Assembly: GCA_029237825.1 (NCBI GenBank)
Contig: JAQZBQ010000004.1
Span: forward strand, 186,001-250,000
Direction: 5' to 3'
Origin: Bacteroidota bacterium
Lineage (GTDB): Bacteria > Bacteroidota > Bacteroidia > B-17B0 > Aurantibacillaceae
DNA length: 64,000 bases
Position numbers and translations under genes: made by a program
The notes under the pieces: generated by a model
The model's database searches: none
Told to the model about the DNA's origin: nothing
Seen by the model: only the letters and a program-made list of their open reading frames with translations
Part shown: positions 1 to 64,000 of the stretch, piece after piece
How positions within the stretch are numbered: position 1 is the first letter of the stretch
Layout of the letters: every line of letters begins with the position of its first letter

Positions 1-1822
1 AACCTATAGACGCACAAGAGCCGGAATATAGCGAATGATACATGTCACTTGTTGATCCGGCAATATTTGTAATGCTGATAGAATGGGTGGAACTTGTTGC
101 TACAAAGCTATACCAGACGTCATCATCGGCAGTGCCTCCACAACCATTGGCGGTAAATGACGAACTAGCTCCAAGAACAGTTCCTCCTACGAGTGAGGAG
201 CAGGTAGTACCCGAATTGGGTGTTATGGAAGTAGCACCGGGACAATCATCATTGGATGGAGGTGTAATACATGTTCTTGAAATCGTAAAAGAACCAGTGG
301 TTGTACCCGTTGTATAATAGGCAACATAAACGTAGTACGTCGTTCCGTTAATGGTAGAAAAGGTATATTCTTCCGTACCACCTGAATATGCATCGTCCAC
401 ACACGATATTGTAGTTATGGAGCCACAGCTTCCACTAAAAATATCTATTTCGTGATCGAATCCTGACGCACCGGTAGAGCTTATAAGCGTACTTTGTCCG
501 TTCCCAGTAAAAGTGTACCAAACCCCATACGCACTTGCGCATCCTCCGGGAGCCGTTTCACTAACTGCACCGATTGTGGTACCGGCTAAATTTGTTGTGC
601 CACAAGGAAGAGAGGTTGCTCCCGAACAAGCATCATTTATTGGGGGAGCAGTACAAGTTCTTGAAATGGTAAAGTTGCCTGTGGTGGAACCTGAAGTATA
701 ATAGGCAACATAAACATAATAAGTTGTGCCGTTAACAGATGTGAATGTATAGTTCTCGTTACTTCCCGAGCCATTATTATCCACACAAGAAATATTTGTG
801 AGTGATCCGCAGCTTCCACTAAAAATATCAATTTCGTGATCGAATCCGGATGCAGCAGTAGAACTAATAGTAGTTGATTGGCCGTTCCCGGTAAACGTAT
901 ACCAAACACCGTACGCGCTGGCACATCCTCCGGGAGCAGTTTCGGCAACCGCCCCAACCGTTGTTCCTGCCAGATTACTTGTTCCGCAAGGTAAAGAAGT
1001 TGCTCCCGAACAAGCATCGTTGGAAGGCGGAGCAATACAAGTTCGTGAAATGGTAAAGTTGCCTGTGGTGGTGCCTGAAGTATAATAGGCAACATAAACA
1101 TAATAAGTTGTGCCATTAATAGATAAAAAAGAATAACTCTCAGTACTTCCAGAACCATTATTATCTACACATGCTATATTGGCTAAAGATCCACAATTTC
1201 CGCTGAAGATATCAATTTCATGATCAAACCCTGATGCTGCCGTAGAACTTATAGTAGTGGACTGGCCATCTCCGACAAAGGTATACCAAACACCGTAAGC
1301 GCTAGCACAACCGCTCGGCGCTGTTTCGCTAACAGCATTTACCGTTGTGCCAGCTAAATTACTGGTCCCACAAGGCAAAGAGGTGGCGAAAGAACAGTCG
1401 TCATTAGAAGGAGGAGGGGGCGGCGTTCCGCATTTTACAGACCTTGTTCTATTTGAAGAAGATGTACCACATGAACTATTGGTGTTATTATAAAATCGTA
1501 CATTTCCTGTAATAGCGGCCGTCCACACAACAGGGGTTGTTCCAAAAGCATAGACAGGTGCTCCTCCACCAGCATTTGCTATTGTTAAAAAATCGGTTGA
1601 AACACTACTGCTAAAAGTATAGGTTATTCCAGAAGTGACGTAAACCATCGAATAATCAGTTGCCCATCCCGAAGTCGTAATATTTTGTGAAGTGCCGTTG
1701 CAATTAGGTGTAAATGTCGCACTCGGATATAATGAAGTATTACTTGTACACTGACTATAACTACTGGCACCCTGTGCCAAAACAATTACAAAAAAATAAA
1801 GTTTTAAAATGCCTGATTTCAT
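1..1822 (-). CDS. Secreted multi-repeat protein (partial, 3' end outside window)
   Basis: The frame stays open from an ATG at 1822 to the window edge, so the C-terminus is missing. Residues 1-21 form a signal peptide (MKSGILKLYFFVIVLAQG...). A unique N-terminal beta-rich region of about 120 residues and a short proline run follow. Next come three near-identical 128-residue repeats (about 1027-1410, 643-1026, 259-642), each starting SNDxC...LPCG and ending SRTC, then a divergent fourth copy that runs off the edge. The repeats resemble the Cys-paired beta-sandwich modules of large T9SS-exported Bacteroidota proteins. A C-terminal sorting domain would be expected but lies outside. The start is 30 nt after the upstream small gene, so co-transcription is plausible. 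The exact function is unknown; a surface or adhesin-like role is inference. Confidence 0.8.
   Translation of the reverse strand, partial: MKSGILKLYFFVIVLAQGASSYSQCTSNTSLYPSATFTPNCNGTSQNITTSGWATDYSMVYVTSGITYTFSSSVSTDFLTIANAGGGAPVYAFGTTPVVWTAAITGNVRFYNNTNSSCGTSSSNRTRSVKCGTPPPPPSNDDCSFATSLPCGTSNLAGTTVNAVSETAPSGCASAYGVWYTFVGDGQSTTISSTAASGFDHEIDIFSGNCGSLANIACVDNNGSGSTESYSFLSINGTTYYVYVAYYTSGTTTGNFTISRTCIAPPSNDACSGATSLPCGTSNLAGTTVGAVAETAPGGCASAYGVWYTFTGNGQSTTISSTAASGFDHEIDIFSGSCGSLTNISCVDNNGSGSNENYTFTSVNGTTYYVYVAYYTSGSTTGNFTISRTCTAPPINDACSGATSLPCGTTNLAGTTIGAVSETAPGGCASAYGVWYTFTGNGQSTLISSTGASGFDHEIDIFSGSCGSITTISCVDDAYSGGTEEYTFSTINGTTYYVYVAYYTTGTTTGSFTISRTCITPPSNDDCPGATSITPNSGTTCSSLVGGTVLGASSSFTANGCGGTADDDVWYSFVATSSTHSISITNIAGSTSDMYHSLYSGSCASIG
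259..1410 (-). repeat. Three tandem 384-bp intragenic repeats (128 aa each)
   Basis: Matching landmarks (the segment encoding FTISRTC) recur at about 267, 651 and 1035, exactly 384 bp apart, which is 128 codons. The nucleotide identity between units is visibly high over long stretches, higher than protein conservation alone needs. This suggests recent duplication or gene conversion. Confidence 0.85.
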
Positions 1823-1852
1823 TTACTAATAAAATAAATTAACTTTCATGTT

Positions 1853-2176
1853 CTATTTATCACTGATAATCTTGTGTCTAGGAATTTTATACTTGTCAGT
1901 CATTTCATAGATCTCCCGCATTTGCCAGAGGGCGTTGTGTTCAATGGCTAATTCATGATTCGTTGAATCGATTGTAATTGAAATGATTTTGCCCTTCCAG
2001 GAAACATATTCATTTCTTAAAAGGATAAGTTGGTTGGTAGGATTTCCTGTTACGTTAATTTTAAGCGTTGTGATCTTCGAACTTAAATTAGAGTAATAGC
2101 GTTGTGTTTCACTTTGAGATTGTGCAACAGAAATTTGGGTAAACGCTAAAAAGAAAAGTAAAATGATGTTCCTCAT
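1853..2176 (-). CDS. Small secreted protein, unknown function
   Basis: This 107-residue protein has a clear signal peptide (residues 1-18, MRNIILLFFLAFTQISVAQ). The mature part is short and mixed alpha/beta, with polar segments and no Cys, and I see no recognisable domain. It ends 30 nt before the start of the large repeat protein on the same strand, so the two may be one transcription unit. Whether it helps export or folding of the repeat protein is speculation. The start is chosen because it gives the signal peptide; no in-frame alternative precedes it. Confidence 0.65.
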   Translation of the reverse strand: MRNIILLFFLAFTQISVAQSQSETQRYYSNLSSKITTLKINVTGNPTNQLILLRNEYVSWKGKIISITIDSTNHELAIEHNALWQMREIYEMTDKYKIPRHKIISDK

Positions 2177-2430
2177 GAAATAACTTTTATTCTAAGTTAT
2201 ATAATTAAAATCAATAGAATGAAATATGGAGGAAGCTTCAAAGTGTATTTTTAACTAAGCCGTCTTGTTTTTATTGCACTTTTACGGAAATACCAAACAC
2301 GGGATTGTTGAATGGCCACTATTTGACAGGTTACCAACTAGTTTTATTGTAATTCTTACCCGAAAATCACATCTGATATTCTTGTCCTTACAAGAATAAA
2401 ATTATTTCATCAATACATAATGAAAGATGG

Positions 2431-2946
2431 CTAGCGAAACCTCGCCCTCAAAGTCACGGCACAAATCACAGACGTGATGGTACCAAGGAATAAATTTTTA
2501 AAAACAATGCTGGTACATTCTTTAAACAACGTTACCTGCTCAATTTCTTTTTTAATGAGATCAGGAATTTGAGATTCCTGAATTTTTAAGTTGCCATGCT
2601 GAATTTGCGTTTTCGCTAACTCATATCCATATGTTTCCATAAAATGAATTTTATACGCTTTAAAATCTAGGGTAAAGAAAATCATTTGAAAAACTACCAG
2701 GATAATGGTGCTGAAAATCACAAATTTTAATCCTTCCTTTACCGCATCCTTGCCTCCAATATTACCTCGATACATTACCTTTTTAGCATACAGCATTGCC
2801 AAAACGCAAAACGGAATTATCAATAGCCAGCCGATAATGGTGACTGTATTGATATACGGAAGAAATCCGCCATAAAACGTGATACAGGTTGCTAAAATTA
2901 TCAGCGTACTATAAATTGCCGGAAAGACAAACGTTTTCGGATTCAT
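2431..2946 (-). CDS. DUF4199-type membrane protein
   Basis: This 171-residue integral membrane protein has about four hydrophobic segments (roughly residues 10-30, 35-52, 72-92 and 143-165). It has the pattern of Bacteroidota DUF4199 proteins: a glycine-rich loop near the second segment, followed by a long charged stretch before the last helix. Its function is not known. It begins one nucleotide after the stop of rho on the same strand, so it is almost certainly co-transcribed with rho; a functional link is not established. Confidence 0.75.
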   Translation of the reverse strand: MNPKTFVFPAIYSTLIILATCITFYGGFLPYINTVTIIGWLLIIPFCVLAMLYAKKVMYRGNIGGKDAVKEGLKFVIFSTIILVVFQMIFFTLDFKAYKIHFMETYGYELAKTQIQHGNLKIQESQIPDLIKKEIEQVTLFKECTSIVFKNLFLGTITSVICAVTLRARFR

Positions 2947-2947
2947 A

Positions 2948-4648
2948 TTAACGGTTCATTCCAATTAAAAACTCCTCATTAGAACGGGTTTTACTCAGCT
3001 GATTTAATAAAAATTCCATCGCTTCTACCGGGTTCATATCCGAAAGGTGTTTCCTTAAAACCCAAAGCCGTTGCAGAGTTTCTTTATCCAGTAATAAATC
3101 ATCCCTTCTGGTGGAAGACGATGAAAGATCTACAGCAGGGAATATACGACGGTTAGCAATTTTTCGATCTAACTGCAACTCCATATTTCCGGTACCTTTA
3201 AATTCTTCGAAGATCACCTCATCCATTTTCGAACCTGTTTCGGTTAAAGCCGTTGCGATGATGGTTAAGGAACCTCCGTTTTCAATCTTACGTGCCGCAC
3301 CAAAAAACCGTTTTGGTTTTTGTAAAGCATTTGCTTCAACACCACCGGATAATACTTTTCCGCTTGACGGGGCTACCGTGTTGTAAGCACGGGCCATACG
3401 GGTAATACTGTCCAATAAAATTACCACATCATGCCCGCATTCCACCATACGTTTCGCCTTTTCCAGAACGATGTTGGCAATCTTTACATGCTTTTCGGCG
3501 GGTTCATCAAATGTAGATGATACCACTTCTGCTTTAACGCTGCGGGCCATGTCTGTTACCTCTTCCGGACGCTCATCAATTAATAAAATAATTAAATATA
3601 CTTCCGGGTGATTATAAGCAATTGCATTGGCAATATCCTTAAGCAATACCGTTTTTCCTGTTTTCGGCTGCGCTACAATTAAACCACGCTGCCCTTTACC
3701 AATGGGAGCAAACATATCAATAATACGTGTGCTGTTGTTTTGTAGAGGATGACCGGTTAATTTTAATTTTTCAGAAGGAAACAAAGGTGTTAAATAATCA
3801 AAAGGCACACGGTCTCTGATGTATGAAGGCTCGCGTCCGTTAATTTCTTCAACTTTTACTAACGGGAAAAATTTCTCGCCGTCTTTTGGTGGACGAATTC
3901 CGCCGCGCACCACATCCCCGGTTTTTAACCCGAATAATTTAACCTGTGATTGCGAAACATAAATATCATCTGGTGAACTTAAATAATTGTAATCTGAGCT
4001 TCTTAAAAATCCATAACCATCCGGCATCATTTCTAGAACTCCTTCACCAATGGCAATGCCATCGAAATTATAATAAACACGCTCTGGTTTTGGTTGATGT
4101 TTATGTTCCTGTTCTTTTGGTTCATGCATTTCCATGCCATCCGGTGTCTGAGGTTTTTCCTCCGCCTCAATATTGATGGCAAGGTCATTATTTACAACCG
4201 GTTTTACATCTTGTTGTTCTTTTTGCTGGTGTTGCGGATGGGATTGCTTGTGATGATGAACAGGAACTTTTCTAACATGTTCATCTTTTTTCTCAGATGC
4301 CTGGCGAACACTTTTCTCTTCCTGCACACGCGGTTCAACCGATGTTTCAACTGCAGGTTCTTCGAAAAGCGTTTTTTCAGTTTGAGAAATACCTTCAACC
4401 GGTTTTTGAATGCGAGGCTTCTTTACTTTTACATCGCCATTGCTTTTTTGCGCCGTGGCAGCCAAATTTTCTTTTTTCGGAAACTGAGCCGCGATTTTAG
4501 CTGCAGACTCCTGGTCGCCGGATTGTGCTTCGATGATTTTTATAATGAGATCGGGTTTAGCCAGTCCTTTGGAATCAATTCCAAATTGTTTGCAAATATC
4601 CTTCAGCTGAGACAATGCTCTGCCACTTAAATCTAATGCTTCAAACAT
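2948..4648 (-). CDS. rho: Transcription termination factor Rho with long disordered insertion
   Basis: Rho is the hexameric RNA-dependent ATPase that ends transcription. The 566 residues comprise a Rho_N helical domain (1-45), a long low-complexity insertion (about 50-190) rich in K, E, H, Q and P, a cold-shock-like RNA-binding domain (about 195-275) and the RecA-type ATPase. Walker A reads QPKTGKT (about residue 325), Walker B contains [10 protein letters not shown], and the Q/R-loop region includes [11 protein letters not shown]. coli Rho is 419 residues; the excess is the insertion, which is typical of Bacteroidota and is known in Bacteroides to promote condensates. The downstream partner is the DUF4199 gene. 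Confidence 0.97.
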
Positions 4649-4837
4649 AATTATGTTTAATAAGGGAAATAATAATTAAAAGAAAATTTAATATTTTAAA
4701 TGTGTTGTTGTGATTTTAGGATTACAAAGAAAATGCAAATCCCATTTTGATGCTACAAGTATAAGCATAAATTTTATAATACAAAATAATTTAAAAATAT
4801 ATTTAGGCCTCACAGAACACCATTAAATCAAATAAAA

Positions 4838-4845
4838 TATCTTTG
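4838..4845 (+). promoter_or_regulatory. -7 box TATCTTTG of pth
   Basis: This is a perfect match to the Bacteroidota -7 element TAnnTTTG. It ends four nucleotides before the pth ATG, so the transcript should start at or next to the start codon. No TTG -33 element stands at the usual distance. Confidence 0.6.
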
Positions 4846-4849
4846 TTTC

Positions 4850-5416
4850 ATGAGTAAATTTTTAATAGTGGGTTTAGGAAATATTGGAGATGAATATGCC
4901 CATTCGCGACATAATATTGGTTTCGATGTAGTTGATTTTATTGCCAGGGAGCATGACTTAAAGTTTAAATCTGATCGCTTGGCTGATGTTGCAGAATTCA
5001 AATATAAGGGAAAGCAAATGCTGTTGATTAAACCAACAACTTATATGAACCTTAGTGGTAAAGCCATCAATTATTGGATGCGGCACGAAAAGATTCCGAT
5101 TGAGAATGTTCTGGTGATTGTTGACGAACTGGCGCTGCCATTCGGTAAGATCAGGATCGGCCCAAAAGGTAGTGACGGAGGTCATAATGGGTTAAAAAGT
5201 ATTCAGGAGACATTAAATTCTAACCAGTATCCACGGTTACGATTTGGTATCAGTAATGAGTTCAATAAAGGCAACCAGGTTAATTACGTGTTGGGAAAAT
5301 GGAGCGAGGAAGAGCAGAAAACACTTACCGACCGAATTAAAATTGCAGCAGATGCAGTGAAAGCGTTCGCGTTTATTGGCCTTGCACGATGCATGAACGA
5401 GTTCAATACAAAATAA
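4850..5416 (+). CDS. pth: Peptidyl-tRNA hydrolase
   Basis: The enzyme releases peptides from peptidyl-tRNA dropped by ribosomes, recycling tRNA in the cytoplasm. The 188-residue length is standard. Visible motifs are the N-terminal GLGNIGDEYAHSRHNIGF with catalytic His21 and the tRNA-site Asn, the TYMNLSGKA strand, and the DELALPFGKIRI-GSDGGHNGLKSI block with the conserved Asp and His. The ATG at 4850 is preceded by a -7 promoter box only 4 nt away. It is convergent with tsaD, with 31 nt between the two stops. Confidence 0.96.
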   Translation: MSKFLIVGLGNIGDEYAHSRHNIGFDVVDFIAREHDLKFKSDRLADVAEFKYKGKQMLLIKPTTYMNLSGKAINYWMRHEKIPIENVLVIVDELALPFGKIRIGPKGSDGGHNGLKSIQETLNSNQYPRLRFGISNEFNKGNQVNYVLGKWSEEEQKTLTDRIKIAADAVKAFAFIGLARCMNEFNTK

Positions 5417-5447
5417 CTCATTAAAGTCATTAATCGTCAAAGTTCTA

Positions 5448-6512
5448 TTAAGCTATGTTAAACCTCGCTAAGGGTGTTATTTCCATTCCGCTAAATTCCT
5501 TTCTTAAATATTTATAATAACCCGTGATAGCAATCATAGCCGCGTTATCTGTGCAGTATTGAAATTCGGGGATGAATGTTTTCCAGTTATACTTTTTTTC
5601 TAAGCTGATAATTTCTTTCCGCAGTTGGGAGTTGGCCGAAACACCGCCGGCAATTGCAATTTGGTTTATTCCTGTTTGCTTGCCAATAGCAATAAGGTTT
5701 TTTAGTAAATAATGGATAAGATGCGCCTGATAGGACGCACAAATGTCGTGTAAATTCTCATTAACAAAACGTTCATTGAGCTTGGTTTGGTCCTGAATGA
5801 AATAGAGAAAGGCGGTTTTTACGCCACTGAAACTATAATTGTAGCTCTTTAAATACGGCGTGGGAAATTTGTATTTTCCCGGATCGCCTTTTTGTGCGTA
5901 GCGATCAATCAAGGGGCCGCCCGGATAGGGCAATCCCAGTATTTTTGCTGCTTTATCAAATGCTTCTCCTACGGCATCATCTTCTGTTTCCGCTAATAAT
6001 TCAAAACTTAAATAATCTGTAATTTTTACAATCTGCGTATGGCCACCGCTAACCGTTAAGCATAAAAATGGAAAAGCAGGTTTTTGTTTGGCGGAATTTG
6101 AAGGATGTAAAATTTGATTACCATCACCTTCTTCGTCAATGAAGTGTGCCAAAATATGACCCTGCATGTGATTGACTTCAATTAAAGGAATATTCAACGA
6201 AAGGGAAAGCGACTTTGCGAACGACAGACCAACAAGTAAACTACCGCTTAATCCCGGCCCACGGGTCACAGCAATTGCACTGAGTTGCTTCAACGAAATG
6301 TTTGCTTTTTTTAAAGCAGCATCTACTACCGGTACTATGTTTTTTTGGTGATCTCTGCTGGCCAGCTCTGGAATTACACCGCCATATTGCTCGTGAACTT
6401 TTTGTCCGGCAATAATGTTTGATAATAAAAGCGTATTTTTTGTAATCGCGCAGGAGGTATCATCGCAACTCGATTCAATACTTAAAATATAAATGTCATT
6501 CGCTTTTTGCAT
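5448..6512 (-). CDS. tsaD: tRNA N6-threonylcarbamoyladenosine transferase TsaD
   Basis: TsaD transfers the threonylcarbamoyl group to A37 of ANN-decoding tRNAs, together with TsaB and TsaE, which are not in this window. The 354 residues fit the family. The ASKHA fold markers are present: SIESSCDDTSCAI at the N-terminus, the metal-binding NHMQGHILAHF motif (HxxxH), SGGHTQIV, the GEAFDKAAK segment and CTDNAAMIA near the end. It is transcribed divergently from the TamB-like gene; from memory this arrangement recurs in Bacteroidota genomes. A purine-rich AAAAAAGGATG stretch precedes the ATG. Confidence 0.96.
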   Translation of the reverse strand: MQKANDIYILSIESSCDDTSCAITKNTLLLSNIIAGQKVHEQYGGVIPELASRDHQKNIVPVVDAALKKANISLKQLSAIAVTRGPGLSGSLLVGLSFAKSLSLSLNIPLIEVNHMQGHILAHFIDEEGDGNQILHPSNSAKQKPAFPFLCLTVSGGHTQIVKITDYLSFELLAETEDDAVGEAFDKAAKILGLPYPGGPLIDRYAQKGDPGKYKFPTPYLKSYNYSFSGVKTAFLYFIQDQTKLNERFVNENLHDICASYQAHLIHYLLKNLIAIGKQTGINQIAIAGGVSANSQLRKEIISLEKKYNWKTFIPEFQYCTDNAAMIAITGYYKYLRKEFSGMEITPLARFNIA

Positions 6513-6588
6513 GGTAAATTCATCCTTTTTTCCCGTCGATATACAGCAACTTAAACTATATTAACGTTAGAGTTTTGGGTTATTTCGT

Positions 6589-6596
6589 TATTTTTA
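6589..6596 (+). promoter_or_regulatory. -7 box TATTTTTA of the TamB-like gene
   Basis: This is a TAnnTTTG-like box (last base A instead of G) six nucleotides before the GTG start. It is followed by the same AGCC-type context as the kynA box. Confidence 0.45.
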
Positions 6597-6602
6597 GCCT
6601 CA

Positions 6603-9600
6603 GTGGGTACATTTGGTAAAATTACGAGAATATTGTGGAAAACAGTGTGGTTTTCACTGCTTCTTATTTTCCTTTTATTAGTAGTTGTATTCATTGCCGC
6701 ACAAAGTGAGTCGTTTCAAACCTGGAGTGCCCAAAAGCTTACCTCTTATTTGAGCGAGGAATTAAATGCCAAAATTAGTATCAAAAAAGTAAAGATTTCC
6801 TTTATTCGCAACGTAAACCTTGAAGGAATTTTTGTTAGCGATTTGCATCAGGATACGTTGGTATATGGAAAGAATATCAGCGTTGACGTCAGTGGATTTA
6901 ATTTTCGTGAAAAACGTTTAAATCTGGATGAAGTTATGTTAGACGATGTAAAAGTTAAGCTATTGAAATACCGGAACGAAGAAGATTGGAATTTTCAATA
7001 CCTCGTTGATTATTTTGCACCAAAGGATTCAGTCACGAAAGATACAATTCCTTTTCCCTGGAAACTTACCTATGGAGAATTAAACTTACGGAATGTAGAC
7101 TTTACTTATCGTCTTTTACGGGATACAACACCCTTATCCAATAACATGAATTATAATCATATTCATGTGACAAATGTGTACGGCCAATTGTCAGAACTCG
7201 ATTTTAAAAAGGATACAATTTTTGCCCAGGTTCTTAATCTGCGGGCAAAGGAACAAAGCGGCATTGAAATACGAAATTTAACGACAAAGGCGCGCATTTC
7301 TTCAACAGAATTGAAGTGCGACAGTATTTATCTTAAAACAGCAAATAGTCTGGTAAAGGGAAACCTGGTATTTAAATACAATGAATGGATCGATTACCAG
7401 GATTTTATCAATAAGGTTTACATCAAAGGTAGGCTGAAAGACAGCACCTACGTTAACTTTAAAGACATCGCCTACTTTGCGCCAGAACTCAACGGTTGCG
7501 AAGAAATTCTCTTTTTAAATGGAAGAGTAAGGGGATTTGTAAATGATCTCAGCGGTTCGGAAATGCGGGTTAAATATCGTGACCACACTGAATTTAGAGG
7601 AGACATGAGTATTTCCGGACTTCCTGATATTGACAAATCCTTCATACATTTTGACGCTCAAAAATTATCAACGTCTAAATCAGACCTGGAAAAATTCCCC
7701 ATTCCACCGTTTGACAAACCTACTTACCTGAACCTTCCAGCTGAAATTGGTAAGCTTGGTGTTATTTCATATAAAGGAAAATTTGATGGCTTCATCTCTG
7801 AATTCGCCACCTATGGAACATTTAAAACAGATGTCGGAAATATTAAAACCGATTTGCGTTTAAAAAATGATCCAAAGACCCAGGTTGTGGATTATTCAGG
7901 ATCACTTACTACTACGCATTTTAATTTATCGCGGCTGTTTCCCAACGTGAAATTTGTGGGTCCTATTTCTCTTTCCACAAAAATTAAAGGCAGAGGCTTA
8001 ACCGAAAAAGAATTAGACGCAACTTTTGATGGTGTAGTTCAATCGGCCACTTATAATAATTATGAGTATAACAACGTAAAAATTGACGGACAATTTAAAA
8101 AACAGATTTTCACTGGGAACGTGGTGAGCCGTGATACCAACGCGAACTTCGATTTTAATGGTACGATCGACTTTCATGAAAAACTACCAAAGATGGATTT
8201 CATCTCTACAGTGCACAACCTCGATCTCAAAAAAACAAATTTTAACACGGAGCAATTAAACGGAAAAGTGTCTTCCCAGATTCTTATTAAATTAACCGGA
8301 AATTCCATTGATAATTTAAGTGGCCTTATCAATTTTGATAACACCGTTTATACAACGCATGAAAAAATATATACCTTAAGTAGCTTTAACCTGGAGCTCG
8401 AACAGACGTCACCCGTTAAGGCGATCAGGTTAAATTCAAGTGTTGCAAATGCGCAACTTACCGGCCGGTACAACCTAAGCACACTTCCCGACGCATTTAA
8501 ACAATACCTTAACGAATACTTTCCAACGTTTGTTCAATCAAAGTCGCGATACATTTATAGTGACAAAGCCGATCTTTCTGTAAAAATCAAAAATTTCACC
8601 ATCATTAAAGAGTTGTTTGCTAAAGATTTAATGATAAGCCCCAATACCATTATTGAAGGTTCGTTTGACGCGTCAATCAATTATGTGTATCTGAAATCAA
8701 ACAGTACATTGATTGATTATGCAGGAATTAAATTCAGGAACAATGATATCAGTGTAAACTCCTTGCCAAAAGGGGTGTCATTTGGTTATAAGGCTCAATC
8801 AATCAACATATCAGATAGCTTTGCATTCAGAAATCCGAGTCTTGAATTTATAGCAGATGATAAAGTCACCAATTTTAATTTAAACTGGGACAATCTGACC
8901 CGTCCAAATAACGCAGGTCTTATCAGCGGTAAAACTATTTTTGAGAATGATCGCGCAACACTGTTATTTGATCAAATTAAATACGTGGTAGAAGACAGTG
9001 TGTGGCAAATCGTTAAAGCAAATCCGATTGTGATTGATACAGCCTTTTCAGTTTTAATTAATTCACTCACATTTTATAACCAAAATCAACTCATCACCAT
9101 TGATGGAAAACTATCAAAAAACAACAATGATAAAATTGACTTATTCATTCAGAATTTCAAGCTTGAACAGTTAAATCCTTTCCTGCGGAATTCTGACATT
9201 AAAATAAGCGGTACACTCACCGGCAACACAACGGTTTATGGGAGTTTTGGAAAGACTTTAGTTTCCAGTGATCTGGGTTTTACCGATTTGAAAATGAATG
9301 ATAAGCTTATTGGCTATGGTCAGGTAAAAAGTGAGTATAACCCTGAAAAGGAATTTATAAACATTAATGGGTATTCTGCCTTTGCGAAAGATTTTGATGG
9401 GAACCTGATGAAGAATATTGTTTTCGACGGGGTTTATTATCCGAAGAAAAAAGAAGAGAATCTGGATATCAGTTTCAAAGCCGAGCCATTTGATTTATCT
9501 CTGTTACAACCTTTTTTAAAGGATATCTTTACGTTTAAAGTAGGCTTCCTCAATGGCCAGGGCCGTGTAACCGGAACCCCCGATAAGCCTTTGATAAATG

Positions 9601-11090
9601 CGAATTTGAAATTTTTTAAATGTGTAATGGTCGTGGATTTTCTCAATGTGCAGTACAGTGTTAACGGAGAAGTAGATATACGGCCAAAACAAATCAATTT
9701 CGAAAATATTGAGGTGCGTGATAAAATGGGAAATGTAGGAAGTGTTTATGGAAATATTTTTCATAATAATTTTAAGGACATGCGTATTGACTTTGACATC
9801 AATACAAATAAACTCATGGTGTTAAATACTACTTCTGCGAATAACCCCACTTACTACGGTACAGCATATGCGTCAGGGAATGCCGGTATTTATGGATTCC
9901 TGGACGATATAAAAATGGAATTGAACATGAAAACAAACGGTGGAACATACTTTTATATTCCCTTGGATGGACCGGCAGAAATGGGGAGTAATGATTTCAT
10001 TCGCTTTGTTACAAAGGATACAATTAAACCAGTAGTTCAAAAGACCCGTTCTAATTTTTCGCTCGACTTTAATTTGGAAGCCACCCGTGACGCCGAAGTG
10101 CAGTTGATTTTCGACGAAAAATCCGGTGACATTATTAAGGCACGGGGCGACGGACACCTCAATCTGAAAATTAATTCGAAGGGTAAATTTGATATGTTTG
10201 GCGATTACGTTTTATCAACCGGAGATTATTTGTTCACACTGGAAGACTTCGTGACTAAAAAATTTGAAATTCAAAGAGGTAGTTCTATTAAGTGGAATGG
10301 TAATGTGTATAAGGCCAACATTGACATTGTAGCGAATTATAAACAACGTGCCTCAATTAAGCCGTTGTTTCCAAACGACTCTATCAACAATTACAATAAA
10401 CGCTTCCCGGTAGATTGTAAACTTTTTATGAAAGGGAAATTAACCTCGCCAGATATAACGTTCGGCATAGAACTTCCAACAATTGATGAAAGCAGCCGGT
10501 CGGCCATCAGGAGTATTTTAAGTGATGAAAATGAAATGAACCGTCAGGTTTTTTCGCTATTACTACTCCGGAGTTTTGTAACGCCGATATCACTCGCGGG
10601 TTCAGGAGGTATTAGCGCAGGAGGTGCAGCAGCGGCTACCGGATCAGAAATGCTGAGTAACAAGATGACCAATTGGCTGAATGGGGTCACAAAAGATATT
10701 GATATTGGTGTAAATTACCGACCGGGAGGTACGCTTAGCAGCGATGAACTTGATTTGGCATTATCCAAACAATTATTTAATAACCGGCTATCCATTGATG
10801 GAAATTTTGGTGTGGCAAATAATACTCAGAATAGTACTACAGCTTCCCCGCGAAATAACAGTTCACAGGTAACTTCATTAGTGGACGTGACATTGGAGTA
10901 TAAACTTTCCGAATCGGGTAAATACCGGGTAAAAGGGTTCAACCGTAGTAATGATAATACGGAGGCGGCCACCAGCGGTGGGCCTTTTACGCAGGGCGTT
11001 GGTATTTTTTACCGGGAAGAATATGAAAACCTGAATGAATTGTATAAACGATACCTTTCAAAATTCAAAAGAAAAAAACAAAACCCATAA
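6603..11090 (+). CDS. tamB: TamB-like translocation/assembly module protein
   Basis: TamB is a periplasm-spanning protein that helps outer-membrane protein or lipid transport, usually with a BamA-family partner; no partner gene is seen here. The 1495 residues start with one membrane anchor (about 11-33, SLLLIFLLLVVVFIAA). They continue as a very long repetitive beta structure (AsmA-like and beta-taco repeats) and end with a conserved TamB/DUF490 domain (about 1050-1460), including the DYVLSTGDYLF motif and the Gly/Ala-rich segment around 1340-1360. The start codon is GTG: no in-frame ATG precedes the anchor, and a -7 box lies 6 nt upstream. The three-prime neighbour is convergent, 5 nt away. 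Confidence 0.88.
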   Translation: MGTFGKITRILWKTVWFSLLLIFLLLVVVFIAAQSESFQTWSAQKLTSYLSEELNAKISIKKVKISFIRNVNLEGIFVSDLHQDTLVYGKNISVDVSGFNFREKRLNLDEVMLDDVKVKLLKYRNEEDWNFQYLVDYFAPKDSVTKDTIPFPWKLTYGELNLRNVDFTYRLLRDTTPLSNNMNYNHIHVTNVYGQLSELDFKKDTIFAQVLNLRAKEQSGIEIRNLTTKARISSTELKCDSIYLKTANSLVKGNLVFKYNEWIDYQDFINKVYIKGRLKDSTYVNFKDIAYFAPELNGCEEILFLNGRVRGFVNDLSGSEMRVKYRDHTEFRGDMSISGLPDIDKSFIHFDAQKLSTSKSDLEKFPIPPFDKPTYLNLPAEIGKLGVISYKGKFDGFISEFATYGTFKTDVGNIKTDLRLKNDPKTQVVDYSGSLTTTHFNLSRLFPNVKFVGPISLSTKIKGRGLTEKELDATFDGVVQSATYNNYEYNNVKIDGQFKKQIFTGNVVSRDTNANFDFNGTIDFHEKLPKMDFISTVHNLDLKKTNFNTEQLNGKVSSQILIKLTGNSIDNLSGLINFDNTVYTTHEKIYTLSSFNLELEQTSPVKAIRLNSSVANAQLTGRYNLSTLPDAFKQYLNEYFPTFVQSKSRYIYSDKADLSVKIKNFTIIKELFAKDLMISPNTIIEGSFDASINYVYLKSNSTLIDYAGIKFRNNDISVNSLPKGVSFGYKAQSINISDSFAFRNPSLEFIADDKVTNFNLNWDNLTRPNNAGLISGKTIFENDRATLLFDQIKYVVEDSVWQIVKANPIVIDTAFSVLINSLTFYNQNQLITIDGKLSKNNNDKIDLFIQNFKLEQLNPFLRNSDIKISGTLTGNTTVYGSFGKTLVSSDLGFTDLKMNDKLIGYGQVKSEYNPEKEFININGYSAFAKDFDGNLMKNIVFDGVYYPKKKEENLDISFKAEPFDLSLLQPFLKDIFTFKVGFLNGQGRVTGTPDKPLINANLKFFKCVMVVDFLNVQYSVNGEVDIRPKQINFENIEVRDKMGNVGSVYGNIFHNNFKDMRIDFDINTNKLMVLNTTSANNPTYYGTAYASGNAGIYGFLDDIKMELNMKTNGGTYFYIPLDGPAEMGSNDFIRFVTKDTIKPVVQKTRSNFSLDFNLEATRDAEVQLIFDEKSGDIIKARGDGHLNLKINSKGKFDMFGDYVLSTGDYLFTLEDFVTKKFEIQRGSSIKWNGNVYKANIDIVANYKQRASIKPLFPNDSINNYNKRFPVDCKLFMKGKLTSPDITFGIELPTIDESSRSAIRSILSDENEMNRQVFSLLLLRSFVTPISLAGSGGISAGGAAAATGSEMLSNKMTNWLNGVTKDIDIGVNYRPGGTLSSDELDLALSKQLFNNRLSIDGNFGVANNTQNSTTASPRNNSSQVTSLVDVTLEYKLSESGKYRVKGFNRSNDNTEAATSGGPFTQGVGIFYREEYENLNELYKRYLSKFKRKKQNP

Positions 11091-11095
11091 ACCGG

Positions 11096-11428
11096 TTATT
11101 TTATTTCGATTATATATTGCTTGGTTTCGAGGGTGTCCCGGTATTTTATTAAGGCAAAATTGAGCGTATCTATTCCTTTAGAAAGCGACTTAAAATTAAA
11201 TTCAACTCCCTTTTCATTGCCGCGGAAAACAGATCCATAATAGTCCAGAACATTTGTGTTGAACTTAGGATTAATTTGCCATAAATATCCATCGGTATGA
11301 TTCTCGGGTAAATTAATGCAGAAATTCTCCCCCGGGGAAACGATATTGATGAAAGGCGCTATTTTATCTGCTTTTTTGTAAGAACAGCTTACACATAATA
11401 CACACCACAGAAGAATATAAATTTTCAT
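11096..11428 (-). CDS. Small exported protein with chagasin-like (I42) features
   Basis: This 110-residue protein has a hydrophobic N-terminus ending in LCVSC (Cys15), which could be an atypical lipobox. The mature part shows a pattern like chagasin-type cysteine protease inhibitors. There is an NHTDGYLW loop (residues 43-50), matching the NPTTGYxW loop, then GNEKGVEFNFKSL (70-82), matching the GxxGxxxF segment, then a hydrophobic strand with aromatic residues (FALIKYRD). The family assignment is by eye and moderate. An alternative is an unrelated small Ig-like lipoprotein. It is convergent with the TamB-like gene. Confidence 0.6.
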   Translation of the reverse strand: MKIYILLWCVLCVSCSYKKADKIAPFINIVSPGENFCINLPENHTDGYLWQINPKFNTNVLDYYGSVFRGNEKGVEFNFKSLSKGIDTLNFALIKYRDTLETKQYIIEIK

Positions 11429-11567
11429 CTTTTATTTTTGTTAAGTGAGGTTAAATATAAGGGAATGTCGCTGAAATTAAGGTTTTTAAACATTTTTTTC
11501 CTTAAGAATTTCGTAAATTTATATGGCATAAGATTTGAATATCACACTAATAAAAAAGGAAAGAAAA

Positions 11568-12416
11568 ATGAAAAAGATAAAACAAATAGCAATTATAGCT
11601 TCTGCTGTTATCGCTACTGTGGGCTTAAGTTCTGCAGGATATTTTATTTCTAATGAGGAAAAGCTGGATAGGATTATCGTCTCCAATACTCCTCATAAGG
11701 ATATCCCCAGCCGTCCAAATGAAGCCTTTAAAGAAGGAGAGGTTTTATCATTCCGTTTACACTATGGTTTAATGGACGCAGGTGTTATTAATATGGAAGT
11801 TAAACCTGAATTAATAGACGTTGCAGGACGGAAAGTGTACCATGTTGTTGGTCACGGTTATTCTAAAGGTACTTTTGATTGGTTTTATAAAGTACGGGAT
11901 CGATATGAAACGTTCATTGATAAAGATGCGATGTTACCCTGGATGTTTGTCCGTCGTGTAAATGAGGGCGGCGTTATCATTAACCAGGATTACACATTTA
12001 ACCATTACACCAATAAAGTGGATGTAGGTGCAGGTGAAAAGGTAGACATTCCGGCAGGTACACAAGATATGATTTCCGCCTTTTACGCGGCCAGGAACAT
12101 TGATTTATCCAACGCTAAGGAAGGCGATGTATTCACCATCAACAGTATTGTGGATAAAGAAATCTGGCCTTTGAAAATACGGTTTGTAGGGAGAGAAAAA
12201 ATTTCCTGCGATTTAGGAACGTTCAATACTGTTAAATTCAGGCCTATCGTTCAAAAAGGACGGATTTTTAAACACGAAGAGGATTTAAATGTTTGGCTAA
12301 CCGACGATAAAAATCATATCCCTTTAAGAGCGCAGGCTAAATTAGTGGTAGGATCAATTAAACTCGATATTATGAGTGCTAAAAATCTTGCGAATCCGAC
12401 TTCTGAGGTAAAGTAA
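11568..12416 (+). CDS. DUF3108 domain protein, exported
   Basis: The 282-residue product starts at the ATG at 11568, preceded by the purine-rich AAAAGGAAAGAAAA; the frame extends upstream to a TTG, but that start would place charged residues before the signal sequence. Residues 1-27 are a signal peptide or anchor (MKKIKQIAIIASAVIATVGL...). The body fits DUF3108: EGEVLSFRLHYGLMDAGVINME, the DWFYKVRDRYETF strand, DMISAFYAAR and the C-terminal LNVWLTDDKNHIPLRAQAK. The family is thought to be a periplasmic beta-barrel-like fold; its function is unknown. It ends in a strong terminator. Confidence 0.82.
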   Translation: MKKIKQIAIIASAVIATVGLSSAGYFISNEEKLDRIIVSNTPHKDIPSRPNEAFKEGEVLSFRLHYGLMDAGVINMEVKPELIDVAGRKVYHVVGHGYSKGTFDWFYKVRDRYETFIDKDAMLPWMFVRRVNEGGVIINQDYTFNHYTNKVDVGAGEKVDIPAGTQDMISAFYAARNIDLSNAKEGDVFTINSIVDKEIWPLKIRFVGREKISCDLGTFNTVKFRPIVQKGRIFKHEEDLNVWLTDDKNHIPLRAQAKLVVGSIKLDIMSAKNLANPTSEVK

Positions 12417-12437
12417 GAAACCGGCAAGAAATAATTA

Positions 12438-12469
12438 AAAGGATATTGTGTTAAATCAATATCCTTTTT
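12438..12469 (+). terminator. Intrinsic terminator after the DUF3108 gene
   Basis: An 11-bp perfect stem AAAGGATATTG / CAATATCCTTT (12438-12448 with 12457-12467) has an 8-nt loop and runs into a T tract. Its 5' arm contains the TTG that serves as the -33 element of kynA. Confidence 0.85.
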
Positions 12470-12478
12470 CTATTTTTA
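12446..12478 (+). promoter_or_regulatory. kynA promoter (TTG-N22-TATTTTTA)
   Basis: A TTG at 12446-12448 and a -7-like box TATTTTTA at 12471-12478 are separated by 22 nt, within the 17-23 nt range of Bacteroidota promoters. The box ends 5 nt before the ATG. It overlaps the preceding terminator hairpin. Confidence 0.55.
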
Positions 12479-12483
12479 GCCTT

Positions 12484-13491
12484 ATGGAACTAAAAAAAGA
12501 AATAGTTGACCGCGTTAACCAGCTCGAAGAGAAATTCAGCCTGGTAGGTCAGAGCCTTGATAGTTATCTCGATGGATTGCTTCTGTCAAATTATTTAACT
12601 TACTGGGATTATATCCAGTTAGATACGCTTCTTACGCTTCAAAATCCCAAAACAGATTTTCCTGATGAAAAAATCTTCATCATGTACCATCAAATCACCG
12701 AGTTATATTTCAAGCTGTCATTGCATGAAATGGAACAAATTGGAAATAACGGGCGTAACATTCTTCCTAGCGGCCAGGATTTAGGCTGGAAGGATACACT
12801 TGACGTTGTTTATTTTACAGATCGCATTACACGCATTAACCGATATTTCGAGTCGTTAACCAAGTCGTTCGAGATTATGGTTGACGGTATGGAGAAAGAG
12901 CAGTTTTTGAGGTATCGCATGGCGTTACTGCCGGCAAGCGGTTTTCAAAGTGCGCAGTACCGGAAAATTGAAATTTGCGCAACAGACTTTTTTAATCTTG
13001 TGGATAAAGATTACCGTTCGACCACGGACGCTAATACAGCCACAATCGAAGAAATGTTTGAGAATATTTACTGGAACAAAGGTGCTACCGAACTTTCCAC
13101 TGGAAAAAAGACACTTACCTTGAACCAGTTTGAAAAAAAATATGGGGCCGAATTTATTGCGCTTGCGAAAGAATATAAAAACAAGAACATGTGGGCTAAA
13201 TATAAGTCCCTGTCAGATACCGACAAAAAGAATCCTAAATTAATAAATGCGTTAAAAGAACTGGATGTGAATATTAATATTAACTGGCCTTTAATGCATT
13301 ATAAAAGCGCAGTGAGGTATTTACAACAAAACACGGAAGACATTGCTGCAACAGGCGGAACCAATTGGCAGAAATACCTTCCTCCGCGGTTCCAGAAGCG
13401 CATTTTTTATCCCGAAATCTGGAGTGCTGAAGAGAATGCTGACTGGGGAAAAGGATGGGTTGAAACCAATGTATTTCGAATGGGCAGATAA
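12484..13491 (+). CDS. kynA: Tryptophan 2,3-dioxygenase
   Basis: This haem enzyme opens the indole ring of tryptophan to N-formylkynurenine, the first step of the kynurenine pathway. The 335 residues from the ATG at 12484 include the substrate-binding FIMYHQITELYFK helix (active-site His69), LLPASGFQSAQYRKIE, the WPLMHYKSAVRYL helix with the likely haem-ligand His272, and the ATGGTNW loop. An in-frame upstream start at 12448 would fall inside the terminator and promoter and is rejected. Other kynurenine genes are not in the window. Confidence 0.95.
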   Translation: MELKKEIVDRVNQLEEKFSLVGQSLDSYLDGLLLSNYLTYWDYIQLDTLLTLQNPKTDFPDEKIFIMYHQITELYFKLSLHEMEQIGNNGRNILPSGQDLGWKDTLDVVYFTDRITRINRYFESLTKSFEIMVDGMEKEQFLRYRMALLPASGFQSAQYRKIEICATDFFNLVDKDYRSTTDANTATIEEMFENIYWNKGATELSTGKKTLTLNQFEKKYGAEFIALAKEYKNKNMWAKYKSLSDTDKKNPKLINALKELDVNININWPLMHYKSAVRYLQQNTEDIAATGGTNWQKYLPPRFQKRIFYPEIWSAEENADWGKGWVETNVFRMGR

Positions 13492-13527
13492 CACAATAAA
13501 AACAGTCGCTATAACGTTATTGAATTA

Positions 13528-14604
13528 TTGAAGAAACATTTTACATATATTTTCCTGATTGTAAACTCATGTATGTTCGCTCAGCTCGGAGGAACTAAAA
13601 CATTCAGTTTTTTGGATTTGCCTGTTCCTGCGCGATCAAATGCACTCGGCGGAGCAACCATAGCAATCTGGGATAAGGATATTAACCTCGGTTACAGTAA
13701 TCCCGCGTTGTTAAATCCTTCCTGCGACAAGCAATTAGCTCTCAATTATGTTAATTACGTCTCGGATTTGAGTTATGGTAATTTTATGTATGCGCGGCAA
13801 TTGAAACAGTATGGAACTTTTGCAGCAGGCCTTCAATATTTTAATTACGGAAAGTTTGACGGCAGGGACGAGTACGATGTGGAAACAGGTAAGTTTAAAG
13901 CTGCGGATTATTCTCTGAATTTATCATTTGCAAAAACGCTGGATAAGGATAGCGCCTTTTCAATTGGTGTTGCCCTTAAAACCATCTATTCTCATTATGA
14001 AGTATATGACGCGTTTGGGAGTGCCTTTGACGTGGGGTTATCCTATCATAACAAAAAGCAATTTGCCGTTTCTATTCTTGCAAAAAATTATGGCCGCGTA
14101 TGGGATTCCTATTTTTATACAAGCGAAAAGGAAAAACTTCCAACTAATATCCAAATTGGTTTTAGTAAGAAAATTCCGAAAGCACCGTTTAGGGTTATTT
14201 TCCAGTATGATCAGCTTTTAAAATGGGATCTCACTTACGTAAACCCTCAAGATCCCTCTACTGAAATCGACCCGTTTACAAATAAGCCGATTGTGAAAAC
14301 CCCTAAGCAGAAGCGAAATGAAAAAGTAAAAACAGGTTTAAATAAATTTGGCCGGCATCTCACCATGGGAACGGAGATTATTGTGGGTAAGAATTTAACC
14401 TTGCGGGTGGCATACAATTTCAGAAAAGGTAAAGAAATGGCTATTCCGGATGTAAGAAAAGCGAATGGCTTATCATTAGGTTTTGGCGTAAAAGTGAATA
14501 AATTTCATCTGGATTACGCGTTCTCAAAATTCGCCTTAACCGGGAACTCACACACCATAGGCATTACTACCAACCTCAATTATTTCAATAAAACTGCTAA
14601 ATAG
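13528..14604 (+). CDS. porQ: PorQ, type IX secretion system outer-membrane protein
   Basis: PorQ is an outer-membrane beta-barrel protein of the FadL/PorV type that takes part in the T9SS attachment complex. The 358 residues carry a signal peptide (MKKHFTYIFLIVNSCMFAQ). The family signature follows: FSFLDLPVPARSNALGGATIA, then NPALLNP and the NYVNYVSDLSYGNFMYAR strands, with regular amphipathic strands to the C-terminus. The start codon is TTG; the peptide MKKHFT it opens is the same as in the T9SS gene at 35214, which supports it. It supplies a secretion function for the sorting-domain proteins in this window. Confidence 0.87.
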   Translation: MKKHFTYIFLIVNSCMFAQLGGTKTFSFLDLPVPARSNALGGATIAIWDKDINLGYSNPALLNPSCDKQLALNYVNYVSDLSYGNFMYARQLKQYGTFAAGLQYFNYGKFDGRDEYDVETGKFKAADYSLNLSFAKTLDKDSAFSIGVALKTIYSHYEVYDAFGSAFDVGLSYHNKKQFAVSILAKNYGRVWDSYFYTSEKEKLPTNIQIGFSKKIPKAPFRVIFQYDQLLKWDLTYVNPQDPSTEIDPFTNKPIVKTPKQKRNEKVKTGLNKFGRHLTMGTEIIVGKNLTLRVAYNFRKGKEMAIPDVRKANGLSLGFGVKVNKFHLDYAFSKFALTGNSHTIGITTNLNYFNKTAK

Positions 14605-14615
14605 GAGCGATCTTT

Positions 14616-14644
14616 TTGCTCTTCGGTTTATAACCTTAACTTTA
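14616..14644 (+). promoter_or_regulatory. NUDIX gene promoter (TTG-N18-TAACTTTA)
   Basis: A TTG at 14616-14618 and a -7-like box TAACTTTA at 14637-14644 have an 18-nt spacer. The box ends 4 nt before the ATG, so the mRNA is predicted to be leaderless. Confidence 0.55.
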
Positions 14645-14648
14645 AGGC

Positions 14649-15104
14649 ATGAGGAATTTTAATGTCAGGGTTTACGGAATATTAATCCATAATGAACAGG
14701 TATTGGTATCCGACGAATACATTAAAGGAATGAACATTACGAAATTTCCTGGCGGCGGACTTGAGTTTGGAGAGGGAACCCATGATTGTGTAATCAGGGA
14801 ATTTAAAGAAGAATTAGATCTTGAAGTTGAAGTTGTTTCCCATTTTTACACCACTGATTTTTTTGTCAATTCTGCTTTTAACGTCCATAGCCAGGTGATC
14901 AGTATTTATTACCTAGTTAAAACCAGGCATGAGTTCGATTTAAATAACCCCGGGTTTAAAATTTCAAAAACTGTTTTCGATTTTGATAAAAAAGAAGGAG
15001 CTCAATCGTTAAGGTGGATTTCCATGAATCACATTTCAGATAATGATTTCACGTTCATCATCGATAAGCGTGTAGCTGAAATGCTCGCCGCCAGAAAAGA
15101 ATAA
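14649..15104 (+). CDS. NUDIX hydrolase
   Basis: NUDIX enzymes cleave nucleoside diphosphates linked to another group. The 151 residues carry a near-consensus NUDIX box, GGLEFGEGTHDCVIREFKEEL (about 38-58). It has the metal-binding REFKEE core; the usual Gly after EE-x is Asp. The N-terminal strand NVRVYGILIHNEQVLVSDE is typical. The substrate cannot be told from sequence. It is convergent with the next minus-strand gene, with one base between the two stops. Confidence 0.88.
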   Translation: MRNFNVRVYGILIHNEQVLVSDEYIKGMNITKFPGGGLEFGEGTHDCVIREFKEELDLEVEVVSHFYTTDFFVNSAFNVHSQVISIYYLVKTRHEFDLNNPGFKISKTVFDFDKKEGAQSLRWISMNHISDNDFTFIIDKRVAEMLAARKE

Positions 15105-15105
15105 A

Positions 15106-15756
15106 TTATTTTAGATCGAGTTCAGGCTCACCGGCACCCTCATTTAAATTAATTATGGTAGTGGCGTCGATACTAGGCAAGGCTTCCGAGCGTACTTTTC
15201 GCTTAATTTTTTTAGGCGACTGTTGTCTGAGGTGATTTGATGGCTGAGGTTTTGGTAAAATTTTGGCCGGCCTGGATTCCACCGTAATTGCTTTTACGTG
15301 TTCCGTCGGTTTCACTACCGGAGCAGGTACCGGCTTACTGGTGTCTTTCGGCTTTTCTGTAGCCGTTGAATTTGTAGCAGAGGAGACCGTTGTGTGTTGC
15401 GTTAGGTTTTCCGAAGGTTGAGTTTCAGGATGTAGTTTTTTATAATTGTGAGGATCTGCAATCAAAGGGATTTCAGTGGTCGCAGTTTCTTTCTTTTTAA
15501 AGTCGATGAAACTAAACAACATCGCTGACAGGCCACCAATTAAAATAACAAAAATGACTGGAAGAATAACAGAACGGCTGATGTTAAAATTTAATGCCGG
15601 CATGACACGTGAAAAATCAACGTTTGATTTATTAGATTTTAGATGCAATAATTCAAACTTATTCCACAGGTTTTCCTGCCCGCCTAATTCCGCGTCCTGC
15701 ATAACAATACGTATCTGACGTTCGTCTAACTCGTAACTAAACTGGCTGCCCATCAT
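15106..15756 (-). CDS. Single-TM protein overlapping a sigma-factor gene (candidate anti-sigma)
   Basis: This 216-residue protein has a cytoplasmic N-terminus (1-60), one membrane helix (about 61-84, SVILPVIFVILIGGLSAMLFSF) and a long Pro/Ser/Thr/Lys-rich region that would be periplasmic. Its first codons overlap the last 20 bases of the sigma-factor gene upstream, implying translational coupling. This topology and context are those of anti-sigma factors, but no zinc-binding HxxxCxxC motif or other anti-sigma signature is visible. The role is inferred from position only. A second Met (15753) is an equally possible start. Confidence 0.65.
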   Translation of the reverse strand: MMGSQFSYELDERQIRIVMQDAELGGQENLWNKFELLHLKSNKSNVDFSRVMPALNFNISRSVILPVIFVILIGGLSAMLFSFIDFKKKETATTEIPLIADPHNYKKLHPETQPSENLTQHTTVSSATNSTATEKPKDTSKPVPAPVVKPTEHVKAITVESRPAKILPKPQPSNHLRQQSPKKIKRKVRSEALPSIDATTIINLNEGAGEPELDLK

Positions 15757-16321
15757 TATTTAATTTTAAATTCTTTTCCACTGTTTTCTGCAGATTAAAA
15801 CGTGCCTTTTCCAGGTTAGCTTTCACGCTTTGTTCGCTGGAGTCTAAGAGCTCGGCCGCCTGTGCTATTGAAAAATTATCAATCACGTGTAAATTGAACA
15901 CCAGGCGTTGTGAGGGAACTAATGCCTGAATAGACTTTGTCAGAACCTCCTGGTTAACATTTTTCAGGTCCACAAATTTACTGTCTAAAAATAAATCATA
16001 CGAAGCCTCCCTGTATTCAACCGCCTTTACCGTGCTCGCGACATAGTATTCATTCCGAATTCCTTTGAGGTATCCCACCGCAAACGATATAAATTCTTTT
16101 TTTATAAAGTCATCCAGGGAAAGCACATCCTGCGACTTAAAGGAACTTAACCTCAAAAACACATGAGAAAACCCGTTCATTAATACGTCTTCAGACTGAC
16201 CGGAATTTTTGGAATAACGCAAGGCGATAAAAGCAAGCTTTCCTACATAAGATTCAAAAAGCTGCTTTTTCGCAGATTTATCATTTTTAATGCAAGCCGT
16301 TATCAGTTCGTTTTGAGACAT
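15737..16321 (-). CDS. ECF-like RNA polymerase sigma factor
   Basis: The 194 residues have the two-domain layout of extracytoplasmic-function sigma factors: region 2 (about 10-95, LITACIKNDKSAKKQLFESYVGKLAFIALRYS) and region 4 (about 128-185). Region 4 contains ALVPSQRLVFNLHVIDNFS and a helix-turn-helix AQAAELLDSSEQSVKANLEKAR. Region 2 is rather divergent, so its promoter specificity cannot be predicted. It overlaps the downstream one-TM protein by 20 nt, suggesting a sigma/regulator pair. Confidence 0.82.
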   Translation of the reverse strand: MSQNELITACIKNDKSAKKQLFESYVGKLAFIALRYSKNSGQSEDVLMNGFSHVFLRLSSFKSQDVLSLDDFIKKEFISFAVGYLKGIRNEYYVASTVKAVEYREASYDLFLDSKFVDLKNVNQEVLTKSIQALVPSQRLVFNLHVIDNFSIAQAAELLDSSEQSVKANLEKARFNLQKTVEKNLKLNNDGQPV

Positions 16322-16373
16322 AATTCAGGGATCTGGCTAACTTATACACAAATAACGAACAAATAGTTACATC

Positions 16374-16823
16374 TTAACGAAACAAATTCACCTTATCGGT
16401 ATAACTCACAGGTATTTTCCGCCGTAATAGAAATTTTCCTACTTTTAAATTGCCTTTCACTTCAATGTTGCCGGACTTGCCGGAGGTAGCAAGCTTCATC
16501 ATATCCATAGGATTTAATGTGCTCAAATCGGTATTCAGCTTAAACATATACACTTTCTCTGAATTCCCGGAAATTCTTACTTTCTTATATAGGCGTGCAT
16601 TCCCCAAATTCATGCCACTGAAGTTAATAGCAAATTCGGAGGGATAAATGGAAAAGCCCATTTTATTAGGATTGTTTACTTTAATACCAATTTCCCCTTC
16701 TAATTGTTTTGTTGTAATTTTTGTCAGGTTAAAGCTTTCCACGTTAGATACTTTGAGCTCTTCAATCGGTTTACATGAAGTAACAATCAGCGGAAGCAAT
16801 AAAAAGAATAATCTCAGATTCAT
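16374..16823 (-). CDS. LEA14-like (WHy domain) lipoprotein
   Basis: The 149-residue product has a lipoprotein signal ending LIVTSC (Cys17). A single WHy/LEA type 2 immunoglobulin-like domain follows: SFNLTKITTKQLEGEIGIKVNNPNKMGFSIYPSEF, containing the signature NPN with alternating hydrophobics, then GNLKVGKFLLRRKIPVSY near the end. Bacterial members are envelope proteins of unclear function. It lies 52 nt upstream of the sigma gene on the same strand, so it could be co-transcribed. Confidence 0.83.
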   Translation of the reverse strand: MNLRLFFLLLPLIVTSCKPIEELKVSNVESFNLTKITTKQLEGEIGIKVNNPNKMGFSIYPSEFAINFSGMNLGNARLYKKVRISGNSEKVYMFKLNTDLSTLNPMDMMKLATSGKSGNIEVKGNLKVGKFLLRRKIPVSYTDKVNLFR

Positions 16824-16909
16824 AACACAAGTCTACAATTCTATTTTCAAATATCCATTACACGTTAAAACTAATTGTTGAGGTAACGGAGGGTATTCCG
16901 TAGAATTGT

Positions 16910-16917
16910 TACCTTCG
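16910..16917 (+). promoter_or_regulatory. -7 box TACCTTCG of the helicase gene
   Basis: This box differs from TAnnTTTG at one base. It ends 6 nt before the ATG at 16924. No TTG lies at the standard spacing. Confidence 0.4.
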
Positions 16918-16923
16918 AAGTGC

Positions 16924-19900
16924 ATGTCGTTAGTTATTCAAAACAATTTTATTGTCTATAAGTCCTCGGCGGGAAGCGGAAAGACATTTACGTTGGTGAA
17001 AGAATATCTGAAACTTGCCCTGGCCGATCTCTTAAGTTTATCTAAGGCATACAAAGGGATACTCGCCATCACCTTTACCAATAAAGCCGCTTCGGAAATG
17101 AAATGGCGGATCATTAAAGCTTTAAAGGAAATCAGTTCAAATTCTAATGCGATGATCTCAGAACTTGTTGCATCCGAATTACATATAACCGAAAGTGAGT
17201 TAACCCGCCGCGCCGGCATCGTTCTGACTGAAATACTTCATAATTACTCTGATTTTTCAATCGGTACCATTGACAGTTTTACCCACCGGATCATCCGGAC
17301 ATTCGCACTAGACCTTAAACTGCCGATCAATTTTCAGATAGAAACGGATTCAGATACGGTTTTCAGGAAAGTGATTTCAACATTAATAAACAACCTGGGA
17401 AAAGACACCCTCATTACCAATTACCTTGTGCAATTTTCCCTTTCACAGATTGAGGATAATAAAAACTGGGACCCCGAGCAAACGCTCATCGATTTTATAA
17501 AAGAAGTGAATAAAGAAGGTGTAGCTGATCGGGTAAATCAATTGAGCAGTTTTCATATTTCCGATTTTGAGAAGATTAAAAAAGAGTTGAAAGTGGTTAT
17601 TAAGGAGTATGAAGCTTTTTTGAAGGAACGTGGTGAACGAGCTTTAGCCTTAATTAATTCCAGGCAACTAACGGTTAATGCTTTTGCAAGTGGAGGTTCA
17701 GGCATATATAACTTTTTTGTGAAGCTTGCCGCATTAAAAGAAAAATCAGAAGCGGGGTTGTTTGGCGCGAATGTACTTAAAACTCTCCAGGAGGACAAGT
17801 GGTATGGAGGCAAAGCAAGCGCCGGGGAGAAAACGGCTATCGACTCTATAAAAAATGAGCTGAATCAAATAGCAAACGATGTGCTGTCTTACCTTCAGGA
17901 TAATGAAAAGCGGTATAATGCGTTTAGTCTCATTTACAAAAACGTTTATGCCATGGGCCTTGTAAATGAATTGGCCAAGCTAACGAATGAATATAAGAGT
18001 AATGAGAACATTCTGTTCATTTCAGAATTTAATGAACGTATTTCCGAAGTAGTCAACAGCGAGCCGACCCCTTTTATTTTTGAACGGTTGGGAGACCGGT
18101 ATCGCCATTTCTTATTAGATGAATTTCAGGATACTTCTACCATGCAATGGCAGAATATGCTTCCACTCATTGAAAATTCACTCGGGAGTGGAAATCTGAA
18201 CCTCATTGTTGGAGACGGAAAACAGTCGATTTATCGCTGGCGAAACGCCGATGTTGAGCAATTTATCAATCTGCCGTATATCCATTCCCAAAATAAGAAT
18301 ATATTATTAGCGGAGCGGGAAGATGCCCTGATCCGGAATTTTGGGGAACGTGTTCTCAATAAAAATTACAGGAGCGAAAGTGTAATTGTAAAGTTTAACA
18401 ATGCCTTGTTTGAGTACCTGGCAAATACAGTTTTGAATGACGATTTCAAAAAGATTTACCATAACCAGAAACAGGATCATAAACCCAATGAAAGGGGCTA
18501 TGTAAGTATCGATTTTCCGGACAGTAATGATAGCGATGCAGATACCCTTAATACCGCACTGATTCTTAAATACATTCATCAGGCAATAGAAGATGGCTAT
18601 TCCTACAATGATGTGTGTATTATCATCCGGCAGAACAGGCACGGTAGCGCTGTGGCAAACTTTTTAATTGAAAACGGGATACCGGTTGTCTCGGCAGATT
18701 CGTTGTTATTAAACAATGCATTTGAAGTAACGGTATTACTGAGTTTTCTCCGATATCTCAATAATCACAAAGACCTGGCAGCGGCATCGGTTGTTGTTCA
18801 GTATGTGCTTGACTGTGGCTTATGCACCGAGGAAAATTACATTGACTTTGTACGCGAATTAAATTCTTCAAAAACAAAAAATCTCTTTGGCATATTAAGC
18901 GAGTGCGCATTAAAGGTGGATGTGCTTAAACTCACGGCTACAAATTTATTTGAGTGTTGCCTCGAAATTATTGACTTGCTCAAGTTGAATGAAAAAAATC
19001 CGCAGTACATACGGTTCTTCCTGGATGAAGTTCTGGGTTTTCTTCAAAGCAATACTTCTAACACCAGTTTGTTTCTGGAATGGTGGGAACGCAGAACCGA
19101 TAAGGCTTCTGTGATTATTCCCGAAGGGATTAGCGCGGTAAATATCATGACCATTCATGCTTCAAAAGGATTGGAATTTCCGGTGGTTATAACGCCGTAC
19201 CTGGCCTGGGATATAGAAAAAACACAATCAATTTGGGTGGATTTAAATGAAGATCAACTTGAGTTACCCGTTGCACTGATTACAACCACAAAGGCTGCAG
19301 ATGAAACGGTATTTCAGTCCCTGGCAGAAAAGGAGCGGCAACAGCAAGCGCTTGACAGCCTGAATATGTTATACGTGGATTTTACCCGTGCTGTAGACCG
19401 ATTGCACATTATCTCTCCCAAACTTAAACGCAAGACTGTAAAAAATTGTCATACCTGGTTGACCTTGTTTGCTGAAACGCAGGAGCATTACAGTCCCGAG
19501 GAATGCAAGGTAGAGTTTGGAATGCTCACAAGAAAAGATTCAGGAGTAGATCATAAAAGCGGGCTTTCGCAATTAAAGGTTCCAACGCTGTCGTTTACCC
19601 GAAATGCCGACATCGTTCAAATTAAAGGCGCTGCTACTTATGAATCGAATGAAGAAGTCACACGAGCACGAGACTATGGAATTCTTGTGCACTTTATTTT
19701 GTCAAAAATAAACACGTACAGTGATATTGAACCAGTTATAAATTCCGCCGTGTTGTCGGGTGATCTTTCTACTGATGAAGCTCCTAAAATTAAACAAGAA
19801 ATTTCTCAATTGCTCAGTATCGATTCGATATCTCCTTATTATAAGCCCGGAGTTACAGTTAAGAATGAAATGGAAATTTTGACAGCCACCGGAGAAATAT

Positions 19901-20091
19901 TACGGCCGGATAGGGTTGTTATAAAAAATAAAGATGCCATTGTGATCGATTATAAAACCGGAAAAAAGAATGCACGTAAATACCATGCACAAATGCAGGA
20001 TTACGAGTATGCTTTGCTTCAATTGGGCTATGATTCAGTGAAAAAGGTGTTGTTGTATATTCATGACCATGAGGTGGAAGTTATAATTTAG
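16924..20091 (+). CDS. UvrD/AddA (RecB)-like helicase-nuclease
   Basis: This is a superfamily 1A helicase with a C-terminal nuclease, of the type that processes double-strand breaks for recombination. Translation from the ATG at 16924 gives 1055 residues. Visible are Walker A SSAGSGKT (14-21), motif Ia ITFTNKAASEMKWRI, motif II LLDEFQDTS, motif III GDGKQSIYRWRNAD, motif IV NYRSE, motif V MTIHASKGLEFPVV and motif VI MLYVDFTRAVDRLHI. A PD-(D/E)XK nuclease end RPDRVVIKNKDAIVIDYKTGKK-type segment (about 996-1016) carries the Asp, Asp and Lys. An AddB-like partner is not in the window, so it is either elsewhere or absent. Confidence 0.93.
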   Translation: MSLVIQNNFIVYKSSAGSGKTFTLVKEYLKLALADLLSLSKAYKGILAITFTNKAASEMKWRIIKALKEISSNSNAMISELVASELHITESELTRRAGIVLTEILHNYSDFSIGTIDSFTHRIIRTFALDLKLPINFQIETDSDTVFRKVISTLINNLGKDTLITNYLVQFSLSQIEDNKNWDPEQTLIDFIKEVNKEGVADRVNQLSSFHISDFEKIKKELKVVIKEYEAFLKERGERALALINSRQLTVNAFASGGSGIYNFFVKLAALKEKSEAGLFGANVLKTLQEDKWYGGKASAGEKTAIDSIKNELNQIANDVLSYLQDNEKRYNAFSLIYKNVYAMGLVNELAKLTNEYKSNENILFISEFNERISEVVNSEPTPFIFERLGDRYRHFLLDEFQDTSTMQWQNMLPLIENSLGSGNLNLIVGDGKQSIYRWRNADVEQFINLPYIHSQNKNILLAEREDALIRNFGERVLNKNYRSESVIVKFNNALFEYLANTVLNDDFKKIYHNQKQDHKPNERGYVSIDFPDSNDSDADTLNTALILKYIHQAIEDGYSYNDVCIIIRQNRHGSAVANFLIENGIPVVSADSLLLNNAFEVTVLLSFLRYLNNHKDLAAASVVVQYVLDCGLCTEENYIDFVRELNSSKTKNLFGILSECALKVDVLKLTATNLFECCLEIIDLLKLNEKNPQYIRFFLDEVLGFLQSNTSNTSLFLEWWERRTDKASVIIPEGISAVNIMTIHASKGLEFPVVITPYLAWDIEKTQSIWVDLNEDQLELPVALITTTKAADETVFQSLAEKERQQQALDSLNMLYVDFTRAVDRLHIISPKLKRKTVKNCHTWLTLFAETQEHYSPEECKVEFGMLTRKDSGVDHKSGLSQLKVPTLSFTRNADIVQIKGAATYESNEEVTRARDYGILVHFILSKINTYSDIEPVINSAVLSGDLSTDEAPKIKQEISQLLSIDSISPYYKPGVTVKNEMEILTATGEILRPDRVVIKNKDAIVIDYKTGKKNARKYHAQMQDYEYALLQLGYDSVKKVLLYIHDHEVEVII

Positions 20092-20174
20092 GAACGCCAC
20101 AAATTGGTAATTTCATCCTTTTTACCAAAGGCAAAAAAAACCTGCCGGAAACTGAAAATTTAGAAAAAGTTTCC

Positions 20175-20182
20175 TAGGTTTG
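20175..20182 (+). promoter_or_regulatory. -7 box TAGGTTTG of the TonB receptor gene
   Basis: This is an exact TAnnTTTG match, 20 nt before the ATG. No TTG is seen at 17-23 nt upstream. Confidence 0.5.
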
Positions 20183-20202
20183 TCGCCATTAATTAAATTT
20201 TT

Positions 20203-22560
20203 ATGAAGCCTATTTTAGTGCTGATTCTAACATGCATATTTTTCTTAGGAAAGTCCCAGGAGAAATTTACCATTAGCGGTTATGTGAAAGACGGGAATAA
20301 CGGTGAGGCCTTGATAGGCGTTACCGTATACAAAAAAAATTCTCAAATTGGTACAAGTACAAATGAATATGGATTTTATTCCCTTACACTTCCAAAAGGT
20401 TCAGATACCCTTATGTTTTCATTTGTGGGTTATAAAACGATTTCACGCGCTATAGATTTAAAAACGAATCAAGTCATTAGTGTAGAAATGGGTGTGGAAG
20501 GAAAAGAACTCGAGGAGGTTGTTATTTCATCGGAACGTGAAGATCAGAATATCAAGAGCATGGAGATGAGTGTGGCTAAACTTGACATCAAACAGATTCA
20601 AAAGATGCCCGCTTTATTGGGCGAAGTCGATATTATTAAGAGCATCCAGTTATTGCCGGGAGTTACAACAGTAGGTGAGGGAGCCAGTGGTTTCAATGTC
20701 CGTGGCGGGAATATTGATCAGAACCTAATACTCATGGATGAGGCGCCGGTATATAATTCTTCTCACTTATTCGGTTTTTTTTCAATCTTTAATCCGGATG
20801 CGGTAAAGGACGTAAAGTTAGTGAAAGGAGGAATTCCTGCGCAGTATGGGGGAAGGGCATCATCCGTATTAGATATCCGAATGAAAGAGGGAAATAATAA
20901 AAAACTGGAAGTAAACGGCGGCATTGGTTCCATCTTTAGCCGTCTTTCTATTGAAGCGCCGATCTTTAAAGACAAGGCCTCATTCATCGTGGCAGGACGA
21001 AGGAGTTATATTGATATCCTTGCCAAACCCATTCTTGCTCAACGGCAGCCTGCTTTAAAGGACGCACAATTTTATTTTTATGACCTAACTGCAAAATTAA
21101 ACTGGCGGGTAAACGAAAAAAATACAGTGTTTGCAAGCGGCTATTTAGGCCGTGATGTATTTGGGGCAGGCTTTGTGTTCAATTGGGGAAATACAACCGG
21201 AACGATCCGATGGAACCATATTTTCAGCAGTAAGGTATTTATGAACCTTACTACATTTTATAGTAACTACAGTTATGAATTGGGTTTTAAGAGTGAAGGG
21301 ACCGATCAGAAATTTGAGTGGAAATCAAATATCATTAACTACAGTTTTAAACCCGATTTCACGTATTACCTGAATAATAAGAACACAATCAAATTTGGTG
21401 CGCAGGGAATTTTATACACCTTTAAACCCGGTGAAGCTGTGATCACATCACAAAACGGGGACAAGTCCAATATCAGTCTGGATAATCAATATGGCGCGGA
21501 ATATGCCGCATACATTGATAACGAACAAAAGCTTTCTAACCGCCTTACGTTACAGTATGGTTTACGGTGGTCATTCTTTAATTACCTAGGCAAAGGAACC
21601 CAATATTCTTACCGAGATACTATACCGAATGAAAGCAGACCGTTGGAGCGTGAAGACAGTATTGCCGCAGGAAAGACGATTGCCATGTACAACACACCCG
21701 AACCCAGGCTGGCTGTTAATTACACAATAGATGACAGGAGTTCAGTAAAGCTCGGTTACAACCGTATGTCGCAATACCTACACATTGTTTCCAATACGGC
21801 AGCTTCCACACCGTTAGATATTTATACACCTGTTACCAATAACATAAAGCCCCTGATCTCAGATCAGATTACGTTAGGTTACTTCCGTAATTTCCGTGAA
21901 AACATGTTTGAAACATCGGTAGAAGTGTATTATAAGGATCTTCAAAACCAGTTGGATTATGTGGATAATGCGAACCTGCTTTTAAACAAATACCTTGAAT
22001 CGGATTTGATACAGGGTAAAGGGCGTGCTTATGGATTTGAAGTGTATTTGAAAAAGGCGAAAGGAAAATTAAATGGTTGGGTGAGTTATACGCTTTCTAA
22101 AACGGAGAGGCAGGTACGCGGATTAAGTAACGATGAATGGTTTTTATCCAAGTATGACCGAACCCATAACGTGAATACCGTATTAATTTTTGACCTGAAC
22201 AAACGTTTTAGTTTCTCGGCCAATTTTATTTTCCAAACGGGCACGCCTGCAACATTCCCCACTGCAAAAGTGGAAGTGCAGGGTTATGTAATTCCGTACA
22301 ATACCGATAACCGACGAAACAATTACCGTAACACGCCATATCACCGCGCTGATGTGGGGGTAACATTTAACCTGGCACCTGATAATAAAAAAGGCCGCAA
22401 GCATGCGATCGTTTTAAGTGTGTACAACCTGTATAACAGAAGAAATGCGTTTTCGATTTATTTCAGGAATAATCCCGATTATCCGGTGAATACCGAGGCC
22501 GTTAGGTACTCGGTAGTGGGTTCCATAATTCCGGCAATAACGTATAATTTTAAATTTTAA
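20203..22560 (+). CDS. TonB-dependent receptor with CarboxypepD_reg-like domain
   Basis: This is an outer-membrane active transporter of 785 residues. A signal peptide (1-18) precedes a carboxypeptidase-regulatory-like beta domain (about 24-105, ISGYVKDGNNGEALIGVTVY...). The plug domain follows (about 125-225), including PALLGEVDIIKSIQLLPGV and the GFNVRGGNIDQNLILMDE box, then a 22-strand-type barrel to the C-terminus. The substrate is unknown. A DUF4249 gene begins one base after its stop; this pairing is common in Bacteroidota, and the lipoprotein is presumably a surface partner of the receptor. Confidence 0.93.
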   Translation: MKPILVLILTCIFFLGKSQEKFTISGYVKDGNNGEALIGVTVYKKNSQIGTSTNEYGFYSLTLPKGSDTLMFSFVGYKTISRAIDLKTNQVISVEMGVEGKELEEVVISSEREDQNIKSMEMSVAKLDIKQIQKMPALLGEVDIIKSIQLLPGVTTVGEGASGFNVRGGNIDQNLILMDEAPVYNSSHLFGFFSIFNPDAVKDVKLVKGGIPAQYGGRASSVLDIRMKEGNNKKLEVNGGIGSIFSRLSIEAPIFKDKASFIVAGRRSYIDILAKPILAQRQPALKDAQFYFYDLTAKLNWRVNEKNTVFASGYLGRDVFGAGFVFNWGNTTGTIRWNHIFSSKVFMNLTTFYSNYSYELGFKSEGTDQKFEWKSNIINYSFKPDFTYYLNNKNTIKFGAQGILYTFKPGEAVITSQNGDKSNISLDNQYGAEYAAYIDNEQKLSNRLTLQYGLRWSFFNYLGKGTQYSYRDTIPNESRPLEREDSIAAGKTIAMYNTPEPRLAVNYTIDDRSSVKLGYNRMSQYLHIVSNTAASTPLDIYTPVTNNIKPLISDQITLGYFRNFRENMFETSVEVYYKDLQNQLDYVDNANLLLNKYLESDLIQGKGRAYGFEVYLKKAKGKLNGWVSYTLSKTERQVRGLSNDEWFLSKYDRTHNVNTVLIFDLNKRFSFSANFIFQTGTPATFPTAKVEVQGYVIPYNTDNRRNNYRNTPYHRADVGVTFNLAPDNKKGRKHAIVLSVYNLYNRRNAFSIYFRNNPDYPVNTEAVRYSVVGSIIPAITYNFKF

Positions 22561-22561
22561 A

Positions 22562-23428
22562 ATGATGAAGACGTTTAAATTCTTTTTAATTTTTATTGGA
22601 GCAAGTTTTCTTTGGTCGTGTGAAGACGTGGTGCAGGTGAAACTTGACGAAGGTGATCCGATGGTAACCATCGATGCATTTATTAATGATATGCAATCGC
22701 CGCAAAAAGTGAGGTTAACCTATACAGATCCTTATTTCAGTCAGAAACCAAACGAACCCATAACGGGTGCATCGGTAAAATTGAAAGACCTTTCTACCGG
22801 GATGGATTATATTTTTACAGACAATAGTAACGGTGATTATTTATGGACACCAACTGACACTTTGAGGGTTGGCCATGAGTACGAATTAACAGTGACACAC
22901 CAGGGCATTGTTTACAAATCGTATTCACGCATGAACCGTACCACCAGAGTAGACAGCCTCGTGTCTGAATACCGGGAGGGCGGAGGTTTCAGTAACGCTG
23001 AGCCCGGTTACAAATTTGCTTTTCTAGGCTTTGATCTTCCGGGCGATACGATTGATTATTACTGGATTAAATCTTATCGGAACGGCATCTTCTTTAACCG
23101 AGGCGGAGACATTAACATTTGCGCCAATGCGGCTTATGGAGTTGGAGCGGACGGTTTTCCTTTTATTGCACCAGTAGCAGAGTCGGTTACACCGTTTGGC
23201 GAGTTGTTTCAAAAAGGGGATGTTTGCCGTGTCGAAATTCATTCGATCAATCTGGAAACCTATAATTTTTTAACCCAGGTAATCACGCAAACTACCAATT
23301 CGGGTTTATTTGCCACCAGTCCGGAAAATGTGAAAACTAACATTAAAAATACCACCAACGATAAGGTAAAAGTTGTTGGATGGTTTTGTATGAGTGCCGT
23401 TGGTTTTAAGGAGGCCGTAACGTTATAA
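22562..23428 (+). CDS. DUF4249 lipoprotein, partner of the TonB receptor
   Basis: The 288-residue product begins with either of two adjacent Met codons and has a lipoprotein signal ending LWSC (about Cys20). The body matches DUF4249: MVTIDAFINDMQSPQKVRLTYTDPYF, then GASVKLKDLSTGMDYIFTDNSNGDYLW, a carboxypeptidase-regulatory-like beta sandwich, and the C-terminal NVKTNIKNTTNDKVKVVGWFCMSAV. It is translated one base after the receptor stop, so the two form an operon. Its function in uptake is inferred from this consistent pairing. Confidence 0.87.
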   Translation: MMKTFKFFLIFIGASFLWSCEDVVQVKLDEGDPMVTIDAFINDMQSPQKVRLTYTDPYFSQKPNEPITGASVKLKDLSTGMDYIFTDNSNGDYLWTPTDTLRVGHEYELTVTHQGIVYKSYSRMNRTTRVDSLVSEYREGGGFSNAEPGYKFAFLGFDLPGDTIDYYWIKSYRNGIFFNRGGDINICANAAYGVGADGFPFIAPVAESVTPFGELFQKGDVCRVEIHSINLETYNFLTQVITQTTNSGLFATSPENVKTNIKNTTNDKVKVVGWFCMSAVGFKEAVTL

Positions 23429-23694
23429 AGCTGTTTTTTGCTTTATTGATGCGATTTTAAATTGTTTTAAGCAGTTCCCTTTAAGATCCTGACGCAGCAA
23501 GGAATGAGGCTTTTTAACAAATACAAGCCGTTTATTATCAGTGCGTTATATAAAGCATATACTTGACACGTAGTATCTATGGAGTATCTACGGGGTTACT
23601 ACGGTATATCTATCGGGGAAGCATGGGTGAGGTAATGCAATGCGTGAAAAATTGGTGCGTTAAATTGGCTGTTCATTATTCACCTTCGAAAAAC
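23429..23694. other. Convergent intergenic region with degenerate 12-mer repeats
   Basis: The region holds no gene I can support. Just after the DUF4249 stop there is a small stem ATAAAGC / GCTTTAT with a T-rich loop, which may end transcription. At 23571-23618 four degenerate 12-base units of the form AGTATCTAyGGG follow one another. Nothing else is recognisable. Confidence 0.4.
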
Positions 23695-25356
23695 CTACCG
23701 ATAAATTAATTTCATCATTTCTTCGTCTTTTCGGTACACATCGATGTACAATTTTAATCCGGTGCTGTCGGCCTGGGCGGTGTAATAGCGGGCGTAAACC
23801 GGTAAGGCTTTCTTCATCCTGATTTTTCGTTGTACAGGTGTTTTTAAATAGAGGTGCAAACTGTCTTTCGGGTAATGCAAACTGTCGTCACGCACTAAAA
23901 ATTCGGCAAAACGGATGAAGTTTTCAAGACGAATGCAGCCATGGCTTTGTGCACGCGAACTGGTTTTAAAATACCTTTTTGAATTGGTGTCGTGTAAGTA
24001 TACACCATAAGGATTATGGAAATTAAACTTCACAACGCCTAAACTGTTTTCTTCACCAATGCGCTGCCTAAAGCGAACGGGAAGATAATCTTTAGTGTAC
24101 CGTTTCCATGGAATTTTTTTATAGTCGAGCACTGTATCGCGGCGGCCCAGCACTTCAAAATTATGGCGCCTGAGGTAAGACGTGTCGCGTTGCACGGCTG
24201 GCAGTATCTCCTTGGTGGCAATGCTGATGGGAACATTCCAATATGGGTAAATCAGCATGTGGTCAATTTTACTTTTCAGGATTGGCGTTTGGTGATCGGG
24301 TTTACCGCACACAATAGCAGATTGCATGACGACAGTATCCTTTTCATAAACTGTTAGCCAAAATGCCGGTATGTTAATGAACGCGTATTTTTCGGGAAAA
24401 CTGGATTCCCAGCGCCAACGTTCCATGGCCATTGAAATTTGTTTGATAATTTTTGAGCGGTTATAGGAAAAGGCCTGCGTAGTGTATTTTCCCATTTTCC
24501 CATCGGGTTGGATGAACCATTTTTTTTGCAATTTCAATAAGGCTTTGGCTAAGCGGATGCTGTCGTTTGCCGTAGAGCTTGTATCGTAAAAACCTTGTTT
24601 GATAAGGCTTTTCACGATTAACTGGCTTTTGGTGACAGAATCTTTTTCGGAAATAAAAGGAATGGAATCGATTTGAAAAAGGTTTGGATCATTTAAAATG
24701 GTTGCCAGTTCCTTCTTCAACATTTTGTAGTGGTAAAATTTGGGTTCCAGGGAATCCAGGGCGGCTTTGAGTTGCGCATAATTATATCCAGCAGTGAGTA
24801 TGCTGTCCCAACCATGATCGAGTTTATTAAAATTGGTTTGAAGAAGCAGGCTATCCGCATAAAAGCGACCTTTGTTGAGATGTGCCCCCGTCAGGTAATA
24901 GGCGTTGCTTAATAAAAAATCTGCTTTAACAAGGGATGTTACATTGATTAATTTTTCGTTGAAGTGGATAGAATCCAGGTGGTGACGGATTTCGCCAAGG
25001 TGATAATGGTTTGGGTTTAAACCGTAGAACGAAGATTTTTCGATGATGGAGAATAAGCTGTCGCCTTTTGGGTTCAGATGAGATTCGCTGAACCACAACA
25101 GCTTATCGGTGTAAAGAGACTTAAAGTATCGAAAGCAAGTGAGTGGTACGGCGTCGATCACCAGTAGCGTATCCCGCTGCAGATAGGATGCAACAATGTG
25201 TGCAACTTCTTTTTTAAGATCTTGCGGGGCGCATACTTCAACCGTTTTTATTTCTTCCTTATCGGAACAGGAAACGACACATAAAGAGACAATCAGAAAA
25301 AAAAATAAGCTCACCCTGCAATGATAGGATGAGCTTATTTTAAAAGGTCCGGGCAT
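23695..25356 (-). CDS. L,D-transpeptidase (YcbB/YkuD type), lipoprotein
   Basis: These enzymes cross-link peptidoglycan stem peptides or attach proteins to them, in the periplasm. The 553-residue form has a lipoprotein signal ending CVVSC, a long N-terminal scaffold domain (about 60-260), a peptidoglycan-binding-like segment (LLKLQKKWFIQPDGKMGKYT, about 267-290) and the YkuD domain (about 330-500). The YkuD catalytic motif is SRAQSHGCIRLENF, with the nucleophile Cys. The start is uncertain: the ATG at 25356 lies only 4 nt after the upstream gene and before that gene's terminator hairpin. A GTG at 25314, in the hairpin's 3' arm, would give 539 residues. Confidence 0.88.
   Translation of the reverse strand: MPGPFKISSSYHCRVSLFFFLIVSLCVVSCSDKEEIKTVEVCAPQDLKKEVAHIVASYLQRDTLLVIDAVPLTCFRYFKSLYTDKLLWFSESHLNPKGDSLFSIIEKSSFYGLNPNHYHLGEIRHHLDSIHFNEKLINVTSLVKADFLLSNAYYLTGAHLNKGRFYADSLLLQTNFNKLDHGWDSILTAGYNYAQLKAALDSLEPKFYHYKMLKKELATILNDPNLFQIDSIPFISEKDSVTKSQLIVKSLIKQGFYDTSSTANDSIRLAKALLKLQKKWFIQPDGKMGKYTTQAFSYNRSKIIKQISMAMERWRWESSFPEKYAFINIPAFWLTVYEKDTVVMQSAIVCGKPDHQTPILKSKIDHMLIYPYWNVPISIATKEILPAVQRDTSYLRRHNFEVLGRRDTVLDYKKIPWKRYTKDYLPVRFRQRIGEENSLGVVKFNFHNPYGVYLHDTNSKRYFKTSSRAQSHGCIRLENFIRFAEFLVRDDSLHYPKDSLHLYLKTPVQRKIRMKKALPVYARYYTAQADSTGLKLYIDVYRKDEEMMKLIYR
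25297..25341 (-). terminator. Intrinsic terminator of the T9SS gene, inside the L,D-transpeptidase 5' end
   Basis: A 12-bp perfect stem AAAATAAGCTCA / TGAGCTTATTTT (25302-25313 with 25330-25341) is followed on the minus strand by a continuing T tract. It starts 20 nt after the stop of the T9SS gene. It overlaps the first codons of the downstream L,D-transpeptidase frame. Confidence 0.82.
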
Positions 25357-25360
25357 GGGT

Positions 25361-26371
25361 TTATTTACTCACGGTAAACTTTCCGGTAGTTAAGATCGTG
25401 TTGTTTTTATCGGTAACATGGTACAGGTAAACTCCGGCGCCTAACGAGCCGGTATGTATGATGGATTTTCCATTTTCAATAACTTCGGTAGCTACTGCTT
25501 TGCCGGTCATGTCAAACGCAGTCACGTTCACAGCTTCCAAACTGGCTGTTGAAAAATTAATGAAGTTAGTTGTAGGGTTAGGAAAAACGGTTAGCTCAAT
25601 CGCGTTTTTTTCATTTTCATTTACGCTTACCACTGTATAGTTTTCAAGAACAGTCGTTATTTTTTGTTCATTTGGTGCTCCACCTAAAGACGATGCCAAT
25701 GTAGAAGATGAGATTGAGAAAATTGGCGCTTTGGAAGCATTCGTTTGATAGTAATCATAATTTTCCATCGTCACGGTTGCAGTAATCGCACCGCCTGTTA
25801 AACTTGCAGTCATAGTTTGAACAGTCTTCACGCGGATTATATTCGTAAATGTTTTCGCAGGTAAAACCAGGGTTCCCGTTGCATCCGCTGTAACCGTGCA
25901 ATTTCCTGTGAAGGTTCCGTTTTGGCCTAAAACATTCACGCTTCCGCTTGTTGCCGAATTAGTGGTTGTATTTAAGCTCATTGGATAAACAGCGTAAATG
26001 GCCGGTGATCCGTATTTTACAGTGATGTTGGTGCCGTTAATTGACATAATTCCACCGTAATACTGTAATTGAGACGCACTTGAAAGGTAATATGAGGTAT
26101 TTGTTGATGATGAACCTACATAAATATTTGCGGGGTTAAAAGTGACATCGGTTGATGCATACGTTGTATAGTGTTTTACCGTATTTAAGTTATTCAGCGC
26201 ATAAGTCCATGTTTGTCCTGCTCCTGCAGCTCCTGGTGATATGATTGTTGAATCGCACTGGATAGTTTTGTACTGAAGATTACCAACAGCCGGTGCATGG
26301 TTTGCCTGGGTAAGCTGTGCGACAGCTGCCAGTCCAAAAAATGTAAATACAAAAAGTAAGGTTTTTTTCAT
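25361..26371 (-). CDS. T9SS-exported protein with type A sorting domain
   Basis: The 336 residues start with a signal peptide (MKKTLLFVFTFFGLAAVAQ). A beta-rich body of about 240 residues rich in Thr, Ser and Asn has no recognised catalytic domain. The C-terminal sorting domain (about 265-336) reads ELTVFPNPTTNFINF, then VTAFDMTGKAV, then GVYLYHVTD and a final Lys. The T9SS would carry it across the outer membrane and remove this domain. Its function beyond export is unknown. It has its own promoter and terminator, so it is a single-gene transcript. Confidence 0.87.
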   Translation of the reverse strand: MKKTLLFVFTFFGLAAVAQLTQANHAPAVGNLQYKTIQCDSTIISPGAAGAGQTWTYALNNLNTVKHYTTYASTDVTFNPANIYVGSSSTNTSYYLSSASQLQYYGGIMSINGTNITVKYGSPAIYAVYPMSLNTTTNSATSGSVNVLGQNGTFTGNCTVTADATGTLVLPAKTFTNIIRVKTVQTMTASLTGGAITATVTMENYDYYQTNASKAPIFSISSSTLASSLGGAPNEQKITTVLENYTVVSVNENEKNAIELTVFPNPTTNFINFSTASLEAVNVTAFDMTGKAVATEVIENGKSIIHTGSLGAGVYLYHVTDKNNTILTTGKFTVSK

Positions 26372-26393
26372 AGCGTTAAATTTATCGTTTAAT

Positions 26394-26423
26394 CAAATGT
26401 ATTTAAATTTCAGTAAGTTACAA
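26394..26423 (-). promoter_or_regulatory. Promoter of the T9SS gene (TTG-N19-TACATTTG)
   Basis: On the minus strand a TTG (26421-26423) and an exact TAnnTTTG box, TACATTTG (26394-26401), are 19 nt apart. The box is 22 nt before the ATG. It is among the best promoter matches in the window. Confidence 0.65.
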
Positions 26424-26446
26424 AATTAAGAGTGAAGGTTGAAAGA

Positions 26447-27847
26447 TTAAAACACCATTTTACCTGGATTTAAAATGAGGTTTGGGTCAAATAATTTTTT
26501 AAGGTTTCGCATGAGTTCCAGTTGAACCGGGGGAAATACTATGGATAAGTATTCTTTTTGCACAAGACCAATGCCGTGTTCGCCACTGATCGTGCCGCCA
26601 AGGTTTTTGCACAATTCAAATATCTCAGTAATCCCTTTGGGTAATTCCGTTTCCCAAACCGCATCGGATAGGTCACCTTTAATAATATTGACGTGCAGGT
26701 TTCCATCACCGGCATGACCGTAGCAAACACTCTTAAAGCCGTATTTATTACCAATTTCTTTCACACCTTTGAGAAGTGCCGGTAATTCCGCTCTTGGTAC
26801 AACTGTATCTTCCTCTTTATACACAGAATTACTTTTCACCGCTTCCCCAACTTTGCGCCTAATTTTCCATAGGGCAGACTTTTGTTCGGCACTGTCGGCC
26901 ATTAGTATTTCATCGCAGCCATGTTCTGTCATGATGTTGCTGATCATTTCACAATCCTGAAACAATACGTCCATGCTGTTGCCATCCACCTCTACCAAAA
27001 GAAGCGCCTGCCATTCAGGTTTGATTTCAAAATTTACTTCTCCGGCATATTTTATGCTCCAGTCAATAGCATCACGTTCCATAAATTCCATGGCGCTTGG
27101 CGTAATGCCAGCTCTAAACGTTGCGCCAACCGCTTCGCATGCTTTTTCTGCCGACTCAAACGGTACCAGCATGAGCAAATCATGTTTGGGCAATGGAATT
27201 AAACGAAACACAATTTTAGTGATGATGCCTAACGTTCCTTCACTACCTACCATGAGGTGCGTTAAATTATAACCGGTTGAATATTTAAGCGTATTTGCGC
27301 CTGTCCAGATGATATCGCCGTTGGGCAGTACCATTTCTATATTAAGGACATAATCACGGGTAGTGCCGTATTTTACAGCCTTTGGCCCGCCGCTGCTGTG
27401 CGCCACATTGCCCCCGAGGGAACAGCTGCCCCAGCTCGCCGGATCGGGCGGGTAGAAGAGACCTGATTTTTTTACTTCTTCCTGGAAAACGTAATTGATC
27501 ACTCCAGGTTCAACGGTTGCCTGCAAATTGCGTTCGTCAATTTGAATGATTTTATTCAAGCGTTCGGTACTTAGTACGATGCCACCCTTTACAGGTAGAG
27601 CTGCTCCACTTAAGCCAGTGCCTGCGCCACGCGCCGTCACCGGAATGCGGTTCGTATTGGCGAGTTTCAATATCCGGGAAATCTGCAGTGTGTTTTTTGG
27701 CTTCAGAACCACTTCAGGTTTAAATATAAAATCTTCCGTTTCGTCCTGGCCGTATTTTTCAAGGTTATCAGTGTCCATCAAAATGTCTTCCGCATCCATG
27801 AACGCACGTAATTCATTAAGGTGATCCTGGTTTATTTTTGAATACAT
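26447..27847 (-). CDS. FAD-linked oxidase of the GlcD/D-lactate dehydrogenase family
   Basis: This flavoenzyme oxidises a 2-hydroxy acid (glycolate, D-lactate or similar). The 466 residues contain the PCMH-type FAD-binding domain (about 35-215) with PVTARGAGTGLSGAALPV and the LGGNVAHSSGGPKAVKYG pyrophosphate-binding loop. The FAD-oxidase C domain (about 220-465) follows, with CYGHAGDGNLHVNI and GTISGEHGIG containing the metal/substrate His residues. It lies 8 nt downstream of prmA on the same strand and is probably co-transcribed with it. Substrate assignment needs more than sequence; GlcE/GlcF-type partners are absent here. Confidence 0.9.
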   Translation of the reverse strand: MYSKINQDHLNELRAFMDAEDILMDTDNLEKYGQDETEDFIFKPEVVLKPKNTLQISRILKLANTNRIPVTARGAGTGLSGAALPVKGGIVLSTERLNKIIQIDERNLQATVEPGVINYVFQEEVKKSGLFYPPDPASWGSCSLGGNVAHSSGGPKAVKYGTTRDYVLNIEMVLPNGDIIWTGANTLKYSTGYNLTHLMVGSEGTLGIITKIVFRLIPLPKHDLLMLVPFESAEKACEAVGATFRAGITPSAMEFMERDAIDWSIKYAGEVNFEIKPEWQALLLVEVDGNSMDVLFQDCEMISNIMTEHGCDEILMADSAEQKSALWKIRRKVGEAVKSNSVYKEEDTVVPRAELPALLKGVKEIGNKYGFKSVCYGHAGDGNLHVNIIKGDLSDAVWETELPKGITEIFELCKNLGGTISGEHGIGLVQKEYLSIVFPPVQLELMRNLKKLFDPNLILNPGKMVF

Positions 27848-27855
27848 GTTCTGTT

Positions 27856-28680
27856 TTATTTTACTAGTTTAATTACGGCCCATTCGCTTTTTGAAAAACT
27901 ATCGACGAAGGTAAACCCTGTCTTCTCTGCAAGTGATCGTAATTCTTCTATATCGGCAGTGAAAAAACCGCTGAGGAGTAAAACGCCGCCATCGGTTAAG
28001 CATGTGAAGTAAGCTGCCATATCTTTTTTTAGTACGTTTTTGTTGATGTTTGCCAATACGATATCAAAGGTTGGTTGGGAAGGAAGTTGTGACGCGTCGC
28101 CTTTTTTAAAAGTAATGGAGGATGCGTGATTTATTTCGGCATTTTCGACGGAGTTTTCAATGCTCCACTCATCAATATCAATGCCCGTAACGCGTAAGGC
28201 ACCCAGCTGTTTGGCGAGTATGGCAAGGATGCCGGTTCCGCAGCCCATATCCAAAACGTTTTTATTTTCAAAATTGAGGCTGAACATGGTTTTACTCATG
28301 AGCCAGGTGGTGTCGTGGTGTCCGGTTCCAAAACTCATTTTAGGCGTGATGATGATATCATGCTTTGCAGATTGAGATTTAGGGTGGAAGTGTGCACGGA
28401 TACAAACAAGATCCTCCACATAAACCGGCTCAAAGCTCTTTTCCCATTCCTCATTCCAGTTAGTTTTGGGAATGAGTGTGCGGGTGTACCGGAAAGTAAA
28501 ATCACTAAAAGTTAATTGCTTTATTTGTGATTCATCTTCCAAATCTGCCTGGATGTAGGCATCGAGTCCGTGATCATTTTGAGTAAAGCTTTCAAAACCC
28601 ATTTCCGCTAAAACGGCGATTAAGATATCAGAACCCGGCTCGGGCGGGGAAACTGTAAAAGCGTATTGTATGTAATCCAT
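27856..28680 (-). CDS. prmA: Ribosomal protein L11 methyltransferase
   Basis: PrmA trimethylates ribosomal protein L11 using S-adenosylmethionine. The 274 residues show an N-terminal substrate-recognition domain (1-90), the PKMSFGTGHHDTTWLM segment, the SAM-binding motif VLDMGCGTGILAILA (about 140-154), GIDIDEWSIENSVENAEIN and the catalytic-site DIVLANIN. The start is the ATG at 28680, only 4 nt after an exact -7 promoter box. The glcD-like gene follows after 8 nt. Confidence 0.95.
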   Translation of the reverse strand: MDYIQYAFTVSPPEPGSDILIAVLAEMGFESFTQNDHGLDAYIQADLEDESQIKQLTFSDFTFRYTRTLIPKTNWNEEWEKSFEPVYVEDLVCIRAHFHPKSQSAKHDIIITPKMSFGTGHHDTTWLMSKTMFSLNFENKNVLDMGCGTGILAILAKQLGALRVTGIDIDEWSIENSVENAEINHASSITFKKGDASQLPSQPTFDIVLANINKNVLKKDMAAYFTCLTDGGVLLLSGFFTADIEELRSLAEKTGFTFVDSFSKSEWAVIKLVK

Positions 28681-28684
28681 GCAT

Positions 28685-28692
28685 CAAATGTA
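28685..28692 (-). promoter_or_regulatory. -7 box TACATTTG of prmA
   Basis: This is an exact TAnnTTTG match on the minus strand, ending 4 nt before the prmA ATG, which predicts a leaderless transcript. A -33 TTG is not seen at the normal spacing. Confidence 0.55.
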
Positions 28693-28759
28693 TGGATTAA
28701 GATGAAACGGTTTTAAGCCTTGGAATTATTTATGAAGCGCTGCGTATTAATATTTAATA

Positions 28760-28793
28760 AAAAAGAAACCCATCCGTTATGCACGGATGGGTT
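28760..28793 (-). terminator. Intrinsic terminator of the small lipoprotein gene
   Basis: A stem AACCCATCCGT / ACGGATGGGTT (28767-28777 with 28783-28793, loop 5 nt) is followed on the minus strand by CTTTTTTATT. It is a strong, complete terminator between the small lipoprotein and prmA. Confidence 0.88.
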
Positions 28794-28813
28794 CGTTATA
28801 AATAATTTTAAAA

Positions 28814-29095
28814 TTATTTAATTGTACAAGCAGTTGTAGTTGTTTTTGTGTTAGCGAAAGTACCGCTCACGTTGTTGTTAACCACTTCAGTTTCTGAAGT
28901 AGGACAAACCTTAATAGCGTCGCCCTTTTTCATTTTCCCGTATTTGTACTCAATAGTAGTTGTACTTGTTGGGTTAGGATAATTAGAAGTATTGGAGTTT
29001 GATACTGAAACAGTACAAGAACACGTTTTTTCTTTTTTGCAAGATGTAAAAGATGCAACGGTTACAACTGCTGCTAATAAAATAATTTTTTTCAT
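28814..29095 (-). CDS. Small Cys-containing lipoprotein, unknown
   Basis: The 93-residue product has a lipoprotein signal (MKKIILLAAVVTVASFTSC, Cys19). A short mature chain rich in Ser, Thr and Asn contains Cys at about 25, 27, 59 and 90, so disulfides are possible. I recognise no domain. It has its own promoter and terminator and so is a separate transcription unit between tpiA and prmA. Confidence 0.75.
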   Translation of the reverse strand: MKKIILLAAVVTVASFTSCKKEKTCSCTVSVSNSNTSNYPNPTSTTTIEYKYGKMKKGDAIKVCPTSETEVVNNNVSGTFANTKTTTTACTIK

Positions 29096-29117
29096 ATGAT
29101 TTTTTTTAAAGTTTCGG

Positions 29118-29146
29118 TAAAAGTAGGTTAATTATTGGATCCGCAA
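29118..29146 (-). promoter_or_regulatory. Promoter of the small lipoprotein gene (TTG-N18-TACTTTTA)
   Basis: On the minus strand a TTG (29144-29146) and a -7-like box TACTTTTA (29118-29125) are 18 nt apart. The box is 22 nt before the ATG. Confidence 0.55.
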
Positions 29147-29189
29147 TAGGATTTTTAAGATAAATTCCATTAAAAAATAAGATAAACCC

Positions 29190-29942
29190 CTAAAAAGAAC
29201 CGATTATACTGCAAAAATCCTCGTTTAATGAGGCGCCGCCGATGAGCCCGCCATCCACATCGGGGCATTGAAAAAGTTCTCTTGCGTTGCCCGGGTTACA
29301 ACTGCCGCCATATAGGATTGGTGTATGCCCTGCAACCGCGGAATTATAAAAATCAATTAAAACGGAGCGGATGTGGGCGTGCATTTCCTGAGCCTGCCCG
29401 CTTGTAGCGGTTTCGCCCGTCCCTATTGCCCAAACGGGTTCATAGGCAATGATAAATTTGGAAAATTCGTCGAGTTTAAATTCAGAAAGTATAGACGTTA
29501 ATTGTTCGGTAATGATTTCGAAGTGGCGGTTGAGTTTCCTTTCTTCAAGTGTTTCACCCACACAATAAATCGGGCTCAGTCCATTTGATAAGGCCAGTTT
29601 AATTTTTTGAACAAACTCCGGAGTTTTTTCTTTGAAATATTGCCGGCGCTCGCTGTGGCCAATAAGTACATAACTGCAACCAACGGATTGTAGCATAGCG
29701 GCGCTTACTTCCCCGGTGAATGCACCTGAAGAATGTATGTGGCAGTTCTGTGCCCCTAAATTAAAGTCGGGTCTTGAGGAAAGAACCTGGCTAACAGAAT
29801 CCAAAAAAGGAAAAGGCGGGATGATGATTTTTTTTACGTCATTGTGTGGTGCTTTATTCACGATCAATTCTGCAAGGCATTTAGCTTCCTGCAGCGTTTT
29901 ATTCATCTTCCAGTTTCCTGCTACTATTTTTTGTCTGTTCAT
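29190..29942 (-). CDS. tpiA: Triosephosphate isomerase
   Basis: This glycolytic enzyme interconverts dihydroxyacetone phosphate and glyceraldehyde 3-phosphate. The 250 residues are standard. Active-site elements visible are NWKMNKT with the catalytic Lys near residue 12, YVLIGHSERR with the electrophile His, the AYEPVWAIGTG loop with the catalytic Glu, and the phosphate-binding GGSCNPGN and DGGLIGGASL. Its ATG shares one base with the TAA of the upstream permease gene (TAATG), so it is translationally coupled to it. Confidence 0.97.
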   Translation of the reverse strand: MNRQKIVAGNWKMNKTLQEAKCLAELIVNKAPHNDVKKIIIPPFPFLDSVSQVLSSRPDFNLGAQNCHIHSSGAFTGEVSAAMLQSVGCSYVLIGHSERRQYFKEKTPEFVQKIKLALSNGLSPIYCVGETLEERKLNRHFEIITEQLTSILSEFKLDEFSKFIIAYEPVWAIGTGETATSGQAQEMHAHIRSVLIDFYNSAVAGHTPILYGGSCNPGNARELFQCPDVDGGLIGGASLNEDFCSIIGSF

Positions 29943-31018
29943 TATTTTACTCTAACTCTAGGGTCAAGAACACCATATGCGATGTCAACAAAAATATTGG
30001 TTACCACAAAAATTGTGGCAAATATGATGGTAGCGCCCATAACAACCGGCAAATCATTTTTAGTGAGCGCTTCAAATACTTCGTACCCGATACCTTTCCA
30101 GCTGAAAATATATTCAACAAAAACGGCCCCAGCCATTAAACCCGCAAACCATCCCGATATAGCTGTAATTACCGGATTTAACGCGTTTTTAAGGGCGTGC
30201 TTAAAAATTACCGACGACATGCTTAAACCTTTGGCTTTAGCAGTTCGGATGTAATCCTGTCCCATCACATCCAGTAACGAACTTCGCATCAATTGCACTA
30301 CAATGGCTAACGGACGAATGCCCAGCGTAATGGCAGGTAAAATGAGATTTTTTAATTTAATTTTTTCACCGTCCCAAACGTCGATGTCGTACAAACTTCC
30401 AGTAGGCGAAAGCCCTGTGTATTCGGTTAATACATATCCAAAAAGCCAGGCAATAATTAGCCCCACAAAAAACGAGGGGGCCGCCATACCTAATACGGCA
30501 AATACTAACGACATGCGGTCGTAAAATGTGTTTTGCCTGATGGCACTTATAATGCCAAGGAAAATGCCCACGATAGAAGCAATGACAATAGACGTGAACG
30601 CCAGTACAGCGGTTTCCGGTAAAGTTTCCCGTATGATATCGGAAACCCGGCGTTTGGTTATGTAAGACCTACGAAGGTAAGGTAGCTTCACTACAACAGA
30701 TTTGTCTTTACCAAGTGTTAAAACCGGCAACCAGGAATATTTATTTGGGCTAAGGTACCAAAGGCTTTGATCGTTCCTGTTATTATGAATTGAAATAGGA
30801 GAAAGGTCGTTAAGATACAACGCATATTGTTCCATAACAGGCCTGTCGGTACCGAGGTCTTTATGTATAGCTTCGATCGCATCTTTGTTAGCCCGTTGGC
30901 CAAGCATGATGGTTGCGGGGTCGCCAGGTAAAACGTTAAACAGAAAGAAAATAACAGTAATGACACCGTATAATACGAGCACTCCATACAGTATTTTTTT
31001 GGTTATGTATTTTATCAC
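29942..31018 (-). CDS. DppB/OppB-type ABC transporter permease
   Basis: This inner-membrane permease subunit of peptide/nickel-type importers has 358 residues. There is a first helix (8-30), a periplasmic stretch with the typical VLPGDPATIMLG motif, and five more helices in the BPD_transp_1 domain (about 140-355), with the EAA-like loop YIRTAKAKGLSMSSVIFKHALKNALNP. The start is GTG; no in-frame ATG is available. No DppC, ATPase or binding-protein gene is next to it. Its stop overlaps the tpiA start. Confidence 0.88.
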   Translation of the reverse strand: MIKYITKKILYGVLVLYGVITVIFFLFNVLPGDPATIMLGQRANKDAIEAIHKDLGTDRPVMEQYALYLNDLSPISIHNNRNDQSLWYLSPNKYSWLPVLTLGKDKSVVVKLPYLRRSYITKRRVSDIIRETLPETAVLAFTSIVIASIVGIFLGIISAIRQNTFYDRMSLVFAVLGMAAPSFFVGLIIAWLFGYVLTEYTGLSPTGSLYDIDVWDGEKIKLKNLILPAITLGIRPLAIVVQLMRSSLLDVMGQDYIRTAKAKGLSMSSVIFKHALKNALNPVITAISGWFAGLMAGAVFVEYIFSWKGIGYEVFEALTKNDLPVVMGATIIFATIFVVTNIFVDIAYGVLDPRVRVK

Positions 31019-31125
31019 GTTTAGTGCGGCAAGTACTTGAATCTGCTAAGTAAACAAAATAATTCAGCATTTGAAATAATTTTGGGCGAAATTTCCATAT
31101 TAATACCTCCTTAAAAATTTTCGGG

Positions 31126-31133
31126 TAAATTTG
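31126..31133 (+). promoter_or_regulatory. -7 box TAAATTTG of the patatin gene
   Basis: This is an exact TAnnTTTG match, ending 6 nt before the TTG start codon. Confidence 0.5.
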
Positions 31134-31139
31134 TGTTGA

Positions 31140-33455
31140 TTGAGTTTTTACAAAAAAATAGACAGGATTGTTAATTCCATTTTACTTCTTGGATTTGTAA
31201 TAGTTGGGCACTATACATATGCGCAAAAAGTTGGTGTGGTAATGAGTGGGGGAGGTGCGAGTGGTTTGGCGCACATTGGAGTTTTAAAAGCGTTAGAAGA
31301 AAACAACATTCCGGTGCATTGCATTGCAGGCACGTCTATCGGTAGCATTATCGGAGGGTTATATACGGCAGGATATTCGCCATGGGAGATTGAACAAATT
31401 GTAAGGGAAGAAACGTTTTCTAATCTCACCAAAGGTGAAATGTCGCCCGGGTTTGGATATTTTGTAAGGAAGCGAAACGATTACGCATCCTGGTTGATGC
31501 TGAAAATCAATCTGAATAATCCTTTTCTTACTAACCTGCCCACCAATTTAATAAACTCTGTACCAATTGATTTTTATTTAATGGAAACATTTGCCGGTGC
31601 TAATGCAGCATCGCGGTATAATTTTGATAGCCTGATGATTCCGTTCCGTTGTGTTGCATCCGATATTGAAAAAAAGCGAAGTGTGGTTTTTCGTGATGGA
31701 GATCTGCCTTCTGCAATACGTGCCTCAATGAGTTATCCCTTTTACATTCGCCCAATCACCATTGATAGTACATTGCTATTTGACGGCGGGCTTTATAATA
31801 ATTTCCCGGCCAATGTGATGTACGACGAAATGTATCCTGATTTTATCATTGGAAGTTCGGTGACTGAAAATTCACAACACCCGAGCGATGATAATCTTTA
31901 TCTCCAATTGCGAAACATGTTTATGAGCACCAGTAATTTCAACCCGGTGTGTGAAAATGGTGTAATTGTGCAGCCCTGGGCTGATGTAAGTATATTTAAC
32001 TTCGAATCTGCGCAGCGTTTAATCGATAGTGGTTACATTGCCACGATGCGAAAAATGCCGGAGATCAAAAGTCACATCTTTCAATTTGAAAACGATAGCG
32101 CATTGAAACGCAAACGTGAAGCATTCCGTTTAAAATCTTCCTACGAAAAAATAATTTATGATAAGGTTATCATTAAAACTTCCGACAAGAAGCTGGAACA
32201 CTTCATCCGGAAAAGTATTGTGAAGAAACGGAAGACCTTCACCTTGCCGCAATTGAGAAAGGAATATTTCAGGATGATGTCTGACGAGAAAATTAAATCT
32301 GCTTACCCGACAACTAAACTCGACACGGCAACCGGTAAATTTACGCTCTCATTAAACGCGAAAAAAGACAAGCACATATTCTTTGACCTGGGCGGAAACT
32401 TATCCAACAGGCCAATAAGTAATTTCTTTATGGCTGTGCAATACAATTATATTGGAAAAATTGGTTTCACAGCATACGCGAACGGCTACCTTGGAAAATT
32501 GAACTCAAGTTCATTCACAAAATTCAGATTAGAATTTCCCACGAAGATTCCTTTTTATATTGAGCCTTCCTTCACCATTTCCCGGTGGGACTACTATAAA
32601 AGCAGCGCATTGTTTTATGATTTTGAAAAGCCTGCTTATCTCGTTCAGGAAGATTTGTTTGGAGAAGTAAATGTAGGAGCACCGGTAGGAAATATTGGGC
32701 GTTTTGTTTTAACGGGGGGTATGAGTGAAATTAAGAATCGCTATTATCAGGTTGATGCCTTTACCAAACTGGACACCAGCGATGTCACGGTTTTTGACTT
32801 CTCTTATGGACACATGGCCTATGAAATAAATACGCTTAATAAAAAACAGTACGCAACCGAGGGGACGAAAGTAATGCTGCGGGCAAAATATGTGAGCGGA
32901 TGGGAATCCTATTATCCCGGATCTACAACATTGGACACGGTTAATTTTATTGATGGTCCTTACCACCAATGGTTTAATTTTAAACTGGTAGTGGATAAAT
33001 ACATTAAGCCAATCAAATACTTTAAGATAGGGGTATATGCCGAAGGTGTTTACTCCTCACAGGATTTTTTCCGCAATTATGCCTCAACCATACTTTCTGC
33101 CCCGGCTTTTAATCCTATTCCAGAAAGCCAAACATTATTCATTGATGATTACAGGGCGCACCAATATGTGGCTGGCGGGTTAAAAGCAATTGCTACACCC
33201 TATAAAAATTTCGACATTCGCTTTGAGGGCTATTTATATCAGCCTGTTTATTCCATAATTAAGGCGCCAAACAATAAAGCTGGTTACTCCACACCATTCT
33301 TATATCGCCATTTTTTAGGCATGGGCGCTTTTGTTTACCAGTCGCCGATCGGGCCATTAAGTATTGGGGTAAATTACTACGATAAAAACGACAACAGTTT
33401 TTCTTTCTTTTTTCATTTTGGCTACACGATTTATAATAAAAAGTCGCTTGATTAA
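31140..33455 (+). CDS. Patatin-like phospholipase fused to outer-membrane barrel
   Basis: The layout resembles PlpD-type (type Vd) autotransporters: a secreted patatin lipase attached to a BamA-like barrel. The 771 residues carry a signal peptide (about 10-29), then a patatin domain (about 30-230). The latter has the oxyanion loop GGGASGLAHIG, the nucleophile elbow GTSIGS (Ser66) and the catalytic DGG (about Asp216). A POTRA-like region (about 335-420) and a beta-barrel to the C-terminus follow. The start codon is TTG: an in-frame stop lies just upstream, and no ATG precedes the signal sequence. Confidence 0.88.
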   Translation: MSFYKKIDRIVNSILLLGFVIVGHYTYAQKVGVVMSGGGASGLAHIGVLKALEENNIPVHCIAGTSIGSIIGGLYTAGYSPWEIEQIVREETFSNLTKGEMSPGFGYFVRKRNDYASWLMLKINLNNPFLTNLPTNLINSVPIDFYLMETFAGANAASRYNFDSLMIPFRCVASDIEKKRSVVFRDGDLPSAIRASMSYPFYIRPITIDSTLLFDGGLYNNFPANVMYDEMYPDFIIGSSVTENSQHPSDDNLYLQLRNMFMSTSNFNPVCENGVIVQPWADVSIFNFESAQRLIDSGYIATMRKMPEIKSHIFQFENDSALKRKREAFRLKSSYEKIIYDKVIIKTSDKKLEHFIRKSIVKKRKTFTLPQLRKEYFRMMSDEKIKSAYPTTKLDTATGKFTLSLNAKKDKHIFFDLGGNLSNRPISNFFMAVQYNYIGKIGFTAYANGYLGKLNSSSFTKFRLEFPTKIPFYIEPSFTISRWDYYKSSALFYDFEKPAYLVQEDLFGEVNVGAPVGNIGRFVLTGGMSEIKNRYYQVDAFTKLDTSDVTVFDFSYGHMAYEINTLNKKQYATEGTKVMLRAKYVSGWESYYPGSTTLDTVNFIDGPYHQWFNFKLVVDKYIKPIKYFKIGVYAEGVYSSQDFFRNYASTILSAPAFNPIPESQTLFIDDYRAHQYVAGGLKAIATPYKNFDIRFEGYLYQPVYSIIKAPNNKAGYSTPFLYRHFLGMGAFVYQSPIGPLSIGVNYYDKNDNSFSFFFHFGYTIYNKKSLD

Positions 33456-33553
33456 AATTCTTACACGGCCTAAGCACCCTGTTACCAAAGCCAAAGGGTG
33501 GCCCACTCAATTAACAAATTTTAAATAAATCAATTAAAGGATAGCTCTTAAAT

Positions 33554-33589
33554 TTGGATGCAATTCATTCAAATTAATCCTTACTTTTG
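33554..33589 (+). promoter_or_regulatory. Promoter of the thioredoxin-like gene (TTG...TACTTTTG)
   Basis: An exact -7 box TACTTTTG at 33582-33589 lies 14 nt before the ATG. The nearest TTG (33554-33556) is 25 nt upstream, slightly beyond the usual 17-23. Confidence 0.45.
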
Positions 33590-33603
33590 AATACACTTAT
33601 TCT

Positions 33604-35127
33604 ATGAAGAAAATACTATTCACGCTTAGTTTATTATCGGCTGTAATTTCAGCGTCGGCCCAGACAAGCCAAGGTCATGATATCCGGATTAATTTTAAAA
33701 ACTGTAAAGATACAGTGATGTACCTGGCATTTTATCAGTTTGATAAATCTTACCTGGCCGATACCTGTAAAAAGGTGGTTAAAGGAAATGTTGTGTTTAA
33801 AGGGCCTAAAACACTTGACAAAGGTGTGTACTATCTGGTTAGTCAGGACAAAGCCCGTTATTTCGATTTCTTTATTTCTGATAACAATCAGAAAATTGTG
33901 ATGAGCACAGATACGGCGGATTTAGTGAAGAATTTGAAGTCGACCAATTCCAAGGAGAACGACGATTTTTTCAACTACATTAAATTCATTACTGCGAAAA
34001 ATAAAGAGTACATGGAGATGCGGAGTAAAACCAAAGGCATGACACCTAAGGATTCTGCTGAGTTTATGATGGAGAAGGGCAAAACTTTAAATGAAACGGT
34101 AGTGGCTTTTGAGAAAGCGTTTCTGGAACAACACAAAGGTACATTTGTGGGTGATGTGATTAATTTAAAGATGGAAAAGGAAGCAAAAGATATTCCTAAA
34201 GCTTCCAATGGCAGACCGGATAGTATGTATGTTTATACATATTATAAGAATCATTATTGGGACGGTGTAAACTTTCATGATGACGGTATTATGCGCACAC
34301 CTTTTTTCGCCGACAAATTAAAAAAGTATTTCAACAGTGTGATTGTTCAGCACCCTGACACCATGAATCTTGAAATTGACAGGCTGATGAATAAGACAAA
34401 AAATGGAACGATGATGCAGAAGTTGCTAATTGCACACTTCCTTTTCACGTCAGAATCTTCCAAGCTGATGGGTTTTGATAAAGTTTTTGTTCATGTGATC
34501 GACAAGTATATCCGTACTGGAATGGCCAAAGATGTGTACGATGAAAAAACAATTGAAAAGATTAAAGAGCGCGGTGACATTCTGAAACCCTTATTGTTGG
34601 GAAGCCAGGCACCTGATTTACTTATGATTGATACGATTGGTCACAAGCAAATCGCGAAAATGGGGTTTGATACGGTTAAAACGAGTCAGGGCGCCACTAA
34701 GTTGTATTATGATAACGTTCAGACCCTTGCTCAAACATTTATTTCGTTATACAGCATTAAGGCAGATTACCTTGCCCTTGTGTTCTGGGACGTGGATTGC
34801 GGTCACTGTAAAACTGAAATTCCAAAATTGCTTGAAGAATATCACAAGCTGAAAAAGGATGGCTATGATGTTAAAGTGGTGAGTGTGTATACTCAGCATG
34901 AGTACGAAAAATGGCGTAAATACATTATTGAAAATAAACTGGACTGGATGAATTTGTATGATGGGGTTCATGTTAACAACATCAAAGAGAAATACGACAT
35001 TTACTCAACCCCGGTGATTTATATGCTTGATAAAAACAAGAAAATTAAAGCAAAGCGCATCGGAACTGAGCAGGTTAAGGATATTGTGAAACAGATGGAA
35101 AAGGAATATAAATCAGATAAAAAATAA
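33604..35127 (+). CDS. Thioredoxin-like protein with DUF4369/DUF5106-type domains
   Basis: The 507 residues start with a signal peptide (about 1-19). An N-terminal beta domain of DUF4369 type (about 24-115) and a helical DUF5106-like middle (about 125-330) follow. The C-terminal thioredoxin-fold domain (about 335-500) carries the redox pair in DVDCGHCKTEIP (CxxC) and the cis-Pro in YSTPVIYM. It is a periplasmic thiol-disulfide protein of TlpA/ResA-like type. The partner is unknown. It ends with a good terminator, so it is a single-gene unit. Confidence 0.85.
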   Translation: MKKILFTLSLLSAVISASAQTSQGHDIRINFKNCKDTVMYLAFYQFDKSYLADTCKKVVKGNVVFKGPKTLDKGVYYLVSQDKARYFDFFISDNNQKIVMSTDTADLVKNLKSTNSKENDDFFNYIKFITAKNKEYMEMRSKTKGMTPKDSAEFMMEKGKTLNETVVAFEKAFLEQHKGTFVGDVINLKMEKEAKDIPKASNGRPDSMYVYTYYKNHYWDGVNFHDDGIMRTPFFADKLKKYFNSVIVQHPDTMNLEIDRLMNKTKNGTMMQKLLIAHFLFTSESSKLMGFDKVFVHVIDKYIRTGMAKDVYDEKTIEKIKERGDILKPLLLGSQAPDLLMIDTIGHKQIAKMGFDTVKTSQGATKLYYDNVQTLAQTFISLYSIKADYLALVFWDVDCGHCKTEIPKLLEEYHKLKKDGYDVKVVSVYTQHEYEKWRKYIIENKLDWMNLYDGVHVNNIKEKYDIYSTPVIYMLDKNKKIKAKRIGTEQVKDIVKQMEKEYKSDKK

Positions 35128-35148
35128 GGAGTAAATACCACTATTGAA

Positions 35149-35179
35149 AAGGCCATTCGTTTACGGATGGCTTTTTTTT
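35149..35179 (+). terminator. Intrinsic terminator after the thioredoxin-like gene
   Basis: A stem GGCCATTCG / CGGATGGCT-type (35151-35159 with 35164-35172, one G-U pair) is followed by eight T. Confidence 0.85.
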
Positions 35180-35213
35180 GTAATTTTATCTCACTCACTC
35201 AACTTATTATTCA

Positions 35214-37643
35214 ATGAAGAAACATTTTACTTTCCTTTATATAGCCTATATTTTTGCAGCCTGTTTCACGGCAGTTAGTCAAACGAATATTAAAGTTTCT
35301 GTAAAATCCATTTCCGTATCAAATTTGGTGGATTGTGATGCCGGAGCAGGAGGGAACAGTGATTTTGTTTTTGAATACCGTGTTGACGATAATTCGCCAG
35401 GGGCATATTCAAATAATAACCCTGTTTCAGGAAGCATCGGGTTGTGTAATTATGTGGTAGTAAATGAAGAGAACGGTCCGTTTTCGATGTCGCCCCTTTC
35501 ACCTGGAGCTGCGGTTTTTTCGCCGCCAACCGGTATTTTTTTTGACAGGAACTATAATTGCAAAAGTGAGTTACCCACCGTTTTAACGTTAACATGGAGA
35601 GCATACGAAAACGATGATGTGGTTTCACCCTCGGTTGTTCCTGTTGCTGAAGGCGCTACAACTCCTGAAGTGATTTCTTACACGGTTCCGGGTTCCAGTG
35701 GCACTTACACTGCGCAATTCACGCAAATCTCCCCCGACGGTGGATGTCCGCAAACCTATAACATCGAATTTTCGGTAGATATTTCCGATGGAAGTTTTTC
35801 ACCATTATCACTCAACCATGCTGAAGGAAGTGTGGTTTGCACAGGAAGTTCAAATGGCTTGATTGAAGCCGCTCACACCGGTGGGTCGGGTAGTGTGGTA
35901 TATGACTGGAGTTATGATGGTACAGGAGATTTTGATGATAACGGCACGATAAATAATGTAACTGCTGGAACTTATACAATTGTGGTAAAAGATAATCTCA
36001 ACTGCAGGGATTCGGCTGTGGTATCCGTTGAAGAGGTTGATCCTCCAGTAAATATCAGTGCCTTTACAAGTTCATTGGATTCGGTTTGTGCCGGACAAAG
36101 CAATGTCATGTACGCTGTTGCATCACAAAGCAATGTCGTTTACTTCTGGAATTTCAGCGGGTCGGGCGCATCCATAAATGGCACCGGAAATTCTGTGACC
36201 ATCAATTTTGCCGATCCTTCCTATAATGGTACGTTAAGTGTGTATGCTCAAAATCAGTGTTCGGTAACTCCAACTTTAAACATGCCGGTTGCTGTTCTTC
36301 CATTACCTGTTATCAGTTTTAGCGGTAACACAACAACCTGTGATAATGTTTCTCAAACCCTTACTGCGTCAGGGGCATCCACTTATAGCTGGAGCACAGG
36401 CGGAACAAGCCAGTCTATTACTGTTTCACCGACGGTTACTTCCGTTTATTCCGTACAAGGAACAGATGCTTATGGTTGCAGCAGTACGGCCTATTTCACA
36501 ATGAATGTTCTTCCTTCCCCGACGTTGCAGCTCAGTGGTTCAACAGCATCTGTGTGTCCCCAACAAACAGTTACGGTAAACGCCTCGGGTAACGGCAACC
36601 TTTTTATATGGAGTGATGGTTTTATTGGAGCCAACCATACGGTGCAGGCATCCACCACCACTATTTATACAGTTACCAATACATTTCCAAACTCCTGTTA
36701 TGCCCAAAAAACGTATACATTGAATGTGTTTCCAGGTCCGCAACTAGCTGTATTGGGTAACACAATTGTTTGTGAAGGCTCTTCTGCTTCGTTTACAGCA
36801 AGCGGCGCAGTTACCTATTCCTGGAACAATGGTGCGGGTACGGCAACTACTAATTTTACACCTGTTTCATCCGGGTCATTGAGTGTAACGGGTGTTACCG
36901 GTGATGGCTGTCGGGATTCTCTGATGATGTATGTTAATGTAGTTAGTTCGCCAACCGTTACCATTTCGGGAACGGACACCATTTGCCAGGGACAGAGCGC
37001 CACGTTAACAGCCGCTGCCAACGGAACCGTTAGTTATGGCTGGAACAGCGGTAACAATACAGCCACCATTAATGTTTCGCCTTCATCCACATTTACATAT
37101 GTTGTAGTAGCGGATAATGGCGGGTGCAGTGCATCGGCATCGCATGAGGTTTTTGTAAAATTAATACCGGCCCTTGATTTTACCGTCACACCGTTTATGT
37201 GCACGTCAGACCCTGCTTATACATTAGTTGCAACGCCTTCAGGCGGTAGCTTTTCCGGATCAGGAGTAAACGGTATTAAATTCGATCCATCCATTGGAAG
37301 CGGCATTTACCCGATAACATATTCGGTTAACGTTGGTAATGGTTGCAATGCCTCGTCTACCCAAACCATTGAAGTGGCAGTTTGTACCGGATTAGCGGAC
37401 TCAAAAGCACAGGAGGATGTGAAGATTTTCCCTAATCCAGTCATTTCAGACATGAGGGTGTTGTCAAACGAAAAGATCAAGCAAATCAGGGTTTATGATT
37501 TCTCAGGAAAGCTGGTTTTTGAAAAGCTTGCTGGTGACGCTGAATGGCTGGTTGACCTCTCTTCCTTGTCGAAAGGAATTTATATGCTAATGGTTTCAAT
37601 GGAAGATTCCAGGGAGAAGTCACTTAAATTCGCTAAGGAGTAA
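35214..37643 (+). CDS. Large T9SS protein with SprB-like and Ig-like repeats
   Basis: The 809-residue secreted protein begins with a signal peptide (MKKHFTFLYIAYIFAACFTAVSQ). After an N-terminal beta region (25-195) comes an SprB-like repeat (about 200-275, GSSNGLIEAAHTGGSGSVVYDW ... GTYTIVVKDNLNCRDSA). Several Ig/PKD-like modules of about 75-80 residues follow (about 280-690), each with a Cys near xCxGxS and a final DxxGC. The type A sorting domain (about 730-809, VKIFPNPVISDMRV ... GKLVFEK ... GIYMLMV) ends the chain. SprB repeats are typical of cell-surface gliding or adhesion proteins; that role is inferred. A -7-like box TAATTTTA lies at 35181-35188. Confidence 0.85.
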   Translation: MKKHFTFLYIAYIFAACFTAVSQTNIKVSVKSISVSNLVDCDAGAGGNSDFVFEYRVDDNSPGAYSNNNPVSGSIGLCNYVVVNEENGPFSMSPLSPGAAVFSPPTGIFFDRNYNCKSELPTVLTLTWRAYENDDVVSPSVVPVAEGATTPEVISYTVPGSSGTYTAQFTQISPDGGCPQTYNIEFSVDISDGSFSPLSLNHAEGSVVCTGSSNGLIEAAHTGGSGSVVYDWSYDGTGDFDDNGTINNVTAGTYTIVVKDNLNCRDSAVVSVEEVDPPVNISAFTSSLDSVCAGQSNVMYAVASQSNVVYFWNFSGSGASINGTGNSVTINFADPSYNGTLSVYAQNQCSVTPTLNMPVAVLPLPVISFSGNTTTCDNVSQTLTASGASTYSWSTGGTSQSITVSPTVTSVYSVQGTDAYGCSSTAYFTMNVLPSPTLQLSGSTASVCPQQTVTVNASGNGNLFIWSDGFIGANHTVQASTTTIYTVTNTFPNSCYAQKTYTLNVFPGPQLAVLGNTIVCEGSSASFTASGAVTYSWNNGAGTATTNFTPVSSGSLSVTGVTGDGCRDSLMMYVNVVSSPTVTISGTDTICQGQSATLTAAANGTVSYGWNSGNNTATINVSPSSTFTYVVVADNGGCSASASHEVFVKLIPALDFTVTPFMCTSDPAYTLVATPSGGSFSGSGVNGIKFDPSIGSGIYPITYSVNVGNGCNASSTQTIEVAVCTGLADSKAQEDVKIFPNPVISDMRVLSNEKIKQIRVYDFSGKLVFEKLAGDAEWLVDLSSLSKGIYMLMVSMEDSREKSLKFAKE

Positions 37644-37654
37644 AATCGCACCTG

Positions 37655-38008
37655 TTATTTAGCAAAAGCGAAAAAAATTCCAATGCAGACGATGCAACTA
37701 AAGGCAATGTTAAGCAACGCCCAGGCAGTCATTCCTTGTTTCAACAATTCAAACGTTTCATAACTGAACGTAGAGAACGTACTTAGCCCTCCGCATATCC
37801 CGATCAGAATTAAATGGCGGTAATTCTCCGGAACGAATTGCTTCTCCTTATAAATGTATAATACGGAGGCGAAGATAAGACAACTGATGATGTTAGATGA
37901 AAACGTTGCCCATGGCAGCGATAAGCTTGTTTTACCAAAAATGGCAGCAACGATCAAGCGCAGTACGCTCCCTATTCCGCCACCGATAAAAACCAATAAG
38001 TAATTCAT
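37655..38008 (-). CDS. crcB: Fluoride channel CrcB/Fluc
   Basis: This 117-residue four-helix membrane protein forms dual-topology dimers that export fluoride. Signature parts are GGGIGSVLRLIVAAIFG at the N-terminus and GICGGLSTFSTFSYETFELL in the third helix, with the pore-lining Phe pair and the central Na+-site residues. It is separated by 48 nt from anmK on the same strand. No room exists for a fluoride riboswitch directly upstream. Confidence 0.93.
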   Translation of the reverse strand: MNYLLVFIGGGIGSVLRLIVAAIFGKTSLSLPWATFSSNIISCLIFASVLYIYKEKQFVPENYRHLILIGICGGLSTFSTFSYETFELLKQGMTAWALLNIAFSCIVCIGIFFAFAK

Positions 38009-38056
38009 GATCGTGTTTTTATGTATATGTAATGAGATTAAAGAAGTAAATTTTAC

Positions 38057-39106
38057 TTATAAATAAATGCATCCACCAATACTATCGATTTCTGCTTTGG
38101 TAACTGAACTTAAGGTGTTGATTTTTTCTTCCACGCGTAAATATCCCAGATAGGCAAAAATAAGTGCTTCTTTAAATTGTATGACTTCATCCGAAGGAAT
38201 TTCAATTTCACCAGCAAAATGTGCTCGAAGGCGATCAATTAAAAAGTGGTTGTATGCTCCTCCACCCGTAATCAATACAGTTGAAATGTTTTCAGCAGAT
38301 AAAACCTGTCCAATTTTTTGGGCAATGTATTCAACAGAAGTGGCCAGTTTGTCCTGGACTGAAATCTCGGCTGCGTTTAAAAGAGGCAGATAATGCTGTT
38401 CAAACCATTCCCGTCCTAATGATTTATTATATGTTGAGGTAACCATTAAGTTTTGCAGCAAGTCCTGGTTAACAGTTCCTTCTGAGGCGATTTTTCCGCC
38501 GTCGTCAAACGCGTTTCCTAATAATTCTGTAAGGTAATTCAGCGCCATATTGGCTACGCAAATATCAAAAGCATGAGTCACATTATCTTTTGTAAACGAA
38601 ATGTTAGCGATGCCTCCAATGTTTAAACAGGAACTGTATTGATGAAATAAATCCCTGTCGCCAATTGGCACCAGGGGCGCGCCCTGGCCTTTCAGAGCTA
38701 CGTCGAGGCTCCTGAAATCACAAATAGTTGGAATGCCCGTTTTTGCGGCAATTGTTGCGCCACAACCTATTTGAGTGGTAAAGCCATGGTTTGGCTGGTG
38801 AAAGACCGTGTGTCCGTGCGATGCAATGTAATCAGCGGTTTGATGATTATCCTCTAAAAAAGCATTTACAGCATCGGCGATAAAACTGCCAAAACCGCTA
38901 TGTAACTTGAAATAGTTTTCGGCAGACGATCTACATGCGTTATTTAATTGGTCTTTTAACTCCCGGCTGTAAGGAACCGTTTGTGAAGCGATAATGAGGA
39001 ATGTAACAACATTGTTTTTTACACTGAAATCGCAAAGTGCCAGATCGAGCCCATCTACAGATGTACCGCTCATAAGTCCCAGAATTTTTGTGGAGGTAAT
39101 TTCCAT
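38057..39106 (-). CDS. anmK: Anhydro-N-acetylmuramic acid kinase
   Basis: AnmK phosphorylates and opens anhydroMurNAc released from peptidoglycan, feeding recycling. The 349 residues from the ATG at 39106 begin MEITSTKILGLMSGTSVDGLDL, the family's ATP-binding start. They continue with SHGHTVFHQPNHGFTTQIGCG, ICDFRSLDVALKGQGAPLVP, CLNIGGIANISF and the VLITGGGAYNHFL motif. The frame extends 16 codons further upstream, but the kinase signature starts here. crcB follows 48 nt downstream. Confidence 0.94.
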   Translation of the reverse strand: MEITSTKILGLMSGTSVDGLDLALCDFSVKNNVVTFLIIASQTVPYSRELKDQLNNACRSSAENYFKLHSGFGSFIADAVNAFLEDNHQTADYIASHGHTVFHQPNHGFTTQIGCGATIAAKTGIPTICDFRSLDVALKGQGAPLVPIGDRDLFHQYSSCLNIGGIANISFTKDNVTHAFDICVANMALNYLTELLGNAFDDGGKIASEGTVNQDLLQNLMVTSTYNKSLGREWFEQHYLPLLNAAEISVQDKLATSVEYIAQKIGQVLSAENISTVLITGGGAYNHFLIDRLRAHFAGEIEIPSDEVIQFKEALIFAYLGYLRVEEKINTLSSVTKAEIDSIGGCIYL

Positions 39107-39217
39107 GCAGTTAAAATAAACAGAAATGTGGCGTTTTTTAAAGGATACATGCAAAAGCTCTCAACAAAATTATTTTAACAAATCGATAAATTCATTCCTG
39201 CAATTCGAAAAATCTTC

Positions 39218-39225
39218 TATTTTTG
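39218..39225 (+). promoter_or_regulatory. -7 box TATTTTTG of the acyl-CoA dehydrogenase gene
   Basis: This is an exact TAnnTTTG match, 36 nt before the ATG. No TTG is found at the normal spacing. Confidence 0.45.
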
Positions 39226-39261
39226 TAAGGATAAATCATTTCACTTCAAAACTTAAGACCC

Positions 39262-40404
39262 ATGCAATTTCAATTAACAGAAGAACAATTAATGATTCAG
39301 AAAGCTGCCCGAGAGTTTGCTCAGAACGAATGTAAACCAGGAGTGATAGAAAGGGATGAACAGCAAATATTTCCAAAGTCACAGGTTAAAATGATGGGTG
39401 AATTGGGGTTCTTGGGAATGATGGTGGATCCGAAATACGGTGGCGGAGGAATGGATGCCATTTCTTACGTTCTGGCAATGGAAGAAATTTCAAAAATTGA
39501 CGCTTCGTGCAGTGTGGTAATGAGTGTGAATAATTCACTGGTGTGCTGGGGTTTAGAGCACTATGGCACCGAAGAGCAAAAACAAAAATACCTTGTTCCT
39601 TTAGCTAAAGGGGAAGTGATTGGCGCATTTTGTTTATCAGAGCCGGAGGCGGGAAGTGATGCGACATCTCAAAGAACTACTGCAATTGATAAAGGCGATT
39701 ATTATTTGGTAAATGGCACAAAGAACTGGATCACAAATGGCAGCAGCGCGTCTATTTATTTAGTTATGGTTCAAACTAATGTTGAATTGGGACACAAAGG
39801 AATTAACTGTTTAATTATAGAAAAAGGAATGCCGGGTTTTGTTGTGGGACCTAAAGAAAATAAAATGGGTATTCGCGGAAGCGATACGCATTCACTGATG
39901 TTTACCGATGTTAAAGTGCCAAAAGCGAATCGCATTGGTGAAGAAGGATTTGGATTTAAATTTGCGATGAAAACACTGGGTGGCGGCCGTATTGGAATTG
40001 CTTCTCAGGCGCTTGGAATTGCAAGCGGTGCTTACGAACTGGCCTTGGCTTATTCTAAGGAACGTAAAGCGTTCGGGAAATTAATTTCACAACATCAGGC
40101 TATTCAGTTTAAACTGGCTGATATGGCCACCCGTATTGAAGCTGCGCGTCTGTTAATTTACCGTGCGGCATGGTTAAAAGATCAGGGGTTACCATGCGAA
40201 AAAGAAGGCGCTCAGGCGAAAGTATTTGCTTCGGAAACAGCTATGTGGGTAACTACAGAAGCAGTCCAAATTCATGGAGGATACGGATATGTGAAAGAGT
40301 ACCACGTAGAACGGTTAATGCGTGATGCGAAGATTACTCAGATCTATGAAGGAACAAGTGAAGTGCAGCGCATTGTCGTTTCACGTGCTTTGTTAGCGGG
40401 TTAA
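39262..40404 (+). CDS. Acyl-CoA dehydrogenase (short-chain type)
   Basis: This FAD enzyme introduces the trans-2,3 double bond into acyl-CoA in beta-oxidation or amino acid breakdown. The 380 residues match the butyryl-/short-chain group: FCLSEPEAGSDATSQRTTA, the WITNGSSASIYLV FAD loop, GIRGSDTHSLMFTDVKVP, the RKAFGKLISQHQAIQFKLADM signature and the C-terminal QIYEGTSEVQRIV, whose Glu363 is the expected catalytic base. The chain-length preference is not certain. It has its own promoter and terminator. Confidence 0.94.
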   Translation: MQFQLTEEQLMIQKAAREFAQNECKPGVIERDEQQIFPKSQVKMMGELGFLGMMVDPKYGGGGMDAISYVLAMEEISKIDASCSVVMSVNNSLVCWGLEHYGTEEQKQKYLVPLAKGEVIGAFCLSEPEAGSDATSQRTTAIDKGDYYLVNGTKNWITNGSSASIYLVMVQTNVELGHKGINCLIIEKGMPGFVVGPKENKMGIRGSDTHSLMFTDVKVPKANRIGEEGFGFKFAMKTLGGGRIGIASQALGIASGAYELALAYSKERKAFGKLISQHQAIQFKLADMATRIEAARLLIYRAAWLKDQGLPCEKEGAQAKVFASETAMWVTTEAVQIHGGYGYVKEYHVERLMRDAKITQIYEGTSEVQRIVVSRALLAG

Positions 40405-40426
40405 TTCCATCTAACTTATTGTTTAA

Positions 40427-40454
40427 GGCTATCATTATTGGTAGCTTTTTTTTT
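40427..40454 (+). terminator. Intrinsic terminator of the acyl-CoA dehydrogenase gene
   Basis: A stem GCTATC / GGTAGC (40428-40433 with 40440-40445) with a 6-nt loop is followed by nine T. The first repeat unit begins directly after it at 40455. Confidence 0.8.
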
Positions 40455-40944
40455 GGGCGCCCGGGCGGGCTATCGCTCCAATCTTTTGCAGGAGGCAGGC
40501 AAAAGGATTTTCACTCTATCCCTGGCGCGAGTGCTATATTTTCGATTGGCTTTCATTTAAAATTCTTTTTTTTCGAGAGATTAAAAAACCATTTAAGATT
40601 GCAGATACTGATAACCGAGAATTAAATTCTTTCGATGTAAAATTCGCTTCTTCCTATTTCAGTTGTGGGCGCCCGGGCGGGCTATCGCTCCAATCTTTTG
40701 CAGGAGGCAGGCAAAATATTTTCGCTCTATCCCTGGCGCGAGTGCTATGTTTTCAATTGGCTTTCATTTAAAATTCTTCTTTTTAGATTGATTAAAAAAC
40801 CATTTGAGATTGCAGATACTGATAACCGAGAATTAAATTCTTTCATCGCTTCTTCCTATTTCAGTTGTGGGCGCCCGGGCGGGCTATCGCTCCAATCTTT
40901 TGCAGGAGGCAGGCAAAAGGATTTCCGCTCTATCCCTTGCGCAT
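40455..40944. repeat. Triplicated structured intergenic repeat (units at 40455, 40667, 40869)
   Basis: Three tandem units begin at 40455, 40667 and 40869, with periods of 212 and 202 bp; the third is cut after about 76 bp. Each opens with GGGCGCCCGGGC, then a core running from GGGCTATCGCTCC to CTATCCC (40467-40522, 40679-40733, 40881-40936). Within the core AATCTTTTGC pairs with GCAAAAGGATT (one bulged G) in copies 1 and 3. The spacer of about 130 bp is also conserved, so the array is a recent tandem duplication. No coding capacity is supported. Confidence 0.88.
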
Positions 40945-40988
40945 AATAAAGGTATTTTGAATTACGCAGATATGGTGTTTTTTAAATA

Positions 40989-41633
40989 TTAGTTTGGGGT
41001 ATGTTCTTCAAAAGCTTTGGTAAGCGCGTTTAAAAATGTGTCGGGCTCCTGCGCACCGGATACAGCATATTTTCGATCGATTACAAAAAACGGGACGCCA
41101 CGCACACCAATTTGCTGAGCTTCCATAATATCGTGATTAACTTCATTAGCAAATGCCTCACTGTTTAACACATCGGTTATTTCTTTTTCATCGATGTTCA
41201 ACTCTTTTCCAATTTGTAAAAGCGTGTTATAGTCGCCAGTGTTTTTTCCTTCGGTGAAGTATGCAGCAAATAATTTTTCCTCAAGGTCATTTTGCTTATT
41301 GTATTTTTTTGCGAGGTGAGATAAGCGGTGCGCATCAAACGAGTTAGCAACAACTGCTTTTTCGAAATGAAATTCCAGTCCAACCTCTTTGGCAATGCCA
41401 CTCACATGCTGCGTTGCTTCATTGGCCTGTTCTTTACTCCATCCTTTGCGATGTGCCAGGTGGTCAATGGCGTTAAGGCTGGTGTCGGTTACAGAATCCG
41501 GGTCGAGCTGGTAGCTTTTCCAAATTACCGTGATCTTATCTTTGTGAGGAAATTGTTCCAGTGCTTTTTCAAATTTGCGTTTGCCTATGTAACAAAACGG
41601 GCACATCACATCGCTCCAGATTTCTACCTTCAT
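40989..41633 (-). CDS. DsbA-family oxidoreductase (FrnE-like)
   Basis: The 214-residue thioredoxin-fold protein has an inserted helical domain. The N-terminus reads MKVEIWSDVMCPFCYIGKRKFEKAL, with the CPFC redox motif at Cys11 and Cys14; the later GVRGVPFFVIDRKYAVSGAQ carries the cis-Pro. No signal peptide is present, so it is cytoplasmic like FrnE. That family has roles in polyketide modification and oxidative stress; the role here is unknown. It is 124 nt upstream-to-downstream from the DUF349 gene, with a terminator between. Confidence 0.9.
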   Translation of the reverse strand: MKVEIWSDVMCPFCYIGKRKFEKALEQFPHKDKITVIWKSYQLDPDSVTDTSLNAIDHLAHRKGWSKEQANEATQHVSGIAKEVGLEFHFEKAVVANSFDAHRLSHLAKKYNKQNDLEEKLFAAYFTEGKNTGDYNTLLQIGKELNIDEKEITDVLNSEAFANEVNHDIMEAQQIGVRGVPFFVIDRKYAVSGAQEPDTFLNALTKAFEEHTPN

Positions 41634-41701
41634 AGTATATTTTTTTTATTGGCTTTTAACATGTTTCCTTGATAGAAAAGGTTAATCCCGCATTTTTTTG
41701 A

Positions 41702-41733
41702 TAAATAAAAAGCTATCTCAATGGGATAGCTTT
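41702..41733 (-). terminator. Intrinsic terminator of the DUF349 gene
   Basis: A 9-bp perfect stem AAAGCTATC / GATAGCTTT (41709-41717 with 41725-41733) is followed on the minus strand by TTTATTTAT. Confidence 0.8.
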
Positions 41734-41757
41734 CTATAAAGGTATTTTTAATGCGAT

Positions 41758-43458
41758 TTATTTATTTTGCATTTCCGCCGGTTTCAGTTTATTCAATTCG
41801 GCCATTACCATTTTGCGTTTTTCATTCAATTCCGCAATTTTATGTTTTTCGGCATTTATCTTGTCTTCTATTTCTTTCATAAAGGGGTTTACACCTTTGC
41901 TACTCGTTTTAAAGAAACCTAAATTGTTATCATAAGTTTTGATCCGGCCATTAATTTCATCTATTTGTTTCTTGAAATAATCCGCTTCTTTCTTCAGTGC
42001 CGTTTCAGGGTTCTCGCCATTGGATAAACGTTCCAGCTTGGTTTTAAACTGCATCATGTATTTTTCGGAACTACTCACATTCATTTTGTCATATAACTCG
42101 TCAAGGCGGTTATAGAACGCGTCATTCACACGTTTTTTATCTTTCATAGGAACCATTCCTGCCGCATTCCAATCCGCTGAAAACTGTTTTAAAGCAGAAT
42201 GATTGGCAGCCACGTCGTCCGAAAGTTGAAAGTCATTGATCTTTTGTAGCAATGCTTCTTTAACCTGAAGATTACTTTCAAAACCAGCATCAATTGCGCC
42301 AAAATGCGCTTTCTTGGCGTCAAAGAAATGATTGCAGGCGGCCCGGAATTGGTTAAACAGTTTTGTTTCATCCCCACCCGCATGCGGAACTTTTTTCCAG
42401 GCGTCCTGCAATTTAATAAGTGCTAAACCGGTTTTTTGCCAATCCGTACTCTCTTTCAGGGCGTTGGCTTTGGCGATTAATTCCTGCTTCTGAGACTTAA
42501 TACCACTCATTTTTTCATGAACGGTATTAAAGAATGCTTTTTTTCGCGAGAAAAAATCATCGCATAATTCCCTGAACTCTGCCCATACTTTATCATTATC
42601 TTTTGCATTGGCACGGCCAATTCCTTTCCATGTATTCTGCAGTGCTACCAGTTCATTTGTTAACGTATTCCAGGCCTGTGCACCTGCCGTTTCTGAGCGG
42701 GAAATAATTTCTTTTATTTTTTCGATGAGGCTTTTCTTTTCGCCCAGGTTGGCTTCTTTTTCTTCTTCAATGGAATTGTAATGCGCTTTTAATTTCGAAT
42801 AGGCCTCTTCAAGCGCTGCACGAAAGCTTCCTTTCAATTCGTCCCATTTATCGTTAGGAACAGGCCCGATTTCTTCCCAATCGTTGCGGTAAATTTTTAT
42901 GAGTCGCTCCGCTTCTTTAATATTGGTTTGATCTTTCAGCGCTTTAATTTTTTCAAGCAGTTCGGTTTTAAGTTCATAATTGCGTTTCAAATCATGTTCC
43001 TGTAACTGTTTTGAAAGGCTAAGTTTATAATTAAATTCTTCAATGGCTTTACTATAATCTGCCTGTATTTCTTTGTATTTATGCGGAGACACTGCGCCGG
43101 TCACTTTCCACTGTGCCTGTAATTCAACCAATTTTTTAATGGCAGCTCCAATGTTATCACTTACCTGGCTGAGGTCGTTTATCTTATTGATGATTTCGCG
43201 GCGAATGACCAAGTTTTTCGATTGTTCCTGTGCTAATCGCGCGTCTTCTTCTTTTTTCTTTTTTTCGAATTTGTCAAACAGGTCCGAAATTTTCTGGTCT
43301 TCTGGTGATTTGGCGTATTCAAATTCTTTTGCTTTGCCGCCTTCATCAACAAATTCCTGTTTTGCTTTTTCAAATTCAGTTGTCCACAATTTTTGATACT
43401 CTTTTTGCAGAGTGCGCATTTGGTGAGCAACAGCACTAGCTTCAGGTTGCTGAAGCAT
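41758..43458 (-). CDS. DUF349-repeat coiled-coil protein
   Basis: This 566-residue, highly charged, alpha-helical protein is built from about five DUF349 repeats. Each has the pattern LxxxWKxxGxVPxxxxxxxWxxFRxxxDxFF; examples are IYRNDWEEIGPVPNDKWDEL and LVALQNTWKGIGRANAKD. A C-terminal coiled coil of about 70 residues follows. It is probably cytoplasmic with an unknown function. An SD-like GGAAGAA precedes the ATG. It diverges from the MutS2-like gene with 38 nt between starts, so their promoters share this short region. Confidence 0.87.
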   Translation of the reverse strand: MLQQPEASAVAHQMRTLQKEYQKLWTTEFEKAKQEFVDEGGKAKEFEYAKSPEDQKISDLFDKFEKKKKEEDARLAQEQSKNLVIRREIINKINDLSQVSDNIGAAIKKLVELQAQWKVTGAVSPHKYKEIQADYSKAIEEFNYKLSLSKQLQEHDLKRNYELKTELLEKIKALKDQTNIKEAERLIKIYRNDWEEIGPVPNDKWDELKGSFRAALEEAYSKLKAHYNSIEEEKEANLGEKKSLIEKIKEIISRSETAGAQAWNTLTNELVALQNTWKGIGRANAKDNDKVWAEFRELCDDFFSRKKAFFNTVHEKMSGIKSQKQELIAKANALKESTDWQKTGLALIKLQDAWKKVPHAGGDETKLFNQFRAACNHFFDAKKAHFGAIDAGFESNLQVKEALLQKINDFQLSDDVAANHSALKQFSADWNAAGMVPMKDKKRVNDAFYNRLDELYDKMNVSSSEKYMMQFKTKLERLSNGENPETALKKEADYFKKQIDEINGRIKTYDNNLGFFKTSSKGVNPFMKEIEDKINAEKHKIAELNEKRKMVMAELNKLKPAEMQNK

Positions 43459-43480
43459 TTCTTCCAGTTTAGTAATGATT

Positions 43481-43488
43481 TAATTTTA
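43481..43488 (+). promoter_or_regulatory. -7-like box TAATTTTA of the MutS2-like gene
   Basis: A TAnnTTTG-like box (A instead of the last G) lies 8 nt before the ATG, within the 38-nt divergent gap. Confidence 0.35.
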
Positions 43489-43496
43489 AAGCAGAA

Positions 43497-45578
43497 ATGA
43501 GCATAATTGAATCTGAGGCCCTCGAATTACTGGAGTTTGATAGAATTAAAAAGTACATAAGTGATTTTTGCAACAGTTCAGGTGGTAAGCAAAAGGCTGC
43601 TGAATTAACGGTTTATACTGAATCAGACGAACTTCAAATTTCATTGCATCGTGTAGCAGAATTAAAAAACACACTTTCCAGTAACTCGTTTTTTCCCGAT
43701 ATACAATTTCCTGAATTCCGAAAAGAAGCGTCGCTTTTATCGCTGGAAGGAAGCATGCTCACAGCCGACCAATTTCTTGTTTTAAAACAGGCAGTTGAAA
43801 TTGCAAACACTGCTATCCGTTACCTTAAAAACCGAAAAGCAGTTGTGCCATTTCTGGCGCAGTTGGTAGCGGAGCTGGATGATAATAAGGTTGTGATTGA
43901 TGAGATTGATCGGATTATAGATTTTGATGCGACGGTTAAAAATTCTGCTTCACGTGAATTGCAAAAAATCAGGAAAGACCTTTCGGAGAAGCGCAGGGAA
44001 AGCGATGTAAAGTTTGACAGGCAGGTGAATGAGCTCCGCAAGCTGGGATACATCCGGGATAACGAAGAAAGCTTTTTTAACGGAAGGCGCACTCTGGCCG
44101 TACTGGTAGAACACAAGTCGGAAGTAAATGGGTTTGTACATAATAAAAGTGAATCAGGGAAAACGATATTCATTGAGCCTGGATCTACTATTGCAATCAA
44201 CAATGATATTGCTGAATTGGAAATAGATGAACGGCGTGAAATTAACCGGATTTTACGGGAGTTAACCGATACACTCCGTCCGTTTTCTTTACAATTAAAA
44301 CAATTCGAAACGCTTTTAATGGAACTGGATTTCATAAAAGCAAAGGCGCGGTTTGCAGTGTTGATTAACGCTACATTGCCGGTCATCTCTCAAACTCCTC
44401 AATTGAAACTGAACAGAGCGTTTCACCCACTTTTATTTTTGCAGAACCGTGAACTGGGTAAATCAACCGTTCCGCTTACCATTCAGTTAGATAACAATAA
44501 CCACCTGGTTGTAATTTCAGGTCCCAACGCAGGCGGCAAATCGATCACATTAAAAACGGTTGGCCTGCTGCAGGTAATGCTGCAGAGCGGTTTACTCGTA
44601 AGCGTTGCCGAGAATTCGGTGATGGGTTTCTTTAAACATATTTTAATTGATATCGGCGATACGCAAAGTATAGAGCATGAGCTTAGTACCTATAGCGCAC
44701 GTTTAAAGAACATGATTGCAATTTTAAAAGCCGTGGATGAAAGTACACTGGTTTTGATGGACGAATTTGGAAGTGGAACCGATCCCGAACTTGGAGGTGC
44801 GATGGCGGAAGTGGTTTTGGAAGAACTTGTTAAATCAAAAACGCTTGGCGTAATAACCACCCACTATTCCAATGTAAAATTGCTGGCCAATCAATTGTCA
44901 GGCGTTTTAAACGGAAGTATGCTGTTTGATCTGGAAACACTTGAACCAAAATATCTGTTAACGGTTGGGGAACCCGGAAGCAGCTATACATTTGAAGTTG
45001 CTGAACGCGTAGGTTTTCCTAAACATCTGATCACACGGGCAAAACAAAAAATTGACACAGATAAAGTAGATCTTAATAAGTTATTGGCTGAAATTCAACA
45101 ACAGAAAACAAAATTAGCAGAAGCTACTGACCGCGTTGAACATCAGGAGTTTCTCAGGAAGATGGCCAAAGAAAAATATGAGGTGTTGTTTAACAACTGG
45201 AAAGATAAAACCGAACGCGAAAGAGAACGAAAAATTGATCTGGCACGCCTGGCCGATTTCGGAAAAAAATACCTGCGACTGATGGAAGAATGGAACCGGA
45301 ATGAAGACCGCAAGAGTGTGATTAAGCGATTTATTGATGGTATAACGGCAGAAACCAATAAGCGCAAAGAATTGGCGAAGCAAAACAAGCGCGATCAGTT
45401 TGCTGAAAAGAAAGTTGCTCGTTTAAAGCCCTTGTTGAAAATTGGAAGTAAAGTGAAAATTTTGAACAGCAGCGAAGTTGGTGTGGTTGAGTCGATTAAG
45501 GAAGAGAAGGTTAACATCACATTCGGTATTTTAAAAATGACGGTTAACATAGAAAATTTGGAGCTTGTGAAAGAGTAG
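43497..45578 (+). CDS. mutS2: MutS2-like DNA-binding ATPase without Smr domain
   Basis: MutS2 proteins bind branched DNA or collided ribosomes and use a MutS-type ATPase. The 693 residues contain the clamp/lever core (1-320) and the ATPase, with Walker A GPNAGGKSITLKT (about 342-354), Walker B LVLMDEFGSGTDPELGGA and VITTHYSNVK. A coiled-coil insertion (about 515-640) and a KOW-like end (LKIGSKVKILNSSEVGVVE) follow. Full-length MutS2 is about 780-800 residues and ends in an Smr nuclease domain; here the chain stops after the KOW-like part and the next gene starts 50 nt later, so the Smr domain is truly absent. Confidence 0.9.
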   Translation: MSIIESEALELLEFDRIKKYISDFCNSSGGKQKAAELTVYTESDELQISLHRVAELKNTLSSNSFFPDIQFPEFRKEASLLSLEGSMLTADQFLVLKQAVEIANTAIRYLKNRKAVVPFLAQLVAELDDNKVVIDEIDRIIDFDATVKNSASRELQKIRKDLSEKRRESDVKFDRQVNELRKLGYIRDNEESFFNGRRTLAVLVEHKSEVNGFVHNKSESGKTIFIEPGSTIAINNDIAELEIDERREINRILRELTDTLRPFSLQLKQFETLLMELDFIKAKARFAVLINATLPVISQTPQLKLNRAFHPLLFLQNRELGKSTVPLTIQLDNNNHLVVISGPNAGGKSITLKTVGLLQVMLQSGLLVSVAENSVMGFFKHILIDIGDTQSIEHELSTYSARLKNMIAILKAVDESTLVLMDEFGSGTDPELGGAMAEVVLEELVKSKTLGVITTHYSNVKLLANQLSGVLNGSMLFDLETLEPKYLLTVGEPGSSYTFEVAERVGFPKHLITRAKQKIDTDKVDLNKLLAEIQQQKTKLAEATDRVEHQEFLRKMAKEKYEVLFNNWKDKTERERERKIDLARLADFGKKYLRLMEEWNRNEDRKSVIKRFIDGITAETNKRKELAKQNKRDQFAEKKVARLKPLLKIGSKVKILNSSEVGVVESIKEEKVNITFGILKMTVNIENLELVKE

Positions 45579-45628
45579 AAGGTGCGCGTGAAAATGACTG
45601 TTGATACAAAAAATATAAATGCAAATTC

Positions 45629-46468
45629 ATGGAATTAGTGACACCTGGTTTTAAAAATAGCCGATCTGTCGGGCACAGGCATCTCATTCTTCCGATGATG
45701 GTCTTCTTTCTTTTTATGGCACTTGCATCAACTGCTCAAAAACCTCTTATTATTGCTCATCGGGGAGCAAGCGCCTACGCTCCCGAAAATACATTGATGG
45801 CTTTTGAAAAAGCGATTGAAATGGGCGCTTCCATTATCGAAACAGATGTACATCAAACCAAGGATGGCGTAGTTGTGGTGATGCATGATATGTCGCTTAA
45901 CAGAACAACTACCGGAAAAGGATTAGTTAAAGAAACTTTTTCAGGAAATTTTAAGCAGTTTGAAATTAAAGGTGTGCGTAACAATGAGAAATTGTTTCCA
46001 CCTACGCTGGAAGAAACCATTCAGCTAATTAACGGGCGTTGTCAGTTATTAATTGAGATCAAGCGTGGCAACGATTATTATCCGGGAATTGAAAAAAATG
46101 TGGTGGAGCTCATTCATAAATATGAGGCAGAGTCATGGATTAAAACCATTCATTCATTCGACAAAAAGGCTTTATTAAATGTGGCGCACCAGGATAGCAG
46201 TATTAACCTTCAAAAACTCATCGTGTTTAAACTTCCATTGGCAAGCTTTAGTTTTGACAAACAGTTCAGTAAAGACGATTTTAAAAGTTGGAACGGGGTA
46301 AATGTTTATTACCGTTTTTGTTCAAAACGTGTTATCCGTAAAATTCATAAATTAGGCAAGACAGTTTACGTATGGACGGTAAATGACCCGCGAACTGCCC
46401 GAAAATTAGTTCGTCGTGGTGTAGACGGGATCATTACCAATAAACCCGACATCCTGTTAGAGAACTAA
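45629..46468 (+). CDS. Glycerophosphodiester phosphodiesterase, exported
   Basis: The enzyme hydrolyses glycerophosphodiesters from lipid breakdown to glycerol 3-phosphate. The 279 residues have a hydrophobic export signal (about 20-36, HLILPMMVFFLFMALASTAQ). The GDPD TIM barrel follows, with IIAHRGASAYAPENT, the metal ligands in ETDVHQTKDGVVVVMHD, LIEIKRG and the C-terminal VYVWTVNDPRTARKLVRRGVD. The N-terminal 19 residues before the hydrophobic stretch are long, so a later start is possible, but no Met lies in a better place. truA follows after 31 nt. Confidence 0.92.
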   Translation: MELVTPGFKNSRSVGHRHLILPMMVFFLFMALASTAQKPLIIAHRGASAYAPENTLMAFEKAIEMGASIIETDVHQTKDGVVVVMHDMSLNRTTTGKGLVKETFSGNFKQFEIKGVRNNEKLFPPTLEETIQLINGRCQLLIEIKRGNDYYPGIEKNVVELIHKYEAESWIKTIHSFDKKALLNVAHQDSSINLQKLIVFKLPLASFSFDKQFSKDDFKSWNGVNVYYRFCSKRVIRKIHKLGKTVYVWTVNDPRTARKLVRRGVDGIITNKPDILLEN

Positions 46469-46486
46469 GCATTGCAAAACAAATGT

Positions 46487-46494
46487 TATCTTTG
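46487..46494 (+). promoter_or_regulatory. -7 box TATCTTTG of truA
   Basis: This is an exact TAnnTTTG match, ending 5 nt before the truA ATG. The nearest TTG (46472-46474) is only 12 nt upstream, too close for a normal -33. Confidence 0.55.
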
Positions 46495-46499
46495 GCGCT

Positions 46500-47267
46500 A
46501 TGGCCCGGTATTTTATTCAATTAGCATATAATGGGAGCAAATTTAATGGTTGGCAGGCCCAGGATAATACGCCCAATACAGTTCAGAAAGTTTTGCAGGA
46601 TAAAATTTCAATAATTCTTGGTCAGTCGATTGAAGTTGTGGGATGCGGAAGAACCGATACCGGTGTTCATGCAAAAGATTATTTCGCCCATTTTGATTCT
46701 GTATCTGAAAATTTGTACGGTGAGGAAGCGCATTATGTTTACAAACTCAATAAGGTGCTTCCGTTTGATATTGCGGTAAAAAAAATAATTCCGGTAACAC
46801 CCGAAGCCAGCGCCAGATTTGATGCCATATCCCGAACTTATGAATATTTGATTCACCAAAGGAAAGATCCATTTCTTTTTGATCGTTCATTATATGTGTA
46901 TGGCGAATTGGATACCGAACTCATGAATCACGCTGCTTCGCATTTGTTGACGGTTACCGATTTCACAAGCTTTAGTAAAGTAAATACGCAGGCAAAAACC
47001 AACAATTGCAACGTAAGTTTCGCGCAATGGTTTCAGGTAAGTGAATATGAACTCATGTTTAGAATAACGGCGAACCGTTTTCTGAGAAATATGGTGCGTG
47101 CCATTGTGGGCACATTGCTGGAAGTTGGGAAAAGAAAAATTTCGATTGATGAGTTTAAGGAAATTGTTTCCAGTAAAAGCCGCTCCGAAGCCGGGATGTC
47201 TGTTTCAGGCCATGCCCTCTACCTAACAGAAATTATTTATCCATCCTCGTTATTTAATGGAAAATAA
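46500..47267 (+). CDS. truA: tRNA pseudouridine synthase A
   Basis: TruA converts U38-U40 of the tRNA anticodon arm to pseudouridine. The 255 residues show IQLAYNGSKFNGWQAQ, the catalytic motif GCGRTDTGVHA (Asp53), the YEYLIHQRKDPF segment and FLRNMVRAIVGTLLEVG. The last 11 bases overlap the start of the ABC exporter gene, so the two are translationally coupled. Confidence 0.96.
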   Translation: MARYFIQLAYNGSKFNGWQAQDNTPNTVQKVLQDKISIILGQSIEVVGCGRTDTGVHAKDYFAHFDSVSENLYGEEAHYVYKLNKVLPFDIAVKKIIPVTPEASARFDAISRTYEYLIHQRKDPFLFDRSLYVYGELDTELMNHAASHLLTVTDFTSFSKVNTQAKTNNCNVSFAQWFQVSEYELMFRITANRFLRNMVRAIVGTLLEVGKRKISIDEFKEIVSSKSRSEAGMSVSGHALYLTEIIYPSSLFNGK

Positions 47268-49035
47268 GAAGAAGAAAAATCAACTTAATTTTAAATTGAT
47301 TGAAAGAATTCTTTCTTATAGCAAGCCTTACAAGAAACTGTTTTTTCTGGCGGTGTCGTTAACTTTGCTTCTTTCATCTCTTGCCATCGTAAGGCCTTTA
47401 CTGATCAATAAAATGCTTAACCGCATCGGAGCTATTCATCCTTCGGACCCAGGCTTTTTACCAGATTCAGAGAAAATTCATTTCATTAACGTGATGGGTT
47501 TATTCTTACTGGCAACGCTTTTACTTGAGGCAGTCCTGCAGTTTACAAACATTTATGTTACTAATTTGCTCGGGCAGAATATTGTGAAAGATTTAAGGCT
47601 CCAGGTATATTCACATATTTTGAAATTAAAGAACACTTATTTTGATAATACTCCAGTGGGTACACTTGTTACACGATCCATTTCGGATATTGAAAGTTTA
47701 AGTGATGTATTCTCGCAGGGTTTTATCGTGATATGCGGAGACATACTTATGCTTGTAATATTTATTTCGGCAATGCTTTTTAATAACTGGGCGATTGCTT
47801 TAGTAACGTTAAGTACAATCCCCTTGCTTTTAATTGCTACCAACCTTTTTAAAAATGGCGTAAAGAAAACGTTTAATGAGGTGAGAAATGCGGTTGCGGC
47901 GTTAAATGCTTTTACCAACGAGCACATCACCGGGATGCGGATTGTACAGCTATTTAACAGGGAAAAAATTGAATATGAAAAATTCAAGGAGATCAATCAG
48001 AAACACAAAGCAGCCAACATCCGTTCAATTTGGTATTACTCCATCTTTTTTCCGGTAGTTGAAATTTTATCTGCTGTGTCAATTGCATTATTTGTTTGGT
48101 TCGCAGGGTTCAAATCAAATGAGTATAATATTCAGCTCGGCGACATTACCTTTTTTATTATGATGATTAACATGGTTTTTAGGCCCATACGAATGCTCGC
48201 AGACCGTTTGAACACGCTACAAATGGGAATCGTGGCCTCCGAACGTGTATTCCATGTGCTAGATACGAACGAGGTAATCACCGACAAGGGTGTTGTTTCT
48301 GCGAAGAATATAAAAGGACATGTTGAATTTAAAAATGTGTGGTTTGCTTATAAGGCCGAAGACTATGTTTTAAAAGACGTTTCATTTACAATTGATGAAG
48401 GGGAAACCGTTGCGATTATTGGAGCTACCGGCGCAGGGAAGTCAAGTATCATCAACCTTTTAAGCCGGTTTTATGAAATTAATAAAGGTGAGATTTTGAT
48501 TGACCGGATAAATTATAATGATTACCGGTTGAATGAGTTACGCGAATCTGTAGGCGTTGTCTTGCAGGATGTGATGTTATTCAGCGATTCCATATTGAAC
48601 AATATTACACTTCACAACCCTGCGATTACTGAAGCGAAAGTGATTGCTGCTGCGAAGGAAATCGGGATTCATGATTTTATAGCCGGACTTCCTGGTGGCT
48701 ATCATTACAATGTTAAAGAGCGGGGCGTGATGCTATCTGCCGGTCAGAGACAACTTGTAGCATTTGTAAGGGCCTATGTATATGATCCGCCAATTTTCGT
48801 ATTGGACGAAGCAACATCGTCCATAGATCTTGAGACCGAAAAACTCATTCAGAAGGCATCGATTCAATTAGCGAAAAACCGTACTTCTGTCATTATTGCT
48901 CACCGTTTGTCAACCATTCACCACGCCGGAAAAATTATTGTAATGGATAAAGGCCGTATCGTGGAACAGGGAAATACGTCTGAACTCAGTAAAAAGGTCG
49001 ATGGAATCTACCGCAAAATGCTCGAATTGATTTAA
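47257..49035 (+). CDS. ABC exporter, fused permease and ATPase (MsbA-like)
   Basis: The 592 residues form a half-transporter: six membrane helices (about 25-325) and an ATPase domain (about 345-585). The ATPase domain has Walker A GATGAGKSS (about 388-396), a Q-loop GVVLQDVMLFSD, a signature that reads LSAGQRQ instead of LSGGQ, Walker B IFVLDEATSSID and the switch AHRLST. MsbA-type proteins flip lipid A or export drugs; the substrate here cannot be told. It is coupled to truA by an 11-nt overlap. Confidence 0.92.
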   Translation: MENKKKKNQLNFKLIERILSYSKPYKKLFFLAVSLTLLLSSLAIVRPLLINKMLNRIGAIHPSDPGFLPDSEKIHFINVMGLFLLATLLLEAVLQFTNIYVTNLLGQNIVKDLRLQVYSHILKLKNTYFDNTPVGTLVTRSISDIESLSDVFSQGFIVICGDILMLVIFISAMLFNNWAIALVTLSTIPLLLIATNLFKNGVKKTFNEVRNAVAALNAFTNEHITGMRIVQLFNREKIEYEKFKEINQKHKAANIRSIWYYSIFFPVVEILSAVSIALFVWFAGFKSNEYNIQLGDITFFIMMINMVFRPIRMLADRLNTLQMGIVASERVFHVLDTNEVITDKGVVSAKNIKGHVEFKNVWFAYKAEDYVLKDVSFTIDEGETVAIIGATGAGKSSIINLLSRFYEINKGEILIDRINYNDYRLNELRESVGVVLQDVMLFSDSILNNITLHNPAITEAKVIAAAKEIGIHDFIAGLPGGYHYNVKERGVMLSAGQRQLVAFVRAYVYDPPIFVLDEATSSIDLETEKLIQKASIQLAKNRTSVIIAHRLSTIHHAGKIIVMDKGRIVEQGNTSELSKKVDGIYRKMLELI

Positions 49036-49094
49036 TGTAACTTCCTAAATGTATTTAGGTTTAGATTTAACTTTTTAGTCTATCTGTTTTTTCA

Positions 49095-49102
49095 TAGTTT
49101 TA
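49095..49102 (+). promoter_or_regulatory. -7-like box TAGTTTTA of the amidase gene
   Basis: A TAnnTTTG-like box lies 19 nt before the ATG of the T9SS amidase. No TTG at a suitable distance is clear. Confidence 0.35.
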
Positions 49103-49121
49103 GAGGTATAAAATTTCCTCT

Positions 49122-52100
49122 ATGAAAAAACTACTATTTATCCTTTTAGCTATTTTGGGTTGTCAACTTTACGCAAGCCAAGTGAATGAACTCCTGATTC
49201 AAAATCCCTATGACGGACATTTTAAAAAAGCGTATAGTTTAAACCCATCCATACCGAAAGGCGTCCTTGAATCGATTGCTTTCTCGCAAAGCCGTTTTCA
49301 CCATCTAAGCGATATGGTAGAACCAAGTTGCATCGGTTACCCGCGCGCCTTTGGTGTAATGGGATTAACGGCAGATGGCAAAGGTTACTTCCGAAATAAT
49401 CTTATCACGGTTTCGCAACTTTCGGGCTACTCAGAGGATGAAATAAAAACTAGTCCTGAAAAGAGTATTCTAGCTTACGCAAAAGCATTCAGTGTTGTAC
49501 AGGCAGAACTTGGTATAAGTGGAGACAGATTGGAAGATTATGTACCTGTATTTGTTGGCTTAAGCGAACTGCCTCTGTTAAACGATTTACAAAATGATTT
49601 TGCCATGAACGCGCATTTATACCAATTGTATTGGTTTATGAGTAAAGGCGAGTTCCAGGATTTTTATGGTTTTCCTGACTACCGGATAAATTTAGTTGAG
49701 TTGTTTGGAAGTAATTATGATGTATTGAGTTCTTCAAGTGTTGTAATTGAGGGTGCTGCAATAAGAAACCGTAAGGGCGCATCCTATGCGATTTCAGGGG
49801 TTAATGCTGTATCGGCCCCCGATTATGCTCCGGCTTTATGGAACCCTACTTCATGTAATTACAGTTCCCGCAGCGGAACTCCAATCAGCATGGTTGCCAT
49901 TCACGACGTTGAAGGGAGTTACGCGGGTTGTATCTCATGGTTTAAAAATTGTAGTGCATCGGCTTCTGCTCATTATGTTTTGCGTAGTTCAGACGGGCAG
50001 GTGACGCAAATGGTGCTTGAAGTAAATAAGGCGTGGCATATTGGCTCTGAAAATCCCTATACGATTGGGCTTGAACATGAAGGCTATGCGAGTACTGGAT
50101 ATAACTGGTATACCACTGCCATGTTAATGAGTAGCGCTGATTTAGTAAGGGATATTTGTTCAAGTAATTCAATAAATCCTCTCAGATGCTATTATGGACC
50201 AGGTTGTAGTGGAACAACACAACAATGTCAGCAAGGTACCTGTGTTAAAGTTAAAGGTCACCAGATGTATCCTAACCAAACGCATAGTGATCCGGGACCT
50301 TATTGGAACTGGGATAAGTTTTATAAGTATCTGAATAATACCCCTGTCATCACAACAGTCACGTCAACAGGAGGAAATTTTTATGATACTGGCGGGGCTT
50401 CAGCAAATTATGGTGATGATGAAAGAAAACTATGGCTGTTTCAACCTTCCGGGGGTGCAACTTCCATCAGCATGAATTTTACGTCTTTTAATCTTGAAAA
50501 AAACTACGATTTTATGTTTATATACGACGGTAACAGTGTTAACTCCCCGCTTATTGGGAAATTTACGAGTACTGTTACACCAGGAAATATAAATTCAACC
50601 GGCTCAAGTTTATTAATTGAATTCCGTTCAGATTGCGCAACTACTTCCCCGGGATGGGCCGCAACCTATACCACCAATGCTGTAGTAACACCAACAACAA
50701 CTACAGATAACATTAATCCTACAACGGTTGTATCTTCCGCTAACGCCTGGAAAACAGCCAACTTTACCGCTACGTTTACCGATGCAGACGCGGGTGGTTC
50801 AGGACTTGAAAAAAGTTATTATCAGGTAATTGATTTTAACGGAACAGAATGGCGTGGAAATTATACGCACGGATTTTTCTCAGATAATTTTGATGTAGCG
50901 ATTCATCCTGAATGGACACAGGGTCCGGGAACCTGGACGATAGCGAATAACGCGCTCGAACAAACTCTCCAAACCACAACCACCGCTTCAAACACCAGCA
51001 TTTACGCGGCACTGACACAAACACTCTCTAATCGTTACCTATATAATTTTAAAGGGAAGATTGATGGTACAGGAACAAACCGTCGCGCAGGCTTTCACTT
51101 TTTTATAGACAATCCAAGTTTGCCAAACCGTGGCAACTCTTATTTTGTGTATTTCCGATTAGACGGACCTAAAGTTCAGATCTATAAAACAGTGAATGAT
51201 GTATTTTATTTAAAGGCTGATTCTGCCAATGTCTCTATCCTTCCTAACCAATGGTATGACTATAAAGTAATATTTGACAGAATCACGGGCAAAATAGACG
51301 TTTATAAAGATAATACGCTTGTGGCAACCTGGACCGATAATACACCACTGATTGCCGGTGATGTATCGCCGCTCCCGAATGGAAGTTATATTTCATTCAG
51401 AAGCGGGGATTGTAAATGGAGTCTGGATGAAATAAAAGTTTACCGATCGCGGCCTACAGCATCCGTTTCTGTTTCTGTTGGTTCGGGTAATGCAAATGAT
51501 ATCCGTTATCAAAATCCCAATCCGACCCAAAATGCAGCTAAAGTAAAATCCATCGTTAACGATGGGGCGGGCAATTTGTCTTCGATATACTATCATGACC
51601 TGAACGTAGATTGGACACCACCAACGAACGTTACAATGTTGAATGACGGCAAAGCAGCTGATATCAATACGGTGCCTTTTAGCGATTCATTATCCGCAAA
51701 CTGGTTGTCATCCAAGGATCCTCATTCAGGTATTGAAAAGTACTGGTATTCAATTGGCACAACGCCAGGGGCCACCAATACCCAAACCTGGACAAGTAAT
51801 TGGGGCGACACTACGGTGACTGTACATAACCTTGTTTTAACCGTAGGGCAGGTTTATTATTTTAATATAAAAACCGAAAACGGTGCTGGTTTAATGAGCA
51901 GTGTGATGAGCACTAACGGGCAAACGGTTACCTCTGTTGCTACAGACGTTAAAGAATTGTCAAATGCAGACATGGTGAATGTGTACCCAAATCCTTTTAC
52001 GCAGAATTTTGAAGTTAATATTGATCTTCAAACGGATACCGATCTGAAAGTGGTGCTGTTTGACGCTTTAGGAAAGGAAATCATTCAATTTCAATCCAAG

Positions 52101-52223
52101 GAAAGCAAAGGGCGTTACCGTAAAACAATTGATACGGGTGCGCTCAATTTAAGCCAGGGAGTTTATTGGATGACCATTAAATGCAACCATCAAGAATTTA
52201 CTAAAAAGCTTATCAAGAAATAG
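49122..52223 (+). CDS. T9SS-exported amidase with SLT-like and CUB-like domains
   Basis: The 1033 residues have a signal peptide (1-19) and a lysozyme/SLT-like domain (about 40-180) in which the usual catalytic-Glu position of ExSRF is Gln56 (SQSRF). The N-acetylmuramoyl-L-alanine amidase (Amidase_2) domain (about 252-405) has zinc ligands His261 (VAIHDVEG), His388 and Asp390 (THSDPGPYWNW) and the Glu in IGLEHEG. A CUB-like domain (about 408-515), a concanavalin/LamG-like region (about 585-760), a fibronectin-like region and a type A sorting domain (about 960-1033, VNVYPNPFTQNFEV) follow. It cuts peptidoglycan outside the cell, perhaps of other bacteria; that target is inferred. Confidence 0.88.
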   Translation: MKKLLFILLAILGCQLYASQVNELLIQNPYDGHFKKAYSLNPSIPKGVLESIAFSQSRFHHLSDMVEPSCIGYPRAFGVMGLTADGKGYFRNNLITVSQLSGYSEDEIKTSPEKSILAYAKAFSVVQAELGISGDRLEDYVPVFVGLSELPLLNDLQNDFAMNAHLYQLYWFMSKGEFQDFYGFPDYRINLVELFGSNYDVLSSSSVVIEGAAIRNRKGASYAISGVNAVSAPDYAPALWNPTSCNYSSRSGTPISMVAIHDVEGSYAGCISWFKNCSASASAHYVLRSSDGQVTQMVLEVNKAWHIGSENPYTIGLEHEGYASTGYNWYTTAMLMSSADLVRDICSSNSINPLRCYYGPGCSGTTQQCQQGTCVKVKGHQMYPNQTHSDPGPYWNWDKFYKYLNNTPVITTVTSTGGNFYDTGGASANYGDDERKLWLFQPSGGATSISMNFTSFNLEKNYDFMFIYDGNSVNSPLIGKFTSTVTPGNINSTGSSLLIEFRSDCATTSPGWAATYTTNAVVTPTTTTDNINPTTVVSSANAWKTANFTATFTDADAGGSGLEKSYYQVIDFNGTEWRGNYTHGFFSDNFDVAIHPEWTQGPGTWTIANNALEQTLQTTTTASNTSIYAALTQTLSNRYLYNFKGKIDGTGTNRRAGFHFFIDNPSLPNRGNSYFVYFRLDGPKVQIYKTVNDVFYLKADSANVSILPNQWYDYKVIFDRITGKIDVYKDNTLVATWTDNTPLIAGDVSPLPNGSYISFRSGDCKWSLDEIKVYRSRPTASVSVSVGSGNANDIRYQNPNPTQNAAKVKSIVNDGAGNLSSIYYHDLNVDWTPPTNVTMLNDGKAADINTVPFSDSLSANWLSSKDPHSGIEKYWYSIGTTPGATNTQTWTSNWGDTTVTVHNLVLTVGQVYYFNIKTENGAGLMSSVMSTNGQTVTSVATDVKELSNADMVNVYPNPFTQNFEVNIDLQTDTDLKVVLFDALGKEIIQFQSKESKGRYRKTIDTGALNLSQGVYWMTIKCNHQEFTKKLIKK

Positions 52224-52247
52224 CGTTACTTAATTACTTATAAAAAG

Positions 52248-52276
52248 GCTTTCCTTAAACTAGGAAAGCTTTTTTT
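52248..52276 (+). terminator. Intrinsic terminator after the T9SS amidase
   Basis: An 8-bp stem GCTTTCCT / AGGAAAGC (52248-52255 with 52262-52269) is followed by seven T. Confidence 0.87.
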
Positions 52277-52406
52277 ATACCTATTTTTAGACTAAATCTA
52301 AAATTTCGTCGACTAAATGAGTAATTCACATGATTGATTTAGTATCTGACAACGCATTACGGTTGAGCGAAAAAATATTTGCCATAAATTGCAGTAACGA
52401 AATCCT

Positions 52407-55373
52407 GTGATTAAAACCCTTTTTCAAATACTTATACTGCTTTCATTGTGTAGTGTTTCCTGTTACGGACAAAACACGGTAATGAAACACTTTTCAGTAA
52501 ACCACGGTTTACCCAGTTCGGAATGTTATTGGGTAATGCAGGACTCAAAAGGATACCTTTGGATTGCAACAGATGCGGGTGTTGTGAAGTACGACGGTTA
52601 TAATTTTGTAACCTACAATAATTCTAACGGTTTACCCGATAATACCGTCTTTAAAATTCGTGAAGATAGAAAAGGCAGAATTTGGTTTGCGAGCTATTCC
52701 GGGAAAATGGCTTACTATTCACACAACTCCGACTCAATCTTTGAAATCACTGCTAATAAAACGCTCGATCAGATAACCGATCATTACCCGGTTGATTTTA
52801 CATTTGATAGTCACGATACACTTTTTGTTTCTATTTCTCGACGAGGCTACGTGAAAATTCATCCCCCACATTATGCGCGGGTACAACATTATAATTATGA
52901 GAGAAATTGTTACTTTATCCGACGTGTGCAAAACGGCAACTGCATTTACGGAACTTCCTTCCATGAAAAATCTTTCTACAGGGAATTTGTCCCTCTTATA
53001 TGTGATAAAGGCGATAGTAAGTCTAATATTGATACATCCTTTAAAGTAAAAGCATCAATCGCGCATTTGGGTTTGGTTTATGAGTCAGATACGTCCGTAC
53101 TTTTTTCAAACGGTACAGCAATTTATTCCGTTTCCGAACACGCTAAAAGAACACTGTATCGGTATGCCGGGAACGTTAATAAAACCGTCTCGCTTTTTCG
53201 AGACAATCAGAAACGGCTTTGGTTGAACGGATTAAACGAGGGAACGAGGGTAGTGGAGCGTTTCGATTTTGAAAATCCTGCGTTTCATTTCCTGAAAGCG
53301 TTTTCAGTGTCGTCTGTTTGCCAGGACAGAGAGAACGGATATTGGATTTCCACGCTGGAAGACGGACTTTATTACATTCCTTCATTGAACTTTTCTTTTA
53401 TTGATAAATCAGATGGACTGCCAGCAAACAAAGTACTTTCCATTAGTTTATTAAATGGCAAGTTAAAATGTCTGACATCTGATTTTTCGATGTCGGAAAT
53501 TGACCTGAATTCAAACCAGATTAAAGTCAATGAGAAATTTAAATCAGCGGCGTGGTATATTTCGCAAAGTGATAAGTACTTGCTTTTTTGTTCGAACAAT
53601 CCCTATATCATGAAAGCAGGATCAGCTATAAAAGTACCATTATGGGTTAGCGGAGAAAACGGAGTGAGGGAACCAGTTCGGGTAAGGCGGGCAATTGATT
53701 ATGACGCGGACTATTTTTTGGGATTCGATCAGGGGGATTTACTTATGGTTCATAAAGAAACAGGTGAATGTAAATTAAAGCCATTAAACCTTCCAAACAT
53801 TTTTTCAGTGATGGTTCAGAAGGAAAAGGTATGGATAGGAACAAAATCAGGACTTTACCTTTATAATGGAAAGAGAATTGAGTACATGGGAAATGCGCAC
53901 CCCTTGCTAAAAAGCCGGGCAGAGGATATGATCAGTTGCGGCGATTCTCTTTGGATAGCAACCCGGGGAAACGGAGTGTTGTGCTTGTTCCAGGATTCCG
54001 TTGTGAAACAATATACTGAGTTAAATGGATTGGCAAGTAACATGACTAAATGCATTATAAAGGACGCACTCGGAAGTATTTGGATTGGAACTAACCGTGG
54101 AATTTCCAGACTGACAAAAAACAAAGACAATATTTACATGGTTGGTACTGTGAATATGAACAGCGGTTTGGTATCCAACGAGGTTAATAAAATGGTTGCG
54201 TACAATCATAAATTATATTTCGCAACTAACAAGGGTCTGGGAATCTTAAACGTAAACGATTTCTATGATCCGAAACTTTCCATTCCGGTATATATCGAAG
54301 AGATATTCATTGATAATGAAAAGGTAAAAGCCGTCCCTGTGCATCGACTCTCTCATCAGCAAAACATTATTAGTTTTAATTACAAAGGTGTTTGTATTAA
54401 GGAAAGCGGCGGCATAACCTATAAATATAAATTAGTAGGACTTGATACGAGCTGGACCTACTCTAAAAATACCTACGTTCAATATACCACACTTCCTTCC
54501 GGAAACTATCTGTTTATAGTTTATGCACTTAATCAGGACGGCAATTCCTTTTATCCCCCGGCTACAGTGAACTTTGTCATCGACACACCTTTATGGCAGA
54601 CGTGGTGGTTCATTCTTACCTGTATTGTCTTATTCTTTACAGTTTTACTTTTATTGTATAGAAACAGGATTGAGAGAATTAAAAAAGACGAGAAAGAAAA
54701 ATCAGCGGTTGCAAAAAAATTGGCAGAGTATGAATTAAAGGCCTTACGCGCGCAAATGAACCCGCATTTTATGTTTAATGCCATTAATTCAATTCAAAAC
54801 TTTGTTTTAAAAAACAATACAAAATATGCCTCACTATACCTTAGTAAATTTGCACGGTTGATTCGGTTCGTGCTTGATAATTCGAGGCACCAGCTAATCT
54901 TATTTACAAAGGAACTGGCTGCTTTGGAACTTTATATTGAACTTGAACAGATGCGTGCGTCATTTTCATTTGATTATGAAATCGTTATTGAAGAAAGCCT
55001 GAATTCAAAAGAATTTTTTATTCCGCCACTTCTTATTCAACCCTATATTGAAAATGCGATTATACACGGTATTATGCCATTACAGGATAGGAGAGGGAAG
55101 TTAAGCGTAAGGTTTTCAAGGAACAAAACCACTTTGCAGTGTGAAGTGGAAGATAACGGAATTGGCAGAGAAAAAGCTTTGGAAATCAGAACGCGAAAAC
55201 AACTAACCCATCAATCAATAGGAATGGAAGTAACGCGTGATCGTATCTCATTAATGAACAAGCAGCAGGATTCAATTTCTACAATTCATGTTGAAGATTT
55301 GTATACTCATGGAATAGCTAGCGGTACCCTTGTTAAAATTAGTATTAACTTAAAAACGTCACTTTATGATTAA
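52407..55373 (+). CDS. Two-component propeller histidine kinase (LytS-like output)
   Basis: The 988-residue membrane sensor has a signal peptide (1-22) and a periplasmic two-component-regulator propeller (about 25-640, blades with GLPSSECYWVMQDSKGYLWIATDAG-like repeats). A Y_Y_Y beta domain (about 650-720) and one membrane helix (about 730-752) follow. The His_kinase domain has phospho-acceptor His787 in MNPHFMFNAINS and an HATPase end (LLIQPYIENAIIHG, then EDNGIGREKA). The start is GTG: there is no in-frame ATG before the signal peptide. Its end overlaps the LytTR regulator by 8 nt. The signal sensed is unknown. Confidence 0.92.
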   Translation: MIKTLFQILILLSLCSVSCYGQNTVMKHFSVNHGLPSSECYWVMQDSKGYLWIATDAGVVKYDGYNFVTYNNSNGLPDNTVFKIREDRKGRIWFASYSGKMAYYSHNSDSIFEITANKTLDQITDHYPVDFTFDSHDTLFVSISRRGYVKIHPPHYARVQHYNYERNCYFIRRVQNGNCIYGTSFHEKSFYREFVPLICDKGDSKSNIDTSFKVKASIAHLGLVYESDTSVLFSNGTAIYSVSEHAKRTLYRYAGNVNKTVSLFRDNQKRLWLNGLNEGTRVVERFDFENPAFHFLKAFSVSSVCQDRENGYWISTLEDGLYYIPSLNFSFIDKSDGLPANKVLSISLLNGKLKCLTSDFSMSEIDLNSNQIKVNEKFKSAAWYISQSDKYLLFCSNNPYIMKAGSAIKVPLWVSGENGVREPVRVRRAIDYDADYFLGFDQGDLLMVHKETGECKLKPLNLPNIFSVMVQKEKVWIGTKSGLYLYNGKRIEYMGNAHPLLKSRAEDMISCGDSLWIATRGNGVLCLFQDSVVKQYTELNGLASNMTKCIIKDALGSIWIGTNRGISRLTKNKDNIYMVGTVNMNSGLVSNEVNKMVAYNHKLYFATNKGLGILNVNDFYDPKLSIPVYIEEIFIDNEKVKAVPVHRLSHQQNIISFNYKGVCIKESGGITYKYKLVGLDTSWTYSKNTYVQYTTLPSGNYLFIVYALNQDGNSFYPPATVNFVIDTPLWQTWWFILTCIVLFFTVLLLLYRNRIERIKKDEKEKSAVAKKLAEYELKALRAQMNPHFMFNAINSIQNFVLKNNTKYASLYLSKFARLIRFVLDNSRHQLILFTKELAALELYIELEQMRASFSFDYEIVIEESLNSKEFFIPPLLIQPYIENAIIHGIMPLQDRRGKLSVRFSRNKTTLQCEVEDNGIGREKALEIRTRKQLTHQSIGMEVTRDRISLMNKQQDSISTIHVEDLYTHGIASGTLVKISINLKTSLYD

Positions 55374-56118
55374 TGCACTGATAATAGATGATGAAATTGA
55401 TGGAGCAGAAGTCCTCCAGTTCCTCATCGAACAAAACTGCCTCAATGTGAATGTTCTTGGAATGGCACATTCGGTAAATTCTGCCGTTAACAGCATCAGG
55501 ACATTAAAGCCTGATGTGGTTTTTATGGATATAGAAATGCCAACGGGTACAGGCTTTGATGTTTTAAAGGCAACACAAGACATTAATTATGAAGTAATTT
55601 TTATTACTGCCTATGAACATTACGCCATAAAAGCTTTTAAGACAAACGCCATTGATTATCTATTAAAGCCGGTTATCATTGATGAATTGATAAATGCTAT
55701 CAAAAAGGCAGAAAAGCAAATTGGCCTTGCTGGCAAATTAAATTATTCAAACCAGATCGATTCACTTGTGTTAAACAATATCATTAGAAATAAGAAAATT
55801 GCAGTGCCTTCGCAGGAAGGTGTCTTATGGATAGATATTCAGGATATCATCCGATTTGAAGCGGAGTCGAATTATACGCACGTATTCATACGAAACCGGA
55901 AAAGAATTATGATTGCTAAAACGCTGAAAAGTTTCGAGGATCAGTTACAGAATACAAACTTTTGCAGGGTGCATAGTGCGCACCTCATTAATCTGGACGA
56001 GGTGGAGCGCTACATTAAAGGTGACGGAGGTAATGTGATTTTAAAAGATGAATCGTCTATCCCTATTTCACGGTCGCACAAAATGGAATTGCTCTCTAAA
56101 TTAAATATGTACCTTTAG
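55366..56118 (+). CDS. LytTR-family response regulator
   Basis: This is the cognate regulator of the overlapping kinase. The 250 residues have a receiver domain (1-120) with acidic pocket Asp8/Asp9, phospho-acceptor Asp55 (VVFMDIEMP) and the conserved Lys in DYLLKPV. A LytTR DNA-binding domain (about 148-248) follows, with IIRFEAESNYTHVFI, KTLKSFEDQL, FCRVHSAHLINL and a C-terminal IPISRSHKMELL. It probably controls genes through direct-repeat sites; none can be named here. The phosphoesterase gene begins 5 nt after its stop. Confidence 0.94.
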   Translation: MINALIIDDEIDGAEVLQFLIEQNCLNVNVLGMAHSVNSAVNSIRTLKPDVVFMDIEMPTGTGFDVLKATQDINYEVIFITAYEHYAIKAFKTNAIDYLLKPVIIDELINAIKKAEKQIGLAGKLNYSNQIDSLVLNNIIRNKKIAVPSQEGVLWIDIQDIIRFEAESNYTHVFIRNRKRIMIAKTLKSFEDQLQNTNFCRVHSAHLINLDEVERYIKGDGGNVILKDESSIPISRSHKMELLSKLNMYL

Positions 56119-56123
56119 CATGT

Positions 56124-56621
56124 TTGACGCATATTTTACTCATATCTGATACCCATGGCCATTTGGATAAAACTTTATTAAAGTACATTCACGCTGCTGA
56201 TGAAGTTTGGCATGCCGGGGATATCGGAAACAGTTTAGTTACGGAACGTATCAAGTCATTAAAGATTCTCAGAGCAGTGCATGGAAATATTGATGATGCT
56301 CCCACTCGCAAAGAATTCCCAAAGAATCTGATCTTCAATTGTGAAGGCGTAAAAGTTTTTATAACGCATATCTGCGGACAGCCTTCCAATTACTTAAAAG
56401 AGGTGAAAGAGATTTTATCAAACGAAAAGCCTAAAGTGTTTATTTGCGGGCACTCGCATATATTAAAAGTAATGTATCAGCCGCAATACGAAGTGTTGCA
56501 CATGAACCCCGGCGCTTGTGGCGTTCATGGATTTCACCAGATGAAAACAGCCCTGCGGTTTACCATTGATAAAGATGAGATTAAAGATCTTGCCGTGATC
56601 GAATTAGGAAAGAGACATTAA
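56124..56621 (+). CDS. YfcE/MJ0936-type metallophosphoesterase
   Basis: The 165-residue calcineurin-like phosphoesterase has two metal sites: LLISDTHGHLD (Asp and His), WHAGDIGN (Asp), AVHGNIDD (Asn), ITHICGQP (His) and FICGHSHIL (GHxH). This small family hydrolyses phosphodiesters such as cyclic nucleotides in vitro. The start codon is TTG, 5 nt after the LytTR regulator stop; the ATG just before it is in another frame and stops quickly. It is probably the third gene of the kinase-regulator operon. Confidence 0.9.
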   Translation: MTHILLISDTHGHLDKTLLKYIHAADEVWHAGDIGNSLVTERIKSLKILRAVHGNIDDAPTRKEFPKNLIFNCEGVKVFITHICGQPSNYLKEVKEILSNEKPKVFICGHSHILKVMYQPQYEVLHMNPGACGVHGFHQMKTALRFTIDKDEIKDLAVIELGKRH

Positions 56622-56660
56622 AACGGTTGTTGATTATAAGTAAATTGGAAATTATAACGC

Positions 56661-56699
56661 TTGGTAGTTGATTTAAATGTGTTATCTTCGATAACTTTA
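56661..56699 (+). promoter_or_regulatory. Double promoter of the ethylene-receptor-like gene
   Basis: Two overlapping promoter matches are present: TTG (56661-56663)-N19-TATCTTCG (56683-56690), and TTG (56668-56670)-N21-TAACTTTA (56692-56699). The second box ends 4 nt before the ATG. Confidence 0.5.
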
Positions 56700-56703
56700 T
56701 ACG

Positions 56704-57276
56704 ATGGAAGATATAACACATTTTTTTTCTAATTTATTTAATACGGATAGTTGGCCTCCCAGATGGCATTGTGGTGAATGGACCTCGTTTCATGGGTGGT
56801 TGTATATCTTTTCAGATTTAGCAATTTGGGGAGCTTATTTTATGATTCCGGTTGTTCTTTTAACTTTTATAAAAAAGAAGAAAGATGTTCCATTTAATAA
56901 TGTCTTTGTATTATTTGGAGCTTTTATACTCGCCTGCGGTTTAACGCATCTTATAGACGCTGTTATTTTTTGGTGGCCAGCGTACCGTTTAAGCGCTGTA
57001 ATTAGATTTATCACAGCAGTTGTTTCATGGGGTACTATTATCGCGCTGTTTAAGGTGATTCCCAAAGCTCTGCACTTAAAAACACCAGCGGAGTTAGAAT
57101 TGATTGTAAATGAGCGTACGGCTGAATTGATCGCGAAAAACACTAAATTGAAGGAATTGCATGAACATTTAAAGAATTCTTATGAGGATATGGAAGTTAA
57201 AATTAAATTTCGGACCGAAGCACTTGAAAAAACCAATAGAGAATTAGTTGAAGAAATTAAACGACTTAAAGGTTAA
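56704..57276 (+). CDS. Stand-alone ethylene-receptor (ETR1)-like membrane domain protein
   Basis: The 190 residues have three membrane helices (about 33-56, 65-90, 98-118) and a C-terminal coiled coil (about 128-188), then stop. The helices align without a gap to the ethylene-binding domain of plant ETR1 at a constant offset of 13. Asp38, Tyr45, Ile48, Pro49, Ile75, Cys78 and His82 match ETR1 Asp25, Tyr32, Ile35, Pro36, Ile62, Cys65 and His69; the Cys/His pair (ACGLTHL) binds copper in ETR1. The coiled coil (NERTAELIAKNTKLKEL) is of the kind that normally leads into a histidine kinase, but no kinase follows in any frame. Ethylene or another small ligand as signal is inferred. Confidence 0.85.
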   Translation: MEDITHFFSNLFNTDSWPPRWHCGEWTSFHGWLYIFSDLAIWGAYFMIPVVLLTFIKKKKDVPFNNVFVLFGAFILACGLTHLIDAVIFWWPAYRLSAVIRFITAVVSWGTIIALFKVIPKALHLKTPAELELIVNERTAELIAKNTKLKELHEHLKNSYEDMEVKIKFRTEALEKTNRELVEEIKRLKG

Positions 57277-57291
57277 AACTTTCCGAATTTA

Positions 57292-57660
57292 ATGAAGAAC
57301 ATTGGACTCCATGAGATTACAGAAGAGCACCTGTTGGGGGAATGGCATGTAGAAAACCGTTTTAACATTACTAATGACACCTCCAGTATTTTTTCAAAAA
57401 ACAACCGGCTTATCTTCGAACAAAATTCTTATCTGGCTATAAATGGCCTAAATGTTTCTGGTGAGTGGAGTGTGAGTATGAAGACCGAGTTAATATATAA
57501 TCCACTACTCACATTTTATGTTGAAAAAAAACTAATTGCGGAAGCGATTATCACACGATTAATCATAAGTGAGGAAGATTATTTAAACAAAAAAAATGCT
57601 TTCGTTTTAACATTGTATTTTACGAATGGGTTAGAATTGATTCTCAATAAAAAATCTTAA
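57292..57660 (+). CDS. Small protein of unknown function, downstream of the ethylene-receptor-like gene
   Basis: This 122-residue soluble protein has no signal peptide and no Cys. It contains alternating hydrophobic strands (HLLGEWHVENRFNI, LIFEQNSYLAINGLNVSGEW, FVLTLYFTNGLELILNKK) and looks like a small beta barrel of lipocalin-like type, although I cannot assign a family. It starts 15 nt after the preceding gene and has no promoter box of its own, so it is probably co-transcribed with it. Confidence 0.65.
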   Translation: MKNIGLHEITEEHLLGEWHVENRFNITNDTSSIFSKNNRLIFEQNSYLAINGLNVSGEWSVSMKTELIYNPLLTFYVEKKLIAEAIITRLIISEEDYLNKKNAFVLTLYFTNGLELILNKKS

Positions 57661-57904
57661 AGATTAGAACTAACACGTTAAACTTATTTCTTTAACGACT
57701 GTAAAAAAGTCATCACCTTGTTGATTTGTGCTATAACCAGCATAATTTTTATTATCCAAATACGGTTATAATTAATTTGCTTCTTGATCAAATAAATAGT
57801 CAATAGCCAAAGATCGTTAATTGCTTTTTCTATTTTATTTTCCTTAACATTTCGACAAGCTGTTCTCCGCGGGGTTTTGAGATATTTGAAAAAACAATTA
57901 AAAT

Positions 57905-58339
57905 ATGCGTAAACTACTTTTCTTTTTTTCAATAGGAGTATCACTTTCGGTTCAAGCGCAAATTCAACAGCAATATGCCAATTACCGTGCTGCTGAAAAC
58001 CAAAATCCTACGCCTCAGATGATACAAACCAATGTTCGCTGGGATTCCAATGATGTAAACGAGGAAAATCAATTTCAGCCACAAAACACCAATGTGAATA
58101 ATGCTATTGAAAGTACATATCATACCGTATCTTCTAACCGAATAAGCCGAGGAATAAATATGTTTTCTAAAAAGGGTATCGGTTCATCGGAAGCTAACGG
58201 ACGCAATAGTTCACGGTTAAACAGGCAAAGACACCACATTACAAAAAAGATCAAACGTTTTGAACGTAATTTTTACGGGAAACTGAACGGGCATAAAAAA
58301 AGCAAACACCTGGTTGATGTTTGCTTTAACTGGAAATAA
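57905..58339 (+). CDS. Small exported basic protein, unknown
   Basis: The 144-residue product has a signal peptide (1-19, MRKLLFFFSIGVSLSVQAQ). The mature chain is rich in Asn and Gln (20-75) and then strongly basic (about 78-144, many Arg, Lys and His). I recognise no domain. The last 15 or so codons coincide with the rpoD terminator on the other strand. It is convergent with rpoD, 7 nt from its stop. Confidence 0.6.
   Translation: MRKLLFFFSIGVSLSVQAQIQQQYANYRAAENQNPTPQMIQTNVRWDSNDVNEENQFQPQNTNVNNAIESTYHTVSSNRISRGINMFSKKGIGSSEANGRNSSRLNRQRHHITKKIKRFERNFYGKLNGHKKSKHLVDVCFNWK
58292..58327 (-). terminator. rpoD terminator inside the convergent gene's 3' end
   Basis: A 10-bp stem AAAGCAAACA / TGTTTGCTTT (58299-58308 with 58318-58327) is followed on the minus strand by a tract of seven T (including stem bases). 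It lies 20 nt after the rpoD stop. On the plus strand only three T follow, so it works best for rpoD. Confidence 0.8.
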
Positions 58340-58346
58340 ATTTTTA

Positions 58347-59210
58347 TTATCCTAAATACTGTTGTAATAATTTGCTTCTTGAACTATGACGTAAACGACG
58401 GATCGCTTTTTCTTTGATCTGGCGAACGCGCTCACGGGTTAAATCAAATTTATCACCTATCTCTTCTAAAGTTAAACCGTGGTTCAAGCCAATTCCGAAG
58501 AATAATTTAACTACGTCTCTTTCTCTTTCTGTTAAAGTAGAGAGGGCACGATCAATCTCTTTTGATAAAGATTCCATGATCAGTCCTGAATCCGCTTTTA
58601 ATGAATCATGATTCACTAAAACATCCAATAAAGAGCTTTCTTCACCGTTAGCAAATGGCGCATCCATACTCACATGGCGACCGGATACTTTCATGGTATC
58701 AGAAACTTTGTCAATCGGTAAATCCAATAATTCAGCAATTTCATCAGCGCTTGGTTCACGCTCAAATTCCTGTTCTAATTTTGAATACGCCTTGTTTATT
58801 TTATTTAAAGATCCTACCTGATTCAACGGTAAACGTACAATACGGGATTGTTCTGCTAAAGCCTGAAGAATTGATTGACGAATCCACCAAACCGCATAAG
58901 AAATAAATTTGAAACCACGGGTTTCATCAAAGCGGCGGGCGGCTTTAATTAAACCTAAATTTCCCTCGTTAATTAAATCCGGTAAACTCAAACCCTGGTT
59001 TTGGTATTGCTTTGCCACGGAAACAACGAAACGTAAATTTGCGCGGGTTAGTTTTTCTAATGCGTCCTGATCACCATCCTTGATTTTTTTTGCTAAAACA
59101 ACTTCCTCTTCAGCAGTAATTAATTCTTCCCGGCCAATCTCCTGTAAATATTTATCTAAAGAAGCACTCTCGCGATTTGTAATCGATTTGGTTATTTTAA
59201 GCTGTCTCAT
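58347..59210 (-). CDS. rpoD: Primary RNA polymerase sigma factor (RpoD/SigA)
   Basis: The 287-residue housekeeping sigma factor is of the short Bacteroidota type. Region 1.2 starts at [15 protein letters not shown], region 2 has [30 protein letters not shown] and [15 protein letters not shown], region 3 has [22 protein letters not shown], and region 4 has [35 protein letters not shown]. The N-terminal region 1.1 of E. coli RpoD is missing, as normal for the phylum. It recognises the TAnnTTTG/TTG promoters seen in this window. Confidence 0.97.
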
Positions 59211-59237
59211 TGTTTGTGGATGGTTTTTAAAAGCTCA

Positions 59238-59268
59238 CAAAGATAGGAAAAAAAAGGCGTTTTCCCAA
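59238..59268 (-). promoter_or_regulatory. rpoD promoter (TTG-N20-TATCTTTG)
   Basis: On the minus strand a TTG (59266-59268) and an exact -7 box TATCTTTG (59238-59245) are 20 nt apart. The box lies 27 nt before the ATG. Confidence 0.7.
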
Positions 59269-59397
59269 GTATGTAATTATTTGATTTATAGGTGTTTATG
59301 TTTTTAATTGTTTTTTAACAGTTTTGATTTTACTTTTTAGACTTAATGGTTTAGATAAAGGATATACAACCTTAAACCGGTGACAAAAAACTAAAAA

Positions 59398-60867
59398 CTA
59401 TAAACCAAAACCATAGTAAGCGCGCATTCCGTTCGGGTACATTCCTTCAATTAATACACCGCCGGATTTATTTTCCAGTGTCGATTGTATATCCTTAATG
59501 TTTGTAATCTTCTTTTTATCAACCGAGGTAATGATAAAACCTTCTTTGATGCCAGCATTTGCTAATTTGCCAGGCAGCATCCGGGCAATTTTTACTCCGC
59601 CCTGAATGTTGAACTTAGTAAGCTCTTCAACATTTAATTCTTCAAATTCTGCACCCAAGGAGTTAACGGCGGTCCTCACAACTTCTGGTTTCTTAATGAT
59701 CCCCAAGCTGTTTTCCTTGTTTTTTAAAACAACCGGGATTATCATTTCTTTCTCATTGCGTACAAGCGTTACGTTTATTTTATCGCTCGGACGGAATTTG
59801 CCAACCTGCTCCAGTAGCTCGGAAGTACTTCTTACAGAAACGTTTTCAATCTTTGTTACCACGTCGCCTATTTTTATGCCAGCTTCTTCTCCTGCGCCAT
59901 TTTGAGTCAGACCGTTAATATAAACGCCTTTCAATTGTTTGATTCGTTTTTCTTCGGCAAATTTCGAATCAATATCCTGAATGCTTAATCCTATGAAAGC
60001 ACGTTGCACAGTGCCGTATTCAATTAAATCGGACACTACTTTTTTAACGATGTTAACCGGAATAGCAAAGGAGTAACCCTGGTAGGAACCATTATTGGAG
60101 GCGATAGCGGTATTGATCCCAACCAATTCACCGGTTGTACTTACCAGCGCACCGCCGCTGTTTCCTGGATTTACAGCCGCATCGGTTTGTATGAAAGATT
60201 CAATTGGCGCCAGACTTCCACCTTGCGCATTATGCTCCAAAATGTTAATGTTTCGCCCTTTGGCGCTTACAATACCTGCTGTTACCGTTGAGTTTAGATT
60301 AAAAGGGTTTCCTACCGCCAGCACCCATTCTCCAACTTTTACATCATCAGAATTGCCGTAGTTTACAAAAGGTAAATCATTTTCTTTGATACGTAGTAAG
60401 GCAAGGTCTGTATTTGGATCGGTACCAATTACTTCAGCCGAATAGGTACGTTTGTCATTTAAAACCACTTCAATTTTTGAAGCTTCATTTACCACGTGGT
60501 TATTGGTTACAATGTAACCGTCCTGACTGATAATTACGCCGCTTCCGCTTCCCTCCATCATATTTGGCTGTCGCTGCCTTCCTCCAAATAACCAGTCCTG
60601 AAACGGGTCGTAAGCCAGATTATTTTTTTGTTCTACAATCGTTTTAATGTGCACAACGGAGTTTACGGATTTTTCGGCTGAGGCAACGAAGTCTGGTGCA
60701 TTTGCAACTGCTTTTACACCTGAATAGCTGGTAAGATGAGCAGGAGCAGCATAAGGGTTATAATTAGTAACCTGGCTTGTATCTGTGTGATCAAAGTAAT
60801 AATTGCCTGCCAATGCAAAAGCGCCGCCTAAAGCACCAATAAATAAAGAAGAAATTACTTTTTTCAT
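59398..60867 (-). CDS. degP: Do/DegP-type periplasmic serine protease
   Basis: This is a periplasmic protease and chaperone. The 489 residues have a signal or anchor (1-22), a trypsin-like domain (about 55-270) with the catalytic triad visible as His in VTNNHVV, Asp in NTDLALLRI and Ser in NPGNSGGALV, and two PDZ domains (about 285-380 and 400-480). An Ala/Pro-rich linker follows the signal. A -7 box TAATTTTG (60911-60918) lies 43 nt upstream on the minus strand. It diverges from the unknown membrane-protein/dapF pair. Confidence 0.95.
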   Translation of the reverse strand: MKKVISSLFIGALGGAFALAGNYYFDHTDTSQVTNYNPYAAPAHLTSYSGVKAVANAPDFVASAEKSVNSVVHIKTIVEQKNNLAYDPFQDWLFGGRQRQPNMMEGSGSGVIISQDGYIVTNNHVVNEASKIEVVLNDKRTYSAEVIGTDPNTDLALLRIKENDLPFVNYGNSDDVKVGEWVLAVGNPFNLNSTVTAGIVSAKGRNINILEHNAQGGSLAPIESFIQTDAAVNPGNSGGALVSTTGELVGINTAIASNNGSYQGYSFAIPVNIVKKVVSDLIEYGTVQRAFIGLSIQDIDSKFAEEKRIKQLKGVYINGLTQNGAGEEAGIKIGDVVTKIENVSVRSTSELLEQVGKFRPSDKINVTLVRNEKEMIIPVVLKNKENSLGIIKKPEVVRTAVNSLGAEFEELNVEELTKFNIQGGVKIARMLPGKLANAGIKEGFIITSVDKKKITNIKDIQSTLENKSGGVLIEGMYPNGMRAYYGFGL

Positions 60868-60910
60868 ATGTGATCTAATTTTAAAATTTAGTGTTACAAC
60901 ATTTATAACG

Positions 60911-60918
60911 CAAAATTA
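60911..60918 (-). promoter_or_regulatory. -7 box TAATTTTG of degP
   Basis: This is an exact TAnnTTTG match on the minus strand, 43 nt before the degP ATG. No TTG at a normal spacing is visible. Confidence 0.4.
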
Positions 60919-61123
60919 AATCAGAAGTTATGGTTTGGTTTTGGTTTTAACAATACTTAACTCAGGTGAGTGTTAACGGGCGTTTACAAGGGATTAGGAT
61001 TAAAAGTGTAAATTTTGAAAGGCTGATATTGTATATTTTTAAAAGGGTTACAACCTCATAACTTTCATTAAAATAGTTTAAAGAGATGAACAAATATGAT
61101 TAATTTTAGTCTCCCAAATTACC

Positions 61124-61753
61124 ATGCGATTTAAATATAAAATACCACCATTTGTTTTTGGAGTTTCAATTGGACTTCTGGCAGGAATTGCTTTTTTTAT
61201 ATTTAAAATAGATGATTATCTGAAGAAGTTTAACCGGCCTAAATTCGACAATATCAAGGTGGTTGAACACGTTATCCCCGATCAGGCAAAGGAAAATAAA
61301 GCTAACGTGAAGCCTGAAAAAAAAGCGTCAGTGAATACTAGTAATTCTCCGTCTATCAATTATTCGGAAGTGGACGCTCTATTGAAAGAGGAGGATATAA
61401 ATGTGGCTCAGGAAGAATTATTGTCTGTAAAAAACATCAAAGTAATCGACCTGGACGCTGTTACCAAACGCGATACGTTAACCGGGCAATTAGCGGGAGT
61501 AAGCAGTTCGGATTTTCCGAATTTATTTTTTGTTGAGTTCTGGAAAACGCCACTTAATTCAAAAGGTTATCGGATGACACGTAACCGTGTAATACTATAT
61601 GGCTTATCTGATTTTAGCAGTATTACCATTTACAAAGTGGATGATAATTATTATTTAAAAAATGATGATGTGGTTTATAAGATTTCTGCGGGAACAGAAT
61701 TTAAACCCATGGAATTGGTTCATGATACCGATTTGTTAGCGAAGATTAATTAG
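61124..61753 (+). CDS. Membrane-anchored protein of unknown function, upstream of dapF
   Basis: The 209 residues have one N-terminal membrane helix (about 9-30, PFVFGVSIGLLAGIAFFIFK), a Lys/Glu-rich linker (about 50-80) and a compact C-terminal domain (about 95-209) with strands such as FPNLFFVEFWKTPL and RMTRNRVILYGL. I do not recognise a family. A -7-like box TAATTTTA is at 61101-61108. Its stop is one base before the dapF ATG, so the two are co-transcribed. Confidence 0.75.
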   Translation: MRFKYKIPPFVFGVSIGLLAGIAFFIFKIDDYLKKFNRPKFDNIKVVEHVIPDQAKENKANVKPEKKASVNTSNSPSINYSEVDALLKEEDINVAQEELLSVKNIKVIDLDAVTKRDTLTGQLAGVSSSDFPNLFFVEFWKTPLNSKGYRMTRNRVILYGLSDFSSITIYKVDDNYYLKNDDVVYKISAGTEFKPMELVHDTDLLAKIN

Positions 61754-61754
61754 C

Positions 61755-62552
61755 ATGTTGTTAGAATGTTTTAAATATCAGGGTACGGGAAACGATTTTA
61801 TACTTCTTGATAACCGTGAGAATCAAATTTCATTAACCTCAGAGCAGATTCATTGGCTATGCGACCGTCGCTTTGGGATTGGTGCCGATGGATTGATGCT
61901 TTTAGAACTTGCACCTGGAGTTGATTTTAAGATGGTCTATTTTAATAGCGATGGAAATGAGAGCAGTATGTGTGGAAATGGAGGGAGATGCATTACGGCG
62001 TTCGCGAATCGTTTGGGAATTATAGCTGCCAGTGCAAAGTTTTTAGCCATTGATGGTATCCACGATGCCAAAGTTAGCAATGGTATGATTTCATTAAAAA
62101 TGAATGATGTACGCGATCTGGAGGCGGGTGCGGATTTCTTTTATCTGAATACAGGCTCGCCGCATTATGTAAAATTCGTCAGTGATCTTGAAAATTTTGA
62201 TGTGTTCTCTGAAGGAAAAAAAATCCGTTACAATGATCGTTTTTCTTTAGAAGGAACCAATGTAAATTTTATTGAAAAAGCGGGTGATAAATTATTTGTG
62301 CGTACTTACGAAAGAGGAGTAGAAGCAGAAACCTTGTCATGTGGTACTGGCGTAACTGCCGCAGCGTTAGTTGCCGCGTATACAGGAAAAAGTACCGAAA
62401 AAAACAGTTGTGCGATTAAGACTTTAGGAGGACACTTAAATGTAAAATTTGAAAAAGTGCTGGAGAGTACGTTTTACAACATTTGGCTAGAAGGCCCGGC
62501 TACCTTTGTTTTCAAAACTACTATTGAATTGAAGGAAGATAACAACTCATAG
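61755..62552 (+). CDS. dapF: Diaminopimelate epimerase
   Basis: DapF converts LL- to meso-diaminopimelate for lysine and peptidoglycan synthesis. The 265 residues contain the first active-site Cys73 in NESSMCGNGGRC and the second, Cys196, in AETLSCGTG. The N-terminal KYQGTGNDFILLDNRE and the substrate-binding TGSPHYVKFV are also present. It is the second gene of a two-gene unit and ends with a strong bidirectional terminator. Confidence 0.96.
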   Translation: MLLECFKYQGTGNDFILLDNRENQISLTSEQIHWLCDRRFGIGADGLMLLELAPGVDFKMVYFNSDGNESSMCGNGGRCITAFANRLGIIAASAKFLAIDGIHDAKVSNGMISLKMNDVRDLEAGADFFYLNTGSPHYVKFVSDLENFDVFSEGKKIRYNDRFSLEGTNVNFIEKAGDKLFVRTYERGVEAETLSCGTGVTAAALVAAYTGKSTEKNSCAIKTLGGHLNVKFEKVLESTFYNIWLEGPATFVFKTTIELKEDNNS

Positions 62553-62595
62553 CATCTGGCTATTTAAGCGTGCGTTTGAATAGAAGATAATAAAA

Positions 62596-62623
62596 AAAGC
62601 CGCTGAATAAGTTCAGCGGCTTT
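62596..62623. terminator. Bidirectional intrinsic terminator between dapF and DUF1761 gene
   Basis: A 12-bp perfect stem AAAGCCGCTGAA / TTCAGCGGCTTT (62596-62607 with 62612-62623) with loop TAAG is flanked by an A tract on the left. It gives a T run on the minus strand and TTT(A) on the plus strand, so it serves both convergent genes. Confidence 0.88.
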
Positions 62624-62641
62624 ATAATTTAAACGAAATGG

Positions 62642-63145
62642 TTATACCCAACCGGATACAATTCCCCCCATTATCATCAATGAAATGATCCAGTAGCCAC
62701 AATTAATAGCGATGTATTTAAAACCTTTTCTTTCAAACATCGCATTGATGGACATAATCGGTGTAATTACAAATAGTCCGCTTAGAAAACCATGAAAAGC
62801 ACCATGACCAAATGTGCGGTGTCCTGATCCTACTAAATCCATCACTTGTTTAAAAATTGCACCTTCCGAGGTGGAAGGATCTTTAATTTGTTCCTGATAG
62901 TCGAAAAAGGCAGCACCAATGTGAAACTGATGTATTACCATGGATTGTACGAAGAAAGCAAGAATAAAACTTAAAAGGAAACTCACACCAAAAATGACAG
63001 CCATATTCGCGCCCTTCATCTTCTCTTCTGTTACTCCTGCTACGTTCATCCATGCCGTTCCCATTACTTTCGGATTATACCAGATAAAACCCATTACCAT
63101 GGGTACGATTGCAGCAACTAGTACTGCTAAAAAATTTATTTCCAT
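62642..63145 (-). CDS. DUF1761 membrane protein
   Basis: The 167 residues contain four membrane helices (about 4-25, 47-70, 110-132, 145-165). The DUF1761 start pattern AAIVPMVMGFIWYNPKVMGTAWM is present, with the central HGAFHGFLSGLFVITPI. The function is unknown. A -7-like box TAAATTCG (63166-63173, minus strand) lies 20 nt upstream. Confidence 0.85.
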   Translation of the reverse strand: MEINFLAVLVAAIVPMVMGFIWYNPKVMGTAWMNVAGVTEEKMKGANMAVIFGVSFLLSFILAFFVQSMVIHQFHIGAAFFDYQEQIKDPSTSEGAIFKQVMDLVGSGHRTFGHGAFHGFLSGLFVITPIMSINAMFERKGFKYIAINCGYWIISLMIMGGIVSGWV

Positions 63146-63165
63146 AATTGTTAAGTTTGGTAAGT

Positions 63166-63173
63166 CGAATTTA
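63166..63173 (-). promoter_or_regulatory. -7-like box TAAATTCG of the DUF1761 gene
   Basis: It matches TAnnTTTG at all but one base, 20 nt before the ATG. A -33 TTG is not seen. Confidence 0.35.
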
Positions 63174-63255
63174 GGGTAGGAGTAGGGACATTTTAGTTCG
63201 GTAAATGTTTATTTATAACAATTTGGTGTTAGTAATGTGATGTGTGTTTTGGCTT

Positions 63256-63503
63256 GGGCGTGCCCCTCCTGGGGTCGGGTCGGGCTATCACTACAAGCTT
63301 TTACTTCACTCCGTTGCGTAAAAGGCTTTCCGTTCTATCCCTCACGCAGGCTAGCTTCAATAAGAAGTTTAAACTTCACTTTAAACAAAATTTGCGTGAA
63401 GGATTGAGGCTTTGTTTGAGCTCTTTTTATTTGCTCCGTAGGACAAATAAAAAAGCGAGTGCCGAAAGCCTGGCCCCGCTGCCTCTTGACGGGGACACGC
63501 CCC
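63256..63503. repeat. Structured intergenic element with terminal inverted repeats
   Basis: An approximately 247-bp element is bounded by GGGCGTGCCCC (63256-63266) and its inverted copy GGGGACACGCCC (one extra A, 63491-63502). Inside are hairpins: CCCCTCCTGGGG (63263-63274), AAGCTTTTAC / GTAAAAGGCTT (63295-63328), CCTCACGCA / TGCGTGAAGG and TTTTTATTTG / CAAATAAAAA around 63424-63452, plus CCCCG / CGGGG near the right end. The core GGGCTATCACTAC...CTATCCC (63282-63341) is related to the 40.5-kb repeats. Together with the flanking bases it fills the 432-bp gap between the DUF1761 gene and rplQ; no gene is supported. Confidence 0.8.
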
Positions 63504-63521
63504 GGAAGATTTACGTAAACA

Positions 63522-63551
63522 AAAATCCCCAACTACTGTTGTAATTGGGGA
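63522..63551 (-). terminator. rplQ intrinsic terminator
   Basis: A stem TCCCCAAcTAC / GTAaTTGGGGA (63526-63536 with 63541-63551, one mismatch) is followed on the minus strand by TTTTTG. It lies 27 nt after the rplQ stop. Confidence 0.82.
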
Positions 63552-63577
63552 GTCTAATAAACTTTAAAAATATGGGA

Positions 63578-64000
63578 TTACTCCGCGTCGTCTGACTTAG
63601 CTTCAGTAGTTCCTTCGGCTTTAGTAGTTGTTACTTTTTTAGCACGGCTACGACGTGTTGTTTTAGCTTTTTCTGTTTTAGCAGCTTTACCGCTTGAATA
63701 GATTTCGTTAAAATCAACTAGTTCAATTAATGCCATTTCAGCAGCATCACCTTGTCTGTTTCCAGTTTTTATGATACGGGTATAACCACCATTTCTTTCC
63801 GCAACCTTAGTAGCTACATCCTTAAACAGCATAGAAACCACTTCTTTGTTTCTTAACGAAGCAAATACAGTTCTGCGGCTGTGAGTTGTATCTTCTTTTG
63901 ATTTAGTAATGATTGGTTCAACATACGTTCTTAACGCTTTTGCCTTAGCTAAAGTAGTGAAAATACGTTTGTGTTCGATTAAAGAACAAGCCATATTGTT
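63578..64000 (-). CDS. rplQ: 50S ribosomal protein L17 (partial, 5' end outside window)
   Basis: The visible 140 residues begin inside the protein, near [21 protein letters not shown]. In L17 this motif is preceded by about 20 residues (MRHRKxGRKLxRxxxHRKA...), so the real start lies beyond the window edge and the internal Met is not a start. The rest follows L17 ([24 protein letters not shown], ...[24 protein letters not shown]), with an added Lys/Thr/Ala-rich acidic tail of about 45 residues. It would normally end a ribosomal operon. Confidence 0.95.

Follow-up and report, generated by a model that had tools for sequence, protein, structure and literature searches.

The window (the 64,000-nucleotide stretch of DNA that was analysed, from a Bacteroidota bacterium) contains a small open reading frame that begins with ATG at 56704, ends with TAA at 57276 and encodes a protein of 190 amino acids, here called the sensor. 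The features of the locus are as follows.

52407-56118, upstream of yfcE: genes of a Reg_prop/Y_Y_Y histidine kinase and a LytTR response regulator, with an 8-nt overlap.
56124..56621, + strand: YfcE-family phosphodiesterase, left flank (TIGR00040; in 19/20 genomes of the genus).
56622..57808, no strand: putative inserted segment of ~1.19 kb (sensor and g122), between yfcE and the ancestral intergenic region (sister-genome comparison).
56661..56690, + strand: possible Bacteroidota-type promoter, TTG-N19-TATCTTCG, with one mismatch to the -7 box TANNTTTG (pattern match only).
56704..57276, + strand: kinase-less ethylene-binding-domain sensor, 190 aa (ETR1_N match, single genome copy, AlphaFold2 model).
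56791..57078, + strand: ethylene-binding domain, residues 30-125, with membrane helices starting at residue 28 (Pfam, ETR1 alignment, AlphaFold2).
57139..57273, + strand: conserved C-terminal coiled-coil tail, residues 146-190 (LKNSYEDMEVKIKFRTEALEKTNREL...) (leave-one-out profile).
57292..57660, + strand: g122, 122 aa, predicted cytosolic, possibly a calycin (lipocalin-like) barrel (homologues, weak Pfam match, model).
57905..58339, + strand: g144, right flank (homologues ~40% identical at the same place in L134, L130 and L129).

We found that the sensor matches the ethylene-binding domain of plant ETR1. Residues 30-125 matched Pfam family ETR1_N (PF25487) with an E value of 5.7e-37 and 126 bits (cut-off, 27 bits), and the match spanned positions 2-97 of the 97 in the profile. 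The sensor's ETR1_N score (128 bits) was among the highest in a sample of 395 genomes of the phylum. A first-pass annotation of this DNA had described the protein as an orphan, ethylene-receptor-like sensor, and the profile search confirmed, at the level of sequence, that the domain is a true ETR1-type ethylene-binding domain and not a member of an unrelated family.

The residues that matter for ligand and copper binding were all present. In a pairwise alignment with the N-terminus of plant ETR1, the two sequences were 38% identical over 127 columns. All seven ETR1 ligand and copper residues had counterparts in the sensor (D38, Y45, I48, P49, I75, C78 and H82). The alignment with ETR1 had been reported as gap-free; this was true of the core from D25 to H69, with a constant offset of 13, and gaps were required beyond it. 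In an alignment of 59 sequences of bacterial relatives, Y45, P49, I75, C78 and H82 were invariant, and D38 and I48 were conserved in 54 and 55 sequences, respectively.

An AlphaFold2 model of the sensor (mean pLDDT 96.8) contained three helices of membrane length (residues 28-58, 65-87 and 94-124), as predicted for the three transmembrane helices of an ETR1-type domain. A fourth, long helix (residues 128-189, 62 residues) was followed by the stop, in agreement with the 60-residue coiled coil previously proposed for the end of the chain. Structure searches found no relatives of the sensor among solved structures.

The input domain is well known. In Azospirillum brasilense, the same domain, with its three transmembrane helices and seven required residues, is the basis of ethylene binding (PMC11819568), and the domain binds ethylene with copper in both A. 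brasilense and cyanobacteria (PMC11819568, PMC6682694). AzoEtr1 of A. brasilense and SynEtr1 of Synechocystis have the same three-helix domain and seven residues as the sensor. By analogy, we infer that the sensor binds ethylene. Alternatively, it might detect copper or another small ligand instead of ethylene, within the same two-gene arrangement described below. The invariance of the Cu(I) ligands C78 and H82 would fit such a function, and our search of the open-access literature turned up no Bacteroidota protein reported to bind ethylene. However, retention of the complete set of ethylene-binding residues, and ethylene binding by the proteobacterial and cyanobacterial homologues, make this quite unlikely.

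The sensor has no kinase. Ethylene receptor histidine kinases of the ETR1, SynEtr1 and AzoEtr1 type end in a HisKA/HATPase or kinase-like part that provides the output; the sensor carries none. AzoEtr1 is a single-chain histidine kinase of 525 aa with PAS and kinase parts, whereas the window chain stops after the coiled coil and is paired with g122. SynEtr1, also a single chain, has a cyanobacteriochrome and a kinase, and the sensor has neither. The plant ETR1/ERS receptors have the ethylene-binding domain in common with the sensor, which lacks their GAF, kinase and receiver parts and has no second receptor with which to form mixed dimers. Its nearest domain relatives (≤66% identity) are full-length kinases of Fulvivirga, Mucilaginibacter, Spirosoma and others (L023, L026, L033, L052 and more), and these run on into PAS and/or HisKA/HATPase domains where the sensor stops.

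We found no sign that a kinase had been lost to a frameshift. In tblastn searches of ~100 relatives against 56600-58400, no kinase remnant was found 3' of the sensor in any frame; the matches were at chance level or were gapped tails past the sensor stop. A frameshifted downstream kinase was thereby ruled out. The genes that follow the sensor are g122, g144 and a sigma factor gene, and none encodes a kinase. The earlier description of an orphan, kinase-less ethylene-binding protein with the full set of copper and ethylene residues was thus upheld by the PF25487 match, the alignment and the lack of a downstream kinase.

The sensor is also the only protein of its kind in its genome. Genome G000 (99.69% complete) contained exactly one ETR1_N domain, that of the sensor, and a survey for full-length kinases with the same domain found none there; a second full-length receptor was therefore ruled out. 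None of 19 further genomes of the genus had an ETR1_N match over the cut-off, and across the family the domain occurred in only 2 of 87 genomes. These results bear on the proposal that the sensor acts as a dominant modulator by dimerising with a full-length ethylene receptor in the same cell. Ethylene receptors do function as dimers (PMC6566107). Barring a receptor on a replicon missing from the assembly, the modulator proposal nonetheless fails because the sensor is the only ETR1_N domain in a near-complete genome, and with so few such domains in the family we regard it as extremely improbable. The companion proposal, signalling through another protein, we consider likely.

Stand-alone ethylene-binding domains are rare. 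Nearly all relatives of the domain are fused to kinases. In 395 genomes sampled from the class and 395 from the phylum, every other strong ETR1_N match lay in an open frame of at least 370 aa. Among the best 80 GTDB loci, the true short genes were apparently only L101 (Gramella) and L067 (a Bacteroidia MAG). Three other loci (L084, L041 and L079) looked short due to frame breaks and were rejected. Short matches on Acaryochloris plasmids were excluded from the count because the regions are annotated as fragmented kinase genes or adjoin an IS1 transposase. The sensor had no phage matches. Viral contigs gave zero matches to the sensor alone and to g122, and a search of them with the alignment gave a single distant relative, in a 413-aa frame.

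Comparison with sister genomes indicated that the sensor and g122 were gained together. The sister genomes have a short intergenic stretch immediately after yfcE, and some of them then have g144 and the sigma factor gene. The window aligns with the end of yfcE up to ~56623 and with the sister intergenic stretch from 57809 onward. Since both flanks can be aligned, the ~1.19 kb that carries the sensor and g122 appears to have been inserted here; loss elsewhere would be a less simple alternative. No terminal repeats stood out around the insertion. A phage or mobile origin was considered and not adopted, there being neither phage matches to the sensor nor outstanding terminal repeats.

The kinase and response regulator upstream of yfcE are not dedicated partners of the sensor, because the sister genome G003 carries both without the insertion and without an ethylene-binding domain. 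In the window and in G003 this pair occupies the position between a large gene further upstream and yfcE; several other genomes of the genus lack it there.

The gene next to the sensor, g122, is a small unannotated gene on the same strand, 15 nt away. No Pfam family matched its product over threshold; a lipocalin-like model matched only at E 0.016. A moderate-confidence structural model built from five sequences was mostly beta (pLDDT 71), and its best PDB matches were fatty-acid-binding proteins (E 0.06-0.2, not significant). A fold like that of fatty-acid-binding proteins and other calycins is therefore suggestive only.

Homologues of g122 are few. The only other genome of the genus with one is G016 (37-39% identical). 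Exactly four of the 395 class genomes had g122, and this search added G093, G219 and G400, all three of one genus. Plasmid searches added three Hymenobacter plasmids (L183, L198 and L199). On one of these, L198, the g122 gene is missing from the listed annotation. We did not find g122 in the fetched loci of full-length kinases with an ethylene-binding domain.

We found that g122 homologues consistently adjoin sensors that lack a kinase. In 8 of 8 cases (the window and seven others) the neighbour was a kinase-less sensor gene on the same strand, separated by -4 to 30 nt where measured. These eight are the only known g122 pairs, and all are from Bacteroidota. In G016, 3 nt separate g122 from the gene that follows it (L104 1852-2706), which encodes a CHASE3 membrane protein of 284 aa. 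This protein has no kinase and ends in a coiled coil like the tail of the window sensor. The other six neighbours (L183-L186, L198 and L199) are kinase-less PAS or PAS-PAS proteins of 179-310 aa. These seven loci thus resemble the window in the partner gene and in having no kinase in the chain; they differ from it in their input (CHASE3, PAS or PAS-PAS) and in gene order, g122 preceding the sensor gene in all seven and following it in the window. A PAS histidine kinase gene (L161 8115-9374) lies convergently downstream of the CHASE3 gene of L104.

The sensors of these pairs also have a C-terminal tail in common. The window tail (YxDLExKVxFRxxELE) was shared by six of the seven other g122-linked sensors, the exception being L199, and six tails align on the motif YxDLExKVxFRxLELE. 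In leave-one-out profiles, seven of the eight tails scored 33-67 bits and non-members at most 22.5. The window tail scored 33.4 bits, compared with 17.9 for the best non-member, a kinase linker. The L198 tail, which was outside the first profile, scored 55 bits, and the best non-member among all fetched loci scored 20. A profile made from Hymenobacter-type tails alone recovered L104 (33.2 bits) and the window (27.7 bits, E 4e-7) ahead of the next non-member (13.0 bits). In contrast, the L199 tail, when left out, scored 21.4 bits against 22.0 for a kinase linker.

Strong tail matches in the 395 class genomes came from the same four genomes that have g122. Because the tails of these four were part of the profile, it is the lack of a strong match in every other genome that counts as independent evidence. 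All other matches scored far lower, and those whose frame was read lay inside longer proteins, mostly kinases, whose sequence continued beyond the tail. By these sequence comparisons, the window locus has both marks of the group, an adjacent g122 on the same strand and a conserved coiled-coil tail that ends the chain. The comparisons demonstrate an intact ETR1-type domain joined to a conserved tail tightly beside g122, in a pairing that recurs with CHASE3, PAS and PAS-PAS inputs.

These results also bear on the possibility that the sensor is what remains of an ethylene-receptor kinase after a recent truncation, and is now decaying and without function. Such an origin might be expected from the kinase fusions of nearly all relatives and from the lack of the gene in the 19 other genomes of the genus. 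However, the frame is intact and keeps all seven functional residues, its ETR1_N score is among the highest in the phylum sample, and no kinase remnant follows it. In addition, the C-terminus fits the g122-linked tail better than any kinase linker does, and the gene lies with g122 in one insertion. We consider truncation very unlikely: because of the tail, the g122 pairing and the shared insertion, the sensor appears to be more than a cut-off kinase.

The two other stand-alone domains are organized differently. L101 (Gramella sp. AN32, 3001-5424) and L067 (Bacteroidia MAG, 3001-4982) resemble the sensor in being short, with a predicted coiled-coil end and no fused kinase. Unlike the sensor, they are followed by a PAS histidine kinase gene (10 nt and 41 nt downstream, respectively), have a different tail and lack g122. 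In L101, a receiver-domain gene follows the kinase gene. The two partner kinases are homologous (36%) and have a hydrophobic N-terminus. These arrangements look like split ethylene receptors, unlike that of the window, where no histidine kinase gene lies directly downstream.

A weakly resolved tree of the domain, computed from 107 rows and 136 columns, placed the window domain near the Fulvivirga kinases with modest support, and L067 and L101 as a separate, supported pair. The three stand-alone domains formed one group in 0 of 200 bootstrap trees. It is therefore probable that ethylene-binding domains became stand-alone on two or more occasions.

The window sensor could itself be half of a split two-component receptor, its coiled coil pairing with the linker of a separate soluble histidine kinase and so controlling phosphorylation of a response regulator. 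The gene order of L101 and L067 gives a precedent, the window tail resembles common kinase linkers, and a histidine kinase gene lies directly downstream of the g122-PAS pair of L199. Genome G000 has ~20 kinase-like matches, including a soluble double-PAS histidine kinase (G000:C13:76131-77288; L105) with two adjoining receiver-domain genes, which is a candidate partner of orphan sensors. However, the only kinase adjoining the sensor is that of the upstream Reg_prop/LytTR pair, discounted above, and most g122 pairs have no kinase directly beside them. L101 and L067 are a separate clade with different tails, and no match in G000 extended into the membrane region at the N-terminus of the L067 partner kinase. 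We regard a split receptor as unlikely here, although it is the most probable of the alternatives to the reading that follows.

Our results are probably best explained by a two-gene signalling cassette without a kinase, in which the 190-aa protein is the sensor subunit and output runs through the tail and g122, two features that the first-pass annotation had not included. From what is known of ETR1, SynEtr1 and AzoEtr1, the three-helix domain would dimerise in the inner membrane, C78 and H82 would hold Cu(I), and the ligand would be ethylene or a similar small olefin. Occupancy by the ligand might act on the coiled coil by changing its register or rotation, and the conserved tail might then signal to g122 by protein contact. 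One possibility is that g122 is an effector that the tail releases or captures; another is that it serves as an adaptor to a kinase encoded separately. The input domain may have been joined to the tail by domain shuffling, and the sensor and g122 would then have entered the genome as one insertion.

More tentatively, and with somewhat less than an even chance, the cassette may represent a class of bacterial signal transduction in which an exchangeable sensor (ethylene-binding, CHASE3 or PAS) is fused to one conserved tail, and this tail, in a chain that lacks a histidine kinase, controls a small protein of calycin-like type; the window would encode the ethylene-sensing version. In the open-access literature we found neither the cassette described nor any bacterial ethylene sensor that lacks a kinase. 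The two-gene cassette is apparently undescribed and is possibly a new kind. According to a review (PMC7700396), the putative outputs of prokaryotic homologues range 'from simple to complex'; short forms may therefore already have been noticed in isolated cases.

If the cassette reading is correct, receptor signalling of the plant-hormone type can occur without a kinase domain of the receptor's own. A domain grafted onto a common tail beside one partner would show how ethylene perception can be redirected to a different output. The pair is compact for study (190 and 122 aa), and the tail and g122 define a family that can be searched for independently of ethylene, including the PAS versions in Hymenobacter strains with complete genomes.

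The promoter pattern at 56661..56690 is expected to match ~0.15 times per 160 nt of the window.
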